Assembly (NCBI RefSeq): GCF_000317895.1
Contig: NC_019567.1
Coordinates: forward strand, 2,852,001 to 2,916,000
Length of the DNA stretch: 64,000 nt
Direction: 5' to 3'
Origin: Bdellovibrio bacteriovorus str. Tiberius
Lineage (GTDB): Bacteria; Bdellovibrionota; Bdellovibrionia; Bdellovibrionales; Bdellovibrionaceae
Program-made: the position numbers and the translations under genes
In this document: piece after piece, positions 1 to 64,000 of the stretch
Layout of the letters: each line of letters starts with the position of its first letter
How positions within the stretch are numbered: position 1 is the stretch's first letter
The notes under the pieces: generated by a model
Told to the model about the DNA's origin: nothing
Database searches by the model: none
Seen by the model: the letters and a program-made list of their open reading frames with translations, nothing else

Positions 1-1412
1 ACGGCTATATCGAGAAAAAAGGCGGCGAACCCAAGTCCTTCTCTGAGGATCTGGATGTTGTGATTGTGGGTGGCGGTATTGCCGGCCTTTCCACGGCTTA
101 CTATCTGCGCGACAAAAAGATCGCTTTGCTTGAAATGGATTTCCGCCTGGGTGGAAACTCCAAAGGTGAACAGTACAAAAACTCTGTCTATTCCACAGGG
201 GCGGCTTATTTGGTCGAGCCGGATCAGACAGCCCCACTGGGCAGTCTTTTGACTGAACTGGGCATCTGGGACAAAGCGCGCCGTGAAAACTCGGACCACA
301 CCACGGTTCTTTACAACAACAAATTCACTTCCCCGTTCTGGAAAGGCGCCACTGATAAGGCCGCCGCTGACAATTTCAACAAGGTGTTCAAACGCCTGGC
401 TGAAATCGGTGCGGAAGCTGACTTCGACTATAACGGTGAACTGGCTAAATCTGTCGATCATTTGAACTTCGAACAATGGCTGACCAAAGAATTCGGCGAT
501 GTTCACAAGCACTTGCTTGAATACTTCCAGCTGTACGGATGGAGCTCGTTCTGCGGTTCCACGGACGAACTGTCTGCTTACCAATACCTGGGCTTTATCT
601 GTGCTGAGACCGGCACTTTGATGGCTTACCCGGGTGGTAATGCTTACGTGGCTCACAAGATGGCGCAAAAGATCCGCAAAGATGCGGGTGACAAATCCCT
701 GCGCGCAGGAAGCATCGTATTGCGCGTGACCACCGAAGGTGATTCCGCTGTGATCCTGTATGAAGATGCCATGGGTGTTCTGAAAAAGATCCGCGCAAAA
801 CAGGTTGTTATGGCCTGCCAGAAGTTCGTTGCAAAACGTCTGTTGCCACAGATGCCAAAAGATCAGGCTGACGCGATCACCATGCTTCCCTACCGTGCGT
901 ATCTGGTTGGAAACATCCTGACGAAAAAGAACTTCCAAAGCCCCAGCTATGAACTGTACTGCCTGAAAGGCCAAGTACCACCGTCCCCGACGCCGATGAG
1001 ACGTGGTGACCGCAGCTTCACTGACATTTGTTTCGGCACGTGGGCCCAGGAAGAAAAAGTCGATCACAGCGTGCTGACGCTTTATCACGGCATCCCTTAC
1101 GATGGTGCCCGTCAGTTCCTGTTCAACCCAGCTTCTCATGACAAATACAAAGCCAAATATCTGCAGGACGTGGAACCGATTCTGCAAACCATGAACCTCA
1201 GCATGAACGACGTGCACGGCATCCGCCTGACTCGCTGGGGTCACGCTTTGCCGCTGTCTCGCGCGGGCCTGATTCAGGATGGCTTGCCTCAGAAGGCGTC
1301 TGAATCCATCAATGGCATCATCCACTTCGCCAATCAGGACAACTGGATGAATCCATGCTTTGAAACGGCTCACCACTGCGCCATCGAAGTGGCGACAAAA
1401 ATCAAAGGCTAA
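1..1412 (+). CDS. FAD-dependent amine-oxidase-like oxidoreductase, 5' end outside window
   Basis: The reading frame is open from base 3, so the gene begins before the window; the GTG at 60 lies inside the Rossmann motif and cannot be the start. The visible part (about 470 residues) opens with a dinucleotide-binding fold, VVIVGGGIAGLSTAYYL, followed by an acidic residue at the end of beta-2 (LLEMD) and the R-x-GG motif (FRLGGNS) of the flavin amine oxidase/protoporphyrinogen oxidase superfamily. A C-terminal flavin-contact segment around IIHFANQDNW closes the FAD domain. Substrate cannot be read from sequence. A hairpin with a T-run follows the stop. The family call is secure; the exact enzyme is unknown. 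Confidence 0.85.
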   Translation, partial: GYIEKKGGEPKSFSEDLDVVIVGGGIAGLSTAYYLRDKKIALLEMDFRLGGNSKGEQYKNSVYSTGAAYLVEPDQTAPLGSLLTELGIWDKARRENSDHTTVLYNNKFTSPFWKGATDKAAADNFNKVFKRLAEIGAEADFDYNGELAKSVDHLNFEQWLTKEFGDVHKHLLEYFQLYGWSSFCGSTDELSAYQYLGFICAETGTLMAYPGGNAYVAHKMAQKIRKDAGDKSLRAGSIVLRVTTEGDSAVILYEDAMGVLKKIRAKQVVMACQKFVAKRLLPQMPKDQADAITMLPYRAYLVGNILTKKNFQSPSYELYCLKGQVPPSPTPMRRGDRSFTDICFGTWAQEEKVDHSVLTLYHGIPYDGARQFLFNPASHDKYKAKYLQDVEPILQTMNLSMNDVHGIRLTRWGHALPLSRAGLIQDGLPQKASESINGIIHFANQDNWMNPCFETAHHCAIEVATKIKG

Positions 1413-1432
1413 GAAGCTTCACATTCCTCAAT

Positions 1433-1472
1433 AAAAAGGCTTGTATTAATTTGAGAATACAGGCGCTTTTTT
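1433..1472 (+). terminator. Rho-independent terminator after the oxidoreductase gene
   Basis: A stem of GGCTTGTATT against AATACAGGC (one G-T pair) with an 8-base loop is followed by a run of six T. It lies 20 bases after the stop at 1412 and before the next gene. Confidence 0.7.
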
Positions 1473-1506
1473 CTAAAGATCATGGGCGATAGAACGATAT
1501 AGATTT

Positions 1507-2712
1507 ATGCGTTTTATTGCCCTTTTGCTTTTTATGACGACATCGGTGAATGCCTGGGCTGATGGCAAAGCCTATCTTGATCTGGAAGAAGACCAGATCG
1601 TTTCTGTATTCAATAAACCCGGAATGAACTGGAAGAACTGTTCGGCCGATCCCAACTGCCGGCCCGTCGGCTGGCCGGATCGTGATGCTTCCATCGAAGT
1701 GACGTCCAAGCCGCGCAAGATGAAGGTGGAAGATCCCAACACCGGCACCATGCAAACGGAAGAGTACGTGCAGATCAAGTATTCTTACACCCGCGAGCGT
1801 GATGGCATCACCTACACCCAACAAGGCACCGGCTGGGTCGATGCCGCCTATGTCAATCGCAGCAAAACCAAAGCCGTCTATGGCGCGGCTGACGACAAAT
1901 CCGAATACTGCCCACCCGTTCAAAAATCCACAACCGGTGGCGGAACCAAAGAGGTTCAAAAAAGCATTTCCGGAATTCAAGCCGCCATCGCCAACAAAGG
2001 TGTGAAGGAAACTGCCGCCGCACTTAAAGCCTCGGTGGGGGCCTGCATGATCAATCCGAAGAATCCGCCAGCGGCCTACAAGGGTGACAATCCGTTTGAT
2101 TCCTATGTGCTGCCCCACCTGAAAAAACAAGCCGTTCCCAAAGTCGCCCGTGAAGACGGCAAGATGATGACACAGCAGGATCTGATCACCGTCGATGCTC
2201 TGGCGCGCACGATGTATGCTGAAATGGCTCGTTGTTACAAACACGGCCTGCACTATCCGATGGCCGTGGCTAAAATTGCGGTGAATCGCGCCAACACGGA
2301 AAGCCGTCACAAAGAATTCATCAAAGGCACGCACAACAGCGGCAAAAGTGATCTGGCCAAAGTGGTCACCACCCCGTCGCAGTTCAACCTTTGGATGAAG
2401 ACCCACAACGGACAGAAAAACGGCCCGCTGGCTCACGCCCTGTGCCCGCCTTCAGACAAGAACAAACTTTTCTGGAGTGGCGCAAAGCCCAGCAAGGAAG
2501 AGCAGGACATCTGGGACAACACCCTACGCATCGCTACTGAGGCCGTGCTGTTTCCAAAAAAGTTCAATGCACGAACTTCACAGTTGAAGCAGTTCCATTA
2601 TACGTCGGGTATGGACAGCTTCTTCGGAATGAAGCAGGTCTTCCCGTGGATTGCCGACCGCAAAGTTTCCAAAAATGCCTGTGTACAGGTCTGGGATGGC
2701 GGCGTAAAATAG
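1507..2712 (+). CDS. Exported SleB-type cell wall hydrolase
   Basis: A protein of 401 residues. The first 18 residues form a Sec signal peptide (hydrophobic FIALLLFMTTS, then NAWA). Residues about 20-115 contain an SH3-like region ending in GTGWVDAAYV. The C-terminal part, about 230-395, has the signature of the SleB/Hydrolase_2 family of peptidoglycan lytic enzymes: LARTMYAEMA (with the conserved catalytic Glu), AVAKIAVNRA, and a serine/phenylalanine segment TTPSQFN. It probably cleaves peptidoglycan in the periplasm, either its own or that of prey; the latter is inference. The next gene begins five bases downstream, so the two may be co-transcribed. Confidence 0.85.
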   Translation: MRFIALLLFMTTSVNAWADGKAYLDLEEDQIVSVFNKPGMNWKNCSADPNCRPVGWPDRDASIEVTSKPRKMKVEDPNTGTMQTEEYVQIKYSYTRERDGITYTQQGTGWVDAAYVNRSKTKAVYGAADDKSEYCPPVQKSTTGGGTKEVQKSISGIQAAIANKGVKETAAALKASVGACMINPKNPPAAYKGDNPFDSYVLPHLKKQAVPKVAREDGKMMTQQDLITVDALARTMYAEMARCYKHGLHYPMAVAKIAVNRANTESRHKEFIKGTHNSGKSDLAKVVTTPSQFNLWMKTHNGQKNGPLAHALCPPSDKNKLFWSGAKPSKEEQDIWDNTLRIATEAVLFPKKFNARTSQLKQFHYTSGMDSFFGMKQVFPWIADRKVSKNACVQVWDGGVK

Positions 2713-2716
2713 CCGC

Positions 2717-3208
2717 ATGAACCAACAAAACACCAACTATGTTTTTCTGATGGATTGTGCGGACTTTTCTGAAGCCCAGGTTGTGAAGTCTTACCTGACT
2801 TCACAAGGGTTCCATCCCCGTGTGCGGGACGAACAAACCCGTGGTGTGGCTCCGCATTTTGGTCAGTTGTTGGGTAAGCTCACGTTGGAAATTCCTGAAC
2901 ACGAATACATGGAAGCGTCTTTGTTGATGGAAAGTCAGGAAAAGCCCCGGGTCCAGATTATTACAGAGAGCGGCTATGACACTCAAGCCTTGGCCAAGAA
3001 AGCTCTTTGGAATGCCATCATCGGCTGCACGATGGTGCCTTTACTTTGCAACTTCTATTCGATGATGCTGGGTTACCGTGTGCTTCGCCATGAAGTCCCT
3101 TTAAGCAAGACCAGCCGCAACCGTCTGTTCCTGGCGATTGTGTTTAACTCTATTGGGTTCTTTGTTTGGTTGACCGTGGGTCCAAAAATCCTGAATCTGG
3201 GTTTCTAA
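2717..3208 (+). CDS. DUF2007-like N-terminal domain with C-terminal membrane segments
   Basis: A protein of 163 residues. Residues 8-75 look like the small ferredoxin-fold DUF2007 (putative prokaryotic signal-transducing) domain: a sequence of the type FxEAQVVKSYLTSQGF followed later by LEIPEHEYMEAS. Residues about 95-160 contain two hydrophobic stretches (WNAIIGCTMVPLLCNFYSMML and the FLAIVFNSIGFFVWLTV segment) that should span the inner membrane. It starts four bases after the hydrolase stop, which suggests one transcript. The function is unknown; the DUF2007 domain usually accompanies membrane or metabolic proteins as a regulatory module. Confidence 0.7.
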   Translation: MNQQNTNYVFLMDCADFSEAQVVKSYLTSQGFHPRVRDEQTRGVAPHFGQLLGKLTLEIPEHEYMEASLLMESQEKPRVQIITESGYDTQALAKKALWNAIIGCTMVPLLCNFYSMMLGYRVLRHEVPLSKTSRNRLFLAIVFNSIGFFVWLTVGPKILNLGF

Positions 3209-3286
3209 AATTACAAGTATCCCTTTGACTGGCTCTGGACCTCACGGATATCAAAATTCAATCAAATTTGCGATACACTGAAGGGC

Positions 3287-4066
3287 ATGAGACGATGGAC
3301 CGCCGCCCTGACCGCCTTATGCCTTATTGTTTTAAATTCCCCGAAAGCCCACGCTCTGGTGGTGGTCGGACAAGAGTATGAACCGTATTATTTCAATGAC
3401 GGTTCTGCCGGTATTGGGGGCGCCTGTTATGAGATCGTTCAAAAACTTTGTTCACTGGAAAAGTCCCACTGCAAATTCAAGTTCGCGCCTTTAAGAAATT
3501 TCTTATCAATGCTGAAAGAAGGTCAGGCCGATATCGGCTGTCCCCTGTCGCGATCCGGGCCGCGTGAAACCGCATTTTATATGCACACCCTTTTCCGCGG
3601 GCGTTATTCTTTCTTTGGCCTGTCCGAGGCGACTCAAAAAGTAAAAAGCTATGCGGATCTAAAGGACATGCGGGTCGGGGTTCTGGCCCCGTCCATGACC
3701 GAAATAAGTCTGAACCGCATTCACGAATTTGCAGACAAGAATTTTAAAATTGAACCTGAAAAAACCATCTTTAATTCTTTGCTAAAAGCTGAAAAGAAAA
3801 ACTATGCCCTGGCTTACGGAAATCGCGATGTAGCCCTGCGCTGGATCGAAAAGACCCGCAGCCCTTTGCGGGAGGTTCCAGAACTGGGTGAGCCGGTGGC
3901 CTATTCCATCGCCTTTTCCAAAAAGAGCTTTAACCCTCAGCGTTTTGAGAAAATTCAACGTTATCTGGTTGAACTGCATAAAGACGGAACACTGGAACAA
4001 ATCGCCCGCAAGTATCGTTTGACGCTGGCGCAGGATTTTAGCGCTCCCGGGCGGTCCGAACCCTAG
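3287..4066 (+). CDS. Periplasmic amino-acid-binding-protein-like (SBP_bac_3) protein
   Basis: A protein of 259 residues with a signal peptide (RRWTAALTALCLIVLNSPKAHA). The mature part fits the family-3 extracellular solute-binding fold: an early beta-strand VVVGQEYEPYYF, the glycine-rich G-x-G-G-ACYEIVQKL helix, the LSMLKEGQADIGCPLSRS segment in place of the usual G-x-x-D motif, and a C-terminal VELHKDGTLEQIARKY that matches the typical dG-tl-kI-kKy end. No ABC transporter permease or ATPase is adjacent, so it may be an orphan sensor-type binding protein. The ligand is unknown. Several Bdellovibrio relatives carry many such orphan proteins (general knowledge, not checked here). Confidence 0.8.
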   Translation: MRRWTAALTALCLIVLNSPKAHALVVVGQEYEPYYFNDGSAGIGGACYEIVQKLCSLEKSHCKFKFAPLRNFLSMLKEGQADIGCPLSRSGPRETAFYMHTLFRGRYSFFGLSEATQKVKSYADLKDMRVGVLAPSMTEISLNRIHEFADKNFKIEPEKTIFNSLLKAEKKNYALAYGNRDVALRWIEKTRSPLREVPELGEPVAYSIAFSKKSFNPQRFEKIQRYLVELHKDGTLEQIARKYRLTLAQDFSAPGRSEP

Positions 4067-4116
4067 CCCCTATAAAGTGAATCCTTTTCCACTTTGGCTG
4101 TGCCATACTCGCGCCC

Positions 4117-5193
4117 ATGAGCCGGGAATTTCGCAAAGACATCAAGGGGCGCGGGGCCAGTAGCAATTTTTCAAATCGCTATGATTCACTGACCTATGAA
4201 CCGACCGAAGAGGACTTCGATAATTATCAGGAAGAAGAAAAGCCCCTGCTGCGCACAGAAATCCTGAAGGACAGCTCGCGCACTATCATTTCCCAGAATA
4301 AAAGCCCGGATATTGGCTTCACATATTCCATCAACTCTTATCGTGGGTGTGAGCACGGCTGCTCGTACTGCTATGCCCGTCCTTCACACGAATATCTGGG
4401 GCATTCTCCAGGCCTTGATTTTGAATCCAAAATTTATGTGAAAGAAGAAGGCCCCCAGCTTTTGCGCGAGGCTTTGATGAAACCCTCGTGGAAGGGCGAT
4501 GTCATCATGATGAGCGGAATCACGGACTGTTATCAGCCGCTGGAAAGAAAGATGCAGCTGACCCGTGGATGTCTGCAGGTCTTGGCCGAATTCAAAAACC
4601 CGGCTTCATTGATCACCAAAAATGCGCTGATCACCCGGGATCTGGATATCTTCACTGACATGGCCAAGTATGACGGAATTCTGATTTACATTTCTGTGAC
4701 TTCTCTGAATGCGGATTTGGCAGCGAAATTGGAGCCACGCACATCACGTCCGGAAGCGCGCCTGAAAGCCATTGAAACTCTGGCAGCAGCGGGCATCCCG
4801 GTGGGGGTGAACGTGGCCCCATGTATTCCCGGACTGACCGATCATGAAATGCCGATGATTTTAAAACGCGCGAAAGAAGCCGGGGCGAAATTTGCCGGTT
4901 ACACTCCCCTGCGCCTGCCATCGACGGTGCTGCCGATTTTTTCAGAATGGCTGGAAGTGCATGAACCGTTAAAAAAAGACAAGGTGCTCAATGCGGTGAA
5001 GGACATCCGTGGTGGCCGCCTGAATGATCCCAACTTTGGTTCGCGCATGCGAGGTGAAGGCGCCCGGGCTGATCATCTGGAGCAAATGTTTGAAATCTAT
5101 TGCCGCAAATGGAGCTTGAACAAAGAAGAGTTTCATCTGTCGTCGGCAAGCTTCAAACGCCCGACCAATCAGCTGAGTTTTGATATTGATTGA
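4117..5193 (+). CDS. Radical SAM protein of the PA0069/SplB-like family
   Basis: A protein of 358 residues. The iron-sulfur motif is visible at about residue 87 as RGCEHGCSYCYAR (C-x3-C-x2-C), the three ligands of a SAM-binding [4Fe-4S] cluster. The N-terminal GRGASSNFSNRYD and the later ITDCYQPLE and LEPRTSRPEARL segments are typical of the PA0069 group, which is related to spore photoproduct lyase. The reaction is not known for this group; DNA repair is sometimes proposed on the basis of the SplB relationship. It is a single gene ended by a strong bidirectional terminator shared with aconitase. Confidence 0.88.
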   Translation: MSREFRKDIKGRGASSNFSNRYDSLTYEPTEEDFDNYQEEEKPLLRTEILKDSSRTIISQNKSPDIGFTYSINSYRGCEHGCSYCYARPSHEYLGHSPGLDFESKIYVKEEGPQLLREALMKPSWKGDVIMMSGITDCYQPLERKMQLTRGCLQVLAEFKNPASLITKNALITRDLDIFTDMAKYDGILIYISVTSLNADLAAKLEPRTSRPEARLKAIETLAAAGIPVGVNVAPCIPGLTDHEMPMILKRAKEAGAKFAGYTPLRLPSTVLPIFSEWLEVHEPLKKDKVLNAVKDIRGGRLNDPNFGSRMRGEGARADHLEQMFEIYCRKWSLNKEEFHLSSASFKRPTNQLSFDID

Positions 5194-5202
5194 TGCCGAA
5201 AA

Positions 5203-5243
5203 TAAAAAACCCCTGATGTAAAACACCAGGGGTTTTGTTTTTT
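5203..5243. terminator. Bidirectional terminator between radical SAM gene and aconitase
   Basis: The arms AAAACCCCTG and CAGGGGTTTT pair around a short loop, with A-rich sequence on the left and T-rich sequence on the right, so it can end transcription from both converging genes. Confidence 0.85.
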
Positions 5244-5260
5244 TGAATTCAAGCCGGATC

Positions 5261-7519
5261 TTACAGACCGCGGATCAAGTTCAACGCACTTCCCGCGCGG
5301 AACCATTTCAACTGTTCTGCGTTGTAAGTGTGCTTAAGCTCGATAGTCTCTGTAGAACCATCAGCGTGCTTGATGTTTGCTTTCACGTTTTTACCTGGAG
5401 CAAGATCATTCAGATCAACCAGGGACAAACGGTCTGCTTCCTGAACTTTGTCGTAATCTTTTGGATTAACAAAAGTCAAAGCCAGCACACCTTGTTTTTT
5501 CAGGTTCGTCTCGTGGATACGAGCGAAGGATTTCGTGATAACTGCAGAAGCACCCAAGTGTCTTGGGCACATTGCCGCGTGCTCACGGGAAGAACCTTCA
5601 CCGTAGTTTTCGTCACCAACGATAACCCAGCCTTTACCCGCTTTCTGGTAAGCACGTGCCACCTGAGCGAATTCTGCTGTTTCACCAGTCAGTTGGTTTT
5701 TACCTTTACCGATTTCACCTGTGAACGCGTTATCCGCACCCAACAACATGTTGTTGGAGATGTTGTCCAAGTGACCACGGTAGTTCAACCATTTACCACC
5801 CGGAGAGATATGATCCGTCGTGCACTTGCCTTTTGCTTTCGCAAGAACCAATTGATCAACGAAATCTTTGCCATCCCATTTAGTGAACGGGGAAAGAAGC
5901 TGCAAACGATCAGAAGAAGGATTCACTGCCACTTGAGCGGTTGCACCTGCTGGTTTCTGATAGCCTTCAGTGTCCGCGATGAAGCCTTTAGCCGGCAATT
6001 CCGGGGCCACTGGCGCCTGAAGTTTGATTTTGCCTTTTGGACCTTCCAGCTCGTCAGTTGCCGGGTTGAAGTCCAAACGACCTGCAAGACCCAAAGCCAT
6101 AACAATCTCAGGAGAAGCGATGAACGCCAGAGTCTCTGGGTTCGCATCGTTACGTGCACGGAAGTTACGGTTGAAGGAAGTTACGATCGTGTTTTTCTCG
6201 CCAGACTTGATGTCGTCACGTTTCCACTGACCGATACAAGGACCGCACGCGTTCGCAAGAACAGTCGCGCCCACTTCATTGAACGTCGCCATTTGGCCGT
6301 CACGCTCAATCGTGTTCTGAATCTGAGTGGAACCCGGAGACACCAGGAACGGAGACGTCATTTTCACGCCCACTTCCATAGCTTGTTTCGCCACGAAAGC
6401 CGCGCGACCGATATCTTCATAGGAAGAATTCGTGCAGGAACCGATCAAAGCAGAGGAAATCTTAACTGTGTAGCCTTTCTCAGCCACTTCTTTTTTAAGT
6501 GCAGAGATTGGACGAGCTAAGTCTGGAGTGTGAGGACCCACCAGGTGTGGTTCCAAAGCAGACAAGTCGATTTCGTAAACTTCGTCGAAGTATTTGCCTG
6601 GGTTTGCCACCACGTCCGCATCTGCAGACAGGATGTCTTTGTGACCGTCAGCGATGGACGCCAATTGATCACGACCTGTGGATTTCAGGTAAGCGCCCAT
6701 GCGCTCATCGTATGGGAATACAGAGCAGGTAGCACCCAGCTCAGCACCCATGTTGGTGATAGTTGCTTTACCAGTACAAGAGATGGAGGACGTGCCTTCA
6801 CCGAAGTACTCTACAACTTTATCCGTACCACCTTTTACAGTCAGCATTCCGCACAGTTTCAGGATCACGTCTTTAGCAGACGCCCAACCGCCCAGTTTGC
6901 CTTTCAGGTGAACACCGATCAGCTTAGGATTTTTAACTTCCCAAGGCAGACCCACCATCACGTCAGAAGCATCAGAACCACCAACGCCCACAGCACACAT
7001 ACCCAAACCACCCGCATTCGGAGTGTGAGAGTCCGTACCGATCATCAAGCCACCTGGGAACGCGTAGTTTTCAAGGATTACTTGGTGAATGATACCAGCG
7101 CCTGGTTTCCAGAAGCCGATGTTGTAACGGGAAGAAGCCGTTGCCAGGAAGTCATAAACTTCTTTGTTGGTTGCATTGGCAACAGTCATATCTGCGCCTG
7201 CACCTTTGTAAGCCTGGATCAAGTGATCGCAGTGTACTGTGGAAGGAACAGCTGCTTCATCTTTACCTGCCAGCATGAATTGCAACAAAGCCATCTGCGC
7301 TGTCGCATCTTGCATCGCCACGCGGTCTGGTCTTAGAAGCAGGAAGCTTTCGCCACGAACCAATTCCTGGTTCTGTGGATCATCCAAGTGACCGAACAAA
7401 ATTTTCTCCGCCAATGTCAAAGGGCGGTTCAAGCGATTGCGAACAACAGCCAATCTTTCAGCTGTCTTCTTGTATACGTTCTGCACCATTTCAGGTGAAG
7501 TTTCGATTTTCGAAGCCAT
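5261..7519 (-). CDS. acnA: Aconitate hydratase (mitochondrial-type aconitase)
   Basis: A protein of 752 residues, the length of mitochondrial-type aconitases rather than the approximately 890-residue AcnA/IRP type of E. coli. It interconverts citrate and isocitrate in the TCA cycle. The cluster ligands are visible as [12 protein letters not shown] and [11 protein letters not shown]. Other family blocks are [26 protein letters not shown] and, in the C-terminal swivel domain, [11 protein letters not shown]. The ATG start is preceded by an AAAGG sequence. It is transcribed alone on the minus strand and divergently from the sirtuin gene. The product call is secure; the symbol is conventional and the paralogue class is inferred from length and motifs. 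Confidence 0.95.
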
Positions 7520-7641
7520 TGTAATTGCCTTTCTTTTAAGAACGCCCCATCCTAATGAAAATCAGTTGAAATCTCAAACAAAATGCGGGGTTGGGATTCA
7601 TTCTCGGGACCGTCCCCATGGCCTGAATTGCGCGAGGCATA

Positions 7642-8349
7642 ATGGACTTAAGACTATTTAAGAACATCGTCATCCTCACTGGTGCCGGCATCTCGGCCGA
7701 GAGCGGAATTCGCACGTTCCGGGACCAGAACGGCCTGTGGGAAGATCACCGAATTGAAGACGTGGCAACACCTGAAGCTTTTGCTCGAAACCCGTCTTTG
7801 GTTCAGCGCTTTTACAACCTGAGAAGAGCTCAACTGAAAGAGCCAAACCTGACCCCAAATCCCGCCCACCAAGCCCTGGTCGAACTGGAAAACCTTTGGG
7901 AGGGAAACTTCCTGCTGGTCACCCAGAACGTCGACAACCTTCACCGACGCGCAGGCTCAAAAAACCTGCTGCACATGCACGGGCGCCTGGATCGCGTGTT
8001 TTGCCTGCATTGTGACGAGCATTTTGAGTGGCTGCTGGATCTGGCGGTGGATCAACCCTGCCCGCAGTGTGGGCGCCAAGGCGGAGTTCGCCCCGACATT
8101 GTCTGGTTTGGCGAGATGCCCCACTATATGGAAGAAATCTATGCAGCCCTGGACAAGGCGGATTATTTTATCTCGATTGGAACCAGTGGGAATGTCTACC
8201 CGGCGGCGGGCTTTGTACGTCTTGCGTGGAAAGCCAGAAAGATAGAAATCAATCTAAAGGACACCGAGATCTCCCCCGCGTTTGACGAGCACTATGTCGG
8301 CCCGGCCTCCACGGAGGTACCTCGGTTTATTGCTCAATTTCTCGAGTAA
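7642..8349 (+). CDS. cobB: NAD-dependent protein deacylase, Sir2 family (CobB-type)
   Basis: A protein of 235 residues, the usual length of bacterial sirtuins. NAD-binding GAGISAESGIRTFRD is near residue 15, TQNVDNLHRRAGS and the catalytic-His segment LHMHGRL near 95-115, the zinc site is CLHC...CPQC, and VWFGEMP follows. The YxxR pair (FYNLRRAQL, near residue 57) is the signature of class III sirtuins that remove succinyl and malonyl as well as acetyl groups, so desuccinylation is expected. It probably regulates central metabolic enzymes; the divergent aconitase gene is a plausible but unproven target. Confidence 0.95.
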   Translation: MDLRLFKNIVILTGAGISAESGIRTFRDQNGLWEDHRIEDVATPEAFARNPSLVQRFYNLRRAQLKEPNLTPNPAHQALVELENLWEGNFLLVTQNVDNLHRRAGSKNLLHMHGRLDRVFCLHCDEHFEWLLDLAVDQPCPQCGRQGGVRPDIVWFGEMPHYMEEIYAALDKADYFISIGTSGNVYPAAGFVRLAWKARKIEINLKDTEISPAFDEHYVGPASTEVPRFIAQFLE

Positions 8350-8437
8350 TCCGCGCCTCGTCCCTTCTAATACAAATATAGGGCCTCATTCAAACTCATT
8401 ACGGGACCGTACCCTGCAATAACTTCCATGCAACTTG

Positions 8438-8464
8438 CTTTTTACGTCGATTTGACGTAAAAAG
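8438..8464. repeat. Perfect 11-bp inverted repeat upstream of an XRE regulator
   Basis: CTTTTTACGTC and GACGTAAAAAG flank a 5-base spacer. It lies about 107 bases before the start of the XRE gene at 8571 and about 90 after the sirtuin stop. There is no T-run directly after the 3' arm, so an operator is at least as likely as a terminator. Confidence 0.55.
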
Positions 8465-8570
8465 GGCAGCCGAACCGGGCAACGGTCAATTAGACTTAGT
8501 CGCTCTTATCGACTTATATATCGAGTGCTTGAAAAGCAGATCCACATTGAACTTTTGGAGGTTCATAAAC

Positions 8571-8882
8571 ATGAGTACTAAAAAGGGATCCGACGCTCTT
8601 GAAATGATGGAGGCTAAATACGGCCGTCTTTCTGTGGCAAGCCTGCTGGTCTCATGGAGAACTTCTGACGAGCTTTCTCAGACCCAATTCGCAAAGAAAC
8701 TGGGGATGTCGGTACAAAGTCTTTGTGATCTGGAAAAGGGCCGCAGAATCCCCTCCCCGGGAAGGGCAGCGAAAATCGCAAAAAAAATGGGCTATCCCGA
8801 AATCGCGCTTGTTACACTGGCTCTTCGGGACGCCCTTTATGCTGAAGGCTTCAAGTACAACGTCAAACTTGAAAGCGCCTAA
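8571..8882 (+). CDS. XRE-family helix-turn-helix regulator
   Basis: A protein of 103 residues. The start at 8571 is chosen because GGAGG lies nine bases upstream; a TTG 42 bases earlier has no ribosome site. Residues about 30-80 form a Cro/C1-type helix-turn-helix: the segment LSQTQFAKKLGMSVQSLCDLEKGRRIPSP contains the two DNA-binding helices. No catalytic or ligand domain follows. The inverted repeat at 8438-8464 in its long leader may be its own operator (inference). It could act as a stand-alone regulator or as an antitoxin-like protein, but no toxin gene is next to it. Confidence 0.85.
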   Translation: MSTKKGSDALEMMEAKYGRLSVASLLVSWRTSDELSQTQFAKKLGMSVQSLCDLEKGRRIPSPGRAAKIAKKMGYPEIALVTLALRDALYAEGFKYNVKLESA

Positions 8883-8885
8883 ATA

Positions 8886-9209
8886 TTACCAGCCAGAATA
8901 GCAGCGCTGGGACGTGATCACCTTGTCAGAGTCACGAACCATGTACAGGCAGCTTTCGTAAGCCATGTGCAACTGGATGCGCACGTGAGGAATCACGTCA
9001 CCTTTTGGCGTGATCACGCGGGACGGTTGCGCTTCAATGTCCAGGATTCTTTCGAATGTACAAAGTTCGTCGTAAGAGAAGTCCTCTTGAGCCGCCACAA
9101 CCTTGATCGCCGCTGTATAACGGTCGCTGTGTTCCCATTTAGTGCAAAGGTTACCGGCAAATGCCGCTGAAGATGCCAACAAAGTCAAAGTCGCCAAAAG
9201 AATACGCAT
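8886..9209 (-). CDS. Small exported protein of unknown function
   Basis: A protein of 107 residues with a classical signal peptide (MRILLATLTLLASSAAFA). The mature part of about 89 residues has four cysteines (LCTKW, DELCTF, YESCLY, QRCYSGW), which could form two disulfides in the periplasm. A strong AAGGAGG site precedes the ATG. It converges on the XRE gene with only three bases between stops. I recognise no family. The gene is real on the basis of the signal peptide, the ribosome site and the clean frame. Confidence 0.75.
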   Translation of the reverse strand: MRILLATLTLLASSAAFAGNLCTKWEHSDRYTAAIKVVAAQEDFSYDELCTFERILDIEAQPSRVITPKGDVIPHVRIQLHMAYESCLYMVRDSDKVITSQRCYSGW

Positions 9210-9400
9210 TTTGATTCCTCCTTAGGAAAACGGCCCCATGCTTAAAGGACATAGCCATAAAGAGCAAGAGCGTCCAGAGCTTGGCTGTTCAATGAAAACT
9301 CAATGAAACCGCTCTGCGGCGTATCAAAACAAAACAGACAACCTCCTTTTAGTTACAAAGTGGCCGAAAGTATTAATCTGGCGGCTGTTTAGCCGATACG

Positions 9401-9416
9401 TTGGTCTATGGACCAA
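9401..9416. repeat. Inverted repeat overlapping a start codon
   Basis: TTGGTC and GACCAA flank TATG, whose ATG is the start codon at 9408. A second small hairpin (CGGCT against AGCCG) lies just upstream near 9382-9396. Either could modulate translation or bind a repressor. Confidence 0.35.
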
Positions 9417-10196
9417 TATCGAGAACCCACTATCACACGTGAAGACCTCATCCTTTTAAAAAAAGAGCACTTCCTGACACGTCTCTTCTTCTGCGATTTT
9501 AACTTCCTCACACGCTACTTATCCAGACGAACACAAGAATTGCTGAGAGCATTGTGGATCACATTCTTTTTAGGTTCCATTTTGATTTTCCTGTGTTCGT
9601 GGGCTCTGTCAGGATTCAATCTTGAAACCACGTGGTTACTGATTCGAGATACCTTTACCACCGTCAACGCCGACCGCAGAAACCTTACTCAAGGCTTTCT
9701 GACATTGACCCTTGCCCCCATCGGTGTGTATTGGAGCTTAGACACCATTTTTGGACGTCGATGGACATACTGCGCTGGCCTATACAATGAATTGGTAAAA
9801 ATGCGTGCATCTGCCACTCCAAAGGATCCCGATGAGGACTATCTTTTCCACCGAAAAGAAGAATATCTGGAAGCACTGATCGCATATGACTTGATTGACC
9901 TGGATCTCTACTATCACAAGTCATTTCATGAATTCTTTGCGAACACACTTGAAAAAGCGCTCAAAGAAAAGGGTCTCGTTTTAAACTCTTTCATCGTCGA
10001 TTTGCGCTGCGAAAAAATTGGTGCTTCTTACATACGAGAGCTAATGAGTGCCTATCTGTATAAATGTCAGTCAAATCTTGAAAAACGACGCACCAAGTAC
10101 GGCATCATTCAACGTGAGTCTGTCGAACGAAAATCCGCTCCTCCAGTCGCCCGCCAAACGAAGACTGCTAAATATTGGTCTAACCGACGGGCTTAG
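9408..10196 (+). CDS. Two-TM membrane protein of unknown function
   Basis: A protein of 262 residues. Two strongly hydrophobic stretches are seen, at about 43-66 (LRALWITFFLGSILIFLCSW) and about 95-115 (LTLTLAPIGVYWSLDTIF). The C-terminal 140 residues are charged and probably cytoplasmic, with a helical region rich in Glu, Lys and Tyr and a final basic tail. No known domain is apparent. The region is slightly more AT-rich than its neighbours, which could reflect recent acquisition, but this is weak. Its stop overlaps by four bases the stop of the convergent gene at 10193. Confidence 0.7.
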   Translation: MDQYREPTITREDLILLKKEHFLTRLFFCDFNFLTRYLSRRTQELLRALWITFFLGSILIFLCSWALSGFNLETTWLLIRDTFTTVNADRRNLTQGFLTLTLAPIGVYWSLDTIFGRRWTYCAGLYNELVKMRASATPKDPDEDYLFHRKEEYLEALIAYDLIDLDLYYHKSFHEFFANTLEKALKEKGLVLNSFIVDLRCEKIGASYIRELMSAYLYKCQSNLEKRRTKYGIIQRESVERKSAPPVARQTKTAKYWSNRRA

Positions 10197-10465
10197 TACC
10201 CCGGAGCCCCGGCTTCTTTGGCGCCGCCGGCTTCCCGTTCGGCTTCTTCTTCGTCGGTTTCAAAGAGCTCGACATAATCCTGATAACCGTTTTGGGAAAG
10301 GTCGCGGACCGGAATGAATTTTAAGGCAAAAGGATTCACCCAATAGTCGTTGTCCGCCCGAAGCAGGATCGGCTCTCCGGTTTTGGCGTCGACAAAGATG
10401 CCTTCGGGCTCAAGGCCCTCAATATCGTTCATATGGCGAAACGGAGAGAAATCGGGAGTTGTCAT
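10193..10465 (-). CDS. Small acidic hypothetical protein
   Basis: A protein of 90 residues. The ATG at 10465 is preferred over a GTG six bases upstream because AAGGAGGT sits just before it. It has no signal peptide. The sequence contains a compact region (IFVDAKTGEPILLRADNDYWVNP) that looks like beta hairpins, followed by an acidic tail with EEEAEREAGG and repeated GA. I recognise no family. It faces the exported protein gene at 10595 across a short divergent spacer. Confidence 0.7.
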   Translation of the reverse strand: MTTPDFSPFRHMNDIEGLEPEGIFVDAKTGEPILLRADNDYWVNPFALKFIPVRDLSQNGYQDYVELFETDEEEAEREAGGAKEAGAPGY

Positions 10466-10594
10466 AACCACCTCCTTCTTTGCCTCTGATTATCCCCCCT
10501 AGCGCAAGGGAGCCCAAGGTCTTTTGCTCTGCCATTCTGCACCAGCCACTCTGATTTCTGTTGGCAACGAAGCTCTGTTCGATAGTCTAGGGGG

Positions 10595-11125
10595 ATGATG
10601 CATCTATTTTTACTGCTGACACAATTGGTATGGGCGGCTCCGCAGGCGGCTCTTTATGAACGACCTTGTTACATGGACGAGGGCGATGCGCTGACCACGC
10701 ATCTGCAGGTTTCTGAAAACCAGTGGATTTTGACCCATCTGGCTTATGAAGAAGATGCATGCAAGCAGGCCTATCTGGCTTTTGAAATCCAGTATACCAC
10801 CGCCACGGCCGGGACTGATGTTGATTTGACTGTGTCTGAGTCCTCGTACACTCCATTGACTGAAGAAGTGGCGGAGGCTTTGAATATGGTGAAATACTGC
10901 GATTACACCGACTGGAAACGGGGGGAGAAAAAAGTCGTCTCGGGATATTTGTGTGACGAATACAAAGCTCCGAATGTGGGTGACAAAACCTATTCGATCT
11001 TCAAAACCGAACAAAAAGACGGCGGTGAGCTTTTGTACATCGGTGCAGCTTCAGCGCAAGGAAGCGGCAAGTCCCCTTCCCAGCGCCATAAAAAATACGA
11101 ACCGCTGCCGTTCTTCAAACAATAA
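10595..11125 (+). CDS. Exported hypothetical protein
   Basis: A protein of 176 residues beginning with a short signal peptide (MMHLFLLLTQLVWAAPQA). The mature protein is rich in Tyr, Glu and Thr, has four Cys (RPCYMDE, EDACKQ, KYCDYT, YLCDEY) and looks like a beta-rich periplasmic or secreted protein. No family is recognised. The ribosome site is a G-run directly before the start, and that run belongs to a sequence (CTAGGGGGAT) mirrored about 85 bases upstream at 10492-10502. A strong bidirectional terminator follows. Confidence 0.72.
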   Translation: MMHLFLLLTQLVWAAPQAALYERPCYMDEGDALTTHLQVSENQWILTHLAYEEDACKQAYLAFEIQYTTATAGTDVDLTVSESSYTPLTEEVAEALNMVKYCDYTDWKRGEKKVVSGYLCDEYKAPNVGDKTYSIFKTEQKDGGELLYIGAASAQGSGKSPSQRHKKYEPLPFFKQ

Positions 11126-11156
11126 AAAAAGCCGGATGAAAATCCGGCTTTTTTTA
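11124..11156. terminator. Bidirectional rho-independent terminator
   Basis: GCCGGAT and ATCCGGC form the stem around GAAA, with A7 on the left and T7 on the right. It separates the convergent genes ending at 11125 and 11158. Confidence 0.92.
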
Positions 11157-11157
11157 T

Positions 11158-11973
11158 TTAACGACACTCGTAAATATGACCAAGCATTTTGGCGGCGCCA
11201 TTCACCGAGACCGGGAAGCCCGCGGGAAGTTCCACCAAGTCACTTCTGTTGAACTTGCGCAAAGAGAAAACCAGAGCCCCCTTTACACATAAAGTGTCAT
11301 CTTCCTTCGGCCAGACCGAACTTTGCATATGCAGCATTGTGGAAAGTTTTTGATCGGCATTTGCGCTCTGGACGTCAGGCAGGACAACTGTCGGCACCAC
11401 TACCCGGGAATAATCCTGATAGCGAACTTTGTACCCACCGTACTTGTCGTCCCATTCTCTGTAGGATTCAGTCCATTTTTCAATAATCAGATCCGAATTC
11501 ACGTTCGCAGCAAGCTCTTCTTCACTTTTTTGGACAAATGATTTTTCCTGATTCATCGGAACAACCTGCGGGATCTCCAGATCATTTAAGTGACCTGCAA
11601 TTTGTCGAACCACTCCGGCCGTACCCACCAGCATCGCAATTTCTCCAGGCCATGCGCCTTCTTTGCACATGTAATAGCTATAATGAGAACCATTGATGTT
11701 CAGTTCTTCAAGCTTGGGGATCGCAAAATTACTGATCCCGTCCCCGCCATAGGAAGATCCAATCAGTGCATAAACTGTCAGGTTGTCATTCCTTACCTCC
11801 ATCAGGCGGCCGTCAGCCTTTACCCACATTCGCTCGTCAGGAATTGTTTCGCTTTTAAAAGCCCGCATCTCAGTAATCACACACTCAAAATCAGCGTCAG
11901 CCTTTGCGATCTGCACGCTTGCAGTCACAGTCAGAGCAATCAAAATTTGGGACATCAGGATGATCGTTTTCAT
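11158..11973 (-). CDS. Secreted tail-collar-like domain protein (second of tandem pair)
   Basis: A protein of 271 residues from the ATG at 11973, which has GAAAGGGG upstream and begins a signal peptide (KTIILMSQILIALTVTASVQIAKA). Residues about 28-120 match the phage tail-collar pattern: an acidic E-x-RAF, then W-x-KADGRLM, LYALIGSSYGGD, FAIPKLEEL and SYYMCKEGAWPGE. It is a paralogue of the gene 29 bases upstream and probably shares its transcript from the sigma-54 promoter at 12778. A C-terminal extension of about 150 residues is unlike known proteins. It is likely an exported surface or fibre-associated component (inference). No phage genes surround it. Confidence 0.75.
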   Translation of the reverse strand: MKTIILMSQILIALTVTASVQIAKADADFECVITEMRAFKSETIPDERMWVKADGRLMEVRNDNLTVYALIGSSYGGDGISNFAIPKLEELNINGSHYSYYMCKEGAWPGEIAMLVGTAGVVRQIAGHLNDLEIPQVVPMNQEKSFVQKSEEELAANVNSDLIIEKWTESYREWDDKYGGYKVRYQDYSRVVVPTVVLPDVQSANADQKLSTMLHMQSSVWPKEDDTLCVKGALVFSLRKFNRSDLVELPAGFPVSVNGAAKMLGHIYECR

Positions 11974-12002
11974 AAAAACCCCTTTCAAATGGTGCCGCAG
12001 CC

Positions 12003-12731
12003 CTATAGACATTCATACATGTGAGCCGCTTCTTTGGTCACACCACCGAAAGAAATGCCTGCCATGCCTTCGACGATGATCTCTTTTGCGTTTTCCGGTT
12101 CGCGCATTTTTCCAAGCGCGAAGTACACGCCGCCTTTTTCACAGGCAATCTGGTAAGCAGGATAATTACCGTTCACTTCAAGTATGTTGTTCAGTTCAGT
12201 CCCGGTCGGAACATTCTTTAATACTGCCGGCAAAGTCACTGTGGGCATCAGAACGCTATTATCCTGCACCAGATCCCGATTCAGGATGCTCGCCAAAGCC
12301 GGATATCTTTCAATTGGCAGGGCTTCTTCACGAATCAACATCCTTTCGTTGTAGGAATCCAGGTTGAAGTTTCCAGCATACTGGCGCATGAAACCGGTGT
12401 TTGCAGAGTCTGTACCCCCACTCGGCCAGATGCCGCGCACACAGATATAATAGCTGTAACTTTGACCGTTCAACTGGATGTCTTCAATCTTAGGCAAAGC
12501 AAAGGTTTGTCTGTAATCACCGCCATATTGAACTCCCAACAAGGCGAACAGGGCCTGATTCATCGTGATTCGCATCAGTCGCCCGTCAGCTTTGGTCCAT
12601 GCGTTTTCATCCGGTGTTACGGCACTGTTAAAGGCACGCACTTCAGACATTCCGCATTCTAATTCACGGGCTTGGGCTTTAACGGTCAAAGACAGGGTCA
12701 GCAGGGCAAGAACGAGAGTGAACTTTTTCAT
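12003..12731 (-). CDS. Secreted tail-collar-like domain protein (first of tandem pair)
   Basis: A protein of 242 residues with a signal peptide (KKFTLVLALLTLSLTVKAQA). The domain at residues 24-115 is close to the phage tail-collar/microcystin-dependent-protein family: MSEVRAF, AWTKADGRLMRI, QALFALLGVQYGGD, TFALPKIED and the closing YYICVRGIWPSGG, which corresponds to the usual ALQGIFPS end. The C-terminal approximately 120 residues have Cys near the end (YECL). It is the first gene after the sigma-54 promoter, and the ribosome site AAAGAGG precedes the ATG. In phages this domain is part of tail fibres and baseplates; here it is exported as a small soluble protein, which is unusual. Confidence 0.78.
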   Translation of the reverse strand: MKKFTLVLALLTLSLTVKAQARELECGMSEVRAFNSAVTPDENAWTKADGRLMRITMNQALFALLGVQYGGDYRQTFALPKIEDIQLNGQSYSYYICVRGIWPSGGTDSANTGFMRQYAGNFNLDSYNERMLIREEALPIERYPALASILNRDLVQDNSVLMPTVTLPAVLKNVPTGTELNNILEVNGNYPAYQIACEKGGVYFALGKMREPENAKEIIVEGMAGISFGGVTKEAAHMYECL

Positions 12732-12777
12732 AACAACCTCTTTCAGGGGTGATTTGTATTCGATACAAACCTATGAA

Positions 12778-12792
12778 GCAACGGCGGTGCCA
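12778..12792 (-). promoter_or_regulatory. Sigma-54 (-24/-12) promoter of the tail-collar operon
   Basis: On the minus strand the sequence TGGCAC-CGCCG-TTGC gives the invariant GG and GC with 10 bases between them, matching the RpoN consensus. The predicted start is near 12766, about 35 bases before the ATG. It is identical over 18 bases to the promoter at 53802-53819. Confidence 0.85.
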
Positions 12793-12839
12793 GGGCTTTA
12801 TCCCTCTGAAACAGGCTTAATTTTGATCTGGGATGGGTG

Positions 12840-12857
12840 CTGCCGGAAAATCGGCAA
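12840..12857. promoter_or_regulatory. Candidate enhancer-binding-protein site 1 (CTGCCG-N6-CGGCAA)
   Basis: CTGCCG-GAAAAT-CGGCAA is centred about 82 bases upstream of the predicted sigma-54 start. The same palindrome occurs at the same distance in the 53.8-kb promoter. Confidence 0.65.
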
Positions 12858-12863
12858 GGCAGC

Positions 12864-12881
12864 CTGCCGGGGCCCCGGCAG
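12864..12881. promoter_or_regulatory. Candidate enhancer-binding-protein site 2 (CTGCCG-N6-CGGCAG)
   Basis: CTGCCG-GGGCCC-CGGCAG is an 18-bp perfect palindrome centred at about -106 and 24 bp from site 1. Its perfect symmetry would also allow a terminator hairpin, but there is no T-run on either side. Confidence 0.65.
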
Positions 12882-12902
12882 CTGCTGAAAATCCGCTAGG
12901 GA

Positions 12903-13388
12903 CTATTTCTTCTTGGTTTTTTGAACTTCAAAGATGTACGGATAGAAAACACTGACGACTTTCCCCGCTCTTTGGTTCTGAAGCTTTTCAAATTTGGCCT
13001 GACGAATGGATGTTTCGATGCAGGAATTCAAAGCTTCCGACGCCGGACGAATGCGGTTTTCCTTGAACTGAAATTTCGTCACCGTGCCCTCGGAATCAAA
13101 GCTGAAATCCACAACCACTTTACCCACCGGAATCGGCTGATTGGCCGCTTTGGCTTCAGCCATGGTCTGATCATGGCACTTTTTAAGTTCGCCGATCACA
13201 ACATCTTTATTCGTGTGATGAGCGGATTTCAGGTCCACCTTGGCTTCGCCCTGAGGCGCAGTCAAAGTGATATTTTCAGAAGGCATCTGCTCTGGAGTTT
13301 CAGAGCCGGGAACCGGCTCTACCGGAGGCGTCTGCGCCCCTGCGTGTAAGGCCATCAGGGCCAATGAGGTAACAATCAAAGATTTCAT
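12903..13388 (-). CDS. Exported AgmX/PglI C-terminal (TonB-like) domain protein
   Basis: A protein of 161 residues with a signal peptide (KSLIVTSLALMALHAGA). A Pro-rich linker follows at about 20-40. Residues about 65-155 carry the AgmX/PglI C-terminal pattern: an N-terminal helix with IGELKKCHDQ, the strand KVVVDFSFDSEGTVTKFQF, the Cys-containing helix LNSCIETSIRQAKF and a last strand YPYIFE. This fold resembles the TonB C-terminus and is common in myxobacteria and bdellovibrios. It is the last gene of the Bat operon, two bases after batD, so it probably works with the periplasmic Bat proteins. Confidence 0.8.
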   Translation of the reverse strand: MKSLIVTSLALMALHAGAQTPPVEPVPGSETPEQMPSENITLTAPQGEAKVDLKSAHHTNKDVVIGELKKCHDQTMAEAKAANQPIPVGKVVVDFSFDSEGTVTKFQFKENRIRPASEALNSCIETSIRQAKFEKLQNQRAGKVVSVFYPYIFEVQKTKKK

Positions 13389-13390
13389 TT

Positions 13391-15376
13391 CTATTTCTCC
13401 TCGACCGCGGATACCACCGCGTTCAGAACTTTTTTAGCATGATCCACTTGGGATTTCATGGTTTCTTTTTCTTTCATTTTGCCCAGCATCTCTTCCGGAG
13501 CAAAACTCAAGGTCTGGAAGAACTCAAAACTTTTTGCGATAGCATCACCGTGATCACGACGAATACTTGGCGGAATGACTTCCAGCAGACGTTCAATTTC
13601 CATCGCCGCCCCGCCGGTCCCGGACACTTCACCCAGAACGGTGTAGAACGTGTTGGTCATTTCCACACCCACTTTGCGGTAATCAGTTTTACCCAAAGCG
13701 GTATCGACAACTTTGAAGCGTTTTTGCACCAGTTCTTTCAAAGTACGACGACGACGACCCCAGCCGAATTCACGCTGTGCTCTGACCAGCAATAACAAAG
13801 ACGCTACAGAATACAATACGGCCCACAACCATGGACGATAAAGGACGCTGGCTTCAGCCGCTGGCTGCCACTGCATCAATGGATCTGGCAGACGGTTTTC
13901 AGCCACTTTCGGGGCATCCGCTTTTTTACCGGCATCCGCCATACGTGAAGAAGAACCCACCGGCGCATTTGGATTGTTCGAAACCGTCAAATTGATCGGC
14001 TGAGTCGTGCGTGTGTAGTACTTCTTGGTCTGAGGATCAAACATGCTGACACTCAAGCCCGGCAGAACCATCTGGCCTTCCTGACGAGGAATCACCAGCA
14101 CTTCAAATTCCTTGTAGCTGCGCCCGTTTTTAAAGAACTTGGATTCAGATTTGCTGTCGTACTGTTCCAACCCCGTTGGCAGGTTCAAAGCCGGAAGATC
14201 AATCATCTTCGCATTGCCTGCACCCTCAAAGCGGATTTTCAGACTGAATGGCTGATTCACCAGAACCTGCGGATTTTCCACGGAAGCATGCAGTTCAAAC
14301 TGTCCCACGGCTCCGGTAAAGTCCGAGGGACGCCCTTCCACCGGCAAAGGTTTTACTTTGACGGGAACGGCGGCAGAGCTCTTCGTGTATTCATACGGCT
14401 TGCCATAGAATCCGAACCCTTGAGTCGGCAGACGCACGCGGGATTTGATTTTGTATTCATCAATTGTCGCAGTACCCGGTTTGATCGGGAACAAGGCGTG
14501 GGAAGCCAGCAGGGCTTTCTTCCAAGGGGTCCCGTTTACGATCTCTTCCGTGAACTGGATGGAAGGCACCTCTTCAATGATCTCTTTCCAGTAGCCTTTC
14601 AGGCTTGGGAACTTCAAACGATCCAGGGTTTCCATCTGACCACGGGTGTAGATGTACCAATTGACTGTGACCTGCTCGCCTTCAAAGACCTCGGTCTTGT
14701 CGACTTCAACAGAAATAAAGAAGGCTTCGTTGGGGTTCGTCGGCAGACTGCGGAAGGCGGCTTCTGGCAAGCCCGTCGTATTCGGATAGTCGCCATAATC
14801 TTCCTGCTGTTGCGGTTGTTGCCCTTGCTGCTGCAACAGTCTTTGGCGCTGACGCAACAACTGATCAAAAATCTCTTGTTCGGCCTGATCCATGGATTCA
14901 AACGGATCATCAAAACCCGGAGGAGCCATCGACGGACGCTTCGGAGGTTTCCCCCCACCCATGCTTTCCTGACCGACTTTGATCACGATGGGTTGTGTGC
15001 GGTGAACCTTGCCACCGATCACGACCTCATAGGAACCCACGCTCAGAGTCCCGGTCTTTTTAGGGCTTAGCTGATAGTGGAATTCTTTGCGGCGCTGGGT
15101 TTGGAACTGCATCCCGGATGATGTATTGACCAGCTTCTGAGCCACGGCATTGCTTTGCCAGTTGTTCAAAAGATCAAAGCCGTCCAGATCCGGCAAACGT
15201 GGGTCCTGAATGTCGACGTCTTCACTGGACGTCACGGCCACGGTCAAAGTGAACGTATCACCAATACCCATTTCGTTGCGGTCCACAGTGGACTGCACGG
15301 TCGTTCCGGCGGCCTGGGCAAAAAGCCCGAAGAAAATAAAACTTAGAAAGAACAGGAAATTACCAGTCTTTGTCAC
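13391..15376 (-). CDS. batD: BatD-like oxygen-tolerance protein
   Basis: A protein of 661 residues. The start is a GTG with AAGGAG seven bases upstream, overlapping the end of the TPR gene by 17 bases. A signal peptide (NFLFFLSFIFFGLFAQA) is followed by the BatD repeat domains: DRNEMGIGDTFTLTVAV near 32 and, later, VDKTEVFEGEQVTVNWYIY and ENPQVLVNQPFSLKIRF. Residues about 165-195 contain a Gln-rich stretch. A transmembrane segment (WAVLYSVASLLLLVRA) near 525 leaves a charged cytoplasmic tail. BatD is predicted to be a large periplasmic scaffold of the Bat complex, needed for stress resistance in other bacteria. Confidence 0.92.
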   Translation of the reverse strand: MTKTGNFLFFLSFIFFGLFAQAAGTTVQSTVDRNEMGIGDTFTLTVAVTSSEDVDIQDPRLPDLDGFDLLNNWQSNAVAQKLVNTSSGMQFQTQRRKEFHYQLSPKKTGTLSVGSYEVVIGGKVHRTQPIVIKVGQESMGGGKPPKRPSMAPPGFDDPFESMDQAEQEIFDQLLRQRQRLLQQQGQQPQQQEDYGDYPNTTGLPEAAFRSLPTNPNEAFFISVEVDKTEVFEGEQVTVNWYIYTRGQMETLDRLKFPSLKGYWKEIIEEVPSIQFTEEIVNGTPWKKALLASHALFPIKPGTATIDEYKIKSRVRLPTQGFGFYGKPYEYTKSSAAVPVKVKPLPVEGRPSDFTGAVGQFELHASVENPQVLVNQPFSLKIRFEGAGNAKMIDLPALNLPTGLEQYDSKSESKFFKNGRSYKEFEVLVIPRQEGQMVLPGLSVSMFDPQTKKYYTRTTQPINLTVSNNPNAPVGSSSRMADAGKKADAPKVAENRLPDPLMQWQPAAEASVLYRPWLWAVLYSVASLLLLVRAQREFGWGRRRRTLKELVQKRFKVVDTALGKTDYRKVGVEMTNTFYTVLGEVSGTGGAAMEIERLLEVIPPSIRRDHGDAIAKSFEFFQTLSFAPEEMLGKMKEKETMKSQVDHAKKVLNAVVSAVEEK

Positions 15377-16211
15377 GAGGCTGCTCCTTCACATCTTTGC
15401 GATTGTATTCAGCACGGATTTTTTCTTCCTGCTGTTTCAATTCGCCCAGGATCTTTTTCACGTCCCCTTCAGTCAGCTCTTTCCCGTTGAACGGACGAGG
15501 CTTGTACTTTTGGGACTGCTGAGGGGTTTTACCCTCTTTTTGTTCCTGATCCTTGTCGCCTTCTTTGGGATCTTTTCCATCCTGATTTTGCTGCTGTTGG
15601 TTCTTGTCACCATTTTGCGGCTGATCCTGCTTGCCTTCACCGCCGCCCTGTCCCTGCTGTTGTTGGGTCAGAAGCTCGATGTTGGTTTTTACTTCTTTGG
15701 AAGAAGGAATGATCTCAAGCGCCTTTTGATAAACCGCCAAAGCCTCGTCCACCTGTTTGGCCTTGCCTAAAAGCTGCGCCTGATTAAAGCGCGCCATAAA
15801 CACCAGCTCAAAATTCTTGTCAGCCAAGGCAAGCTTTTCGGCCTCGCGATAAGACTGCAGCGCTTTTTCCGCCTGCTGCAAACCTTCAAAGCTTAAACCC
15901 AAATTCAAATGAAGCTGACTGACAAAGGGATCATAACGAAGACCTTCAAGATACTTCTCCATAGCCCCCGGATAAGTCTGCCCCGTCAGAGCCTTGTTCC
16001 CCTCACGATTCAATTCCAAAGTTTTAAGATGAGGCCTGCCCGGCCCACAGCTTACCATCGTTAATGTCATTCCAATACACAAAGCCTTGGCTGTGGTTCT
16101 TGCTCGAAGCAAGTTCCACAGCGAGCCACGAAATGCCATACCTACCCCCTGCCCATCACGAGCGAGGACTGTCCGAAACTTCGAGTAAGAACCACAGCCA
16201 AGGCGCTTCAT
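15360..16211 (-). CDS. batC: BatC-like TPR lipoprotein with odd N-terminus
   Basis: A protein of 283 residues if the ATG at 16211 is used; that codon overlaps the batB stop as ATGA, typical of coupled genes. A lipoprotein signal ending in TMVSC is then preceded by about 40 unusual residues which coincide with a 26-bp inverted repeat in the DNA (16084-16204); an internal ATG at 16139 would remove part of this. Residues about 62-170 hold three TPR motifs (GNKALTGQTYPGAMEKYLEGL and ALQSYREAEKLAL). The C-terminal half is a low-complexity region rich in Gln, Gly, Lys and Asp. BatC proteins link Bat components in the periplasm. Confidence 0.82.
   Translation of the reverse strand: MKRLGCGSYSKFRTVLARDGQGVGMAFRGSLWNLLRARTTAKALCIGMTLTMVSCGPGRPHLKTLELNREGNKALTGQTYPGAMEKYLEGLRYDPFVSQLHLNLGLSFEGLQQAEKALQSYREAEKLALADKNFELVFMARFNQAQLLGKAKQVDEALAVYQKALEIIPSSKEVKTNIELLTQQQQGQGGGEGKQDQPQNGDKNQQQQNQDGKDPKEGDKDQEQKEGKTPQQSQKYKPRPFNGKELTEGDVKKILGELKQQEEKIRAEYNRKDVKEQPRDKDW
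16084..16204. repeat. 26-bp inverted repeat inside the 5' end of the batC-like gene
   Basis: The arms 16084-16109 and 16179-16204 are GCCTTGGCTGTGGTTCTTGC plus TCGAAG and its reverse complement with one mismatch; 69 bases separate them. It lies across the first 40 codons of the gene and remains in frame. An inserted mobile or REP-like element is the simplest reading. Confidence 0.75.
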
Positions 16212-17272
16212 GCTGGAGGTACCTCGTAACGGCCTTTCCAGAACAGGAAAGAGTTTCTGCGTTCACCCAGGAACAGCTCTAGAAGCGCGATGATAATTCC
16301 CAACATCAAAACTGTCTGGAAGCGTTCTTCGTACTGGGTGGCCATAGTCGTGTCGAACTGGGCTTTTTCAAGTTTGCTGATGTCTTCCACCAGCAACTTG
16401 GTCTGCTCGCCCCCAAAAGTGGCGAAATAGAAGCTGCCCTGACCGGCTTCAGCCAGCGCGCGCAAGGCATCGCCTTTCACGGTGGTCAGAATGGTCTGAC
16501 CTTGACGGTCTTTTTTATAACCTTTTAAGAAGCCCATGCCGTCACGAACCGGAATAGCGCCGCCTTTTTCCGTCCCGTAAGCCAGCGAGAAGATTCTGAC
16601 ACCTTCACCAGCCATTTTTTTGGCTTCATCCAATGCGCCCTGCTCGTGGTCTTCCCCGTCAGAGGCAATCAGGATCACGCGGGTTACCTTCACGGTTTCA
16701 TCGGTGGAAACCCCACCGCGCTCGAAAGCTTCTTTGGATATCTTCAAAGCTTCCGTGAAGTTTGTTCCTTGCGAGGACACAGAGCTTGGCTCCAGGGATT
16801 CCAGATACATTTTGATCGCGCCCGGATCATTTGTCAGGGGCGACAACAACGCCGCCGATCCGGCAAAGGCCACGATGCCCACTTTATTTCCCGGCATCAG
16901 ATCCACCAGACGGCTCAGCTCGGCTTTGGCTTGTGCCAAGCGCGAAGGTTTCACGTCTTCGGCCATCATACTTTCAGAAACGTCGACAGCGAAGATGATC
17001 TCAACCCCTTCACTTTTGACTTCCTGTTGGGATTCACCCATTTGTGGGCGTGCCAAAGCCAGTACAAAACAAAGCACGGCCAAAACCTGCAAAGTGGTTT
17101 TGATTGAACGCTTCTTGCGCGATACAGAACTTGAAAGGAACGGATACAGTCTTGAACCGATGGCGGCTTCCATCTTTTTTCGCGACATGCGATCAAAGAC
17201 AAAGCCCACGATGATAATCACCGGGATCAGCCACAGATAATTAAATGCCGCAAGGTTTTCAAAGCGGAACAT
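16208..17272 (-). CDS. batB: BatB von Willebrand factor A membrane protein
   Basis: A protein of 354 residues. The ATG at 17272 is chosen because AAGGAGGG lies just upstream and it shares a base with the batA stop (TAATG). The N-terminal membrane segment (NYLWLIPVIIIVGFVFD) and a second one near 55 (LQVLAVLCFVLALA) anchor a VWA domain at about 85-290 with the MIDAS motif DVSES and the later GTNFTE and ASDGEDHE motifs. A third segment near 320 (TVLMLGIIIALLELFLG) closes the protein. BatA and BatB are thought to pair in the inner membrane with their VWA domains facing the periplasm. Confidence 0.92.
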   Translation of the reverse strand: MFRFENLAAFNYLWLIPVIIIVGFVFDRMSRKKMEAAIGSRLYPFLSSSVSRKKRSIKTTLQVLAVLCFVLALARPQMGESQQEVKSEGVEIIFAVDVSESMMAEDVKPSRLAQAKAELSRLVDLMPGNKVGIVAFAGSAALLSPLTNDPGAIKMYLESLEPSSVSSQGTNFTEALKISKEAFERGGVSTDETVKVTRVILIASDGEDHEQGALDEAKKMAGEGVRIFSLAYGTEKGGAIPVRDGMGFLKGYKKDRQGQTILTTVKGDALRALAEAGQGSFYFATFGGEQTKLLVEDISKLEKAQFDTTMATQYEERFQTVLMLGIIIALLELFLGERRNSFLFWKGRYEVPPA

Positions 17273-18282
17273 TATGGCACCCTCCTTAACCAGGAACGGC
17301 CCAAAAGCAGTCCGGCCAGATAAAGAACCAAAGCCCAAATCAGGAAGGGCGGGAATTTTTCAGTGTAATTCGTAAACTTGTTCACATCGATCTTGGTTTT
17401 TTCCAAAGTGTCGATGTCACTAAAGACCCGTTGCAAGGCGCCTTCATTGGTCGCGCGATAGTATTTACCACCGGTGTCCGAAGCCATACGGCCCAGCAGA
17501 TCCTCGTTCACGGTGCTTTCAAACGGCTGATAAGTCTTTACCTTCTGACCAAAGATATCGCGCGAATACACCGGGATGCGCGTCGGACCATCTTTACCGA
17601 TACCGATGGAATAAACCTTGATACCGTAACCCTTGGCGATCTCAAGACCCGTTTCAGGGTCGATGGTGCCAGAGTTATTCTCCCCGTCCGTCATGAAGAT
17701 CATGACTCGGCTGCGGGCCTGGGAATCTTTCAAACGGCCCGCGGCATTGGCCATCGCCACACCCAAAGCGGTTCCATCTTTGATTTTTGCACTGGAAGCA
17801 CTTGAGATCTCATTCACACGCTGCAAGATCATTTGATAATCCAGCGTTGGTGGCACCATGGTGAACGATTCACCGGCAAAGACCACCAGACCAATACGAT
17901 CCGAAGTACGTGCACTGATGAACTTGGCGATGGTTTCTTTCGCCGCTTCCAGGCGGTTCAAAGGCTTCATGTCTTCAATCAGCATTGAATCTGAAACGTC
18001 CAGACAGATGACGATATCGATACCTTCCACATTCTTGCGGATCTTGGTGTTCATTTCCTGCGGACGCGCCAAAGCGACGATCGCAAACACCAAAGCCAGG
18101 GACTTTAAGATCACCGGCAGGTGCATTAAACGGGTGCGCAAGGTCGGCGCCACTGACTTTAGCAGTTCAACCGAGCCAAACTGCAAAGTTGGTGTCTTCT
18201 TTTTTCTTTTCCAGAAATTCCAGATCAGAATCAAAACCAACGGCAGCAGGAACCACAGGGCCCACAATGAATGATAGGTCAT
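17272..18282 (-). CDS. batA: BatA von Willebrand factor A membrane protein
   Basis: A protein of 336 residues. N-terminal segments LWALWFLLPLVLILIWNFW and LPVILKSLALVFAIVALARP precede a VWA domain with the metal site DVSDS at about residue 96 and the supporting DGTALG and TDGENNSG motifs. A C-terminal membrane segment (LIWALVLYLAGLLLG) follows. The start ATGA overlaps the preceding gene. It is the usual partner of BatB. Confidence 0.92.
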   Translation of the reverse strand: MTYHSLWALWFLLPLVLILIWNFWKRKKKTPTLQFGSVELLKSVAPTLRTRLMHLPVILKSLALVFAIVALARPQEMNTKIRKNVEGIDIVICLDVSDSMLIEDMKPLNRLEAAKETIAKFISARTSDRIGLVVFAGESFTMVPPTLDYQMILQRVNEISSASSAKIKDGTALGVAMANAAGRLKDSQARSRVMIFMTDGENNSGTIDPETGLEIAKGYGIKVYSIGIGKDGPTRIPVYSRDIFGQKVKTYQPFESTVNEDLLGRMASDTGGKYYRATNEGALQRVFSDIDTLEKTKIDVNKFTNYTEKFPPFLIWALVLYLAGLLLGRSWLRRVP

Positions 18283-19178
18283 GAGGACACCCTTTCCATC
18301 TTCTCTACCAGAGTGCGGCAGTGGGTGGCCAGATTCAAAACGTCGCTGCTGGAAAGGTTCTGCTTATCAGCGAACGCGTGCTGGTATTCATGGAACAGCT
18401 TCAGCAGGCCTTCGCCCGCTTCGACATAGACGTTGCGATGATACTTTTTAATATCCTTGATCACCAGACGCTCGCTCCATTCCAACGCCGGCACACGGAA
18501 CTGGCGGGTCAGGAAGAGCTTAAACATCTTGTGGGTTTCAACCAGCACCTGATCGATCTCTTCTTTTTTGGCGTCTTTGCCGAAGAAGACCGGATTGGCG
18601 CGCTGAAGGCGGCGATAGTTCTGATGGAATTCATGCAGCGGTGTTTGGGCCGAGTCATGTTCACGCAGACGTTCCAGCATATTGCGTCTTTGAATCACGC
18701 GATAAATCCTGGTGATCGCAATCAAGGCAATCACGCCCAGGAACACCGCCAAGATACCCCAGTAAAGCATCGGAACACCGATGCTGGCAGGCCCGATGGG
18801 GCCGAAAGGTTCCTGTTTTACGGGTTGTTCACCCGGATTTTGCGGCGGAGGCGGCAACACGGAAGTCACACCGTATTGAATCGGCCCCAGGTCCAGCGTC
18901 TGCACGCCGTCACTAAGTTGCAGGTTTTCAAATGGAATATTGCCAGCCGTGTACGCGGTGGCCTTGATATCAGCCAATGTCGGCGAACGGAATTCAAAAC
19001 CCAGAAGCTTGATCTGGTATTTCTGTTCCGGCTTCAGAACAAAATGAAGTTTTTCCTGCTGAAGGTCACGCGGGAATTCCCCGTCACACACCAAAAGAAA
19101 CTCGCGCCCTACGGTGAGCTCGTTGTCTTTCAGTCCCTCGACTGCGGGTATTTCTGCCTTACACTGAATTAAAGCCAT
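18279..19178 (-). CDS. Membrane protein of the Bat operon (DUF4381-like position)
   Basis: A protein of 299 residues without a clear signal peptide. The N-terminal 130 residues look beta-rich and periplasmic or cytoplasmic. One membrane segment at about 138-160 (MLYWGILAVFLGVIALIAIT) is followed by a basic helical region RIYRVIQRRN and a long alpha-helical C-terminal part. In other bat operons this place, between the DUF58 gene and batA, is held by a small DUF4381 protein of similar topology, so an analogous role is inferred. Overlaps with both neighbours (1 and 4 bases) show tight coupling. Confidence 0.7.
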   Translation of the reverse strand: MALIQCKAEIPAVEGLKDNELTVGREFLLVCDGEFPRDLQQEKLHFVLKPEQKYQIKLLGFEFRSPTLADIKATAYTAGNIPFENLQLSDGVQTLDLGPIQYGVTSVLPPPPQNPGEQPVKQEPFGPIGPASIGVPMLYWGILAVFLGVIALIAITRIYRVIQRRNMLERLREHDSAQTPLHEFHQNYRRLQRANPVFFGKDAKKEEIDQVLVETHKMFKLFLTRQFRVPALEWSERLVIKDIKKYHRNVYVEAGEGLLKLFHEYQHAFADKQNLSSSDVLNLATHCRTLVEKMERVSS

Positions 19179-20047
19179 TATCTTCTCTTCTTAAAGAAGG
19201 CCACCAAAGGATTTACATAATCCTCGCTGGACTTCACATCCACACGCTCCACCTGAGCCAGGCGAAGCAGACGATCCCGGGCATCTTTGCGTTTGGCCAC
19301 GGCCTCTTCATACTGGGCACGGAAAGATTGCGAAGACGTGTCGACGGTGACGATTTCCCCGGTCTCTGCATCTTGCACTTCGATCACCCCCATGGACGGC
19401 AGTGAATACTCGGCCGCATCGTTCACCACGCAGGCCACGACGTCATGCTTTCTTCCCAGCAAACGCAAGGACTGTTCAAAGCCCTGATCCATGAAATCAC
19501 TGAATACAAACACCGTCGCGCGTTTCTTCAAGATCCCCTGCAAATAAGAGAACCCGGAGGAAAGCTTCGTGCGATGGCTTTTGGGTTTATAATAGAACAA
19601 ATCACGCAGCAGACGGTGCACGTGGCCCCGCCCCTTTTTCGGCGGAACAAAGTGCTCAACCTGATCACTGAACAACAACAACCCAATCTGGTCGTTGTTC
19701 TTCACCGCAGAAAACGCCAAAAGCGCTGCCATGTGGGTCATGACTTCACCCTTAAAGTAAGGCCCGGTTCCAAAATCACTGGAACCACTGACGTCCACGG
19801 CAAGAATCAGAGTCAGCTCACGCTCTTCCTCGAAAGTTTTGATGTACGGCTTCCCCGTGCGCGCAGTCAGCGGCCACGAGATCGAACGAACATCATCGCC
19901 CGGAACGTATTCCCTGAAATCCGCAAAAGTCATCCCCTGCCCTTTGAAGGCCGTATGGTATTCACCGGCAAAGAGATTGTTCACAAGTCTTCTTGTGTTG
20001 ATCTCCAGCAGTTTGACTTTCTTTAAGACCTCAGGAGGCAGACTCAC
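19178..20047 (-). CDS. DUF58 domain protein of the Bat operon
   Basis: A protein of 289 residues. The family core is clear: RRLVNNLFAGEYHTAFKGQG, FADFREYVPGDDVRSISW and TFEEERELTLILAVDVSGS. The last is a VWA-like strand with a D-x-S-x-S metal site. It is cytoplasmic, with no membrane segment. DUF58 proteins always accompany MoxR ATPases, and the one-base overlap with moxR supports a shared task. The molecular function is unsettled; substrate recruitment to MoxR is the common proposal. Confidence 0.9.
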   Translation of the reverse strand: MSLPPEVLKKVKLLEINTRRLVNNLFAGEYHTAFKGQGMTFADFREYVPGDDVRSISWPLTARTGKPYIKTFEEERELTLILAVDVSGSSDFGTGPYFKGEVMTHMAALLAFSAVKNNDQIGLLLFSDQVEHFVPPKKGRGHVHRLLRDLFYYKPKSHRTKLSSGFSYLQGILKKRATVFVFSDFMDQGFEQSLRLLGRKHDVVACVVNDAAEYSLPSMGVIEVQDAETGEIVTVDTSSQSFRAQYEEAVAKRKDARDRLLRLAQVERVDVKSSEDYVNPLVAFFKKRR

Positions 20048-21039
20048 TATGGCACCTCGACCTGACTTAGGATTTCTTTGATGATGTCATCAGTTCTGAT
20101 GTTTTCAGCTTCGGCTTCGTACGTCAGAATCAGACGGTGGCGCAGAACGTGGTACGCAATGGCCTTTACGTCTTCGGCAGTCACATAACCGCGACCACGC
20201 AGGAACGCATGAGCTTTCGCCGCACGATACAAGCTGATCGTCGCACGCGGAGAACCACCGACATTGATCAGATTCGCAATACGGCTCAAGCCGTACTCGC
20301 CCGGCTTACGGGACGCCATGATCAATTCCACGATGTAGTTTTTGATTTTGTTATCAACATAGATCTGATCCGCACGATGAGCCGCACGCAAAAGATCCTC
20401 TTTCGAGATCACCGGCTGTACTTCCGGTTTTTCGTTCGTGCCCATGCGGTTTAAGATTTCAAGCTCTTCGCCTTTACCCGGGTAAACGACGTTGATCTTG
20501 AACATGAAACGGTCCATCTGGGCTTCTGGAAGTGGATAAGTACCCTCTTGCTCCAATGGATTCTGAGTCGCCAGAACCAGGAAGGGACTGGAAAGTTTGT
20601 AAGACTCATCCCCGATGGTGACTTGTTTTTCAGCCATGGCCTCAAGCAGTGCGGATTGCACTTTCGCTGGCGCACGGTTGATCTCATCCGCCAGAACGAT
20701 GTTCGTGAAGATAGGTCCTTTGCGCGGAGCAAATTCACCGGATTTTGGATTGAAGATCATGGTCCCAATCAAGTCGGTAGGCAGAAGATCCGGAGTGAAC
20801 TGGATGCGTTGGAAATCCAATGAAATGGATTTGGAAACGGTCGCGATGGTCAGCGTCTTCGCCAAGCCCGGCACACCTTCCAGCAGGATGTGGCCACCGG
20901 TCAGAAGGCCCATCATGATGCCCTCCACCATTTCCTTTTGCCCTACGACAACCTTGTTGATTTCAGCCATCATTTTATCAATGAATTGGCTCTCTTGCTT
21001 GATCGCGGCATTCAGGGCCATGATATCGACTTCACTCAC
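20047..21039 (-). CDS. moxR: MoxR-family AAA+ ATPase
   Basis: A protein of 330 residues. The GTG at 21039 is chosen because CAGGAGG lies eight bases upstream; an ATG at codon 7 has no site. Walker A is LEGVPGLAKT, Walker B is LADEINRAP, sensor 1 is ATQNPLEQEG and the MoxR signature PEAQMDRFMF follows. The C-terminal lid helix contains GGSPRATISLYRAAKAHA (sensor 2). MoxR ATPases act as chaperones that help assemble or insert metal into VWA proteins; here the partners should be BatA and BatB. It is the first gene of the operon. Confidence 0.95.
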   Translation of the reverse strand: MSEVDIMALNAAIKQESQFIDKMMAEINKVVVGQKEMVEGIMMGLLTGGHILLEGVPGLAKTLTIATVSKSISLDFQRIQFTPDLLPTDLIGTMIFNPKSGEFAPRKGPIFTNIVLADEINRAPAKVQSALLEAMAEKQVTIGDESYKLSSPFLVLATQNPLEQEGTYPLPEAQMDRFMFKINVVYPGKGEELEILNRMGTNEKPEVQPVISKEDLLRAAHRADQIYVDNKIKNYIVELIMASRKPGEYGLSRIANLINVGGSPRATISLYRAAKAHAFLRGRGYVTAEDVKAIAYHVLRHRLILTYEAEAENIRTDDIIKEILSQVEVP

Positions 21040-21179
21040 GTTCTTGCCTCCTGAGTAGATGAACCTCTCTATTTCACAATTAAGCTAAAAACTACGCAAG
21101 TTTAGAGTGAAATCCCGACGAAAAACTATGCGCCGTTCCTGTACTTGCCAAGGGTCGGGTTTAGTGGGACTAATTTTAT

Positions 21180-21992
21180 ATGATCAACAACAATACAAAA
21201 GTCTGGATATTCATTCTATCAAGCTCTCTGGCCCTGCTGGTACTTGGCTATCAGTTCGGGGAACGTCTGGGGTTGTTGATTGGTTTCTTCTTTGCGGTTC
21301 TTTTGAACTTCTTCGTGTTCTTCTATGGTGAAAGCCGCGTGCTGGCGAAACTGAATGCGCAAAGAATCAAGGGCCAGGATTCCTGGGGTCTGATCGACAA
21401 GGTTCAAAAGATGTCAGCCCAACTGTCCATGCCGCCACCCGCGGTCTATATCACCCCGCATGCGTCGGTGAACGCATTCTGTGTGGGTCATTCCTGGAAA
21501 CGCGGATCGCTGGGTTTCACTGCCGGGCTTTTACAAAAACTAAGCGACGAAGAACTTGAAGCGGTCGTGGCCCATCAAATCTGCCACATTCGCCGCCTGG
21601 ATACTTTCGCATTCAGCGTCAGCAGCACCCTGGCTAATTCCGTCGTGGGTCTGGGGCAGTTTCTGGACAATCTGATCCCTTACAAGCTTCAGTTCTTTAT
21701 GCCTGTGCTGTCCCCGATTGGCTGGCTGATCATCAAACTTGTGGTGGTGGAAAAATCCTTCTTTGAAAATGATCTGATGGCCTCTGAACTTCTGGACAGC
21801 CGCAACCGTCTGGGTGAAGTTTTGTGGCGCATGGAGGGTCTGGCTCAGACCCAGCCTCTGGATATCCCGGCCTGCACCAGTCACCTTTTCATGGTGAACC
21901 CGGAAGGTTTTAGACAAAAGAATCTGTTCCTGAAATCCCACCCGGCCATTGAGGTCCGCTTGCAAAAGCTGATGGGTTATTACCCCATCTGA
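21180..21992 (+). CDS. HtpX/M48-like membrane protein lacking the catalytic Glu
   Basis: A protein of 270 residues with the layout of HtpX: two N-terminal membrane segments (IFILSSSLALLVLGYQF and LLIGFFFAVLLNFFVFF), a cytoplasmic domain with PPPAVYITPHASVNAFCVG, and two later hydrophobic segments. Where M48 peptidases have HExxH, this protein has AHQICHIRRLD, so the catalytic Glu is Gln. The third zinc-ligand motif E-x-x-x-D is also degraded (ENDLMAS). It is therefore probably a pseudoprotease that binds substrates or regulates another protease. It is divergent from the moxR-bat operon and upstream of DUF1844 and degP, a membrane quality-control setting. Confidence 0.82.
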   Translation: MINNNTKVWIFILSSSLALLVLGYQFGERLGLLIGFFFAVLLNFFVFFYGESRVLAKLNAQRIKGQDSWGLIDKVQKMSAQLSMPPPAVYITPHASVNAFCVGHSWKRGSLGFTAGLLQKLSDEELEAVVAHQICHIRRLDTFAFSVSSTLANSVVGLGQFLDNLIPYKLQFFMPVLSPIGWLIIKLVVVEKSFFENDLMASELLDSRNRLGEVLWRMEGLAQTQPLDIPACTSHLFMVNPEGFRQKNLFLKSHPAIEVRLQKLMGYYPI

Positions 21993-22036
21993 CTTGACAG
22001 GATCAGCAGGGAACTCACATTAAAGACGAGGGTCTT

Positions 22037-22285
22037 ATGAACGAAAAAATTGAAGCCTCCTTTTCAGTCCTAATTATGTCTGTTGCATCGTCTGCGATTA
22101 TGGCTATGGGTCTGGCTCCAAATCCTCAAAACGGCGAAGTGAGCAAAGATAAAAATATGGCTCGCTTTAACATCGACCTTTTGGTGGTCCTGCAACAGAA
22201 GACCAAAGGAAATCTGACTGGCGATGAAGCCAAATTTTTGGAAAACTTAATCAGTGATCTGCAAATGAAATTTGTGTCCATGTAA
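22037..22285 (+). CDS. DUF1844 protein
   Basis: A protein of 82 residues that fits the whole DUF1844 family: FSVLIMSVASSAIMAMGLAP, then MARFNIDLLVVLQQKTKGNLTGDEA and LENLISDLQMKFV. The family is widespread in delta-like proteobacteria and Acidobacteria and has no known function. It is 44 bases after the HtpX-like gene and 40 before degP. The last codons and stop are duplicated just downstream (22262-22313). Confidence 0.88.
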   Translation: MNEKIEASFSVLIMSVASSAIMAMGLAPNPQNGEVSKDKNMARFNIDLLVVLQQKTKGNLTGDEAKFLENLISDLQMKFVSM

Positions 22286-22313
22286 GCACAAATGAAATTC
22301 GTGCCAATGTAAG
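22262..22313 (+). repeat. 25-bp tandem duplication of the DUF1844 gene end
   Basis: The copies 22262-22286 and 22289-22313 differ at three positions and are separated by two bases. Each encodes QMKF, two further residues and a TAA stop. The second copy ends in the degP ribosome site (AAGGAG). Confidence 0.8.
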
Positions 22314-22325
22314 GAGAAACTGTCC

Positions 22326-23753
22326 ATGAAGACGCTGTTGGTTCTTATTCTGTCTGTCGCTATGACCGCTCAAGCCCAAACCACGGGCGCGAAGGAACTC
22401 CCGAAAGATCCGCCGAAGATGAATCTGAACGCCGCCCTGCCCGGCAACCTGTTTGTTGAACTGGCCAAGGCCATCAACCCGGCGGTCGTGAATATCTCCA
22501 CCACGGCAATTCCCAAGAACTCTCCGCGCATGCGCGACCCGATGCTGGATATGCTGGAACAGCTTTATGGCTTCCGCATGCAGCAACCCCAGCAACAGCA
22601 ACAGCGCCCACAGCAAATGGGCCTGGGCACAGGCTTCATCATCCGTGAAGACGGCCTGATCATCACGAACAATCACGTGATCGCCGGCGCTGACATCATC
22701 AACGTTCAACTGAGCGAAAAATCCACTGATGTGTATGAAGCAACCCTTGTCGGCAGTGACGAGCGCACTGACATCGCGTTGATCAAAATCACTCCAAAAG
22801 CCAAACTGCCAGTGGCGGTTCTGGGATCCTCCAAAGACGTGGAAGTGGGTGAATGGGTGGCGGCGTTCGGGAATCCGTTCGGTCACGGCCACTCGATGAC
22901 AAAAGGGATTATTTCCTCCAAAGGCCGCGACATCACTGAGATCAATAAAATTCCATTGCTGCAGACTGATGCCAGCATCAATCCAGGCAACTCGGGCGGC
23001 CCGCTGGTGAACACCAAAGGTCAGGTGATCGGCGTGAACTCGGCGATTGATGCAAGAGCGCAAGGGATCGGTTTTGCGATTCCGATTGATGAAGTTAAAG
23101 CCATCTTGCCAATCCTTGAATCCAAGGGCCGCATTGCCCGTGGTTTCCTGGGTACGGCTTTGGGTGACTTGGATCCGGAAGCGGCCGAGTACCTGGGGCT
23201 GGGTGAACTTCGCGGAGCTGTAATCACGCAAGTGTCCCCGGGCAGCCCGGCTTTGAAAGCTGGTTTGAAGATGTATGACATCGTGACCGAGTTTAACGGC
23301 AAGAAAATCAGAACCTCGTTGGATCTGATGGATGCTGTGGCGGACGCCCCTATCGGTCAACCGATCAAAACCAAGATCATCCGCAACAACAAGGAAATGA
23401 CCTTGAATGTGGTGACCTCTGAACGTCTGGACGAAAAACGCGCGGTTCGTGCGGCGACCAAAACCTACGCGGGCCAAAAAGCTCCGTTTGGCTTGGGCTT
23501 CACGGTGATTGATCCGACCACAGAGCTTCGCAAAGAATGGGGCCTGCCGGACGATATGAAACAACCCGTGGTGATCGAGACTGAAAGAAACTCGAACGCC
23601 TCGAAGGGTGGTTTGCAAGTGGGCGATGTGATCCTGGATGTTAATAAACAGCCGGTTGACACCGCGAAGGACGTTTTAAAGGCTCTTAAAAAGGGCAAGA
23701 ACACCCTAAGAATTGCCCGCAACACCCGTATTCAGATCATCAGCATCGAATAG
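22326..23753 (+). CDS. degP: DegP/HtrA-type periplasmic serine protease
   Basis: A protein of 475 residues with a signal peptide (KTLLVLILSVAMTAQAQ). The trypsin-like domain has the triad His in TNNHVI (about 116), Asp in TDIALIKI (about 148) and Ser in NPGNSGGPL (about 222). A Gln-rich insertion QQPQQQQQRPQQ near 80-92 lies at the position of the LA loop. Two PDZ domains follow, about 270-360 (ITQVSPGSPALKAGL) and about 385-470 (SNASKGGLQVGDVILDV). It degrades or refolds damaged envelope proteins. A T-run terminator follows. Confidence 0.95.
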   Translation: MKTLLVLILSVAMTAQAQTTGAKELPKDPPKMNLNAALPGNLFVELAKAINPAVVNISTTAIPKNSPRMRDPMLDMLEQLYGFRMQQPQQQQQRPQQMGLGTGFIIREDGLIITNNHVIAGADIINVQLSEKSTDVYEATLVGSDERTDIALIKITPKAKLPVAVLGSSKDVEVGEWVAAFGNPFGHGHSMTKGIISSKGRDITEINKIPLLQTDASINPGNSGGPLVNTKGQVIGVNSAIDARAQGIGFAIPIDEVKAILPILESKGRIARGFLGTALGDLDPEAAEYLGLGELRGAVITQVSPGSPALKAGLKMYDIVTEFNGKKIRTSLDLMDAVADAPIGQPIKTKIIRNNKEMTLNVVTSERLDEKRAVRAATKTYAGQKAPFGLGFTVIDPTTELRKEWGLPDDMKQPVVIETERNSNASKGGLQVGDVILDVNKQPVDTAKDVLKALKKGKNTLRIARNTRIQIISIE

Positions 23754-23790
23754 TTTGGCCTTCGGAAATTTTAATAAAGAGCAGTGCTTC

Positions 23791-23818
23791 AAAGCCCATC
23801 TTCGGATGGGCTTTTTTA
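23791..23818 (+). terminator. Rho-independent terminator after degP
   Basis: AAGCCCATC and GATGGGCTT pair around a TTCG tetraloop, followed by TTTTT. Confidence 0.95.
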
Positions 23819-23840
23819 TTTTGGCGCTATATAAGTAAAC

Positions 23841-23863
23841 AGCTGCCTCAAATTGAGGCAGCT
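23841..23863. promoter_or_regulatory. 23-bp near-perfect palindrome upstream of spoVG
   Basis: AGCTGCCTCAA and TTGAGGCAGCT flank a single central base. With no T-run and a position about 180 bases before spoVG, it looks more like a dimeric regulator site than a terminator. A further 10-bp palindrome, GACCTAGGTC, lies at 23898-23907. Confidence 0.5.
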
Positions 23864-24044
23864 CGCGGAATTTCAGAAAAAATATAAAAAAACCCTCGAC
23901 CTAGGTCTTTAGTTTTTCTTGGGCTCACCGAGAAGAAATACGGACCATAGTTTGGCTCCAAGATTGCGACAAAAAGGCCGGTCAAACGGCTTTTAGAATG
24001 AGCAACTGTTATTGCAACAAGAACGGCAACAAGAAAGGGACTGT

Positions 24045-24371
24045 ATGAAAGTCACCGAGGTGAAAGTTTTCCCCGTCAATGAGGACCGGCTGAAGGCCTA
24101 CGTCTCGATCACTCTGGACAACTGCTTTGTCGTGAGGGATCTGAAGGTCATTCAAGGAACCAGCGGTTTGTTCGTGGCTATGCCCAGCAAAAAACGCAAA
24201 GACGGTCAGTTCCGCGATATCGCCCACCCCCTGAATCAGGAGACCCGGGCGATGATTGAAGACCTCATATTTGAGGCCTACGAAAAAGAATTAAAATCCA
24301 TGGGCGAAACCCTGGTCAGTCTAAAACGCCAAAAAGCTCCTGGGAGCGACTACGGCAACGACGATTACTAG
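24045..24371 (+). CDS. spoVG: SpoVG family RNA/DNA-binding regulator
   Basis: A protein of 108 residues from the ATG at 24045, which has GAAAGGGA upstream. It matches SpoVG along its length: MKVTEVKVFPVNEDRLKAYV, then SITLDNCFVVRDLKVIQG, LFVAMPSKKRKDGQFRDIAHP and a C-terminal helix. SpoVG was first found in sporulation but is a general site-specific nucleic-acid-binding regulator in many non-sporulating bacteria. The acidic end (GSDYGNDDY) resembles that of other proteobacterial members. Its leader contains two palindromes and a hairpin with AAAAGGCCG/CGGCTTTT near 23972. Confidence 0.95.
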   Translation: MKVTEVKVFPVNEDRLKAYVSITLDNCFVVRDLKVIQGTSGLFVAMPSKKRKDGQFRDIAHPLNQETRAMIEDLIFEAYEKELKSMGETLVSLKRQKAPGSDYGNDDY

Positions 24372-24384
24372 GTTCGACTTGATT

Positions 24385-24522
24385 CACCCTAGGGCCATGG
24401 GGCCGGGGTAGAGTTCCCTGCTCACGCACAACTGGCTGCCTAATGTGGAGGCAGTCAGCAGAGGCGGCTTCAAGCAAAACCCCTGGAATATTTAGCCCGT
24501 CAGATCCCTGACGGGCTTTTTC
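24385..24522 (+). ncRNA. Candidate structured RNA or 3' UTR downstream of spoVG
   Basis: The 120 bases after spoVG are non-coding and contain a strong hairpin (CTGGCTGCCT against AGGCAGTCAG, loop of 7) flanked by G-rich and C-rich sequence (GGGGCCGGGG... and ...AACCCCTGG) that could close a larger helix. The stretch ends at a perfect terminator. I see no match to 6S, SRP, tmRNA or RNase P consensus elements. It could equally be the spoVG 3' UTR. Confidence 0.4.
24494..24522 (+). terminator. Rho-independent terminator
   Basis: AGCCCGTCAG and CTGACGGGCT pair with a 4-base loop, followed by TTTTC. Confidence 0.9.
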
Positions 24523-24638
24523 ATTAAAAGGTTCCCGGTTCTTTTCTAGGCCCATGGCGCATTATCTTTCAACGCATAAAGTCTTTTCTTGATTTTGGGC
24601 CGCAATATCCGTAATTTGGGCCTTCGAACGCATCTTGC

Positions 24639-24714
24639 TGGGGTATCGTCAAGTTGGTAAGACAACAGATTTTGATTCTGTCATTCGCAGGTTCGAGTCC
24701 TGCTACCCCATCCA
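24639..24714 (+). tRNA. tRNA-Gln (anticodon TTG), CCA encoded
   Basis: A full cloverleaf can be drawn. The acceptor stem pairs TGGGGTA with TACCCCA, the D-loop contains AAGTTGGTAA, the anticodon stem CAGA/TCTG encloses TTTTGAT with anticodon TTG, and the T-arm is GCAGGTTCGAGTCCTGC. The CCA end is genomically encoded after a T discriminator, as far as can be read. The 18 bases TTCGAGTCCTGCTACCCC recur inverted 72 bases downstream. Confidence 0.97.
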
Positions 24715-24780
24715 TTTTTCCTTTAAAAAATCAGACAACATAGACACTAAGAAACTCGCTTCGGGCATTGCTACGTCTTC

Positions 24781-24942
24781 GGGGTAGCAGGACTCGAAGA
24801 GAGAGAGCGACCCGAGTCGGATGCGACCTAAGGAGCATTTGATTCAGGGCAGACGGCCACGATGGCCGGCTGAGCGAACGGCCCCGGCTCTGGAAGGTTG
24901 GGCAGGAGCCCAACCTGGGAAGACCGAGTCCCGCTAGGCCCC
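24781..24942 (+). repeat. tRNA-Gln 3'-end-flanked hairpin element
   Basis: The element starts with a perfect inverted copy of the tRNA-Gln 3' end (24781-24798) and ends with a degenerate direct copy (24925-24942, CGAGTCC, GCTA, CCCC). These two arms can pair in one long helix with one mismatch and a two-base bulge. Inside are two perfect hairpins: GGCCA-CGA-TGGCC (24855-24867) and GGTTGGGC-AGGA-GCCCAACC (24896-24915). A T5 run follows at 24948. It is not a convincing protein gene. It may be a tRNA-derived repeat element, a non-coding RNA, or an integration-site remnant. Confidence 0.6.
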
Positions 24943-24953
24943 TCCTGTTTTTC

Positions 24954-25607
24954 CTAAAACTTTCTGTCCCAATAAGCGCTATCCCAAGTTTTCAAATATT
25001 TTTTTGGAACAACGATTCCCGGGCCACCTCTTGCACTCGACACCATTACGACAGTTCCTCTTTTGGCAAAATCAATGCCTGAAGTTTTCGTCTTGCATGA
25101 AGTTCCACCGCTGCGATCAGAATAGACGACTCTCTGACAAACCAAAGTCACTTGCTCTACACCAGACAAGTTTGCTGCAAAAAGAGAAGATCCTCCGCGT
25201 CCATACTCGCTAGCACCATCAATAGCTATAAAGTTCGCCTCTTGCTGAAGGTCTGAAAAAAGTTTGCCCACGATTGAGTTATACTTTGGATCCAGATCAG
25301 CGACCGCCGGTCCATTGTTTTTGTCTTTGCTAACCATTCTATAGCCATTGCCCAGCTTTAAAAATGCAATATCGCTATATTTCGTTACATCAGCCGGGAA
25401 CACCCCTCTGTCCATGTCAGATTTGACGACCAGTAAATTATAATTGGCATGAAGCTCCTGAGTGAGCTCATCTAAAGCGATTTCTTCTTCTCCATAATAA
25501 AAACGCTGTGCCGAACCCACAACGGCATCAGTACCAACAGTGCCGCCTCCCGCAAAAGCAGATGCAGCAAACAAAATGACAAGCGAACTTAAAACATACT
25601 TTTTCAC
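24954..25607 (-). CDS. Exported hypothetical protein next to a TIGR02147 regulator
   Basis: A protein of 217 residues from a GTG at 25607 with AAGGAGA five bases upstream. A signal peptide (KKYVLSSLVILFAASAFA) precedes a Gly-rich mature N-terminus (GGGTVGTDAVVGSAQ). Two cysteines (VCQRVV and SCKTKT) could form a disulfide. No family is recognised. It is divergent from the TIGR02147 regulator at 25832, an arrangement often seen for this regulator family. Confidence 0.72.
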   Translation of the reverse strand: MKKYVLSSLVILFAASAFAGGGTVGTDAVVGSAQRFYYGEEEIALDELTQELHANYNLLVVKSDMDRGVFPADVTKYSDIAFLKLGNGYRMVSKDKNNGPAVADLDPKYNSIVGKLFSDLQQEANFIAIDGASEYGRGGSSLFAANLSGVEQVTLVCQRVVYSDRSGGTSCKTKTSGIDFAKRGTVVMVSSARGGPGIVVPKKYLKTWDSAYWDRKF

Positions 25608-25809
25608 AAGGATCTCCTTCGTTATCCAGAGGACGCGATCTGGCAGCGATTGTTTGTTTTGATAAACACCTAGTGCACCAAGCGGACCACCTTCGCAAGA
25701 AAGCCAAAAGGTTTATACGGATAAGAGATGTGCACTTTCTGGGCGGCGGGCTCCGCATTGGAGCCACGTTCTTTTTTAGAGAACAAGAAACTGGACGTCT
25801 CAATTTGCA

Positions 25810-25822
25810 GTGACCTTGTCAC
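25810..25822. promoter_or_regulatory. GTGAC-N3-GTCAC inverted repeat before the TIGR02147 gene
   Basis: A perfect 5-bp-arm inverted repeat sits just upstream of the start at 25832. It is well placed for autoregulation, but it is short. Confidence 0.35.
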
Positions 25823-25831
25823 AATGTGGAT

Positions 25832-26680
25832 ATGAAGACAGCAGTAAAGCCGAACATTTATGACTATAATAGTCTGCCTGGATTTCTAAAAGCACTTTAC
25901 AAGTATCGCAAAAGCACTGAAGAAGGCTTTTCTTATGAAGTCTGGGCCGGAGAAATGGGAATAAGAAGCCGCTCTTACTTACGCTACTTGGTCTTGGGTG
26001 AAAAACCGCCAACTCACTCTGTTATTCCAGCCCTGATCAAGGGACTACAGCTCAATGAAGACGAACTTACCTACATGAACATTTTGGTCAACTTTCAACT
26101 GGCTACAACCGATTCAATGCGCACTCTTTATTTAAGAGAAATCTATAAACGCTGTACACGCAATCTGCAGGAAACAACGATCCAGGACATCTCAGCCTTT
26201 TTTAGCGATCCTTTAGTGCCCCAGCTGTTTACTTATCTGAGTTTTGCCGATTCACCTTCAAACCTGGAAAGTTGGGCTCAGGACTTTCGCAGCTCTATCG
26301 AGCGAATTCAGAACGCGTTAAAGTGTCTGATTTGGCAAAAACTTGTAATCGGAGAAGTCAAAGAGGACGGCAGCACCATCTACCGCACAGAGAATGATTT
26401 TTTTAGAATCCCTTCAAGTCCGGACAACCAGCACGTCCGCTCCTTCCATGCCGAAGGACTCAGACAAGCCCAAGAGGCTGTTCGCGGGCCCACAGAAAAC
26501 AGAAAGCTCTATTCAACTTTCATAGCCTTATCTGCTGACCAATTCCAGAAGGCACAAGAACTGATTCAGGACTTCAACAGCCAACTGCTGGCGATCTTTA
26601 ATGAAAAAAGTATCACCGGAAAAAAAGTCTACAGGCTTAATCAACAACTCTTGTCGGTTTCAGAAGTCATTAAAGGCTAA
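25832..26680 (+). CDS. TIGR02147/DUF4423 family regulator
   Basis: A protein of about 282 residues; ATG 25832 or the GTG two codons earlier may be the start, and neither has a good ribosome site. The N-terminal part has the family pattern YNSLPGFLKALYKYRK, FSYEVWAGEMGIRSRSYLRYLV and LQLNEDELTYMNILVNF, a helix-turn-helix-like region. The C-terminal part includes LSADQFQKAQELIQDFNSQL and ends in VYRLNQQLLSVS, as in other members. The family is most abundant in Bdellovibrio and Fibrobacter relatives and is thought to regulate adjacent secreted-protein genes. Confidence 0.85.
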   Translation: MKTAVKPNIYDYNSLPGFLKALYKYRKSTEEGFSYEVWAGEMGIRSRSYLRYLVLGEKPPTHSVIPALIKGLQLNEDELTYMNILVNFQLATTDSMRTLYLREIYKRCTRNLQETTIQDISAFFSDPLVPQLFTYLSFADSPSNLESWAQDFRSSIERIQNALKCLIWQKLVIGEVKEDGSTIYRTENDFFRIPSSPDNQHVRSFHAEGLRQAQEAVRGPTENRKLYSTFIALSADQFQKAQELIQDFNSQLLAIFNEKSITGKKVYRLNQQLLSVSEVIKG

Positions 26681-26849
26681 CTTCTGTTACAGGACTTCCA
26701 CCAAGCAAATCTCCTACCCTTCCGTTAAAGACGGCTGCCCTCCCAAATTTACAAAACCCTTCCCCTGCAGCCCCACTTTCAAACACTTAATTTGCGTTTC
26801 ACTGGAATAAACAACAAGTCATCTAGCAACCAAACCCCTGGAGAAACCT

Positions 26850-27212
26850 TTGAAAACCTTCAAACGTGCCCTGACTGCGATCGCTCTGTCCCTGGCTCCG
26901 TTCGTAAGCGCTCACGCCGCTGTTTGCACTCTCACCACCAGCGATACCCCGTTTAAATCCTCTAAAGAACAGCCAGACCGCGAATATGCGACCCTTGAAA
27001 AAGGTTCTGCCAATGGAGTTGATTTTTACCTGCGTGCCGCTCACGGCGTGGTTCGCCTGGAGGCTTGGAAATCCGGGAAACTGGTGGTTAGCACCTTTGC
27101 TCAAGAAGGCGCTCAGTCCCCTTATGGAGATGCCCTGAACCTAGCGATTCAAACCTCTGCTGGCCCGGTTGAGGCGCAATGTGAAGGCTTCAACGCCCTG
27201 TTAGGCTATTAG
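26850..27212 (+). CDS. Small exported hypothetical protein
   Basis: A protein of 120 residues starting at a TTG with GGAG seven bases upstream. The signal peptide is KTFKRALTAIALSLAPFVSAHA. The mature part of 97 residues has two cysteines (AVCTLTTS and AQCEGF), probably one disulfide joining its ends, and alternates like a beta-sandwich. No family is recognised. The 170 bases before it hold no feature that I can see. Confidence 0.7.
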   Translation: MKTFKRALTAIALSLAPFVSAHAAVCTLTTSDTPFKSSKEQPDREYATLEKGSANGVDFYLRAAHGVVRLEAWKSGKLVVSTFAQEGAQSPYGDALNLAIQTSAGPVEAQCEGFNALLGY

Positions 27213-27256
27213 TAACAGTTAAAACTACAAAAGGGCCAAAACCCCTTGCCTATGCC

Positions 27257-27299
27257 CCTGTTTTTATGGGACTTTCGCCCGTCATCTCATAAAAACAGG
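27257..27299 (+). promoter_or_regulatory. Perfect 12-bp hairpin containing the ribosome site of the next gene
   Basis: CCTGTTTTTATG and CATAAAAACAGG pair perfectly around a 19-base loop. The AGGA ribosome site of the gene at 27309 begins inside the 3' arm, so folding would hide it. Confidence 0.55.
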
Positions 27300-27308
27300 A
27301 AATACGTT

Positions 27309-27575
27309 ATGCAAGACTTCATCCCTCCACAACCACCTAAATCCTTCCGCATTGTTCTGGAGCTGTTTAAGTCTGCCAAACGCCTTGATGGGGTTCTGTT
27401 AACGGCCATCAAAAACCAAAACGAAGACCTGAACCTGCGCGAGATCACCCGCACCCAGTACAAAGAGCTTTTCACTTCCGGTAAAATTCTGATCAAAGGT
27501 CAAAGAGCGACGCCGTCGTCCTCAGTTGCCAAAGGCATCACTTACGTGGACATCCTGGGATTCAAAAACAAATAG
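27309..27575 (+). CDS. Small hypothetical protein
   Basis: A protein of 88 residues from the ATG at 27309, with AGGA eight bases upstream. No signal peptide or membrane segment is present. The sequence is basic and moderately helical (FRIVLELFKSAKRLDGVLLTAI, LREITRTQYKELF), ending in a strand-like region VAKGITYVDILGF. It could be a small nucleic-acid-binding protein, but I recognise no family. The leader hairpin suggests controlled translation. Confidence 0.65.
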   Translation: MQDFIPPQPPKSFRIVLELFKSAKRLDGVLLTAIKNQNEDLNLREITRTQYKELFTSGKILIKGQRATPSSSVAKGITYVDILGFKNK

Positions 27576-27576
27576 A

Positions 27577-28143
27577 CTAACTGCGGGAAGCTTTCTTCCC
27601 GTGGCTCATCTCAACCAGGCGCTTGCGGATCTTGCCGATGTCCATCTTGGGATTATAGTTCGTCACCGCCGCAAGCCAGGCGCCATCGGCAGCGTATCTG
27701 ATAATTTCCAACTGCTGATCTGAATCCGTTTTTGCGTGCATTTTCATCCTTTTCCCATACCAAGCCGCGCTTAAAGCCGAAATCTCGGGTTCAGACAAAA
27801 GCAAGGACGAAAAGGCCTTTCCGTACTCACTGTGCAAATCAAGCATCACCTGCACATAAGCGCGGGTGAATACTCCATATTCTTTCGCATCTTTTGCGAT
27901 CAGCGCATCAATGTCTTCATCCATGCGCTCGATCAAGAAATCCATCATCGCAACAATCAAAGCCCGCTTGTTTTCAAAATGATGAAACAACGCCCCCTTG
28001 GTCACACCGGCGGCTTTTGAAACCAAACTTAAAGTTATCGCAGGCACCCCCTGCTCACTTGCAAGCTTGGCTGTCGCCCTCAACAAAGACAGTCTCACAT
28101 TTTCAGGGTCTTTTTTTCTTTTGGTCTGACTTTTCGTTTTCAT
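27577..28143 (-). CDS. TetR-family repressor
   Basis: A protein of 188 residues. The N-terminal domain is a TetR helix-turn-helix: LRATAKLASEQGVPAITLS, then VSKAAGVTKGALFHHFENKRAL. The variable C-terminal ligand domain is helical. It is divergent from an MFS transporter, and the palindrome between them (28176-28195) is a typical TetR operator. It therefore probably represses the transporter gene and itself until a ligand binds. Confidence 0.92.
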   Translation of the reverse strand: MKTKSQTKRKKDPENVRLSLLRATAKLASEQGVPAITLSLVSKAAGVTKGALFHHFENKRALIVAMMDFLIERMDEDIDALIAKDAKEYGVFTRAYVQVMLDLHSEYGKAFSSLLLSEPEISALSAAWYGKRMKMHAKTDSDQQLEIIRYAADGAWLAAVTNYNPKMDIGKIRKRLVEMSHGKKASRS

Positions 28144-28175
28144 TTTTATCCCGGGATTTTATGTGCCTTTACAAA

Positions 28176-28195
28176 CATACCGGACGGTAGGTATG
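28176..28195. promoter_or_regulatory. TetR operator between regulator and MFS gene
   Basis: CATACCGGACGGTAGGTATG has 6-bp arms CATACC/GGTATG and the ACCGN-CGGT-like core common for AcrR-type repressors. It lies between the divergent starts. Confidence 0.75.
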
Positions 28196-28207
28196 ATGTC
28201 AAAAGTT

Positions 28208-29722
28208 ATGGAAAATACGCTAAAACACAATAAATGGCTTATTCTATTTGCGGCTTTGCTGGCCAGCTTGCCCGTCGTGATCAATATGACTACTCTGCAC
28301 GTGGCCATCCCGACACTGACCACATCCCTGCAAGCCAGCGGCACGCAGGTGCTTTGGATTATTGATATCTATGCTTTGATGATGTCGGGTCTGCTGATCC
28401 CCATGGGAACACTCGCCGACCGCGTCGGTGGACGAAAGATGATTCTTGTTGGCTTGACGGTCTTCCTCAGCGCTTCGTTCGTTGCTTCATGGGCCTCGTC
28501 AGCCAATTTCCTTATTTTTGCAAGAGCCGCCACCGCATTTGGTGCCGCGATGATCATGCCCAGCATTCTGTCGATCATTCGCATTGCCTTTGACAACGAA
28601 AAAGAGCGCGCTCTTGCCCTGGGCGCCTGGGCCACGGTGGGCGCGGCTGGTGGGGCCATCGGACCTCTGATCGGCGGCTATCTGCTGACGCATTTTTCCT
28701 GGAGCTATGTCTTTCTGATGAACGTTCCTTTGATTTTGATCATCATTCCATTCGGGGTGATGGTGTATCCCAAATCCGCAGTTCAACCTTCCGGCAAGTG
28801 GGCTTTTGATCAGGCTTTGTTGCTGATTGTGGGATTGATAAGTTGCATCTATGCCGTTAAATCAGCATTCAAGGCAGACATCAGCATTTTGGAGCTTTCA
28901 GGAACACTGGCCCTCGGCGCACTCAGCTTGTTTGTGTTCTTTAGAAAACAAAAGACTTCCGAGTTCCCGCTTCTGGATCTGGAGCTATTTAAGAAACAGG
29001 AAATTCGCGTCGGATTGCTGCTGGCTTTGGTTGTTTCAGGAGCCATGGCGGGGGTTGAATTCACCATTGCGCAAGAGCTTCAGTTTGTCTTCGATAAAAC
29101 GCCCCTTCAGGCAGGTTCGGTCATGCTTCCCTTGATGCTGGCCACCGGGCTCGGAGGTCCCGTTTCCGGCTATCTTGTCGGAACCTTTGGCGTAAGACTT
29201 GTCGCAACCGTCAGCCTTCTCGTATCGGCAGCATGCCTGCTAACGCTGACAATCGCAGACTTTGGTTCCATTGGCCCCGTCATTGTCGGCTCCCTCTTTA
29301 TTCTGGGGCTGTCCTTGGCCATCGGCCTTACGGCTTCTTCCATTGCTATTATGAATGCAGCCCCACCCGAGAAGGCCGGAGCGGCTGGATCTATTGAAGC
29401 CGTCGGTTATGAACTGGGTATGGGACTGGGTATTACATTCTTTGGTTTGATGATGTCAGCAAGCTACCGTCATGCGATCACCCAAGCTTCGGAAGTTATC
29501 GCCACCTTGCCCAAGCAGGCGACGCTCACTATCGGTGACACCATGATCGCGGCAAAACAGTTTGACCCAAGCACAACCGAAGCCATCCTAGCGGCAGCCA
29601 AGACCGCGTTTTCTTCAGCCCATCAGAATGTGCTGGTCACCGCCGGAGTCATGATTGCCCTGGTCGGGATCATTGTTTTTGTTCTGCTTGGCAACCGTGC
29701 AGGCGGCCCACAGCGTTCTTAA
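28208..29722 (+). CDS. MFS drug/metabolite exporter (DHA2-type, 14 TM)
   Basis: About 504 residues from the ATG at 28208; upstream ATGs at 28193 and 28196 overlap the operator and are also possible. The protein is very hydrophobic with about 14 membrane segments. The MFS motif A is LADRVGGRKM after segment 2, and WIIDIYALMMSGLLIPMG is typical of SmvA/QacA-like DHA2 exporters. The control by TetR supports efflux of a toxic compound. The stop lies inside the 3' end of the opposite gene (53-base overlap). Confidence 0.92.
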   Translation: MENTLKHNKWLILFAALLASLPVVINMTTLHVAIPTLTTSLQASGTQVLWIIDIYALMMSGLLIPMGTLADRVGGRKMILVGLTVFLSASFVASWASSANFLIFARAATAFGAAMIMPSILSIIRIAFDNEKERALALGAWATVGAAGGAIGPLIGGYLLTHFSWSYVFLMNVPLILIIIPFGVMVYPKSAVQPSGKWAFDQALLLIVGLISCIYAVKSAFKADISILELSGTLALGALSLFVFFRKQKTSEFPLLDLELFKKQEIRVGLLLALVVSGAMAGVEFTIAQELQFVFDKTPLQAGSVMLPLMLATGLGGPVSGYLVGTFGVRLVATVSLLVSAACLLTLTIADFGSIGPVIVGSLFILGLSLAIGLTASSIAIMNAAPPEKAGAAGSIEAVGYELGMGLGITFFGLMMSASYRHAITQASEVIATLPKQATLTIGDTMIAAKQFDPSTTEAILAAAKTAFSSAHQNVLVTAGVMIALVGIIVFVLLGNRAGGPQRS

Positions 29723-30596
29723 ACTCGTTTTCGGATTTATAGATCGCCAAGGCATTTTCAACCATCTCGTTGGCTGAAGATGCCTGCTGGTTGACTTGAA
29801 TCAAGGTCTTTAATTTTTGCGCGTCCAAAGAGGCGCGCTTTTCTTTGGCCGTCATCGCAATCCCGGCATAAGCCTGCTTTACGTCGGCCATTTCAACGGC
29901 ACTGAATTCCGGCAGTGTCGGGTCGGTCCCAATATATACAAAAGCGGTTTGCAAGGACTCTTCCCCACAGACCACATCCAAGTCCGAACGCCATACATAT
30001 TCGGCCATCATGATGTTTTCATTTTTCAGTGCCTTCTGCAGAAGCAATCGGAAGCGCGCATTTTCAGGCTGAAGAATCATCGCCAAGGTCATCTCAGAAA
30101 TTCGCATGGAATCAGGAATGCCATTAGCCGCGTCTGCCACCAGATGGCCTTCCTGATAAATAGCTTTAACGGTGTCTTCACTCAGGTAAAGACCACGGGC
30201 CAGGCTGATATAGTACGAATCAGGCTTCACCGTGAATTCGATCATCATCTTGCCGTAGCTTTCAGAAATATTCGGGTCGATGGCCAGATAAAGACCTTCC
30301 CCGGCAAACAACCCTTTGCTGCCGGAAGCTTTGGACCAAAATTTAGAAGTGGCGTAGGAAATGCGCGTGTTTAAAACCTGCTTTCGCCCTTGAGGCGTCG
30401 CCATCAAGGCTTGGGCGGCAGGTGTGCCTTCCTGATAGATATCGAAGTAATGATAAAGCCGCTGTTCATGACCAAACGTCACCTTGGCATTTCTCAGATC
30501 CCGCGCAAGCAACGCCTCGGCCGAAGCGGCAAAAGATTCTGCACCCAAAATGAGGCCTAGTGCTATGATAATCAGGAACTTGCCAAGCTGTCTCAT
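29670..30596 (-). CDS. Exported protein of unknown function, possible ART-like fold
   Basis: A protein of 308 residues from the ATG at 30596, with AGAGGAG upstream. The signal peptide is RQLGKFLIIIALGLILGAESFA. Residues about 50-150 contain LYHYFDIYQEG and GLFAGEGLYLAIDPNISESYG, an order (H-Y-x-x, then G-x-YLA-x-DP-x-x-x-x-YG) reminiscent of ADP-ribosyltransferase-type or RES-type folds; this is a weak pattern call, not an established match. The C-terminal part is helical. It overlaps the MFS gene by 53 bases at its 3' end and the upstream exported gene is in the same operon. Confidence 0.65.
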   Translation of the reverse strand: MRQLGKFLIIIALGLILGAESFAASAEALLARDLRNAKVTFGHEQRLYHYFDIYQEGTPAAQALMATPQGRKQVLNTRISYATSKFWSKASGSKGLFAGEGLYLAIDPNISESYGKMMIEFTVKPDSYYISLARGLYLSEDTVKAIYQEGHLVADAANGIPDSMRISEMTLAMILQPENARFRLLLQKALKNENIMMAEYVWRSDLDVVCGEESLQTAFVYIGTDPTLPEFSAVEMADVKQAYAGIAMTAKEKRASLDAQKLKTLIQVNQQASSANEMVENALAIYKSENEFKNAVGRLHGCQAEQKQ

Positions 30597-30607
30597 AAGC
30601 TCCTCTG

Positions 30608-31240
30608 CTATCGGCAATCCGACAGTTCGCGAACAACCACTTCTTCATTTCTTGCCGCGGGCTCGGACTTGATTTCGACCGCGCCTTCGTCGTTATAGAT
30701 CTGCATGACGACCTGTTCAGTCCAGGTCATCGCATGAACAAGAACCTCCTGTCGTCCTGAATAAGTCTGCTGCTGCATCTCGATGGTGGTTGAGATATTG
30801 CCATTGCCATCCACATGGGTCACTGGAGTCGGCACCAGAACAAAGTAGCTGCAGCCCTTCACGACTTCCAATCGTTCGGAATTCACTTCCGACTTTTGCA
30901 CAACTGAACTGAGGTTGGCTCTTTGTTCGGCCGCTTTGCTGCTAACCAGGAACTGCCCGTCGGATTTAATCGAGCTTTTAGGAATTCTAAATTCAAAGAC
31001 ATTTTCCTGATCCTGAATTCGAACCACCCGCTCGTTTTTCATCCAGCGAACAGGCGAAGACAGCTTGGAAGGCTTGCTGATTTCAAGCTTGATAGTGCCA
31101 TCCTTGATCTCGATCGCACGGCCATCTTGATTTAGCAGCTCCAGGCTGCCTCTCAGCACGCGGGTTAGTGCCAGATGCTCTTCTGCCAGGGATGTCAAAG
31201 GAACAGACAGTAAACAAATTGCGACCCATAGTGCCTTCAT
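30608..31240 (-). CDS. Exported hypothetical protein
   Basis: A protein of 210 residues with a signal peptide (KALWVAICLLSVPLTSLA) and a GGGAGTGG ribosome site. The mature part is rich in beta-forming residues, with Cys at VKGCSYF and at the very end (ELSDCR). No family is recognised. It is 11 bases upstream of the next minus-strand gene and probably co-transcribed with it. Confidence 0.72.
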   Translation of the reverse strand: MKALWVAICLLSVPLTSLAEEHLALTRVLRGSLELLNQDGRAIEIKDGTIKLEISKPSKLSSPVRWMKNERVVRIQDQENVFEFRIPKSSIKSDGQFLVSSKAAEQRANLSSVVQKSEVNSERLEVVKGCSYFVLVPTPVTHVDGNGNISTTIEMQQQTYSGRQEVLVHAMTWTEQVVMQIYNDEGAVEIKSEPAARNEEVVVRELSDCR

Positions 31241-31458
31241 ATTCCACTCCCTATAGCAATAGCTTGTCTTTTAGGTAGAAAACCTTATTCGCAGACTTAG
31301 ATTGCAAGGGCCAGTCCAGCAACAAGTGAACATTACTAGTATCCGCGTCCCCCGGATATCGTGTAAGCCGCATCTAGGGCCAGTCTTAGGCTCGATCTTC
31401 AACAAATTTATTATAAATCTGCAAAGTTCTTTACACTGTACTCTGACAAGGAGAACTG

Positions 31459-33210
31459 ATGCGCCCATCCTTCAAAACGACTGCCAGTGCCGCTCTTCTG
31501 CTCACACTTACAGCCTGCGCAAGCACGCCTGCAAAAAAAACCACAGCCGCCCCCGAAAAACAAAGCCTTGTGATTCCCGCTGCGAAGTCAGATCCCGTCA
31601 ATGCGCGCGCCGAGGCGGACTATAACTTCATTATGGGTGATGTCCTAAGCCGCGAAGGAAAGTCCGAGCAAGCCGTTGCTCTTTTTGAAAAGGTCGCAGC
31701 GTTGGATCCAAATTCCCCTGCGGTGCAGATGCGTCTGTCTGCTGAATACCTGAAGGTCGGCAAGGTGAAAGAGGCAATTCAAAAAGCCGAACAAGCCGTC
31801 GCCAACGATCCAAAAAATGCCGAATCCATTTTGGTATTGGGCGGACTGTACTCTGCTGAAAAGTCCTATGACAAAGCCATCGCTCAGTATCAGGCTGTTT
31901 TGCGTCTGCAGCCTAAAAACAGCGAAGCTCCGATTTACATCGGTTCTTTGTATGCAGATAAAAAAGAATTCAAGAAAGCAGAGCAGTATTTCAACTCGCT
32001 GCTAAAAAATGCCAGCTACGAAACTCCGCACGAGGTGCACTATTACATCGGCCTGACCCATCTGGATCAGGAAGGCCCCGTTCATCAAAAAGCGGCGGAA
32101 AAAGCCTTCAAAAAATCCCTGGAAATCAAACCCGGCTTTGAAGATGCCTTGATTTCTCTGGCGAATCTATATCTGCAGCAAGGCAACCGCGGCAAGGCGC
32201 TGGCCTTGTGTCTGGACTATCAGAAACAAGAAAACTTCAGCCCTAAGGTTGCCGACCTTATCGCGCAAATTTACCTTGAGGAAGGTGATTCTGAGAAAGC
32301 CTATTCCCAGTTGGAGCTAATCACTGGAAACTCGGAATCTTCTTTGGATGTGCAAATGAAGATGGCCTTGCTGTTAATTGAGCAAAAACGTTTCAACCAG
32401 GCCGGAGCCAAACTAAAAGACATCGTCAGCCAGTATCCTTCAGCGGACTCTGCCCGCTATTATCTGGCGGCGGTTCAGGAAGAAACCGGCGATATGGAAA
32501 ATGCGATTCGCAACTATATGCAGGTCGCCCATTCAAGCAAGCATTTCAGTGAAGCTATTGTGCATGCAGCCCACTTGCTGAAAGGCCAAGGCAAATTGAA
32601 TCAAGCTCTGGTTGTCACTAAAAAGGGCCTGCAGACCAACGCGGATAAACCGCAGGTGTACACCATGTACGCTTCGTTGCTGGACGCGAAGGCGGACTAT
32701 TTGGGCGCAGCTCAGGTGCTGGAACAAGGCTTGTCCAAATATTCCAAGAATGTCGAGCTGCTGTTCCAACACGCTTTGATTCTGGATCGTCTGGGTAAAA
32801 AAGAAAACATGATCGCACAAATGAAAAAGGTTCTGGAAATCGAACCCAATCATGTGCAGAGCTTAAGCTATCTGGCATTTTCATTGGCCGAACTGAATCT
32901 GCACTTGCCTGAAGCCGAAAGACTGGCCCGTCGTGCATTGGAACTTGATCCTAAAGACGGCTATGTTCTGGATACTTTGGGATGGGTGCTGTTCAAGCAA
33001 AAACGCTTCTCTGAATCCATCCAAGTACTGGAGAAAGCACACGAGTATCAGGCCTCTGCCAGCATCATTGCTGAACACCTGGCCGACGCTTATTCCATGG
33101 AATCCAAAACAGACAAAGCCAAACAGATGTATGAAAAGGCCGCGAACCTGACCACCGACCAAAAGCGCGCCAACCACATTCGCAGCAAGCTTCTACGACT
33201 TCTTTCCTAG
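31459..33210 (+). CDS. TPR-repeat outer-membrane lipoprotein
   Basis: A protein of 583 residues. A lipoprotein signal peptide ends in LTACAST (lipobox LTAC), and the following residue is not Asp, so outer-membrane sorting is expected. The mature protein is made of tandem TPR motifs from about 55 to the end, for example SAEYLKVGKVKEAIQKAEQAV, AIAQYQAVLRLQPKN and AERLARRALELDPKDGYVLD. Such proteins are assembly platforms in envelope or secretion systems. The leader contains a plausible -10 region and AAGGAG. A hairpin pair follows the stop. Confidence 0.9.
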   Translation: MRPSFKTTASAALLLTLTACASTPAKKTTAAPEKQSLVIPAAKSDPVNARAEADYNFIMGDVLSREGKSEQAVALFEKVAALDPNSPAVQMRLSAEYLKVGKVKEAIQKAEQAVANDPKNAESILVLGGLYSAEKSYDKAIAQYQAVLRLQPKNSEAPIYIGSLYADKKEFKKAEQYFNSLLKNASYETPHEVHYYIGLTHLDQEGPVHQKAAEKAFKKSLEIKPGFEDALISLANLYLQQGNRGKALALCLDYQKQENFSPKVADLIAQIYLEEGDSEKAYSQLELITGNSESSLDVQMKMALLLIEQKRFNQAGAKLKDIVSQYPSADSARYYLAAVQEETGDMENAIRNYMQVAHSSKHFSEAIVHAAHLLKGQGKLNQALVVTKKGLQTNADKPQVYTMYASLLDAKADYLGAAQVLEQGLSKYSKNVELLFQHALILDRLGKKENMIAQMKKVLEIEPNHVQSLSYLAFSLAELNLHLPEAERLARRALELDPKDGYVLDTLGWVLFKQKRFSESIQVLEKAHEYQASASIIAEHLADAYSMESKTDKAKQMYEKAANLTTDQKRANHIRSKLLRLLS

Positions 33211-33247
33211 GGGGTTTCGCCCCCTAGAGTCTCATCCCGAGACGTTC
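33209..33247 (+). terminator. Tandem hairpins after the TPR gene
   Basis: CTAGGGGG and CCCCCTAG form a perfect 8-bp stem with a TTTCG loop, followed at once by GTCTC-ATCCC-GAGAC. There is no long T-run, so termination efficiency is uncertain. Confidence 0.55.
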
Positions 33248-33337
33248 CGCCGGCAATCCTTCTGAGCGTAACACTTTGCATGTCAGGATTGCCGAACCCA
33301 GCTGTTGAAAATGTGAGCCGTTCCCGATAAATATAGT

Positions 33338-36300
33338 ATGGAACAACGGAACGTGATAGCCACCCTCACACTTCGATTTATTCGAAAGTCCCTGCTTTTA
33401 GCAGCCGCTTGTTTCATTTTGTCAGCCTGTACTTTGGATACGAGTCTTTTTGATTTAACTTCGGCCACCGGTGCAAGTTCACTTTTATGGGATGAAGACG
33501 CCTTAACGGACAATGGCGATCTGACAGCCAAGTGGATCCCGTCCGCAGACGCTCAGTTCGTGCAGCAGGAAGTTTTGTTCTTCAAAGGCCCGACCTGCGA
33601 CACCCCGATCCTTCCCCGCATCCAGCTGAGCAACACGGACACCACTGCCACTGCCGGCTTTGCCAAAGAAGACAGTGTTCAATACACCTTCCGCATCTTT
33701 TCACTGGATAGCGCCGGTAAAGTCATTGTTTCAAGCTGTTCTGAACCGATCACCTATGTGGCAGCCTTTTCCATTAACACCGCCACCAACGGTCTGATCA
33801 ATGAAAACAATTACACCGCAGTTCCGTTCTATGGAAACTGCGTGAATGGCTCTTCAATTGAAGTCTCCACTCTGACGGTTCCAGCCATTACGTCATTTAC
33901 GTGTGCAAACAAAACCTGGGCGCAGAATCTGGATTTAAGCGGTCTGACAAACATCTATAATGGAAACCTGATTTTCAAGGTGACTGCTCCGGGTGCTGCC
34001 GCCAAGGAATTTTACTATGTGATCGAAAAGGATATCGATCCACCGCTGATTGATATTACAAGCTCTCCAGGTATCAATCTGGCGAATCAGACAAACTATA
34101 CGGTGTCAGGAACTTGTTCTGAGTTCGGTAAATCCGTCAGCCTTGCCATCGGGACCGTCAATACTTCGGTGGATTGTTCTTCCGGTACTTTCACTAAAAC
34201 TTTGGATGTCAGTGGTTTGACGGGTTCGCCTGTCACGATCACGGCCACTCATCTGGATAAAGTCCTCAATAGCAGATCTGATACGGTCAACGTCCCTCGC
34301 AGCGTGGTGCCACCGACAGTGACATCCTTCACCATCAACAACGATGATGCGAGCACGGGATATTTAGCGGTGACCCTGAATATTGCCGCCACCAACGCCA
34401 CAGAAATGTACATCACCAACTCGGCAGGTTGTTCAGCTGGTGGTTCATGGCAGACTTATGCCACCACTGAAAACTGGACACTGGCGGCAAGTGACGTCAC
34501 AAACGTGGTTTATGCCAAATTCCGCGATGCCACAGGCAATGAATCCGTCTGTGTTACTGACTCGATTGTTCATGATTCGGGACTTGCCACCCCACCAGCA
34601 ATCACCTTCGACACTCCGGCCACTGCCACCTATGTGAACAGTTCAAACGTGACAAGCTTCACGGTCGGTGGAACTTGTAACAAGAACAACCGCTCCATCA
34701 CCTTTACCGGCCCCGGCGGCTGGACAGGCACAGGCACATGCCTTGGCACTTCTTATACAGCTATTTTGGACCTTTCCACCATTGCTCAAGGTGCGTTCAC
34801 GCTGACGGCAACACTGACTGACAGTCAGGGCAATTCGGCGTCGGCCAATTCCCCCAGCTACACCAAAGACACGGTGGCACCGACTGGAACTTTCAGCATC
34901 AACAATGGCGCCACAGACACTCTAAGTCTGAGCGCCACCATCAACAGTTCGATCGCAGGGGCTGCCCAGATGTACATCACCAACACCGCAGGCTGTTCCA
35001 GCGATGGTGTTTGGGAGGCCTATGCTGCATTTAAAGTCTGGACCTTATCCACCGCCGATGCCGTGAACACGGTCTATGCAAGATACCGTGATGCTGCGGG
35101 CAACCTGACGGCATGTTTGTCAGACACCATCACTCATTCATCCACCGCTCCGACAGTGTCCCTGGCGTCGCCATCAGCGGGAACTTACATTAACAATGCC
35201 AACAAAGCCTCGTTCACAGTTTCCGGAGCCTGCTCTGAAAACGGCAAAGTCGTGACGGTGCAACCAACAGGTGTTGCGGCGCAGACACCGACTTGCACCT
35301 CGGGTGCCTGGACTGCCACCTTCAACGTGACTTCTCCGGCGGATGGCTCCATTAGCTTTACAGTTAATCATTCACGTGCCACGGGTATCAATGCCCCTCA
35401 GGTCACAGCCTCTTTCACGAAAGACACGGTGGCGCCGACGTTGTCAGCCGTTGCCATCAACAGCGGAGATGCACTGACCGCCAACCTGAATGTGAACCTG
35501 ACGGCGACGACCACGGGCACGGAAATGTACATCACCAACAATGCCCTGTGTTTGACCGGCGGGACTTGGGAAACCGTGGCCTTCCCGAAAGCATGGACCC
35601 TCGCGACCGCCAACACCACCAATACGATTTATATTAAAACTCGTGATACCGCTCAGAATGAATCGTCGTGCCTTTCGGATTTTATTATTCACGACAACAT
35701 GATGCCGACATTGACGATCACCGGTCCTCCAGCGGGAAGCTATGTCAATATGTACAATGCGGCCTCGTTCCCCATCACCGGAACCTGTTCTGAATCCGGC
35801 GTTCTGATTTACGGCACCGTGGACGGCCAACCTGCGGCTGGCACTGGCGCGACCTATTGTAAAGACGGCTACTTTACGATGAATTATAATATCTTCTCAC
35901 TGCCAGAGACCGCGGCGACTCCTTACACCTTCACGCTGTCACTGACCCGTGCCAATGGCAATGTGGTCACAGCCAGTTCCTACTATTACTATGATAAAAC
36001 GCCACCTGCTGCCGTGACACTTTCCGGAGCCCCGGCTGGGACCAATGGCAGCCCGACTTTGAATGTGACTGTCAATGGAACTGCGGCAAGCTATCGTTAC
36101 TTCATTATCCCGCCGGGCGGAGCAGGCAACTGTCTTAGCGGATACACCGGAACCAGCTATCCACTTTCAACCCCAATCACGGACGCTTTGCCAGAAGTCG
36201 GCAATTACACCCTTTGTGTTCTGGGCTTTGATGATCACGAAAACGGCGCGATGAGTTCGACTTCCGCATCTTGGACACGTGATGCTCTGAAGTCCACTAT

Positions 36301-39109
36301 CAGCGGCTTCCCGACCGGAGTTTCGACAACCGCAACCTTGAATGTGACTGTCGCCGGAACAAACATCACTCAATATAAGTATGCCGTCATCACTTCAGGG
36401 ACTTGCGCGGCCGCCAGCTATTTCGCCGCAGCGGCAGTTGCCGCCCCTATCGCTTATAACGTTTCCGCCTTGCCCAATGGTCCGGTTACACTATGTGTGA
36501 TCGGTGGGGACACCTCCAATAACTTCCAGGATGTGGCCGTGGCCACCGAGACCTCGTGGATCAAAGACTCGGTCGTGACGTTGGCGATCACCTCGCCTTT
36601 GGTGAATCGAGTTCAAGAAGGCGAAACCAAAAACATCACCTTCACTCTTTCCGGATCCAAAACCTTTGATGTCATTGGTTACTATCGTGTGACCGGCGAT
36701 GCCACGTCCTCTGAGCGCAGCTTGACATCAGGCTCGTTCACGATCCCGGCGGGCTCGACATCGGTGTCAGTCCCTGTCACCTTCACCGCCAATCCGGCGG
36801 TCACTGGTGAACGTCTGATGAATGTTCACATGACCCACACCAACTCCCCGGCGGTGTGGATGGACGCCAAATATCAGGCACAGTATTTTATTGCCGATGC
36901 GGAAAAAAACCTCACAGCCCTTTCCCTGGCAATAAACTTTGCTCACGGATGCGTTGTTCTTAGTGACAACAGCCTGCGCTGCTGGGGGCACAATATCGCC
37001 ACCGGAAAATTGGGTCTTGGTCCGAGTGCGCCTACCTATCTGGACACCGCAGGACAAGTCGCCGGCACCAATTGGGCGACGGTGACCACCGGGCGCAACC
37101 ACACCTGCGCATTGACCACCGATGGCTACGTCTATTGCTGGGGGCAAAATACCTATTACCAAGTGGGTAACAACAGCACCACGACGGCTTATTCTCCAGT
37201 GGCGATTGACACCTCTACCACCTACCAATCCATCAGTGCCGGTGAAAATCACACCTGTGGCCTGACGACGGATAAAAAAATCAAATGCTGGGGTCGCAGT
37301 GATTACAGTCAAACAGGTTACGCGACCACGCAACAGGTTCCGGCCGTTGTTGACGCAACAACTGATTACAAGTTCGTGACTGCCAATGCCAGTGGAACCT
37401 GCGGCATCACGGAAGGAAAAAAACTTTATTGCTGGGGTAAAGGCACCTCTTGGGCTTTGGGGGACACCACGAATGTCACCAAAGGTATTCCAACAGCCAT
37501 TGACGCCACCAACGACTATAAATTTGTTTCCATGGGTTCTCATCACTCCTGCGCCATCAAAGATAACGGTGGACTGCGCTGCTGGGGCACCAATACCAAC
37601 GGACAAGTCGGTGACGGCACGACCGCGACAAAATCGGCTCCGGTGGACATCAACAGTTCCACTTCTTATATCTGGGTTTGGACAAATGATGATACGACAG
37701 CCGTGACCCCGAAAGGCACCACGTGCGCAATCACCGATGGCAATGTTTTGCAGTGCTGGGGTGTTAACGACAAAGGGCAACTTGGAGATGGAACCAGAAC
37801 CAACAGCAGTGCTCCAATCACCGCTGACGCTGGTCAGGCTTATTCAAAAGCTATTACGGTGGGTGAAAAAACCTGCGGGGTCACTTTGCAAGGTGCCGTG
37901 AAATGTTGGGGTCAGTTGAAAAATGATGTGCGTGGCTTTGCGACCGCTGGTTTTGGATACGGCAACTACTATGCGGGATACACAAAAATCTCAAATGACC
38001 TTGGGTCTTATAACTTCTCTTCTTTAGGGTTCTCTTATCTCAATACCGAAGGCTATGCCCAGACTTGCGGGATCAGCACAGGTAAGCTGTATTGCTGGGG
38101 ATCCGCTGGAGGCTCATTCGGTGATGGTACCTATGTGACCAGAAGATCCGGCCCTGTGATGATGGATCCGACATCCAACTACTCTGCATTACCTTATCAG
38201 CACGATCAAATGAACAACTGCGCCATCACGACCTTGGGCACTTTGAAGTGTTGGGGCACCAATACCAACGGAGCCATCGGTACTGCGGCGGCCGTCGGCG
38301 GCAGCGCCTCCACCCCACAAGTGGCCGACAAATTCAATTCATATACATCTGCGGTCATGCGTGGCTCTGCCACTTGTGCGATCACCACCAACGGCGTCCT
38401 GCGCTGTACAGGATCCAACACCACGGGAAAACTGGGTGACGGAACCACGACAAATATTTCCGAATTCAAAACCATTGACGCCGGAGTGTACTATCGCCAT
38501 GTGGCTCTGGGCTTTAACTATGGTTGCGGCATCACCTCGGACTATCACTTGAAGTGCTGGGGAACCAATGCTGTTGGTCAGTTGGGTACAGGCAACACCA
38601 CGACCTACCTCACTCCCACCCGCATTGACGGTACCGAAACGTACAAAGCAATCAGCATCGAGGAAGTTAGAGCCTGCGCCATCACAACCGGGAACAAGTT
38701 GAAATGCTGGGGTTCGGGAGCTCTGGGCGATGGCACATCCAGCTCGAATGTACCAAAGGCAATTGACAGTGCGACGGACTATTCAGACATCTCAATCAGC
38801 AACAATCTGGCTTGTGGTATCCGCACGGACGGCGTCGCAAAATGCTGGGGTGGCGGAGGTCTGCTGTCGATACCGAATGAAAGCGGTTCCTCGACGGTCT
38901 ACCCGACTCCGTTGATTTATGATTCCGGCCGGGCGTATTCGAAAATATACATCGCCAACAGTACCGTTTGCGGGCAGCTGATGGATGGTTCGTACCGTTG
39001 TGCCGGCATCAACGGCGGGATCTTTGGTATGGCCGAGCCAACAATCAATTACTTCAGCTCGGTTATCATCTGGAGCACGCCGGCCTACATCCACAAGTGG
39101 CTCTATTAA
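33338..39109 (+). CDS. Giant lipoprotein with Ig-like, Calx-beta-like and 14 RCC1 repeats
   Basis: A protein of 1923 residues. The lipobox LSAC at residue 31 predicts lipid attachment. Residues about 40-1080 are repeated Ig-like units marked by AxMYITNxAGC, KDTVAPT and SITHxS-type strings. A Calx-beta-like segment is at about 1080-1180 (VNRVQEGETKNITFTLSG). From about 1195 to the end, 14 units of the form HTCALTTDGYVYCWGQN occur, an RCC1-type beta propeller count of two sevens. Each unit has a pair of Cys. The protein is probably displayed on the cell surface as an adhesin or binding platform. Three in-frame Ig blocks are very similar to each other, consistent with internal duplication. Confidence 0.92.
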   Translation: MEQRNVIATLTLRFIRKSLLLAAACFILSACTLDTSLFDLTSATGASSLLWDEDALTDNGDLTAKWIPSADAQFVQQEVLFFKGPTCDTPILPRIQLSNTDTTATAGFAKEDSVQYTFRIFSLDSAGKVIVSSCSEPITYVAAFSINTATNGLINENNYTAVPFYGNCVNGSSIEVSTLTVPAITSFTCANKTWAQNLDLSGLTNIYNGNLIFKVTAPGAAAKEFYYVIEKDIDPPLIDITSSPGINLANQTNYTVSGTCSEFGKSVSLAIGTVNTSVDCSSGTFTKTLDVSGLTGSPVTITATHLDKVLNSRSDTVNVPRSVVPPTVTSFTINNDDASTGYLAVTLNIAATNATEMYITNSAGCSAGGSWQTYATTENWTLAASDVTNVVYAKFRDATGNESVCVTDSIVHDSGLATPPAITFDTPATATYVNSSNVTSFTVGGTCNKNNRSITFTGPGGWTGTGTCLGTSYTAILDLSTIAQGAFTLTATLTDSQGNSASANSPSYTKDTVAPTGTFSINNGATDTLSLSATINSSIAGAAQMYITNTAGCSSDGVWEAYAAFKVWTLSTADAVNTVYARYRDAAGNLTACLSDTITHSSTAPTVSLASPSAGTYINNANKASFTVSGACSENGKVVTVQPTGVAAQTPTCTSGAWTATFNVTSPADGSISFTVNHSRATGINAPQVTASFTKDTVAPTLSAVAINSGDALTANLNVNLTATTTGTEMYITNNALCLTGGTWETVAFPKAWTLATANTTNTIYIKTRDTAQNESSCLSDFIIHDNMMPTLTITGPPAGSYVNMYNAASFPITGTCSESGVLIYGTVDGQPAAGTGATYCKDGYFTMNYNIFSLPETAATPYTFTLSLTRANGNVVTASSYYYYDKTPPAAVTLSGAPAGTNGSPTLNVTVNGTAASYRYFIIPPGGAGNCLSGYTGTSYPLSTPITDALPEVGNYTLCVLGFDDHENGAMSSTSASWTRDALKSTISGFPTGVSTTATLNVTVAGTNITQYKYAVITSGTCAAASYFAAAAVAAPIAYNVSALPNGPVTLCVIGGDTSNNFQDVAVATETSWIKDSVVTLAITSPLVNRVQEGETKNITFTLSGSKTFDVIGYYRVTGDATSSERSLTSGSFTIPAGSTSVSVPVTFTANPAVTGERLMNVHMTHTNSPAVWMDAKYQAQYFIADAEKNLTALSLAINFAHGCVVLSDNSLRCWGHNIATGKLGLGPSAPTYLDTAGQVAGTNWATVTTGRNHTCALTTDGYVYCWGQNTYYQVGNNSTTTAYSPVAIDTSTTYQSISAGENHTCGLTTDKKIKCWGRSDYSQTGYATTQQVPAVVDATTDYKFVTANASGTCGITEGKKLYCWGKGTSWALGDTTNVTKGIPTAIDATNDYKFVSMGSHHSCAIKDNGGLRCWGTNTNGQVGDGTTATKSAPVDINSSTSYIWVWTNDDTTAVTPKGTTCAITDGNVLQCWGVNDKGQLGDGTRTNSSAPITADAGQAYSKAITVGEKTCGVTLQGAVKCWGQLKNDVRGFATAGFGYGNYYAGYTKISNDLGSYNFSSLGFSYLNTEGYAQTCGISTGKLYCWGSAGGSFGDGTYVTRRSGPVMMDPTSNYSALPYQHDQMNNCAITTLGTLKCWGTNTNGAIGTAAAVGGSASTPQVADKFNSYTSAVMRGSATCAITTNGVLRCTGSNTTGKLGDGTTTNISEFKTIDAGVYYRHVALGFNYGCGITSDYHLKCWGTNAVGQLGTGNTTTYLTPTRIDGTETYKAISIEEVRACAITTGNKLKCWGSGALGDGTSSSNVPKAIDSATDYSDISISNNLACGIRTDGVAKCWGGGGLLSIPNESGSSTVYPTPLIYDSGRAYSKIYIANSTVCGQLMDGSYRCAGINGGIFGMAEPTINYFSSVIIWSTPAYIHKWLY

Positions 39110-40072
39110 TTAAACACGTCTGATCTGGAACTTTCGCTTGTATTCACCAGGAGTAAGCCCCACGCAGCGCTTGAAGGCCTTTCTGAACTGTGCCTCATCA
39201 TCAAATCCCAGTTTGTCACAGATTTCCTTCACTGATTTTTCAGTGGAGGTCAGAAGCGCCCCAGCCTGCTTAAGTTTGATCATTCTGAAAAACCGCGCCG
39301 GAGTCCAGTTCACATCTTCGCGCAACTTTCGGGAAAGAGTCTTGGTCGATATTCCCAGGCTTTCTGCAACGGCCGACAGGCGAATGTCCCGAACCGCCGT
39401 CTTTTCCACAAAACGACGGATTTGATCCAAGCGCTCCCGGCCTGTCAGACTTTCCAGTTCATAAAATGGATTGTTGGCATTGAACTGAACCGGTGTCATC
39501 AGGTACTTCTGAATTTCAGCAAAGGCCTTGCTTCCAACAGTCTGAGACACGAGATGGGAATACAGCGGATAAAATCCATTGGCCCCTGCGGCAGTCATGT
39601 CGCTCACATCCCCGGCGGAAATTTGATTAAACTGCCACTGCACTTTTGGAAAAGCTCCTACCAGTTCCTGCGCCAGCCACCAGCTGGCCGTGGCACTTTT
39701 TTTCGACAGTCGCTGGGTAGAGGCATGAAAGACACTTCCAGTGCAGTAGCTGTACAAAGACTTCTTTTTTGGGACACGGTCTAAAAATTCCTGCAGATTT
39801 TTATTAGCGGCGACTCCCCGACGAACACTTTCAACGGACCAAGCCCAAAATCCCGGAATGATAAGAACGTCATAATCAAAATCACGAATGGCAGATTCAG
39901 GAGTAATTTTCACTCCATGCGCACAGGTCACGGCGCTGCTGGATAAACCCACAAGCTTTGCTTCAAACAGATTTTTCCCGGTCACGGTATTGGCTGCTTT
40001 CAAAAAGTCCAACCCTGTAAACAGCCCTGCTGGCATGCACGACGGATAAATGAAAAGCCCCACTTTAAGCAT
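39110..40072 (-). CDS. GlxA-type regulator: DJ-1/PfpI domain plus AraC helix-turn-helix
   Basis: A protein of 320 residues from the ATG at 40072. The N-terminal domain (about 1-190) is of the DJ-1/PfpI class: KVGLFIYPSCMPAG, DVLIIPGFW and LYSYCTGSVFHAS with the nucleophile-elbow Cys. The C-terminal domain has two AraC-type motifs, LSAVAESLGISTKTLSRKL and KEICDKLGFDDEAQFRKAFKR, ending with GLTPGEYKRKF. The divergent metallo-hydrolase gene at 40180 and the strong operator between them suggest that this gene controls it. Confidence 0.93.
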   Translation of the reverse strand: MLKVGLFIYPSCMPAGLFTGLDFLKAANTVTGKNLFEAKLVGLSSSAVTCAHGVKITPESAIRDFDYDVLIIPGFWAWSVESVRRGVAANKNLQEFLDRVPKKKSLYSYCTGSVFHASTQRLSKKSATASWWLAQELVGAFPKVQWQFNQISAGDVSDMTAAGANGFYPLYSHLVSQTVGSKAFAEIQKYLMTPVQFNANNPFYELESLTGRERLDQIRRFVEKTAVRDIRLSAVAESLGISTKTLSRKLREDVNWTPARFFRMIKLKQAGALLTSTEKSVKEICDKLGFDDEAQFRKAFKRCVGLTPGEYKRKFQIRRV

Positions 40073-40093
40073 AAACACCCTGTTTCAGGAAAA

Positions 40094-40133
40094 GTCCTAA
40101 AAAGACATATTAATGTCCATTTAGGACATATTA
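40094..40133. promoter_or_regulatory. Operator with two direct repeats and an inverted repeat
   Basis: GACATATTA occurs at 40104-40112 and again at 40125-40133, exactly 21 bp apart (two helical turns), as AraC-family dimers prefer. The arms GTCCTAAA (40094-40101) and TTTAGGAC (40120-40127) form a perfect inverted repeat around the first copy. It lies between the divergent gene starts. Confidence 0.75.
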
Positions 40134-40179
40134 CCAGACAGGCCTGTGCTGCACAATAGATCCATACCAAGGAGATCAC

Positions 40180-40974
40180 ATGAAGATCCGTCAAATCCGC
40201 AACGCCACTGTTTTATTGGACTATGGGTTTGCAAAAATTCTGGTCGACCCGATGCTGGCTCGCCAAGGCAGCATTCCCAGCTTAAAGTATCTGACAATGA
40301 ACCGTCGCAGAAATCCCTTGGTGGAATTGCCCGCAGGAACGGATGAAGTGTTGGAAACAGTGACTCATGTTCTGATCACTCACTGCCAAAAAGGCCACTT
40401 CGATCATCTGGACCGTGCCGGTGCCCGCTGGATTCGCAGAAACTCAATTCCAATTTTATGTTCGGAAGACGACACATCCTATTTGGATAAATACCGCCTT
40501 CCCGCCACCAGTCTGAAAAAAAATACTGACAACCCTTTCCTCCAAGGCACCATCACGTTGATTCCGTGCCTGCATGGTCGGGGCCTGGTGGGAGCTATGA
40601 TGGCCCATGGATACGGATACATACTGAAGTTTCCCAACCAACCCACAGTCTATGTGGTGGGTGATTCAACCCTGAGCCCCCCGGTGAAGGAAGCCCTTAA
40701 AACCCATCAGCCTGACATCGTGATCATGCCCGGCGGCGGTGCCCAATTTGATATTGGTGGCGAAATCATCATGAGCGAACAAGACATCGGCCCCGTCTCG
40801 GAACTTTTTGGCGGAACCATCCTGGTCAATCACCTGGAGGCCTTGGATCACTGCCCCACCAGCCGACAGCAGGTGTATGACATCCGTAAAAAACTGAATA
40901 TCGAAAACCGCGTGCTGGCGCCTTTAGACGGAGAAGAACTGACCTTTCCTCAAAACACTTCAAACATGGAATAG
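40180..40974 (+). CDS. MBL-fold metallo-hydrolase (UlaG-like) with unusual metal motif
   Basis: A protein of 264 residues starting with AAGGAGA upstream. It has the beta-strand VLLDYGFAKILVDPML, then a metal site written ITHCQKGHFDHLD, where the usual THxHxDH has three extra residues between the first and second His. Later ligands appear in VVGDSTLSPP and in LVNHLEALDH. The substrate is unknown; UlaG-like proteins hydrolyse lactones or phosphodiesters. It is divergent from, and probably controlled by, the GlxA-type regulator. Confidence 0.82.
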   Translation: MKIRQIRNATVLLDYGFAKILVDPMLARQGSIPSLKYLTMNRRRNPLVELPAGTDEVLETVTHVLITHCQKGHFDHLDRAGARWIRRNSIPILCSEDDTSYLDKYRLPATSLKKNTDNPFLQGTITLIPCLHGRGLVGAMMAHGYGYILKFPNQPTVYVVGDSTLSPPVKEALKTHQPDIVIMPGGGAQFDIGGEIIMSEQDIGPVSELFGGTILVNHLEALDHCPTSRQQVYDIRKKLNIENRVLAPLDGEELTFPQNTSNME

Positions 40975-41001
40975 AATGGAATCTTGTGCTAAGCTCTGTG
41001 A

Positions 41002-41607
41002 ATGCTGAATAAATTCTTTCCTGATCAATCATTTAAGGCCCTGTTGTTTGACTTTGACGGCACCGTTGCCGACACCATGCCAGCACATCTGGCGGCATGG
41101 AACAAAGCCTTGGACAAATATGATCTGTCTTTGAGCCGTGATCAGCACATGTCCTGGGCCGGGCGCCCCACGGCTCGCATCGTCGAGATGATGAACCAAC
41201 TGCACAAGACGGACATCAATCCCGAACAGTTTGTAAAAGAAAAAGAAGCCCACTATCTGGCGTCTTTAGGCGACGTCACCACTATCAAGTCTGTCATGGA
41301 AATCATCCAGCACTATCACGGGCAGATTCCCATGGCGATCGTCACCGGCAGCCGCCGCAAGATTGTTGAACTGACGATGAACCAATTGGGTATTCAGAAG
41401 TACTTCGACACTTTGGTGTGCGCTGAGGATTACACTCAAGGAAAACCCGCACCGGATTGCTTCTTAATGGCCGCTGCAAAGATCCAAATTGCGCCGGCGG
41501 ACTGCCTGGCTTTTGAAGACGCTGTTTTGGGGATTGAAGCCGCTCACACCGCAAATATGAACTGCCTGAAAGTCACTGACGACCACAGCCTTGTTCACAC
41601 TCGCTAA
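41002..41607 (+). CDS. HAD-superfamily phosphatase, beta-phosphoglucomutase-like
   Basis: A protein of 201 residues. HAD motif I is LLFDFDGTVADTMPAH, with the nucleophile Asp at about 14, and the second motif is IVTGSRR. Motif III/IV are visible as GKPAPDCFLMAA and FEDAVLGIEAAH. The helical cap after motif I matches the subfamily that includes YqaB and GPH. The likely reaction is removal of phosphate from a small sugar phosphate such as fructose-1-phosphate, but the substrate is not determined by sequence. Its stop overlaps by 4 bases the convergent hydrolase gene. Confidence 0.9.
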   Translation: MLNKFFPDQSFKALLFDFDGTVADTMPAHLAAWNKALDKYDLSLSRDQHMSWAGRPTARIVEMMNQLHKTDINPEQFVKEKEAHYLASLGDVTTIKSVMEIIQHYHGQIPMAIVTGSRRKIVELTMNQLGIQKYFDTLVCAEDYTQGKPAPDCFLMAAAKIQIAPADCLAFEDAVLGIEAAHTANMNCLKVTDDHSLVHTR

Positions 41608-42583
41608 GGAATTTTCAACGAAGGCAGCAACAGACGAAGCAACGCTGTCGTTGTTTGTGCTTTGTCGTAGTGTTGATACGGAATATTCACAACAGTTTCC
41701 CCGTGATCGACCCCATCCAGACGGACAAAATCCACATTGGGAAGTTTGGAGCTTTCAAAAGGCACCATCCCGTCACTTAGATCATACGGTCCTGAATAAA
41801 GTCGCACCACACACTGACCAAAGACTTTTTCCAGACACCCCATCGCCATAATATTGACGGCCGGAGTGAACAAACTTTTATGCCCGTTTACAACCCCACC
41901 AACGGTGATCATGGGAATACTGGTAATGGCAGTGATCGCTTCGCTGTTTTCTTTCATAAACTTGGACCGGCTGGCGATGCCCAAATAACGAATGGTGTCT
42001 GGCGAAGTGTTAAAGAACGGAATCACCGTGCCCAGCAGTTTATCCAGATAAATTGGATTATCAAAATACGCATCCGCAATCGGCGAGCCTTTGAAAGGGC
42101 TTTGCAAGAACATGATCCCCGCCACAGTGTCCCTGTGAATTGGCGAATCCACCAATTCCTCAAGAAGCGCCAACCCACCTAAAGAATGAGTCAGAAACAC
42201 CGCTTTTCTGTTCGCAGCAGCGGACTGATTCAACGCTGCCCGGATATTTACTTTGATTTCAGAAACGGATTTGGAAGAGCTGGAAAGCCTGACCGAATTG
42301 AATTTATAAACATTCTTCAGCAGCGCTTGCTGCTCGCCCAGATAGTCGCCCGTCAGGCGGGCAAAACTGACCGAGGATCGGTCGTCCTCTTTCAGGAAAG
42401 CTTCAGATAAAATTCCAGGCACCAAGTAAAAATCAAACTGGCGAAGCAAACTTTGTTCTTCGGATCCAAGTTGACCTTGGTGGTAGGTTTGATGAAAGCT
42501 TTCAGTCAGATCTGCCGCAAAAAGGCCCGGACTTATCAAAAGCCCATAATCGCCAATAAAATAGTTTTAAGCCATTTTTGCAC
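41604..42583 (-). CDS. Exported alpha/beta hydrolase with an apparent frameshift in its signal peptide
   Basis: The body (311 residues, from about 42539) has the lipase nucleophile elbow THSLGGLALLEEL and a late catalytic-His segment RLDGVDHGE. The frame as it stands starts at a TTG with no ribosome site, beginning ISPGLFAADL. In the other frame a GTG at 42583, with AGG upstream, reads MQKWLKTILLAIMGF and then stops. One extra T in the run at 42538-42541 (minus strand) would join these into a normal signal peptide, MQKWLKTILLAIMGF-LISPGLFA-ADL. Either a deletion has occurred or the assembly is in error. Lipase or esterase activity is likely. Confidence 0.8.
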
Positions 42584-42619
42584 CACTACCTACACTTAGC
42601 TCAAACCGTGCCAACTATT

Positions 42620-43033
42620 TTAGGGCTTTCCGAAGCGGGCTTTTAGATAACTCCAGCCGTCGGTGCACCAAAGGGCCCAGGCCACCAGGACGGGCTGAAA
42701 GAACAACCGAATCAGTCTGGCCGTGTCGGTATTCAAACCAAAGGCATCGATCTGATAAACGTATTGATTGATATTCCCGGGAAAGATCGCAATAAAGAAC
42801 AAAGCCCCGACGACTCCGACCTGTGCTTTGTAACGGGTCAGGAACAGGAAGCTTAGACCCAGCAGGATCTCAACAATCCCCGAGGCCACGACAACAAAAT
42901 CAGGATCCAAAGGCTGCCATTTCGGCACTTGCGCCAAAAATTCGGTGCGAAGCCAGGTTAAATGACCGGAACCTGCATAAACCAGAAACGCGCCAAGCAA
43001 AATTCGAAGAGCCAGTTTGATTTGAGATTTCAT
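42620..43033 (-). CDS. DoxX family membrane protein
   Basis: A protein of 137 residues with four predicted membrane segments, including LALRILLGAFLVYAGSGHL and VASGIVEILLGLSFLFL. The motif pattern (AGSGHLTWLR near residue 22 and the central G-x-EI) fits the DoxX/SURF4 group. It is downstream of norZ and separated from it by a terminator-like hairpin, so it may be an independent or read-through gene. Family members have been tied to redox or lipid functions, but no reaction is known. Confidence 0.85.
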   Translation of the reverse strand: MKSQIKLALRILLGAFLVYAGSGHLTWLRTEFLAQVPKWQPLDPDFVVVASGIVEILLGLSFLFLTRYKAQVGVVGALFFIAIFPGNINQYVYQIDAFGLNTDTARLIRLFFQPVLVAWALWCTDGWSYLKARFGKP

Positions 43034-43089
43034 TGCGGGATTCCTTTATACCTAATTTCTATCAGGCGAAACCCCAAAGGAGAAGAACA

Positions 43090-43120
43090 AAGAGGCTCTT
43101 TGCCTTTACAAAGAGCCCCG
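43090..43120 (-). terminator. Terminator-like hairpin after norZ
   Basis: GGCTCTTTG and CAAAGAGCC pair perfectly with a 6-base loop, and the minus-strand flank reads TCTTTGTTCTT, a T-rich tail. Confidence 0.7.
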
Positions 43121-43126
43121 CTAACT

Positions 43127-45421
43127 TTAGCGTTTTTTCGGTGAGGAACTTGGATATGTAGTTTGGGAAAGATCCACCGTCTTTTTCAAGGAATGGCCGG
43201 TTTTTAGACCAATCACAAACCAACCCAAAGCCAATGCCCCTAAAGCAAAGACCGTATCGCCAATCACGCGCAACCAGCGAATGACATCCAGCAGTTCCGT
43301 CTGCATAAATTCTGCTGACCTTGCGTACCATAGACCGTGTTCAACACTGGCCATGGTCTGCAGCAACCCCAAAGGCAGCAGACTTAACAGCGCCATCAGC
43401 AGCAATCCGATGTTGATGCTCCAGAAGGCAAAGCCGATAACGCCGTCACGCCATTCGTTACGAGCAGCTAGGCCTTTCAGCACAAACAGCATCAAGCCAA
43501 TCCCCAGCATACCATAGACCCCAAACAAAGCAGTGTGACCATGCAGTGGAGTCGTATTCAGGCCTTGCATATAATAAAGGGCAATCGGTGGATTGATCAG
43601 GAAACCAAAGATACCAGCACCCAGGAAGTTCCAGAACGCCACGGATACGAAACAGTAAATCGGCCACTTGTAGGCTTTCAACCATGCTGTTGATTTACCC
43701 AGTTTCAGATTGTGATAGGCTTCAAAGCCCATTAGCACCAAAGGCACACATTCCAGCGCACTGAACGACGCCCCTAACGCAAGCACCGCCGTTGGAGTTC
43801 CGGTAAAGTACAGGTGGTGGAAAGTTCCAAGAATGCCCCCGAACAGGAAGATCACGGTCGAAAACAGCACTGTACTGGAAGCAAGCTTCACGTTGACCAG
43901 TCCCATGCGCACAAACAAGAAGGCAATAACAACGGTTGCAAAGACTTCGAAGAAGCCCTCAACCCACAAGTGAACAACCCACCATCTCCAGTATTCAGCC
44001 ACCGCCAGATTGGTGTGACGTCCCCACATCAGACCCGCACCATAGAACAAAGCAATGGCTGCGCAGGAAATCAGGAACAACGCCAGCAAGTGACGTGATT
44101 CCTGGGCCTTTTTAAACGCCGGCCACACCGAGCGCACCATCAGGAACAACCACAAGAACAGACCAATCAACAAGAACGCCTGCCAGAAGCGGCCCAGATC
44201 CACGTATTCATAGCCCTGATGACCAAACCAGAAGTTCTGCACCAGATCCAGTTTTTGCATGACCCCGAACCACTGGCCCGCCATCGAACCGACCACGATC
44301 ACCAGCAAAGAAATGAAAAGGAAATTAACGCCGAATCTTTGGAATTTCGGTTCATGTTCCGAAATCGCAGGACCAATGAACAATCCCGTTGCCAACCATG
44401 AAGTCGCAATCCAGAAAATACCCATCTGCACGTGCCAGGTGCGAGTCACCGAGTACGGCAGGAAGTCCGAAAGCGGAATACCATAGAAGCCATCCCCTTC
44501 CACCGCATAGTGGGCGGCCACCGCCCCCAGAATCACCTGCACCACGATCAATGCCGTCACCACCCAGAAGTACTTCAGCGTCGCTGACATGGAAGGTGTT
44601 GGATTCAGTCCCAGCAAAGGATCTTTTTCCGGCAGACTGGCGACACCGGGATCTTCATCGCGTTGAGCCGCATAATAAAGTCCCAACGCCCCTACACCTG
44701 CCAGCAGAATGATGACACTAAAACCCGTCCACAACAGCATGGAACCAGTGGGTTCATTGCCGATTAATTTATCCGGGGGCCAGTTGTTCGTATAAGTGAT
44801 CGTCTGACCGGGACGTTCTGTTCCAGCCGCCCATGATGCCCAGAAGAAAAAGGCATTCATCTGGCGCATGCGATCTTGATCACGAATCGAGTTTGCCGGA
44901 ATCGCATAAGCTTCACGCAGGCTTTTCAATGCCGGATCATCCATGAACAAAGAGCGATAGTGGGCATTGTTGGATTCCATCGCCTCTTTACGAATGGCCG
45001 AGACTGTCAAAGTGCCATTTTCTTTGGAGTAAGTATTGGTGCGCATTTCTTTTTGAAGACGTGCCACCAGACCGGCCTTTTGTTCTTCACCCAGCTGCTC
45101 ATAAGGCTTGGTGAATTCCGCGTTGGACCATTTGTCCAGAATGAAAACAGCTTCGCGATGAAGCCAGTCCGCCGTCCAATCCGGAGCTACATAGGCACCG
45201 TGACCCCAGATGGATCCGACCTCTTGTCCCCCCATGGACTGCCACACATTCTGACCGTTCAGAATGTCTTCGCCGGTGAAAAGAGTTTCACCCGTGGCCG
45301 TGACAACCTTATCGGGTATTGGTGGTGCTTCCCGATAAATTTCGACGCCATAGAAAATCAAAACCGAGAACGAGGCAACAACCACAACCCCAAACGCGAT
45401 CCAAAGTTTTTTCATGCTCAT
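43127..45421 (-). CDS. norZ: Quinol-dependent nitric oxide reductase (qNOR)
   Basis: A protein of 764 residues from the ATG at 45421, which has GGAGA upstream. The N-terminal extension of about 220 residues with no haem c motif, plus a 12-segment oxidase-like core, is the single-subunit quinol-fed type. Metal ligands are seen in HLWVEGFFEVFATV, GTFHHLYFTGTP and LHGHTALFGVYGM. It reduces two NO to N2O using quinol and serves NO detoxification. The regulation is indicated by the TTGAT-N4-ATCAA box at 45551, placed for class II activation. Confidence 0.95.
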   Translation of the reverse strand: MSMKKLWIAFGVVVVASFSVLIFYGVEIYREAPPIPDKVVTATGETLFTGEDILNGQNVWQSMGGQEVGSIWGHGAYVAPDWTADWLHREAVFILDKWSNAEFTKPYEQLGEEQKAGLVARLQKEMRTNTYSKENGTLTVSAIRKEAMESNNAHYRSLFMDDPALKSLREAYAIPANSIRDQDRMRQMNAFFFWASWAAGTERPGQTITYTNNWPPDKLIGNEPTGSMLLWTGFSVIILLAGVGALGLYYAAQRDEDPGVASLPEKDPLLGLNPTPSMSATLKYFWVVTALIVVQVILGAVAAHYAVEGDGFYGIPLSDFLPYSVTRTWHVQMGIFWIATSWLATGLFIGPAISEHEPKFQRFGVNFLFISLLVIVVGSMAGQWFGVMQKLDLVQNFWFGHQGYEYVDLGRFWQAFLLIGLFLWLFLMVRSVWPAFKKAQESRHLLALFLISCAAIALFYGAGLMWGRHTNLAVAEYWRWWVVHLWVEGFFEVFATVVIAFLFVRMGLVNVKLASSTVLFSTVIFLFGGILGTFHHLYFTGTPTAVLALGASFSALECVPLVLMGFEAYHNLKLGKSTAWLKAYKWPIYCFVSVAFWNFLGAGIFGFLINPPIALYYMQGLNTTPLHGHTALFGVYGMLGIGLMLFVLKGLAARNEWRDGVIGFAFWSINIGLLLMALLSLLPLGLLQTMASVEHGLWYARSAEFMQTELLDVIRWLRVIGDTVFALGALALGWFVIGLKTGHSLKKTVDLSQTTYPSSSPKKR

Positions 45422-45550
45422 TTTAGTTTCTCCATATACAGCTATTAAACAAAATGATGACGGCAGAATTCGCAAGAGTTTCCGTGGAACCCTGCCGTCC
45501 CGCAAATGCGGTTTTGCAAATCAAAATGGACGTGTTTTGAATTAAGAACC

Positions 45551-45564
45551 TTGATCGATATCAA
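45551..45564. promoter_or_regulatory. FNR/DNR-type binding site upstream of norZ
   Basis: TTGATCGATATCAA is a perfect match to the TTGAT-N4-ATCAA consensus of FNR/CRP-family NO and oxygen sensors. It lies about 130 bases upstream of the norZ start and 103 upstream of the alcohol dehydrogenase start. Confidence 0.85.
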
Positions 45565-45568
45565 GATT

Positions 45569-45601
45569 GAAACTTTTCCACCCCGGGGCGGAGAAAGTTT
45601 C
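45569..45601. promoter_or_regulatory. 33-bp imperfect palindrome beside the FNR box
   Basis: GAAACTTT and AAAGTTTC are perfect arms around a core containing CCCCGGGG. It lies four bases from the FNR box and 65 before the alcohol dehydrogenase start. It may be a second operator or a leader hairpin of the plus-strand gene. Confidence 0.5.
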
Positions 45602-45666
45602 TGTGTTTCTGCATAATGACTTCTAAAACCATTACATGGAAAATCATGTTTATCAGAGGAGCTATT

Positions 45667-46665
45667 ATGTTCGCAGCAAGATACGTCCCTGGAAAAAAAG
45701 AACTTTCCCTTGTCGATATTCCCAAACCAACCCCAGGTCCGCTGGATGTTATCCTTAAAGTCCGTGCGGCAGGCATTTGCCATTCTGACCTTCACGTCCT
45801 GCACGGCGAAGTCCCTTACAAAGAAACCTTCACCATGGGGCATGAAGCCTGCGGTGAAGTGGTGGAAAAAGGTTCGGAAGTCACTGGCACTTTCAATGCC
45901 GGTGATCTTTACGCTGTTCACGGGCCCAACCCTTGTGGGCACTGCAACTATTGCCGCACGGGTCACGACAATCTTTGTAATGACCCGAGCAGAACCTTTA
46001 TCGGTCTGGGACAAGACGGTGCCTATGCTGAATACCTGAAAGTTCCCGCACGCAATATCGTGAAAGTCCCTAAAGGTATCAGTCCAGAGGTCGCGGCTGT
46101 GGCGACCGATGCAGTGTTAACACCTTATCACGCTATCAAAACCAAGGGCGGTGTCGGCCTGGGTTCAAAAATGCTGGCTATTGGCTTGGGCGGTCTTGGC
46201 ATGAACGGTGTTCAGATTGCTTTGGCTTTAGGGGCCGAGGTCACCGCCGTGGATTTAAAAGATGCCAATCTGGAAATGGCCAAATCTTTTGGCGTGCAGA
46301 ATGTTTTAAACTCCAAGCAGATCTCTTCACTGAAGCCCCTGTCTTATGATGTGGTGGTGGATTTTGTGGGCCTTGAATCAACATTCAAAGATGCCCAGAA
46401 CTTGGTAAAACCCGGGGGCACCATTCTGCTGATCGGTTTGGGGTCTGCACAAGTGCCCCTGACAACGGCTACGGCCATCACCTTTGAAACCAAAGTGCAG
46501 GCATCCTTCTGGGGCACCCACGTTGAAATGCAGGAGCTTTATGCACTGATAGCGGAAGGAAAGATCAAACCGCAGGTGCAAACAGCCCCGATGAAGGAAG
46601 TGAATCACTGGCTGCACGAGCTGGAAGCCGGACGAATCAAGTCCCGCATGGCTTTGCTGCCATAA
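45667..46665 (+). CDS. Zinc-dependent alcohol dehydrogenase (MDR superfamily)
   Basis: A protein of 332 residues from the ATG at 45667 (AGAGGAGC upstream). The catalytic-zinc site is CHSDLHVLHG with the GHEACGEV motif, and the structural-zinc cysteines are CGHCNYCRTGHDNLC. The Rossmann motif is AIGLGGLGMNGVQ. It oxidises primary alcohols or reduces aldehydes with NAD(P). It is divergent from norZ and shares the intergenic region with the FNR-type box, so it may also respond to low oxygen or NO. Confidence 0.93.
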   Translation: MFAARYVPGKKELSLVDIPKPTPGPLDVILKVRAAGICHSDLHVLHGEVPYKETFTMGHEACGEVVEKGSEVTGTFNAGDLYAVHGPNPCGHCNYCRTGHDNLCNDPSRTFIGLGQDGAYAEYLKVPARNIVKVPKGISPEVAAVATDAVLTPYHAIKTKGGVGLGSKMLAIGLGGLGMNGVQIALALGAEVTAVDLKDANLEMAKSFGVQNVLNSKQISSLKPLSYDVVVDFVGLESTFKDAQNLVKPGGTILLIGLGSAQVPLTTATAITFETKVQASFWGTHVEMQELYALIAEGKIKPQVQTAPMKEVNHWLHELEAGRIKSRMALLP

Positions 46666-46670
46666 GAAGT

Positions 46671-47159
46671 TTATTTTCCGGATTTTTTGGCAATGGATAA
46701 AAAGAAGGCGTTTTCCTTCTTTTTATCCGTCTTGGCTTTCCGCGGGGTTTTCTTCGCGGAAGTCCCTTCGGCTTTTTCAGATAAAGTTGATTTTACCGGC
46801 AGCCCCAGCAAGGGATTTCCTTTGCTGATTTCGCGCATCAGCTGTTTGACTTCATCTTCAAAGTCCTCGGACTGCGCGGGAATGTACAACCAATCCTTGT
46901 TCGCCGGGTGATTTTCCAAAAACAGATATTTCAAAAAGAAAGCGCTTTGCTTTTTCTTTTCCACCGGAATGATGCAACCGTTCCAAAGCTCAAAGGGATA
47001 ACTGACCCCTTTGTGTTCGTAAAGGCCTTTGCGTTCCACCAGGATCAGCACCAGCTTCATATCCAGATAGTAAGCAAGTCCGCCATGCTTGGGCAGACAG
47101 TCATATCCCGGTGGCAGCAGATCTTCGATCCAATAAAGATCATTCAGTGGCTGTTTCAT
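46671..47159 (-). CDS. Hypothetical protein with basic C-terminal tail
   Basis: A protein of 162 residues from the ATG at 47159 (AAGGAG upstream at a slightly long distance). Residues about 10-105 look like a compact alpha/beta domain (GGLAYYLDMKLVLILVERKG, VSYPFELWNGCIIPV) that faintly recalls the TfoX N-terminal domain; the similarity is weak. The last 60 residues are Lys- and Ala-rich (AKKTPRKAKTDKKK), suggesting nucleic-acid contact. The stop is 5 bases from the stop of the dehydrogenase gene. Confidence 0.65.
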   Translation of the reverse strand: MKQPLNDLYWIEDLLPPGYDCLPKHGGLAYYLDMKLVLILVERKGLYEHKGVSYPFELWNGCIIPVEKKKQSAFFLKYLFLENHPANKDWLYIPAQSEDFEDEVKQLMREISKGNPLLGLPVKSTLSEKAEGTSAKKTPRKAKTDKKKENAFFLSIAKKSGK

Positions 47160-47209
47160 TGAATAGATGGCTCCTTGCCTCCAATTTAGCAAAAGTATAA
47201 AGTCGAGTC

Positions 47210-47899
47210 ATGAATAAACCCACCCAGGACTTTTTCAATAAAGAAGCAGCCCAGCGCTATGATGAACGCAACAGTAAATTAAGCCGCATTTCTGATTGCC
47301 TGCATTTTTTATCGACGCTGGTGTTGAAAGACCTTCCTGAAAAATCGCTGATTCTTTGTGTCGGGGTCGGTACTGGCGCTGAAATCATGACCCTGGCCGA
47401 AGCCTTTCCGCAATGGCACTTTGTCGGCATCGACCCCTCAGCCAATATGCTGGAGGTCTGCCGTGAAAGAATGAGCAAGGCTGGTTATGCAGACCGGTGC
47501 GAATTTATCCATGGATATGTGCAGGATGCACCCCAGGACAGAAAGTTTGATGCCGTCGTTAGTCTTTTGGTCAGTCACTTTGTTCATCGTGATGACCGGG
47601 CCGGCTACTTTCAACAGATGACGGATTGTCTGAAAGACGGTGGATTTCTGGTCAATGCAGAAATCAGCTTTGATCTGAATTCGCCCCAGTTCCCGGCCAT
47701 GCTTAAAGGGTGGGAAGCTGTGCAAACCCTGATGGGGGCCACGCCGGAGTCCCTGGCAAATCTGCCGAAACAACTGAAAGAAATACTGACCGTTCTTCCC
47801 CCCGAGGAAACAGAACATTTGATCCGGCAAAGTGGTATTTCACTGCCGATTCGCTTCTTTCAGGCTTTTATGATTTGTGCCTGGTTTGGAAAAAAGTAG
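47210..47899 (+). CDS. Class I SAM-dependent methyltransferase
   Basis: A protein of 229 residues. Motif I is LILCVGVGTGAEIMTLAEAF, followed by the acidic motif II end FVGIDPSANMLEVCRERM and the later FIHGYVQDAP with VVSLLVSHFV. There is no signal peptide. The substrate is unknown; the fold is of the Methyltransf_25/11 type used on small molecules. It begins just after a minus-strand gene start and may share its promoter region. Confidence 0.88.
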   Translation: MNKPTQDFFNKEAAQRYDERNSKLSRISDCLHFLSTLVLKDLPEKSLILCVGVGTGAEIMTLAEAFPQWHFVGIDPSANMLEVCRERMSKAGYADRCEFIHGYVQDAPQDRKFDAVVSLLVSHFVHRDDRAGYFQQMTDCLKDGGFLVNAEISFDLNSPQFPAMLKGWEAVQTLMGATPESLANLPKQLKEILTVLPPEETEHLIRQSGISLPIRFFQAFMICAWFGKK

Positions 47900-47907
47900 A
47901 CAGCAAG

Positions 47908-48171
47908 TTACTGCGGGTTTTTATCCCACTCATCATTGGCACGTCTTTCGGCAGTGCTGATGGCACTGTCCACATAGGCTTTTCTCATCTCCGATTCCGG
48001 AATCTGATAGATTTCACACATCCTTTTCAAAACCTCAATCGGAGGACGGCTGGTACCCCTTTCCAGACTGGAAATAAACTGCGACTTATGAAAACCCAAT
48101 CGCTGCCCGACTTCAAGTTGAGTCAATGCGGCGTCAGTTCGCTTGTCCTTGAGGAACTTGGCGATCGTCAT
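47908..48171 (-). CDS. Small XRE-family regulator
   Basis: A protein of 87 residues. The helix-turn-helix is LTQLEVGQRLGFHKSQFISSLERG followed by RPPIEVLKRMCEIYQI. It belongs to the same general class as the XRE gene at 8571, without obvious similarity beyond the fold. Nothing around it suggests a toxin-antitoxin pair. Its target is unknown. Confidence 0.85.
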   Translation of the reverse strand: MTIAKFLKDKRTDAALTQLEVGQRLGFHKSQFISSLERGTSRPPIEVLKRMCEIYQIPESEMRKAYVDSAISTAERRANDEWDKNPQ

Positions 48172-48289
48172 ACTGCTTCCTAAAAAAAGAAGATTGTTTT
48201 GTAAAGTTCTGGGAACATACTCCGTTTGGACGAGGAAAGAAGCTTGAATCTGGCCAATTTCCTATTCGTAACAAAGCCCCCGGAACGGT

Positions 48290-48964
48290 CTATACGGATT
48301 CCAAAAAAACCTTGTATCCAACTCCGCGAATGGTCCGGATGGACACTTTACCAGTCCCGGCCGTGACTTTGTCGCGCAGGCGACAGATGAGAACATCCAG
48401 AACATTTGTAGTAGGAATGTAATTATACCCGCAAATTTCGCGTAAAATATGCTCACGCGTGACAATCCGATGAGGGTTGGACAGAAATAAATCCAATAGC
48501 TTGAATTCCCGTTCCTGCATTTCGATTACATTGCTTCCACAAATCACTTTTCTTTTCAGTCGATCCAGCTTTAGATTTCCGTAGGTCAAAACCGCGGTAC
48601 TTTCCTGCGGTTGAATTATTTTGCGAATACGGATCAGCAGTTCGGTCACCGAAAACGGTTTGCACAAATACTCATCCCCGCAGGATAAACCAGTGATGCG
48701 TTCTTCATCGGCATTGAGCGCACTCAGAAAAATGACAGGAAGTTCCGGGTGAATGGCTTTCACTTTGCGCACCACCTCAAATCCGCTTATTCCCATCAGC
48801 AACACATCTGAAATCATGAAGTCGTATTTTTGACTTTGAATGTGGTCCAAGGCTCGTTCACCATTGGCCACCCATTCACCTTCATAACCTTCGGCAAAAA
48901 GCCCCTTCAGAACAATTGCCGCAATTTCAGGGTCGTCTTCGAGCAATAGAAATCGATAAGACAT
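48290..48964 (-). CDS. OmpR/PhoB-type response regulator without adjacent kinase
   Basis: A protein of 224 residues. The receiver domain (1-115) has the acidic pair in LLLEDDPEI, the phospho-acceptor Asp in YDFMISDVLLMG and the Lys in LCKPFSV. The winged-helix domain has FKLLDLFLSNPHRIVTREHIL and RIRKII, ending in IRTIRGVGYKVF. No histidine kinase gene is next to it, so it is an orphan within this window. The target genes are not shown by sequence. Confidence 0.92.
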   Translation of the reverse strand: MSYRFLLLEDDPEIAAIVLKGLFAEGYEGEWVANGERALDHIQSQKYDFMISDVLLMGISGFEVVRKVKAIHPELPVIFLSALNADEERITGLSCGDEYLCKPFSVTELLIRIRKIIQPQESTAVLTYGNLKLDRLKRKVICGSNVIEMQEREFKLLDLFLSNPHRIVTREHILREICGYNYIPTTNVLDVLICRLRDKVTAGTGKVSIRTIRGVGYKVFLESV

Positions 48965-49178
48965 TTTTTTATCCTTTTTTTGTGTCCGCGACGATAACTT
49001 ATTTAGGGGTATAAAGTATCTGGAATCTTCAAGTTATCCCAATCTTCATAATTAACACGCGAAACCAGTGGAATTACCGAACGGATGTTGGGCGATTTGT
49101 TTGCTATACTTAGTGAATTTTAGTTTGCCTCATAGCACTTCTAAAAACCATGCTAAGTAAAACAAAAAAGGAGACATC

Positions 49179-49982
49179 ATGAGATCAATTCTATTGCTGC
49201 CTTTGCTCTTTACCGCAGCCTGCAGTTCAACCCCGAAAGAAACAAAACCTGCGGCACCAGCACTGCCAACCACGCTTCAGGAAGCACTGAACAGCCCTTA
49301 TCGCACAGAAAGCAACAAAGCCCGCGATACTTATCGCCACCCGGTTGAGACTTTGGAATTCTTTGGTCTGAAGCCGGAAATGACTGTGGTTGAAATTTCT
49401 CCGGGTGCTGGCTGGTATGCTGAAATCCTGGCTCCATATCTTTCTGCCAAGGGCAAGTACGTTGCCGCGGCAGTTCCGGTGTCTGTTTACGGCGGTGGCC
49501 AGAAGTTCCTGGATTGGCTGCAAGCCCGTCCTGAAATCGCCGCGAAAGTGACTGTGAACGACTTTGCCCCTCCGGGAAAAATCGCGGAAGACAATTCAGC
49601 GGACTTGGTTCTGACCTTCAGAAACGTGCACAACTGGATGACTCATGGATCTGAAAAGGCCGCATTCATGTCATTCTTCAATGCCCTGAAACCAGGCGGC
49701 GTATTGGGTGTGGTTGAACACCGTGCCGATGCCCGTAAAAAAGAGGACGGAAAATCCAAAAGCGGTTACGTCAGCGAAAAACAGGTTATCCGCATGGCGG
49801 AAGCAGCCGGTTTCAAACTGGCAGCCAAGTCTGAAATCAACGCCAATCCCAAAGACACCAAGAACTATCCAAAAGGTGTCTGGACTTTGCCACCATCCTT
49901 TGCCGAAGGTGACAAGGACCGCGCAAAATACGAAGCGATTGGCGAAAGCGATCGCATGACCCTGAAGTTCGTAAAGCCTTAA
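49179..49982 (+). CDS. Lipoprotein with predicted methyltransferase fold
   Basis: A protein of 267 residues. The lipobox AACSS at residues 14-18 (FTAACSS) and no Asp at +2 suggest outer-membrane anchoring. The mature domain has a Rossmann-like start TVVEISPGAGWYAEILAPYL and the HNWMTHG and EHRADARK segments of the COG4798 putative methyltransferase group. The presence of a signal peptide and the absence of available SAM in the periplasm argue for a changed function. A -10 like TATACT lies upstream. The following gene is convergent. Confidence 0.85.
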   Translation: MRSILLLPLLFTAACSSTPKETKPAAPALPTTLQEALNSPYRTESNKARDTYRHPVETLEFFGLKPEMTVVEISPGAGWYAEILAPYLSAKGKYVAAAVPVSVYGGGQKFLDWLQARPEIAAKVTVNDFAPPGKIAEDNSADLVLTFRNVHNWMTHGSEKAAFMSFFNALKPGGVLGVVEHRADARKKEDGKSKSGYVSEKQVIRMAEAAGFKLAAKSEINANPKDTKNYPKGVWTLPPSFAEGDKDRAKYEAIGESDRMTLKFVKP

Positions 49983-49983
49983 T

Positions 49984-50886
49984 TTACTGATCCAGATCCC
50001 GGCCGCGTTTTTCATTCGGCCGGGTGATTTCCTGATTCACCAGCGACACATCCATTCTTGGATACGGCACCATGATTTTATTTTCGCGAAAGCGGGCATC
50101 AATGGTGGTGCGGATATCGCTGGTAATGGTTTCAATTCTCCAGATATTGCGGCACCAAAAGCGCAGATCAAAAATCAAAGCCGATTCACCAAAATCCTTT
50201 AGCAACGCATTCGGTTTAGGATCCTGCACCACTTCCGGGTGCTGCAAAGCCGCTTCAATCAGCACTTGTTTTACCAATGCGACATCAGAACCATAAGCAA
50301 CGCCCACTTTGACATGCTGGCGGATTTTTCCCGAGGCCAGACTTTCATTGGTGACTTCTTCGGCGATGAACTTGGAATTGGGAACAATGATCGTGACTTC
50401 ATCCCGGGTCTGGATGATCGAGGAACGAACACGGATATCAATGACCTTGCCCGAGGTTTCCCCCACCTGAATGATATCGCCGACTTTGATCGGACGCTCT
50501 ATCAGCAATATAATACCGGCAATAAAATTCTGGGTGACGTTTTGCAAACCAAAACCGATCCCCACCATCAGCACCGCACCCACCGCCGCCAAAGAGCTGA
50601 TCGAAATCCCCATGTTATCCAGGGCAAAAAGAACCCCCATCACAACCAGCGCATAACGCACAAATTTTGCGATCGAATCCCGCACTCCACTATCCACACG
50701 TCGGCGCGACAGCTGTTTGACCACAATCTTACTGACCAGCTTCGATCCGTAGATTGCCACAATCAACAGCAGGATAGAGACCAGCACACTGGCAGCGGAA
50801 ATCTCGGCATCCTTAATGCGAAAGATGGGCTCATTAAGCATTTGCCAGACTTGTTTTAACTGCTGATACAACTCTGTGTCTTCCAT
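49984..50886 (-). CDS. MscS-type mechanosensitive channel
   Basis: A protein of 300 residues. The N-terminal segment VSILLLIVAIYGSKLVS, a second one near YALVVMGVLFAL, and the pore helix ISSLAAVGAVLMVGIGFGLQN are characteristic. The beta-domain follows with FIAGIILLIERPIKVGDIIQVG. MscS channels release solutes on hypo-osmotic shock, which would suit entry to or release from a prey cell (inference). A single gene. Confidence 0.93.
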   Translation of the reverse strand: MEDTELYQQLKQVWQMLNEPIFRIKDAEISAASVLVSILLLIVAIYGSKLVSKIVVKQLSRRRVDSGVRDSIAKFVRYALVVMGVLFALDNMGISISSLAAVGAVLMVGIGFGLQNVTQNFIAGIILLIERPIKVGDIIQVGETSGKVIDIRVRSSIIQTRDEVTIIVPNSKFIAEEVTNESLASGKIRQHVKVGVAYGSDVALVKQVLIEAALQHPEVVQDPKPNALLKDFGESALIFDLRFWCRNIWRIETITSDIRTTIDARFRENKIMVPYPRMDVSLVNQEITRPNEKRGRDLDQ

Positions 50887-50949
50887 GCGGATATTTTATG
50901 AAAGATCCCGGGTGTGGGCACCTATCAGGCCTCACGAATCCTTCCAACA

Positions 50950-50971
50950 TGTCACAAATCAGTGTCACAAA
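50950..50971. repeat. Tandem TGTCACAAA repeats
   Basis: Two copies of TGTCACAAA start 13 bases apart, about 70 bases before the glycerophosphodiesterase gene and just upstream of the mscS start on the other strand. They may be a regulatory site; this is a minor signal. Confidence 0.3.
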
Positions 50972-51031
50972 ATGAGACTTTACAATTTGAAGAGTTAATT
51001 CAGGTCCAGTTTCGTCCGATATCTTTATTCT

Positions 51032-51970
51032 ATGAAAAGTATTTTCCTGCCAGGTTGGGCTTTGCTGCTGATCTTGGCATTCAGCCAGCCTTCATTGGCG
51101 CAAACACCCGGCCCAGTTCAGCGCCGCCCCTTTAGCGGCGACACTTTGGGTAAAAACGCCGTGATGTGCCTGATTGCCAGAAACATGGAGGTCCACGGCC
51201 ACCGGGGGATTGATGGTTATCCCAACAACACCATCGCCTCTTTCAAGGCCGCCTATGATGCCGGAGCCGACACGGCAGAGCTGGATTTAATGATCACTGG
51301 TGATGATCAGATCGTCACCGCCCACGATCCCATTCCGAACATCCAGACCGAACGCTGTGCTTTGCATGGAAAGTCCCTGGAAAAAGCCGCGCTTCGCAGT
51401 ATGAGCTATGCCGAAGCCGCACAGATTCAGTGTGGAGAGCGTCTTTATTCAGAACCACGCACCGAACCGATCCCATTGTTTCGCGATGTCTTTAGTGTCT
51501 TTAAAGATTATAAGGTCGCGGGCAAACCCGCCCGCCTGAATATTGAGATCAAATATTTCAAGGATCAGGTGCAATACTTCCCTGCGGAAGATCAGTACCT
51601 GGATTTGATTATCAAAGAAATCCGTCAGAGCGGCTGGAACCCTGAGCGCTTCTTTGTGCAGTCCTTCAATCACGAAACATTAAAGAACCTGAAGGCCAAG
51701 GCCCCGGATATCGACGTGGTGCCCCTGATCTGGGACGCCCGCGGAGCTCTGGACGCCGCCACCAAACTGGGAAGCCGTCTGGTCACAACGGGCTGGCCAC
51801 AACTGACTCCGGAAGTGGTCTTTGGCCTGCATCAAAAAGACATTCGCGTTGTCGCATGGACACCGAATTCGGTGGAAGAATTAAAATGGGTTATTGCCTC
51901 TGGCGCCGATGGTGTGATCACCGATCGTGCGGACCTGTTCATGAAGATCCGCGACGAGCTGTGTGAATAA
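51032..51970 (+). CDS. Exported glycerophosphodiester phosphodiesterase family protein
   Basis: A protein of 312 residues with a signal peptide (KSIFLPGWALLLILAFSQPSLA). The GDPD motif is VHGHRGIDGYPNNTIASFKAAYDAGADTAELDL in two halves: catalytic HRG with E in NTIASF-x-x-A and the E-x-D metal site AELDLMITGDDQIVTAHDP. It hydrolyses glycerophosphodiesters to glycerol-3-phosphate in the periplasm. A putative role is recovery of prey lipid head-groups. Confidence 0.92.
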   Translation: MKSIFLPGWALLLILAFSQPSLAQTPGPVQRRPFSGDTLGKNAVMCLIARNMEVHGHRGIDGYPNNTIASFKAAYDAGADTAELDLMITGDDQIVTAHDPIPNIQTERCALHGKSLEKAALRSMSYAEAAQIQCGERLYSEPRTEPIPLFRDVFSVFKDYKVAGKPARLNIEIKYFKDQVQYFPAEDQYLDLIIKEIRQSGWNPERFFVQSFNHETLKNLKAKAPDIDVVPLIWDARGALDAATKLGSRLVTTGWPQLTPEVVFGLHQKDIRVVAWTPNSVEELKWVIASGADGVITDRADLFMKIRDELCE

Positions 51971-51984
51971 GTGCTGCTGAAAAT

Positions 51985-52200
51985 TCAGTAGTGATTGATC
52001 CGATTGCGGTGACCTTCACTGTCGATGACTTCGGACTTGTCACCGTCCTTTTTATCCCAGTTCTTTTCCAGATCCTCTTTGCTTTGATGATCTTCGATGT
52101 CCCCTTGATTGTACTGAACACCATTCTGAACAGATGGATTGCGTTCTTTGCTAAAGTTGCCAGCGATCGGAGATACTTCAGACGTCTTGCTTGAATCCAC
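51985..52200 (-). CDS. Small hydrophilic hypothetical protein
   Basis: A protein of about 71 residues starting at a GTG with AGGAGG five bases upstream. It is rich in Asp, Asn, Ser, Lys and Glu and has no signal peptide or membrane region. The composition suggests an intrinsically disordered protein. Similar short hydrophilic proteins are common in this group of bacteria, but none is recognised here. Confidence 0.55.
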   Translation of the reverse strand: MDSSKTSEVSPIAGNFSKERNPSVQNGVQYNQGDIEDHQSKEDLEKNWDKKDGDKSEVIDSEGHRNRINHY

Positions 52201-52286
52201 AGACACCTCCTGGATGGCTTACATTAAACAATAAAAGCCCTAGCTGCGCTATGAACCTTGGCAACAATCATGATCCGATCACAAAT

Positions 52287-53594
52287 CTAAAACAACCCTA
52301 GCCTGAAGCCCGTCCACACAGACCAGTTGTCATCCAGATAGACGTTCCCCGCCTTCCAGCCCGGAGTTTTAGTCTCATAACCCACATAATACTCAAAGGC
52401 GTCAGAGGTTCTTAATGCGACCTCGATATTACCATCCAGCAGCAATTCAGATTCTTCAGCATCATAGCGCTGATCCTTTGGCTGCATCCAGGCGGTCGTG
52501 CCAAGGGTGACAAAAAGGTGATGGCTGATTTCAGCGTCGATCCACTGCAAACTCATGCCCGGGAAGTATCTCTTCGGAGTCATCCCGTTATGCAACGTCA
52601 CGAGGAACTTGTGCTTGTGCATTTCCAGGAACACGTTCGCATCCACAGTCCCGCCAAAGGACGTCAGATAATGGCTGAATTTGAAGTTCCAGCGCCCCCA
52701 GCCTGCTTTAAAATCAGTGAAGCCAAACAAGAACGGATCCACGAAATTTAAATAAGACAGACTGGCCTGGAGCTTCAGGAAGTTCTGCTCGTCACTGGTC
52801 AGATCCAAGTATTTAATGTAGCGCTTAATTCCCACTCCCGACGGATGGGTGCCGCGGTCGGTATACGGTTCATCGGGGCGGAACAAATCATAAACCCACG
52901 CGGTACAATCAAGGCCCGTGAAGTCCCGGCGCTTCATGTCTGCGCCCTCTTCCGCCATTTCTTCATCAGTCGTTTTATCCGCATCCGTCGATGCACACTG
53001 AAGCATGTAAGAAGTTACGTTCATGTTGTTAAACCAAAGCAGGAACGTGTCCCGCGAGCGGGCATCACGATAGAAGTGGCTTTTTTCAACCAGCATGTTC
53101 TGATAAATCTGGGCCTCCATGCCCGCAGAACTTAAGCGCACCATTTCAGCCGGATGTTCGGCCTTCAATTTAATCAGGTCTGAATCATTCACATGATCCA
53201 CCGCGATCACACCCTGCCCCCAGGGAAAGGTGTTCATTGAATTGAAGCTTCCGATTTCACGGCGGGTCATGACGGCCCGATGCCATTCTTCATGCCCCCA
53301 TCCGGCACCCACCGGGACTGTGGATGTAAGATAATCAAAACCGCCAATCAAAAGCCAGCGCCACCAACCGACACTTTCTTTTGAATCTCCGCCAATTCCC
53401 CGGTGCATGGTTTGCAGAAAGCCGGTTGAAACCGCCGAGGACTGGCGCATGCTGAAATAGTCCGGGCCATGAGATGTCGTGTTGTTAAAAGGGTATTCAT
53501 AAACCGGCAGATCCAACCAAACGCCGGGATTGGCTAAAGCCTGACTGCCCGCAAATATTGAAATCACCACCATCAATGGCTTAAGCATTTTCAT
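52287..53594 (-). CDS. Exported protein, possibly outer-membrane associated
   Basis: A protein of 435 residues from the ATG at 53594 with GGAAGGG upstream. The signal peptide is KMLKPLMVVISIFAGSQALA. A conserved-looking N-terminal segment VWLDLPVYEYPFNN precedes GWGHEEWHRAVMTRREIG, an HE-x-x-H-like string (GHEEWH) that may bind a metal. The C-terminal half alternates aromatic residues (WGRWNFKFSHYL, FEYYVGYETKTPGW) like an outer-membrane barrel and ends with FRLGLF, an aromatic terminal residue typical for barrel proteins. Function unknown. Confidence 0.75.
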   Translation of the reverse strand: MKMLKPLMVVISIFAGSQALANPGVWLDLPVYEYPFNNTTSHGPDYFSMRQSSAVSTGFLQTMHRGIGGDSKESVGWWRWLLIGGFDYLTSTVPVGAGWGHEEWHRAVMTRREIGSFNSMNTFPWGQGVIAVDHVNDSDLIKLKAEHPAEMVRLSSAGMEAQIYQNMLVEKSHFYRDARSRDTFLLWFNNMNVTSYMLQCASTDADKTTDEEMAEEGADMKRRDFTGLDCTAWVYDLFRPDEPYTDRGTHPSGVGIKRYIKYLDLTSDEQNFLKLQASLSYLNFVDPFLFGFTDFKAGWGRWNFKFSHYLTSFGGTVDANVFLEMHKHKFLVTLHNGMTPKRYFPGMSLQWIDAEISHHLFVTLGTTAWMQPKDQRYDAEESELLLDGNIEVALRTSDAFEYYVGYETKTPGWKAGNVYLDDNWSVWTGFRLGLF

Positions 53595-53696
53595 ACAAAC
53601 CCTTCCACACATAAAAACCAAATCAACTTTAGTGAAAATCGTACGCAAGTTAGATACTGGACGCAAACATTAACGCGGTTTTAAATCCCTTCGGAG

Positions 53697-53714
53697 CTGT
53701 TGGATTCCCGGCAA
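53697..53714. promoter_or_regulatory. Degenerate enhancer site (CTGTTG-N6-CGGCAA)
   Basis: It shares 15 of 18 positions with the pattern CTGCCG-N6-CGGCAG if the N6 is not counted against it, and lies 42 bp (four turns) upstream of the clear site. It is centred at about -123. Confidence 0.4.
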
Positions 53715-53738
53715 GCGCCGAAGGGCCGTCACGGACCT

Positions 53739-53756
53739 CTGCCGGATCTTCGGCAG
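53739..53756. promoter_or_regulatory. Candidate enhancer-binding-protein site (CTGCCG-N6-CGGCAG)
   Basis: CTGCCG-GATCTT-CGGCAG lies within a longer perfect 9-bp inverted repeat (CCTCTGCCG/CGGCAGAGG). It is centred at about -82 from the predicted sigma-54 start, the same as at 12.8 kb. Confidence 0.7.
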
Positions 53757-53802
53757 AGGTTTTCCCAACTGCCATCTGTTGCTTATGACGCCCGCCCAAC
53801 GC

Positions 53803-53817
53803 TGGCACCGCCGTTGC
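53803..53817 (+). promoter_or_regulatory. Sigma-54 (-24/-12) promoter
   Basis: TGGCAC-CGCCG-TTGC has the invariant GG-N10-GC spacing. The transcription start is expected near 53829, 35 bases before the ATG at 53864. CTGGCACCGCCGTTGCTT is identical to the other sigma-54 promoter in this window. Confidence 0.88.
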
Positions 53818-53863
53818 TTTTCCAGAGTGGCATCAGATGACTGATAACCAAAAAGGAGAAACC

Positions 53864-54538
53864 ATGAAAGCACTTATCACAACACTCTTAATCGCCCTTT
53901 CTGCCACGGCCGCCAACGCTGCTGAACCAAAGCCTTATGGCATCGACATCACCAACAAGGACTCTGTCGGCGCGTCGGTCTGGATCACAGTTTACAACTT
54001 CGTCGGGGACATCGGCGACAATGCCTGCCTGCAACCGGGGCAAACCATTTCCTTCCACGACTATATGACCGGTCCGGCTTACACCGTGCGTGCGGAAGTG
54101 AAACAAAACCGCGATTGTTCCGGCGCCACTTACAGTGACCTTAGCACCGTGGTTGGCGGCAACGACAAGGTGGAAATGTCCCGAAGCGCAACTGGCACTT
54201 TGTGGCTTGAAAACAAGGGCGACGGCACGGACAAGGACGCCAATCCTTTGACGACGGTTTCCATGCGCAACAACGACACCTCCGGTCACTCGGCTTGGGT
54301 CACTATTTACAATACCGTGGGGCGTATCGGTGACTCTGGTTGCGTAAGACCGGGGAACAAGAAGATGTGGAAAAACTATGCGCCGCCATTCAAATACAAT
54401 GTCCGTGTGGAAGTGAAACAAAACGAGGACTGCAGCGGCGGCAACCTTGAAGACACCGACATGTCTGTGCCTTCCCAAAGCGGAGTCGAACTGACGGTCG
54501 ATGGATCCGGCTACTTCCACTTAAATCAGAAAAAATAA
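53864..54538 (+). CDS. Secreted two-repeat protein under sigma-54 control
   Basis: A protein of 224 residues from the ATG at 53864 (AAAGGAGAA upstream). Signal peptide KALITTLLIALSATAANA. The mature protein has two homologous units of about 90 residues: the first contains SVWITVYNFVGDIGDNACLQPG and EVKQNRDCSG, the second SAWVTIYNTVGRIGDSGCVRPG and EVKQNEDCSG. Each unit has two Cys. Beta-sandwich folding is likely. I recognise no family. The sigma-54 promoter and the shared enhancer sites put it in the same regulon as the tail-collar proteins. Confidence 0.82.
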   Translation: MKALITTLLIALSATAANAAEPKPYGIDITNKDSVGASVWITVYNFVGDIGDNACLQPGQTISFHDYMTGPAYTVRAEVKQNRDCSGATYSDLSTVVGGNDKVEMSRSATGTLWLENKGDGTDKDANPLTTVSMRNNDTSGHSAWVTIYNTVGRIGDSGCVRPGNKKMWKNYAPPFKYNVRVEVKQNEDCSGGNLEDTDMSVPSQSGVELTVDGSGYFHLNQKK

Positions 54539-54564
54539 TACATTTTTCTGAAATTCCACTAGGC

Positions 54565-54611
54565 ACCTGCTGTCTGGATAGGCTAAAACAGGCCCTCTAA
54601 CGACAGCAGGT
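54565..54611 (+). promoter_or_regulatory. Perfect 10-bp hairpin containing the ribosome site of the next gene
   Basis: ACCTGCTGTC and GACAGCAGGT pair perfectly around a 27-base loop. The AGG ribosome site of the pseudouridine synthase gene at 54617 is in the 3' arm. Confidence 0.5.
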
Positions 54612-54616
54612 TCCCA

Positions 54617-55309
54617 ATGAAAAAGATCCCTAAAAAGCATCAGCCCCGTGGCTTTGAAATCCTTCACGAAGACCTGGATGTCATCGTCGGCAACAAAGCG
54701 GCTGGTGTTCTGACCGTGGCGGCAAAATGGGATCGCGACAATACGGTTCATAATCTGCTGAATCTGTACGTCCGCAAGGGCAATCCCCGTTCCAACAAGT
54801 GTGTTTTTGTCGTGCATCGTCTGGATCAGGCCACCACCGGTGTTTTGATCTTTGCAAAAACCGAAGAGGTTATGCACTTTCTGAAAGACGACTGGAAATC
54901 CACGATCAAAACATACTACGCGATCGTTCACGGCAAGATGCCGAAGAAAAGCGGCACAATCACCAGTTATCTGGAAGAGGACGAAAACTATGTTGTCCAT
55001 TCCAGCAAGGATTCCGACAAAGGAAAGCTGGCAATCACTGAATATGAGGTTCTGAAAGAAACTGAGAAATTCAGTCTTTTGAAAATCAACCTGCTGACCG
55101 GCAAGAAAAACCAGATCCGTGTGCATCTTGCAGGTGAAGGTCATCCCATCGTCGGCGACCCGAAGTACGGAAAAGCCACCACGAATTTCAAAGAACTGCG
55201 CCTGCATTCTGCCAGTCTCGAATTCACGCATCCGCATAATAAAAAGCGCATCACCATCAAGGCTCCTGTCCCGAATTATTTCCGCACGCTCATTGATTAC
55301 GAATATTAA
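54617..55309 (+). CDS. RluA-type pseudouridine synthase
   Basis: A protein of 230 residues. The catalytic motif is VVHRLDQATTGVLIFAK, with Asp at about 71; the usual HRLD-x-x-T-S-G has Thr for Ser. The second motif LLTGKKNQIRVHLAGEGHPIVGDPKYG is complete. The N-terminal S4 domain of larger relatives is absent, so it resembles the short RluA/TruC forms. It converts uridine to pseudouridine in rRNA or tRNA. Its translation may be controlled by the leader hairpin. Confidence 0.93.
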   Translation: MKKIPKKHQPRGFEILHEDLDVIVGNKAAGVLTVAAKWDRDNTVHNLLNLYVRKGNPRSNKCVFVVHRLDQATTGVLIFAKTEEVMHFLKDDWKSTIKTYYAIVHGKMPKKSGTITSYLEEDENYVVHSSKDSDKGKLAITEYEVLKETEKFSLLKINLLTGKKNQIRVHLAGEGHPIVGDPKYGKATTNFKELRLHSASLEFTHPHNKKRITIKAPVPNYFRTLIDYEY

Positions 55310-55401
55310 AAGGCCAGTCTGATCCTGACTGGTTTGGCAGCGCAAATTCCCAGTGATACTTTGAAGCCATCAGCTCCACACATTCGTACAAGGAGGTGGT
55401 T

Positions 55402-56334
55402 ATGCGTTTCAAAATAATTTCACTTTTTGCGGCGTTGTTGTTGTCTTCATTCTCGGCCCAGGGGTACGTGCCCAACTCACCCATCACGACAAATGATCCT
55501 TCATTCGGCATGACGGGAAAATTCAATCCCGCCGGGTGGTCCGATTGGATCACCCTCGGTGGCATTGGCACTTCCGATCCGGCCAGTTGCTCCATGTCGG
55601 GTTTCCGTAACATCGTGTTTGTAAAAGGCACCGACAATGCTCTGTGGTCGCGCTATTGGAATGGTGCCGGATGGTCAGAATGGTTTTCGTTGGGAGGTGT
55701 GCTGACATCTGCTCCGGCGGCGGCCTGCCAAGGGGAACAGATCTATGTCTTTGCCCGAGGCACTGACAATGCACTTTGGGCCCGATACTGGTGGGGCACT
55801 CAGTGGAGTGAATGGATCAGTATCGGCGGTGTGCTGACTTCCGGTCCCGCAGTGACTTCATGGGAATTTGGCCGAGTGGATGTCTTTGTGCGCGGTACGG
55901 ACAATGCCCTCTGGCACAAGTGGTTCGCCAGCGGTGCTTGGTCTGAATGGGAATCCCTGGGCGGCGTTCTGACTTCGGATCCAGCGGCAGCCTCGTGTTC
56001 TGCAGGCAGAATTGACGTCTTTGTTCGCGGTACTGACAACGCCCTCTGGCACAAGTGGTTTGCGGGCGGCTGGTCCGGCTGGGAATCACTGGGTGGCGTT
56101 CTGACTTCAGATCCCGACGTCGCTTCATGGGGCTCAGGCCGATTGGATGTGTTTGTTCGTGGAACTGACAACGCTCTTTGGCACCTGTGGTGGGATGGCA
56201 AATGGAGCTCTTGGGAATCTTTGGGAGGCATTTTAACCTCCGGCCCCGGAGCCTCGGCACTGGCACCGGGATATTTGGTCATCTATGTGAAAGGCACTGA
56301 CCAGGCGATCTGGTTTAAGGTGTTTACACCGTAA
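55402..56334 (+). CDS. Secreted six-blade PLL-like beta-propeller lectin
   Basis: A protein of 310 residues from the ATG at 55402 (AAGGAGGT upstream). Signal peptide RFKIISLFAALLLSSFSAQG. The rest consists of six repeats of about 45 residues, each of the form VFVRGTDNALWHKWF followed by WSEWESLGGVLTSDP. This pattern matches PLL-like lectins (tandem-repeat propellers that bind fucose or related sugars). It is probably a secreted sugar-binding protein, perhaps for prey recognition. Repeats 3 to 5 are nearly identical at DNA level, showing recent duplication. Confidence 0.88.
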   Translation: MRFKIISLFAALLLSSFSAQGYVPNSPITTNDPSFGMTGKFNPAGWSDWITLGGIGTSDPASCSMSGFRNIVFVKGTDNALWSRYWNGAGWSEWFSLGGVLTSAPAAACQGEQIYVFARGTDNALWARYWWGTQWSEWISIGGVLTSGPAVTSWEFGRVDVFVRGTDNALWHKWFASGAWSEWESLGGVLTSDPAAASCSAGRIDVFVRGTDNALWHKWFAGGWSGWESLGGVLTSDPDVASWGSGRLDVFVRGTDNALWHLWWDGKWSSWESLGGILTSGPGASALAPGYLVIYVKGTDQAIWFKVFTP

Positions 56335-56368
56335 GAGCGATAGATTCGAACAGAACCCTGACAAAGAA

Positions 56369-56395
56369 GTGCTCCAGCAGAACACGCCGGAGCAC
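56369..56395 (+). terminator. Hairpin after the lectin gene
   Basis: GTGCTCC and GGAGCAC pair around 13 bases, but only CTTTC follows, so it is a weak terminator candidate. Confidence 0.5.
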
Positions 56396-56456
56396 CTTTC
56401 ACACCTGCAAGTGTAATTTTGCTGAAAATGCCCGGCAATTATTCTAAGAAATCGTC

Positions 56457-57224
56457 ATGTCTGAAAAATCGGTTTCAAAGCTTCTTCTGCAAATTTTTAC
56501 CAAAAGACGCAATCAGAATCCGCGTTATTCCCAACGCGCGTTTGCCCGTGATCTGGGACTGTCTTCCGGTCACCTTTCTGAACTGCTTGGAGACAAACGC
56601 CTTCCCAACAAAACGACACTGACTCAGTTGATTTCAAAGCTGGGCTTAAGTGAAGAAGACATCACCCGTTTTACCGAGGCCGCCGCCGACACGAAAAAAC
56701 GCAAAGTCGAAAAAAGAATCCCGGTGGTTCTTGAACCTGATCAGTTCTCAATCGTGGGTGACTGGGAGCACTTTGCTTTGGTGTCTTTGATGAAAACAAA
56801 AAACTTTAAAGCCGATGAAAGCTGGATTGCCGAACGCCTGCAAATCCCCCGCACTCGCGTGCAGCAGATTCTTGGGCAACTGGAGCAAGCAGGTCTTATC
56901 CGCCGAAATCCAGACAGGATCTCGGCTATTGAGGCCAACATCACCACCACTCAGGATGTGCCGTCAGAAATGATTCGCCGGTCTCACGATCAAAAAATCC
57001 AATTGGCGCTAAAAAGTATGAAGCAGGATCCAGTGCATCTGCGCGACATCAGCTCCATCACGATGCCGACAAACCCGGAACTGCTGCCTGAGGCAAAGAA
57101 GCTGATTCAGGCCTTCCGTCGCAAACTGGCGCGCCGTCTGGGCCATCAGGGAAAAACATCGGAAGTTTATTCTTTGAATATTCAGCTTTTCCCACTGACG
57201 AAAATTAACGAACTGGAAGGATGA
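56457..57224 (+). CDS. TIGR02147/DUF4423 family regulator
   Basis: A protein of 255 residues. The N-terminal region has the family pattern YSQRAFARDLGLSSGHLSELLGDKRLP, a helix-turn-helix. The middle part contains LQIPRTRVQQILGQLEQAGLI, a winged-helix-like DUF4423 region. The end is VYSLNIQLFPLTK, the hallmark FPL tail. It is directly followed by a secreted-protein gene, four bases after the stop, the same pairing as at 25 kb but in one operon. Confidence 0.9.
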   Translation: MSEKSVSKLLLQIFTKRRNQNPRYSQRAFARDLGLSSGHLSELLGDKRLPNKTTLTQLISKLGLSEEDITRFTEAAADTKKRKVEKRIPVVLEPDQFSIVGDWEHFALVSLMKTKNFKADESWIAERLQIPRTRVQQILGQLEQAGLIRRNPDRISAIEANITTTQDVPSEMIRRSHDQKIQLALKSMKQDPVHLRDISSITMPTNPELLPEAKKLIQAFRRKLARRLGHQGKTSEVYSLNIQLFPLTKINELEG

Positions 57225-57228
57225 CATC

Positions 57229-57927
57229 ATGAACTTGAAAGCTTTTGTACTGATGCCGCTTGCAATACTGACGATCTGCGGATCTCAGGCCCTGGCGTTG
57301 ACCGACTGGCAGGAAGTCGGAAATGGCGGTCAGGTTCTGGTCTGCGAAAACAGCACCATTGCCCCGGAACCAGGCCGCTATGTCACGATGTATGACTATG
57401 CCGAAGCAAAGTTCCGCTATCGCCTGACTCCAAAAATGCCGAAGGCGATTCTGACCTTCCCTATGAATCCAAACATTGCACCCGAAAATTTGATCGCCAT
57501 GGAGATACTGAAACGTCTTCCGCACGAAGGCTATACCTGGTACGGCAAAGCTGTGGGCCTGGTTCAGAATTTTTATGCTGAAGCAAATCTAATTGCGGGC
57601 GTGGATCTGGTGATCATCCGAGATACCGGCATGGGCTTTATCCCTCGCGGTTGTAAGCTGGAACAGCTGATTGCGCAAAGCCGCCCCACTGTGCCCGAGG
57701 ATCGTTATTACAAAATCAACAGTGATTTGTGGGACTGGATGTTCCCGGAACAACGAGCCACCGCGATTTTGCATGAAGTGCTTTACCGCCTGTCCCCGAA
57801 AGCCAAATTCATTTTCTCGTCTGAAAAAATCAGATATGTCGTGGGGTTGCTGATCTCTGACACTTTCAGAAGCAAATCCCCGGAGGAACAAAATGCCCTC
57901 TTGCTGGAAGCGGGTCTGCTCTACTAA
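57229..57927 (+). CDS. Exported hypothetical protein paired with TIGR02147 regulator
   Basis: A protein of 232 residues with a signal peptide (KAFVLMPLAILTICGSQALA). The mature sequence contains GGQVLVCENS and a helical region with ILHEVLYRLSPKAKF, an H-E dyad that could be a metal or acid-base pair but does not match HExxH. It is co-transcribed with the upstream regulator (spacing of four bases). Function unknown. Confidence 0.75.
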   Translation: MNLKAFVLMPLAILTICGSQALALTDWQEVGNGGQVLVCENSTIAPEPGRYVTMYDYAEAKFRYRLTPKMPKAILTFPMNPNIAPENLIAMEILKRLPHEGYTWYGKAVGLVQNFYAEANLIAGVDLVIIRDTGMGFIPRGCKLEQLIAQSRPTVPEDRYYKINSDLWDWMFPEQRATAILHEVLYRLSPKAKFIFSSEKIRYVVGLLISDTFRSKSPEEQNALLLEAGLLY

Positions 57928-58037
57928 CCCGGCCTGGAGCAAAAGGAAATATTTATCAGCACGCAACCCTGACTGGAGCCCCCTTCCGGAGTGTGCTAAA
58001 CAGCGGCTGTACAAATTAACAACCCAAGGAGTTTTCC

Positions 58038-58346
58038 ATGAAATCTTTGATTCTTGTTCTGATGACCCTAGTTTCCACTTCCGCTATGGCTGCTAAACTT
58101 GACAAACTTCCTTGCGCGCAATTTGCACAAGGCGCGGCTGAAGCTGATTATCTGCGCGATGCAACCGGCATCCAAGGCCACGAGTTCGAATCTGCCATCA
58201 CTGGTTACACCAAAATTGACCAGCGTCAAGCGGCTGTGACTGTTGAAATCTCTGGCGCCAACGATGAAGGCGAATCCTGGACAACTCAATACGAAGTTGT
58301 TGTTCAGGCCCCGACTTGCGCTCTTGTTGAAATCAGCTCGAAGTAA
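58038..58346 (+). CDS. Small exported hypothetical protein
   Basis: A protein of 102 residues with signal peptide KSLILVLMTLVSTSAMA and AAGGAG upstream. The mature part of about 84 residues has Cys at LPCAQF and APTCALV. Its small size, two Cys and beta-rich C-terminus suggest a periplasmic domain with one disulfide. No family recognised. A terminator follows. Confidence 0.7.
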   Translation: MKSLILVLMTLVSTSAMAAKLDKLPCAQFAQGAAEADYLRDATGIQGHEFESAITGYTKIDQRQAAVTVEISGANDEGESWTTQYEVVVQAPTCALVEISSK

Positions 58347-58377
58347 ACACCTGCCATCCTAATTTTGTTAAAAATCC

Positions 58378-58409
58378 GCCGATTCCACCCGTGGGGTCGG
58401 CTTTTTTTT
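58378..58409 (+). terminator. Rho-independent terminator
   Basis: GCCGATTCCA and TGGGGTCGGC pair (two G-T) with a CCCG loop, followed by eight T. Confidence 0.9.
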
Positions 58410-58489
58410 GCCTTCAACCCGGGTTGGATTGAAAGGCCAGTGTTGGAATAAACCTACTCAGCCAATGAAAAGTAATTGATAATCCGTTT

Positions 58490-58945
58490 ATGTCCAACTT
58501 CAGCAAACTTAATCTGCTTATTTTGGTTCTTTTCGGTGTTGTCATCGGCTTGGGCTGTTATTCGTTCATCTATGCCAAAGGGTATTCGTACATGTCAGAC
58601 GATCCCAAGGCCTGTGTGAATTGTCACGTCATGCGTGAAAATATGGATTCATGGCAAAAATCCGCCCATCACCACGTCGCCAAATGCAATGACTGCCATC
58701 TGCCCCATAACATCGTCGGAAAGTATGCCGTCAAGGCGCTGAATGGCTGGAATCATTCCGTGGCATTCACCCTTCAAAACTTTCACGAGCCCATCCTGAT
58801 CAAGGAACACAGTCTGAAAGTGGTGAAAAGTTCCTGTCTGACCTGCCATCAGCCGATGGTGCAGGCCATGGATCGCACTGATAAAAATCACAACGAGGAA
58901 GCCAATTGTCTGCACTGCCACCGTGGTGTGGGACACGTTCGATAG
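58490..58945 (+). CDS. nrfH: NrfH, membrane tetrahaem cytochrome c
   Basis: A protein of 151 residues with one N-terminal membrane anchor (LNLLILVLFGVVIGLGCYSF) and four CxxCH haem motifs: CVNCH, CNDCH, CLTCH and CLHCH. NrfH takes electrons from menaquinol and passes them to NrfA. The gene is nine bases upstream of nrfA. No obvious FNR box is found in the short leader. Confidence 0.95.
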   Translation: MSNFSKLNLLILVLFGVVIGLGCYSFIYAKGYSYMSDDPKACVNCHVMRENMDSWQKSAHHHVAKCNDCHLPHNIVGKYAVKALNGWNHSVAFTLQNFHEPILIKEHSLKVVKSSCLTCHQPMVQAMDRTDKNHNEEANCLHCHRGVGHVR

Positions 58946-58954
58946 GAGTCTGGT

Positions 58955-60334
<1,380 letters not shown>

Positions 60335-60341
60335 CTTCCGC

Positions 60342-61709
60342 GTGTTTCGATCGGTGATTCGTTTTTTTGCTTCCCTAAAACTGGCGGTGGTTATCATCGC
60401 CGTTTTGGCCGTGCTGATCTCGGTGGGCACCTTCGTTGAAGCCCGCTTTGACGCCTGGACTGCCAAGCAGCTGGTTTACAATTCCGTCTGGATGTACAGC
60501 GCTCTGGGTCTATTGGTCACAAGCCTTGTCGCGGTGATCGCAGATCGCTGGCCCTGGAAGCCCCGTCACGCGGCGTTCATCTTTGCCCATGTCGGCATCA
60601 TTATGATCATCTTTGGCGCGTTGTTAACCCAGCTCTACGGCGTGGATGGCATCATCCGCCTGACCGGCACGGCAGAAGCTGTTAACGAAGTGCAACTGCA
60701 GGACACCCAGCTGACCGTCTACCGATCGCGCAGCGGTGATGGCTATGACAAAGTTTATTCCGAAGAAGTGAACTTTCTAAAAAACCCGATTACGGCCAAA
60801 GAACCGTTCCTGATTAAGGCCAAGGGGTTGCATTTTGAATTGCTGGAATCCATCCCCTATGGACTGGCCCAAACCCGTGTCGAAGCTTCCCCGACGGCGC
60901 AAAGTGGTTCCGCCGTGCGCTTTCAACTGGCCAATGCAAATGTCAGTGAAATCGACTGGCTGATTCAGCGAAACGCCTTTGAACGCGCAGAAAAACAAAT
61001 CGGCCCGGTTCTGCTGACCATGGGAGGCCTGTGGCAGCGCCGTCCCGAGATCAACGAAATCCGTCTGTATCAGAATGAAAAACAGCAACTGAACTATGCC
61101 CTGTACAGCAAAGACAACCAGAATCCCTATAAGAGAGGCACCCTGGCCGAAGGCGACCGCATTCAAACTGCCTGGATGGGGCTTGAGCTGCGCACCCTGC
61201 AGTTCCTGACAAAAGCTGTGCAGAAATATGAAGTTCGTGCGATGGACCGCCCGACACCCGCCACGCGCGCTTCCCTGAAAGTTCGCTATAACGGACAGGA
61301 AAGTTATCTGGTGCTAAATGACTATATCAAAGTCTTCACTGACGAATGGGTTTATCTGGTCGCGTATCATCACAAAAAAATCCCTCTGGGTTTTGATATC
61401 TCTTTAAGAAATTTCAAAAAAACAGATTATCCCGGCACCATGCGCGCCATGGCCTATGAAAGTGAAGTGCAGTTCGCCGATCAGCGCGCGACCATTTCAA
61501 TGAACGAACCGCTGAAGCATCAGGACTATTACATCTATCAAGCCAGCTTCGAGGAATCTCCGAATGGCGGCGTCGCGGCTTCCATCTTGTCAGTGAATCG
61601 CGATCCCGGTCGTGTCTGGAAATATCTGGGATCACTTGTTATGTGTGTGGGAATCATTCTGCTGTTTTACTTCCGCTATCGTCCGCATGTTCGTCCACGT
61701 TCCACCTAA
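60342..61709 (+). CDS. resB: ResB-like cytochrome c biogenesis protein
   Basis: A protein of 455 residues from a GTG seven bases after nrfA. N-terminal membrane segments (LAVVIIAVLAVLISVGTF, VYNSVWMYSALGLLVTSLVAV and HAAFIFAHVGIIMIIFGALL) precede a large periplasmic domain and a final segment YLGSLVMCVGIILLFYF, the ResB/Ccs1 arrangement. ResB works with CcsA/ResC in system II haem ligation. No ccsA gene follows within the window. The co-transcription with nrfHA is clear. Confidence 0.93.
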   Translation: MFRSVIRFFASLKLAVVIIAVLAVLISVGTFVEARFDAWTAKQLVYNSVWMYSALGLLVTSLVAVIADRWPWKPRHAAFIFAHVGIIMIIFGALLTQLYGVDGIIRLTGTAEAVNEVQLQDTQLTVYRSRSGDGYDKVYSEEVNFLKNPITAKEPFLIKAKGLHFELLESIPYGLAQTRVEASPTAQSGSAVRFQLANANVSEIDWLIQRNAFERAEKQIGPVLLTMGGLWQRRPEINEIRLYQNEKQQLNYALYSKDNQNPYKRGTLAEGDRIQTAWMGLELRTLQFLTKAVQKYEVRAMDRPTPATRASLKVRYNGQESYLVLNDYIKVFTDEWVYLVAYHHKKIPLGFDISLRNFKKTDYPGTMRAMAYESEVQFADQRATISMNEPLKHQDYYIYQASFEESPNGGVAASILSVNRDPGRVWKYLGSLVMCVGIILLFYFRYRPHVRPRST

Positions 61710-61776
61710 GAAGTGACCGAATACATATTGCCGCCTTGAGCGTTTCATACACAATAAACAGCTCAAGGAGGATTTC

Positions 61777-62067
61777 ATGAAAAATTTAGTTATGGTTCTA
61801 TTTATGATTCTGGGGCTTTCATGCTTTGCGCACGCCGAAGATCAGACACTGGTGACTTTGCCTGTAGAGATTGAATCCATGGTCGAGATGTCCACCGCTG
61901 ATATGCCGACGGACGTGGACCTGCAAGGTGGTGGCGGATCCACATCCCGTTACTGCTGTATGAACCGTGGGAACTATTGCGACATGGGTTACACGGACCG
62001 CTTTGGTCAGCCGTGCAAGTGCTACACTGGCAACAACGTCTATCACGGACACGTCTGCCGAAACTAA
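61777..62067 (+). CDS. Secreted six-cysteine mini-protein
   Basis: A protein of 96 residues with AAGGAGG upstream. Signal peptide KNLVMVLFMILGLSCFAHA, then an acidic pro-like segment (LPVEIESMVEMSTADMPTDVD) and a Gly linker GGGG. The C-terminal 38 residues have six Cys in the order CC-x6-C-x11-C-x-C-x11-C, suggesting a knottin-like or defensin-like disulfide peptide. This is a composition and spacing argument; no family match is claimed. Possible roles are an antimicrobial or prey-directed peptide. Confidence 0.75.
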   Translation: MKNLVMVLFMILGLSCFAHAEDQTLVTLPVEIESMVEMSTADMPTDVDLQGGGGSTSRYCCMNRGNYCDMGYTDRFGQPCKCYTGNNVYHGHVCRN

Positions 62068-62082
62068 AAACCGATTCCCCCG

Positions 62083-62127
62083 GGCAAGTCCGCTGATGGC
62101 ATCCTTTCCCGTTAGCTGACTTGCCTG
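62083..62127 (+). repeat. Inverted repeat after the cysteine peptide gene
   Basis: GGCAAGTC and GACTTGCC are perfect arms separated by about 26 bases. There is no T-run. It may be a weak terminator of the gene ending at 62067. Confidence 0.4.
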
Positions 62128-62212
62128 GTTCCCAAATGTGAAAGCATCTTAATGTTAGTCCCGTTGACAAAACTTTTCGTTGGACCGAGCTTCAATTTAA
62201 AACGAGGACTAT

Positions 62213-62611
62213 ATGAAAAAACTGGCATCGGTTCTTTTTATGGTAATTTGCAGCTCTGTGGTGCAGGCTGCGCCACACACTTTGTTTTGTCAGCGCCCCT
62301 ATCACCATGACATCTTCAATACCAATCTGCGCATCACGGTGACTCAGGAACCGACAATGAAAGTTCTTTGGATCGACACCCACATCCCCTATGGTATTCG
62401 GCCGATGCCATACCCCATTCAAACACTTGAATGCCGTGACAATGGTGTCAGTATCGTGGCAGGTGATTCCGATATTAAACGCCACATCGAATTGCATGTC
62501 GAAGATGACCGGGGCAAATTGGTTTATCTGGATGGACAAGGCCCGAAGGATCCGGCGATTTCTTACACCTGCTTCCCGGACACCATTCGCACTTTCTGCA
62601 CGGGCAACTGA
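62213..62611 (+). CDS. Small exported hypothetical protein
   Basis: A protein of 132 residues with a signal peptide (KKLASVLFMVICSSVVQA). The mature part has Cys at LFCQRPY, LECRDN, YTCFPD and TFCTGN, so two disulfides are likely. The sequence alternates like a beta barrel or sandwich (NLRITVTQEPTMKVLWID). No family recognised. It may belong with the neighbouring cysteine peptide as part of a secreted set. Its stop touches the convergent DUF748 gene. Confidence 0.7.
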   Translation: MKKLASVLFMVICSSVVQAAPHTLFCQRPYHHDIFNTNLRITVTQEPTMKVLWIDTHIPYGIRPMPYPIQTLECRDNGVSIVAGDSDIKRHIELHVEDDRGKLVYLDGQGPKDPAISYTCFPDTIRTFCTGN

Positions 62612-64000
62612 TTACTTTTCTTTCAACAGCAAAGTCACTTGCGGGGTCTTACCCGCATCCCCGGCAGTTCCTGACAGCAGGTACATACGTTCAGTTGCCA
62701 CTTGGGCGGCTGCAAGCTCTGTCATCACGGCTTTGCCGCGGGAAAGCGCCAGGTTCTTCAGCTCATCTTCACTGACAGGAAGTGTTTCAGCTGTTTTCTT
62801 TTCCCAGGCGGTGGCGCGACCGACAGGGTCTTTGGCGAATTGCTCGTCAATGGCATCAAATTCTTCAGGCTTTAGGTACTCTTTGGCGACGGTCCGCACG
62901 GCTTTGCTGCGATCCTTGTTCTTCACAAGAAAAAGTTGCAACTTTTCTTCCAGTGCGTTGATCTGCAGGGCCTGTTTGTCAGCGGCCTGATATTCGCCGC
63001 GGATCTCAAGACTCAACTGTGGACGCTCGGCCAGAGCTTGGGCCAGCTTCATCAGCTTTTCTTTTTCTGCGGATTTTAACTCCGCTTCCCCCGGGGCAAA
63101 GCGAATGTCCTGCATATCGTCCCCGCCCCCGACCAGACTGGCCAGGAAATCAAAAGGAGCCGCCACGATATTGATGATCATGTTTTTGACCGCCGTCCAA
63201 ATCAGATTTCCCAATGAAAAGGACGGTGAATTCACATCCCCTTCCACCGGCAACTGAAACTTGATCTGCCCTTTACGGTCCTTCATCAAAGCCAAACCCA
63301 GCTTCAACGGCCAAGCTGTTGCATTCTTGCTTTCAACTTTGTTCCCCAATGTGAACTGATCCAGCAAAACCTTGTTCCCACCTTTGATACGGTTGTTCAC
63401 AAGCTTATAGTTCAAATCCAGAAAAAGCTTACCCTTCTTGATTTCATAACCTGCAAAGTGACCCGAATACGGCGTAAATGTCGTCATTTCAATATTGTGA
63501 AAGTTCATTTCCAGATCCAGCGTCGGGCGTTTGACCCCGGGAATAATGAAGCCTTTGCCTTTGAACTTTCCGTAAGCCTCTACCTGCCCGGCCAGGGCAA
63601 TTTGAATCTTTTCGTCCACCTTCGGCGAAATCGGTCCGACAGAACCTTCAAGATTCTGCACCAGAGCTTTAAAGTTAGGACGAATCTGAAGATCAGCATA
63701 GCTGACCAGCCCCTCCGTCAGACTGAGTTTGCCCACATGATAGTTAACCGGTGCGGATGTTTTAGGCGCCGTTTTTGAATTCTTTAAGAATGATCGGAAA
63801 TTCAGCGTCCCGTCTTTTCTTAATTCCACTTCTGTCTTAAGACCTTTAAGTCCCAGTTCGGCCACTTTCAAATCCAGAGGATTGGTGCTGATATCGATCC
63901 CTTGCAGATCCAGCTGATTCCATTCCAGCACGGGCTTTTCCTGATTTTCAGGCACCAATGCCAGATTATGAATCTGGGCTTCACCTGTGACGGACACTCG
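62612..64000 (-). CDS. DUF748/AsmA-like envelope protein, 5' end outside window
   Basis: The frame is open to the end of the window, so the gene starts beyond 64000. The visible C-terminal 463 residues show repeated beta-strand segments (LDLKVAELGLKGLKTEVEL, KLFLDLNYKLVNNRIKGGNKV) of the AsmA/DUF748 type, then NMIINIVAAPFDFLASLVGGGDD, and an OmpA-like part with FAPGEAELKSAEKEKLMKLAQAL. Such proteins are believed to take part in lipid transport or membrane homeostasis between the two membranes. The full length cannot be given. Confidence 0.85.
   Translation of the reverse strand, partial: RVSVTGEAQIHNLALVPENQEKPVLEWNQLDLQGIDISTNPLDLKVAELGLKGLKTEVELRKDGTLNFRSFLKNSKTAPKTSAPVNYHVGKLSLTEGLVSYADLQIRPNFKALVQNLEGSVGPISPKVDEKIQIALAGQVEAYGKFKGKGFIIPGVKRPTLDLEMNFHNIEMTTFTPYSGHFAGYEIKKGKLFLDLNYKLVNNRIKGGNKVLLDQFTLGNKVESKNATAWPLKLGLALMKDRKGQIKFQLPVEGDVNSPSFSLGNLIWTAVKNMIINIVAAPFDFLASLVGGGDDMQDIRFAPGEAELKSAEKEKLMKLAQALAERPQLSLEIRGEYQAADKQALQINALEEKLQLFLVKNKDRSKAVRTVAKEYLKPEEFDAIDEQFAKDPVGRATAWEKKTAETLPVSEDELKNLALSRGKAVMTELAAAQVATERMYLLSGTAGDAGKTPQVTLLLKEK

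What the first reader, a model, noticed from the sequence alone, without database searches (positions are those of the whole stretch)
53697..53829. Sigma-54 promoter with a CTGCCG-N6-CGGCAG enhancer site driving a secreted repeat protein
The promoter CTGGCACCGCCGTTGCTT is a near-ideal RpoN site. At -82 sits the palindrome CTGCCG-GATCTT-CGGCAG, and 42 bp further up a degenerate copy (CTGTTG-GATTCC-CGGCAA). The same promoter and site at the same distance occur 41 kb away before an unrelated secreted protein operon. Shared promoter, site and spacing point to one NtrC-type activator and a regulon of exported proteins that I do not know to be described.
Basis: partly seen in the sequence, partly recalled or inferred. 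Interest (0 to 1): 0.85.

Follow-up and report, generated by a model that had tools for sequence, protein, structure and literature searches.

The report
A new Bdellovibrio sigma-54 exported-protein regulon
In the predatory bacterium Bdellovibrio, a sensor/activator pair appears to switch on a scattered set of mostly exported proteins through a fixed triple DNA-binding array, and the switch and all of its detected target genes are missing together from HD100, the standard laboratory strain.

Summary
The genome has the length of B. bacteriovorus Tiberius. CTGCCG-N6-CGGCAG occurs five times, at four loci, each just upstream of a GG-N10-GC sigma-54 promoter; a relaxed search adds a fifth promoter. 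Across 11 Bdellovibrio genomes I collected 31 such promoters. They carry two or three dyads at near-fixed positions (about -108/-89/-65 from the first G of GG, or a mirror layout -102/-79/-62). A model trained outside the window scores the window's two promoters 64 and 80; the highest null score is 6.6.

The likely activator is a receiver-AAA+-Fis response regulator with its histidine kinase, 2.5 Mb away. In two relatives its gene lies directly upstream of a target. It is present in all 11 genomes with array-plus-promoter units and absent from the other 13 of the genus. HD100 keeps the flanks but lacks the kinase/regulator pair and the genes at all five target loci, with array remnants at two. 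G015/G017 repeat the pattern.

Corrections: the array has three dyads; at the second window locus the perfect copy is the middle one; one conserved target is a cytoplasmic methyltransferase. Binding, activation and the signal are inferred, not shown.

The parts
53697..53714 (+). distal dyad CTGTTG-GATTCC-CGGCAA (-107 from first G of GG), 9/12
   Evidence: sequence; position agrees with the 18/24 layout; score
53739..53756 (+). proximal dyad CTGCCG-GATCTT-CGGCAG (-65), 12/12
53757..53801 (+). spacer between array and promoter; in other members it carries an A/T-rich IHF-like element
   Evidence: weak for the main class, stronger for the mirror class
53802..53819 (+). sigma-54 promoter CTGGCACCGCCGTTGCTT (GG at 53804-53805)
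53864..54538 (+). target gene: secreted protein of two related repeats (224 aa); start at 53864 after AAGGAG rather than 53837; predicted as two beta-sandwich domains
   Evidence: (no Pfam family)
12882..12899 (-). distal dyad CTAGCG-GATTTT-CAGCAG (-108), 9/12
12864..12881 (-). middle dyad CTGCCG-GGGCCC-CGGCAG (-90), 12/12
12840..12857 (-). proximal dyad TTGCCG-ATTTTC-CGGCAG (-66), 11/12
12776..12793 (-). sigma-54 promoter CTGGCACCGCCGTTGCTT, identical to that at 53802
12003..12731 (-). target gene: secreted protein with a phage tail collar domain (Pfam PF07484)
11158..12012 (-). second gene of the same operon, a paralogue with a collar domain
   Evidence: both genes absent from HD100

Best explanation
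The site is an upstream activator array for a sigma-54 promoter. A membrane histidine kinase phosphorylates an NtrC-family response regulator (461 aa: receiver, AAA+ domain with GAFTGA, Fis-type HTH; G000:C1:326332-327714). Dimers of the regulator bind up to three CTGCCGRRNNYYCGGCAG dyads; three dimers would match one AAA+ hexamer. The hexamer contacts sigma-54 polymerase about 65 bp downstream, possibly helped by an IHF-type bend, and opens the promoter by ATP hydrolysis. Targets form a dispersed regulon: several families of secreted proteins or lipoproteins plus a cytoplasmic methyltransferase. Regulator, arrays and targets are kept or lost together. Shown here: arrays, promoters, their positions, regulator domains, gene adjacency, co-distribution and coordinated absence. 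Inferred: binding, phosphorylation, hexamer stoichiometry, bending, direction of control and the signal.
For: All exact palindromes in the genome precede GG-N10-GC promoters. 31 promoters in 11 genomes share two near-fixed layouts; the window promoters score 64 and 80 against a null maximum of 6.6 with a model trained elsewhere. The regulator has receiver, sigma-54 interaction and Fis HTH domains and the GAFTGA motif. Its gene lies directly upstream of an array-controlled gene in G009 and G021, and about 3.4 kb away in G014. Orthologues are in 11 of 66 genomes, which are exactly those with array-plus-promoter units (Fisher p 3-4e-5 within the genus, uncorrected for phylogeny). HD100 lacks the kinase/regulator pair and the genes at all five target loci while flanks remain, and G017 differs from G015 in the same way. 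A control activator also absent from HD100 does not show this distribution.
Against: No binding, expression or mutant data. The 11 carrier genomes are related, so co-distribution is not 11 independent events; two independent contrasts (HD100, G017) carry most weight. Most other activators of Tiberius were not profiled gene by gene, and some other co-distributed regulator cannot be excluded. The HTH match is modest (E 5e-5). The activator operon has no array of its own, so no autoregulation supports the link. The IHF element is weak in the main class.
Confidence: 0.82

Rival explanations
1. The arrays are bound by a different protein, for instance a repressor or another of the 13 sigma-54 activators, and the kinase/regulator pair is merely co-inherited.
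For: No binding data. Co-distribution within a clade can come from common descent. Two activators flank the 1596489 locus.
Against: Gene adjacency of the candidate to a target in two relatives. Joint absence at six unlinked loci in HD100 and again in G017. The flanking activators have close counterparts in HD100, which has no regulon, and the activator at 2210059 does not match the distribution.
Confidence: 0.13
2. The palindromes are intrinsic transcription terminators (stem CCTCTGCCG/CGGCAGAGG followed by TTTT) of upstream genes.
For: The 53739 copy is a good hairpin followed by TTTT, and the 12864 array follows the end of a gene.
Against: No plus-strand gene ends just upstream of 53697; the neighbour is divergent. 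The array in G015 lies between two divergent sigma-54 promoters. T runs are absent at most copies, and two or three copies keep fixed distances to the promoter.
Confidence: 0.02
3. The resemblance between the two window promoters is chance.
For: With three mismatches allowed the window holds 56 dyad matches.
Against: 0 control hits for the exact palindrome; window scores far above the null; recurrence in 11 genomes.
Confidence: 0.01

Closest known systems
PrsK/PrsR sigma-54 cis-regulatory site of PEP-CTERM genes (Haft et al. 2006, PMC1569441)
   Same: A dispersed set of mostly exported proteins behind sigma-54 promoters, with an upstream motif tens of bases away and a co-distributed kinase plus receiver-AAA+-Fis regulator, found by the same phylogenetic logic.
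   Different: The motif there is a 17-mer ending in TTTACA, here a CTGCCG-N6-CGGCAG dyad array. No target tested shows a PEP-CTERM domain, and the regulator scores 315 bits against the PrsR cut-off of 503 and the kinase 80 against 300.
NorR and the three enhancer sites of norVW
   Same: Three binding sites upstream of one sigma-54 promoter that scaffold a hexamer (PMC2941729).
   Different: Here the regulator has a receiver instead of a GAF domain and scores 278 bits against the NorR cut-off of 476; site sequence differs (NorR GT-N7-AC, from memory); arrays occur in two mirror layouts at many loci.
NtrC (nitrogen regulator NR-I)
   Same: Receiver-AAA+-Fis architecture; best NCBIfam model by score.
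   Different: 330 bits against a cut-off of 559. From memory, NtrC sites are TGCACY-N5-GGTGCA and its targets concern nitrogen.

Membership tests
Sigma-54 (RpoN) promoter | GG-N10-GC with TGGCAC-N5-TTGCW-like context | tested here: met
   Exact match at 53803 and 12792(-); all 31 promoters have GG-N10-GC by the search rule, most with TGGCA.
Sigma-54 (RpoN) promoter | Transcription depends on RpoN | not testable with these tools
   Needs a mutant or in vitro transcription.
NtrC-family enhancer-binding protein | Receiver, AAA+ sigma-54 interaction domain with GAFTGA, Fis-type HTH | tested here: met
   PF00072, PF00158, PF02954 over cut-off; GAFTGA at residue 219, Walker A at 172, Walker B region at 239.
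NtrC-family enhancer-binding protein | Binds the upstream dyads as an oligomer | not testable with these tools
   Inferred from adjacency and co-distribution only.
NtrC proper (NR-I) | NCBIfam TIGR01818 cut-off 558.6 bits | tested here: not met
   330.5 bits.
PrsR / PEP-CTERM regulon | NCBIfam TIGR02915 cut-off 502.6 bits for the regulator | tested here: not met
   315.4 bits.
PrsR / PEP-CTERM regulon | Targets carry a PEP-CTERM domain | tested here: not met
   No PEP-CTERM match in the targets scanned.
NorR three-site activator | Three upstream binding sites | tested here: met
   20 of 31 promoters have three dyads of at least 9/12, the rest two.
NorR three-site activator | Regulator is NorR (GAF domain) | tested here: not met
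   Receiver instead of GAF; 278 of 476 bits.

The most novel reading that the evidence does not exclude
The regulon is one optional envelope/secretion programme of Bdellovibrio that evolution treats as a unit although it is scattered round the chromosome. Lineages that lose the kinase/regulator pair also lose the targets at every site, as HD100 and G017 did. Standard work on HD100 is therefore blind to a whole signal-controlled exported-protein programme, possibly tied to prey range or prey-independent growth.
Probability: 0.4. Interest if true: 0.78.

Novelty: new member of a known kind. Interest (0 to 1): 0.66.

Why it matters
It gives a bacterial predator a testable signal-controlled regulon of mostly exported proteins, with a named candidate activator, a defined DNA site and a target list. 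The type strain HD100 appears to lack it entirely, which makes HD100 a natural null background for reconstitution. Triple-dyad arrays in two mirror-image layouts fit the three-dimers-per-hexamer idea of sigma-54 activators. The joint absence of a dispersed regulon, with array remnants left behind, is a clear example of regulon-level gene loss.

Tried and rejected
First pattern scans used the wrong spacer (N6 instead of N7 inside GG-N10-GC) and found nothing; corrected. The named-genome scan with the regulator found only one unrelated locus. Terminator and chance readings were rejected (see rivals). The two activators flanking the 1596489 locus were considered first: the 1590368 type is found widely in the genus, HD100 included, and a close counterpart of the 1600949 type is also in HD100. 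The activator at 2210059, also absent from HD100, was rejected because full-length orthologues are missing from G009, G018 (a 66% fragment only) and G021, which have arrays, and present in G011, G012, G016, G017 and G022, which do not. The G011:C16 array match looks like repetitive coding sequence. IHF: weak support in the main class (mean best match 6.6 of 9 against 6.3 shuffled), stronger in the mirror class (7.7 against 6.6). The fold search for the 53864 protein gave only generic beta-sandwich matches with low TM-scores.

Full report
Identity. The window is bases 2852001-2916000 of a 3,988,594-bp single-contig genome. That is the published length of Bdellovibrio bacteriovorus Tiberius; a close relative, G003, has 3,782,950 bp, the published length of HD100 (PMC3539863).

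Observation. A degenerate third dyad fills the space between them (53715-53732). The second window promoter, 41 kb away on the minus strand, has the identical 16-bp core and three dyads; its perfect copy is in the middle position. The likely start of the first target is 53864, after AAGGAG, not the ATG at 53837.

Genome-wide test. The exact palindrome occurs at five places in 3.99 Mb with none for the reversed control, at four loci. All four have a GG-N10-GC promoter, with the outer dyads 42 bp apart at about -108 and -66 from the first G; in both window promoters the distal dyad is only 9/12. A looser search adds a fifth promoter at 2387639. Twelve exact TGGCAC-N5-TTGCW sites exist in the genome; only the two in the window carry arrays, so the array marks a subset of sigma-54 promoters.

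Across genomes. Site plus promoter gives 20 hits in 9 of 66 family genomes and 2 control hits; all 20 are in the genus. With relaxed searches and fetched stretches I collected 31 promoters in 11 genomes. The dyad consensus from 82 sites is CTGCCGRRNNYYCGGCAG. Two layouts occur: spacing 18 then 24 (starts about -108, -89, -65) and the mirror 23 then 17 (about -102, -79, -62). In G015 a single array lies between two divergent sigma-54 promoters, so each reads it in the opposite orientation. A model trained on sequences outside the window scores the window promoters 64 and 80 against a null maximum of 6.6. An A/T-rich, IHF-like element lies between array and promoter, convincing only in the mirror class.

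Targets. Families recur under these promoters: the repeat-type secreted protein of the window (five genomes); collar-domain secreted proteins (window 12003 and 11158); a secreted family with no Pfam match (L007, L074, L165, L166); a beta-helix-like secreted protein, followed in Tiberius by an S58 peptidase gene; seven-bladed propeller lipoproteins; a mainly helical secreted family; and a cytoplasmic class-I methyltransferase. In Tiberius a propeller lipoprotein gene follows the methyltransferase directly. So the regulon is mostly, not wholly, exported. Signal peptides were judged by eye, not by a predictor. The window protein is predicted as two beta-sandwich repeats (pLDDT 72) without a specific fold match.

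Activator. Tiberius has 13 strong sigma-54 activator genes. One, at 326332-327714, is a receiver-AAA+-Fis protein preceded by a membrane histidine kinase. Its orthologue lies directly upstream of the array-controlled methyltransferase gene in G009 and G021, and about 3.4 kb away in G014. Orthologues occur in 11 of 66 genomes. The nine pattern-positive genomes are all among them, and the remaining two, G005 and G008, also have arrays before GG-N10-GC promoters of a propeller lipoprotein. Of the 13 genus members without it, only HD100 keeps a recognisable array, and there promoter and gene are gone; G011 has two array matches, of which the one inspected looks like coding repeat. Fisher p is 3-4e-5, uncorrected for phylogeny. 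Another activator missing from HD100 fails this test.

Coordinated loss. In HD100, alignable flanks (mostly 82-95% nucleotide identity) remain at the regulator locus and at all five target loci. The kinase/regulator pair is missing, and so are the target genes: L086:6371-9726; L007:5770-6572; L006:3962-6256; window 11163-12904; window 52209-54527; L068:7671-9579. The HD100 methyltransferase locus keeps the array but lacks promoter and gene, and the beta-helix locus keeps what looks like a decayed array and the first bases of the gene, which suggests that HD100 lost the system rather than never having it. With 535 (or, by manual check, 312) of 3738 Tiberius genes lacking an HD100 counterpart (PMC3539863), six independent absences have probability about 9e-6 (or 3e-7); accessory genes are lost more readily, so this is optimistic. 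G017 lacks both the kinase/regulator pair and the array-linked genes that its close relative G015 has.

Mechanism. The most economical account is a kinase/regulator pair whose phosphorylated dimers assemble on up to three dyads into one AAA+ hexamer that opens sigma-54 promoters, as three sites scaffold NorR (PMC2941729). None of the biochemical steps is shown here. Literature searches found no description of this regulon, within an open-access library only.

Verdict.

Noticed in passing
window 52287-53666 (-): The divergent neighbour of the 53864 gene, a 459-aa secreted-looking protein without a Pfam family, is also absent from HD100, where a different secreted protein gene stands instead; no sigma-54 promoter was seen in front of it.
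   Followed up: partly
window 55396-56331 (+): A protein made of DUF346 repeats (five stretches), which I recall as PLL-type lectin propellers, lies close downstream of the finding; it is retained in HD100 and has no array.
   Followed up: no
L158:7180-7400 (G006:C1 about 2343181): In G006 an intact triple array stands before the secreted-family gene, but the promoter and the start of the gene appear deleted: a target decaying in a genome that still has the regulator.
   Followed up: partly
L086:6525-8333 (own kinase): The kinase ends in a receiver-like stretch of about 115 residues that no Pfam receiver model matched; the orthologues inspected are 592 to 727 residues long.
   Followed up: no
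L008-L015, L018, L019: Ten further exact TGGCAC-N5-TTGCW sites in the genome have no such arrays and presumably answer to other activators; several lie just before signal-peptide or flagellar-looking genes.
   Followed up: no
G006:C1:1762639-1763682: Another sigma-54 activator (the orthologue of Tiberius 2209597-2211072) is broken in G006: match covers only residues 146-493 with a stop inside, and no orthologue is seen in HD100.
   Followed up: no
L167:6385-6425 and L164:6875-6910: Two-dyad arrays in G021 and G014 without a recognised GG-N10-GC promoter at the usual distance; remnants or a different promoter arrangement.
   Followed up: partly
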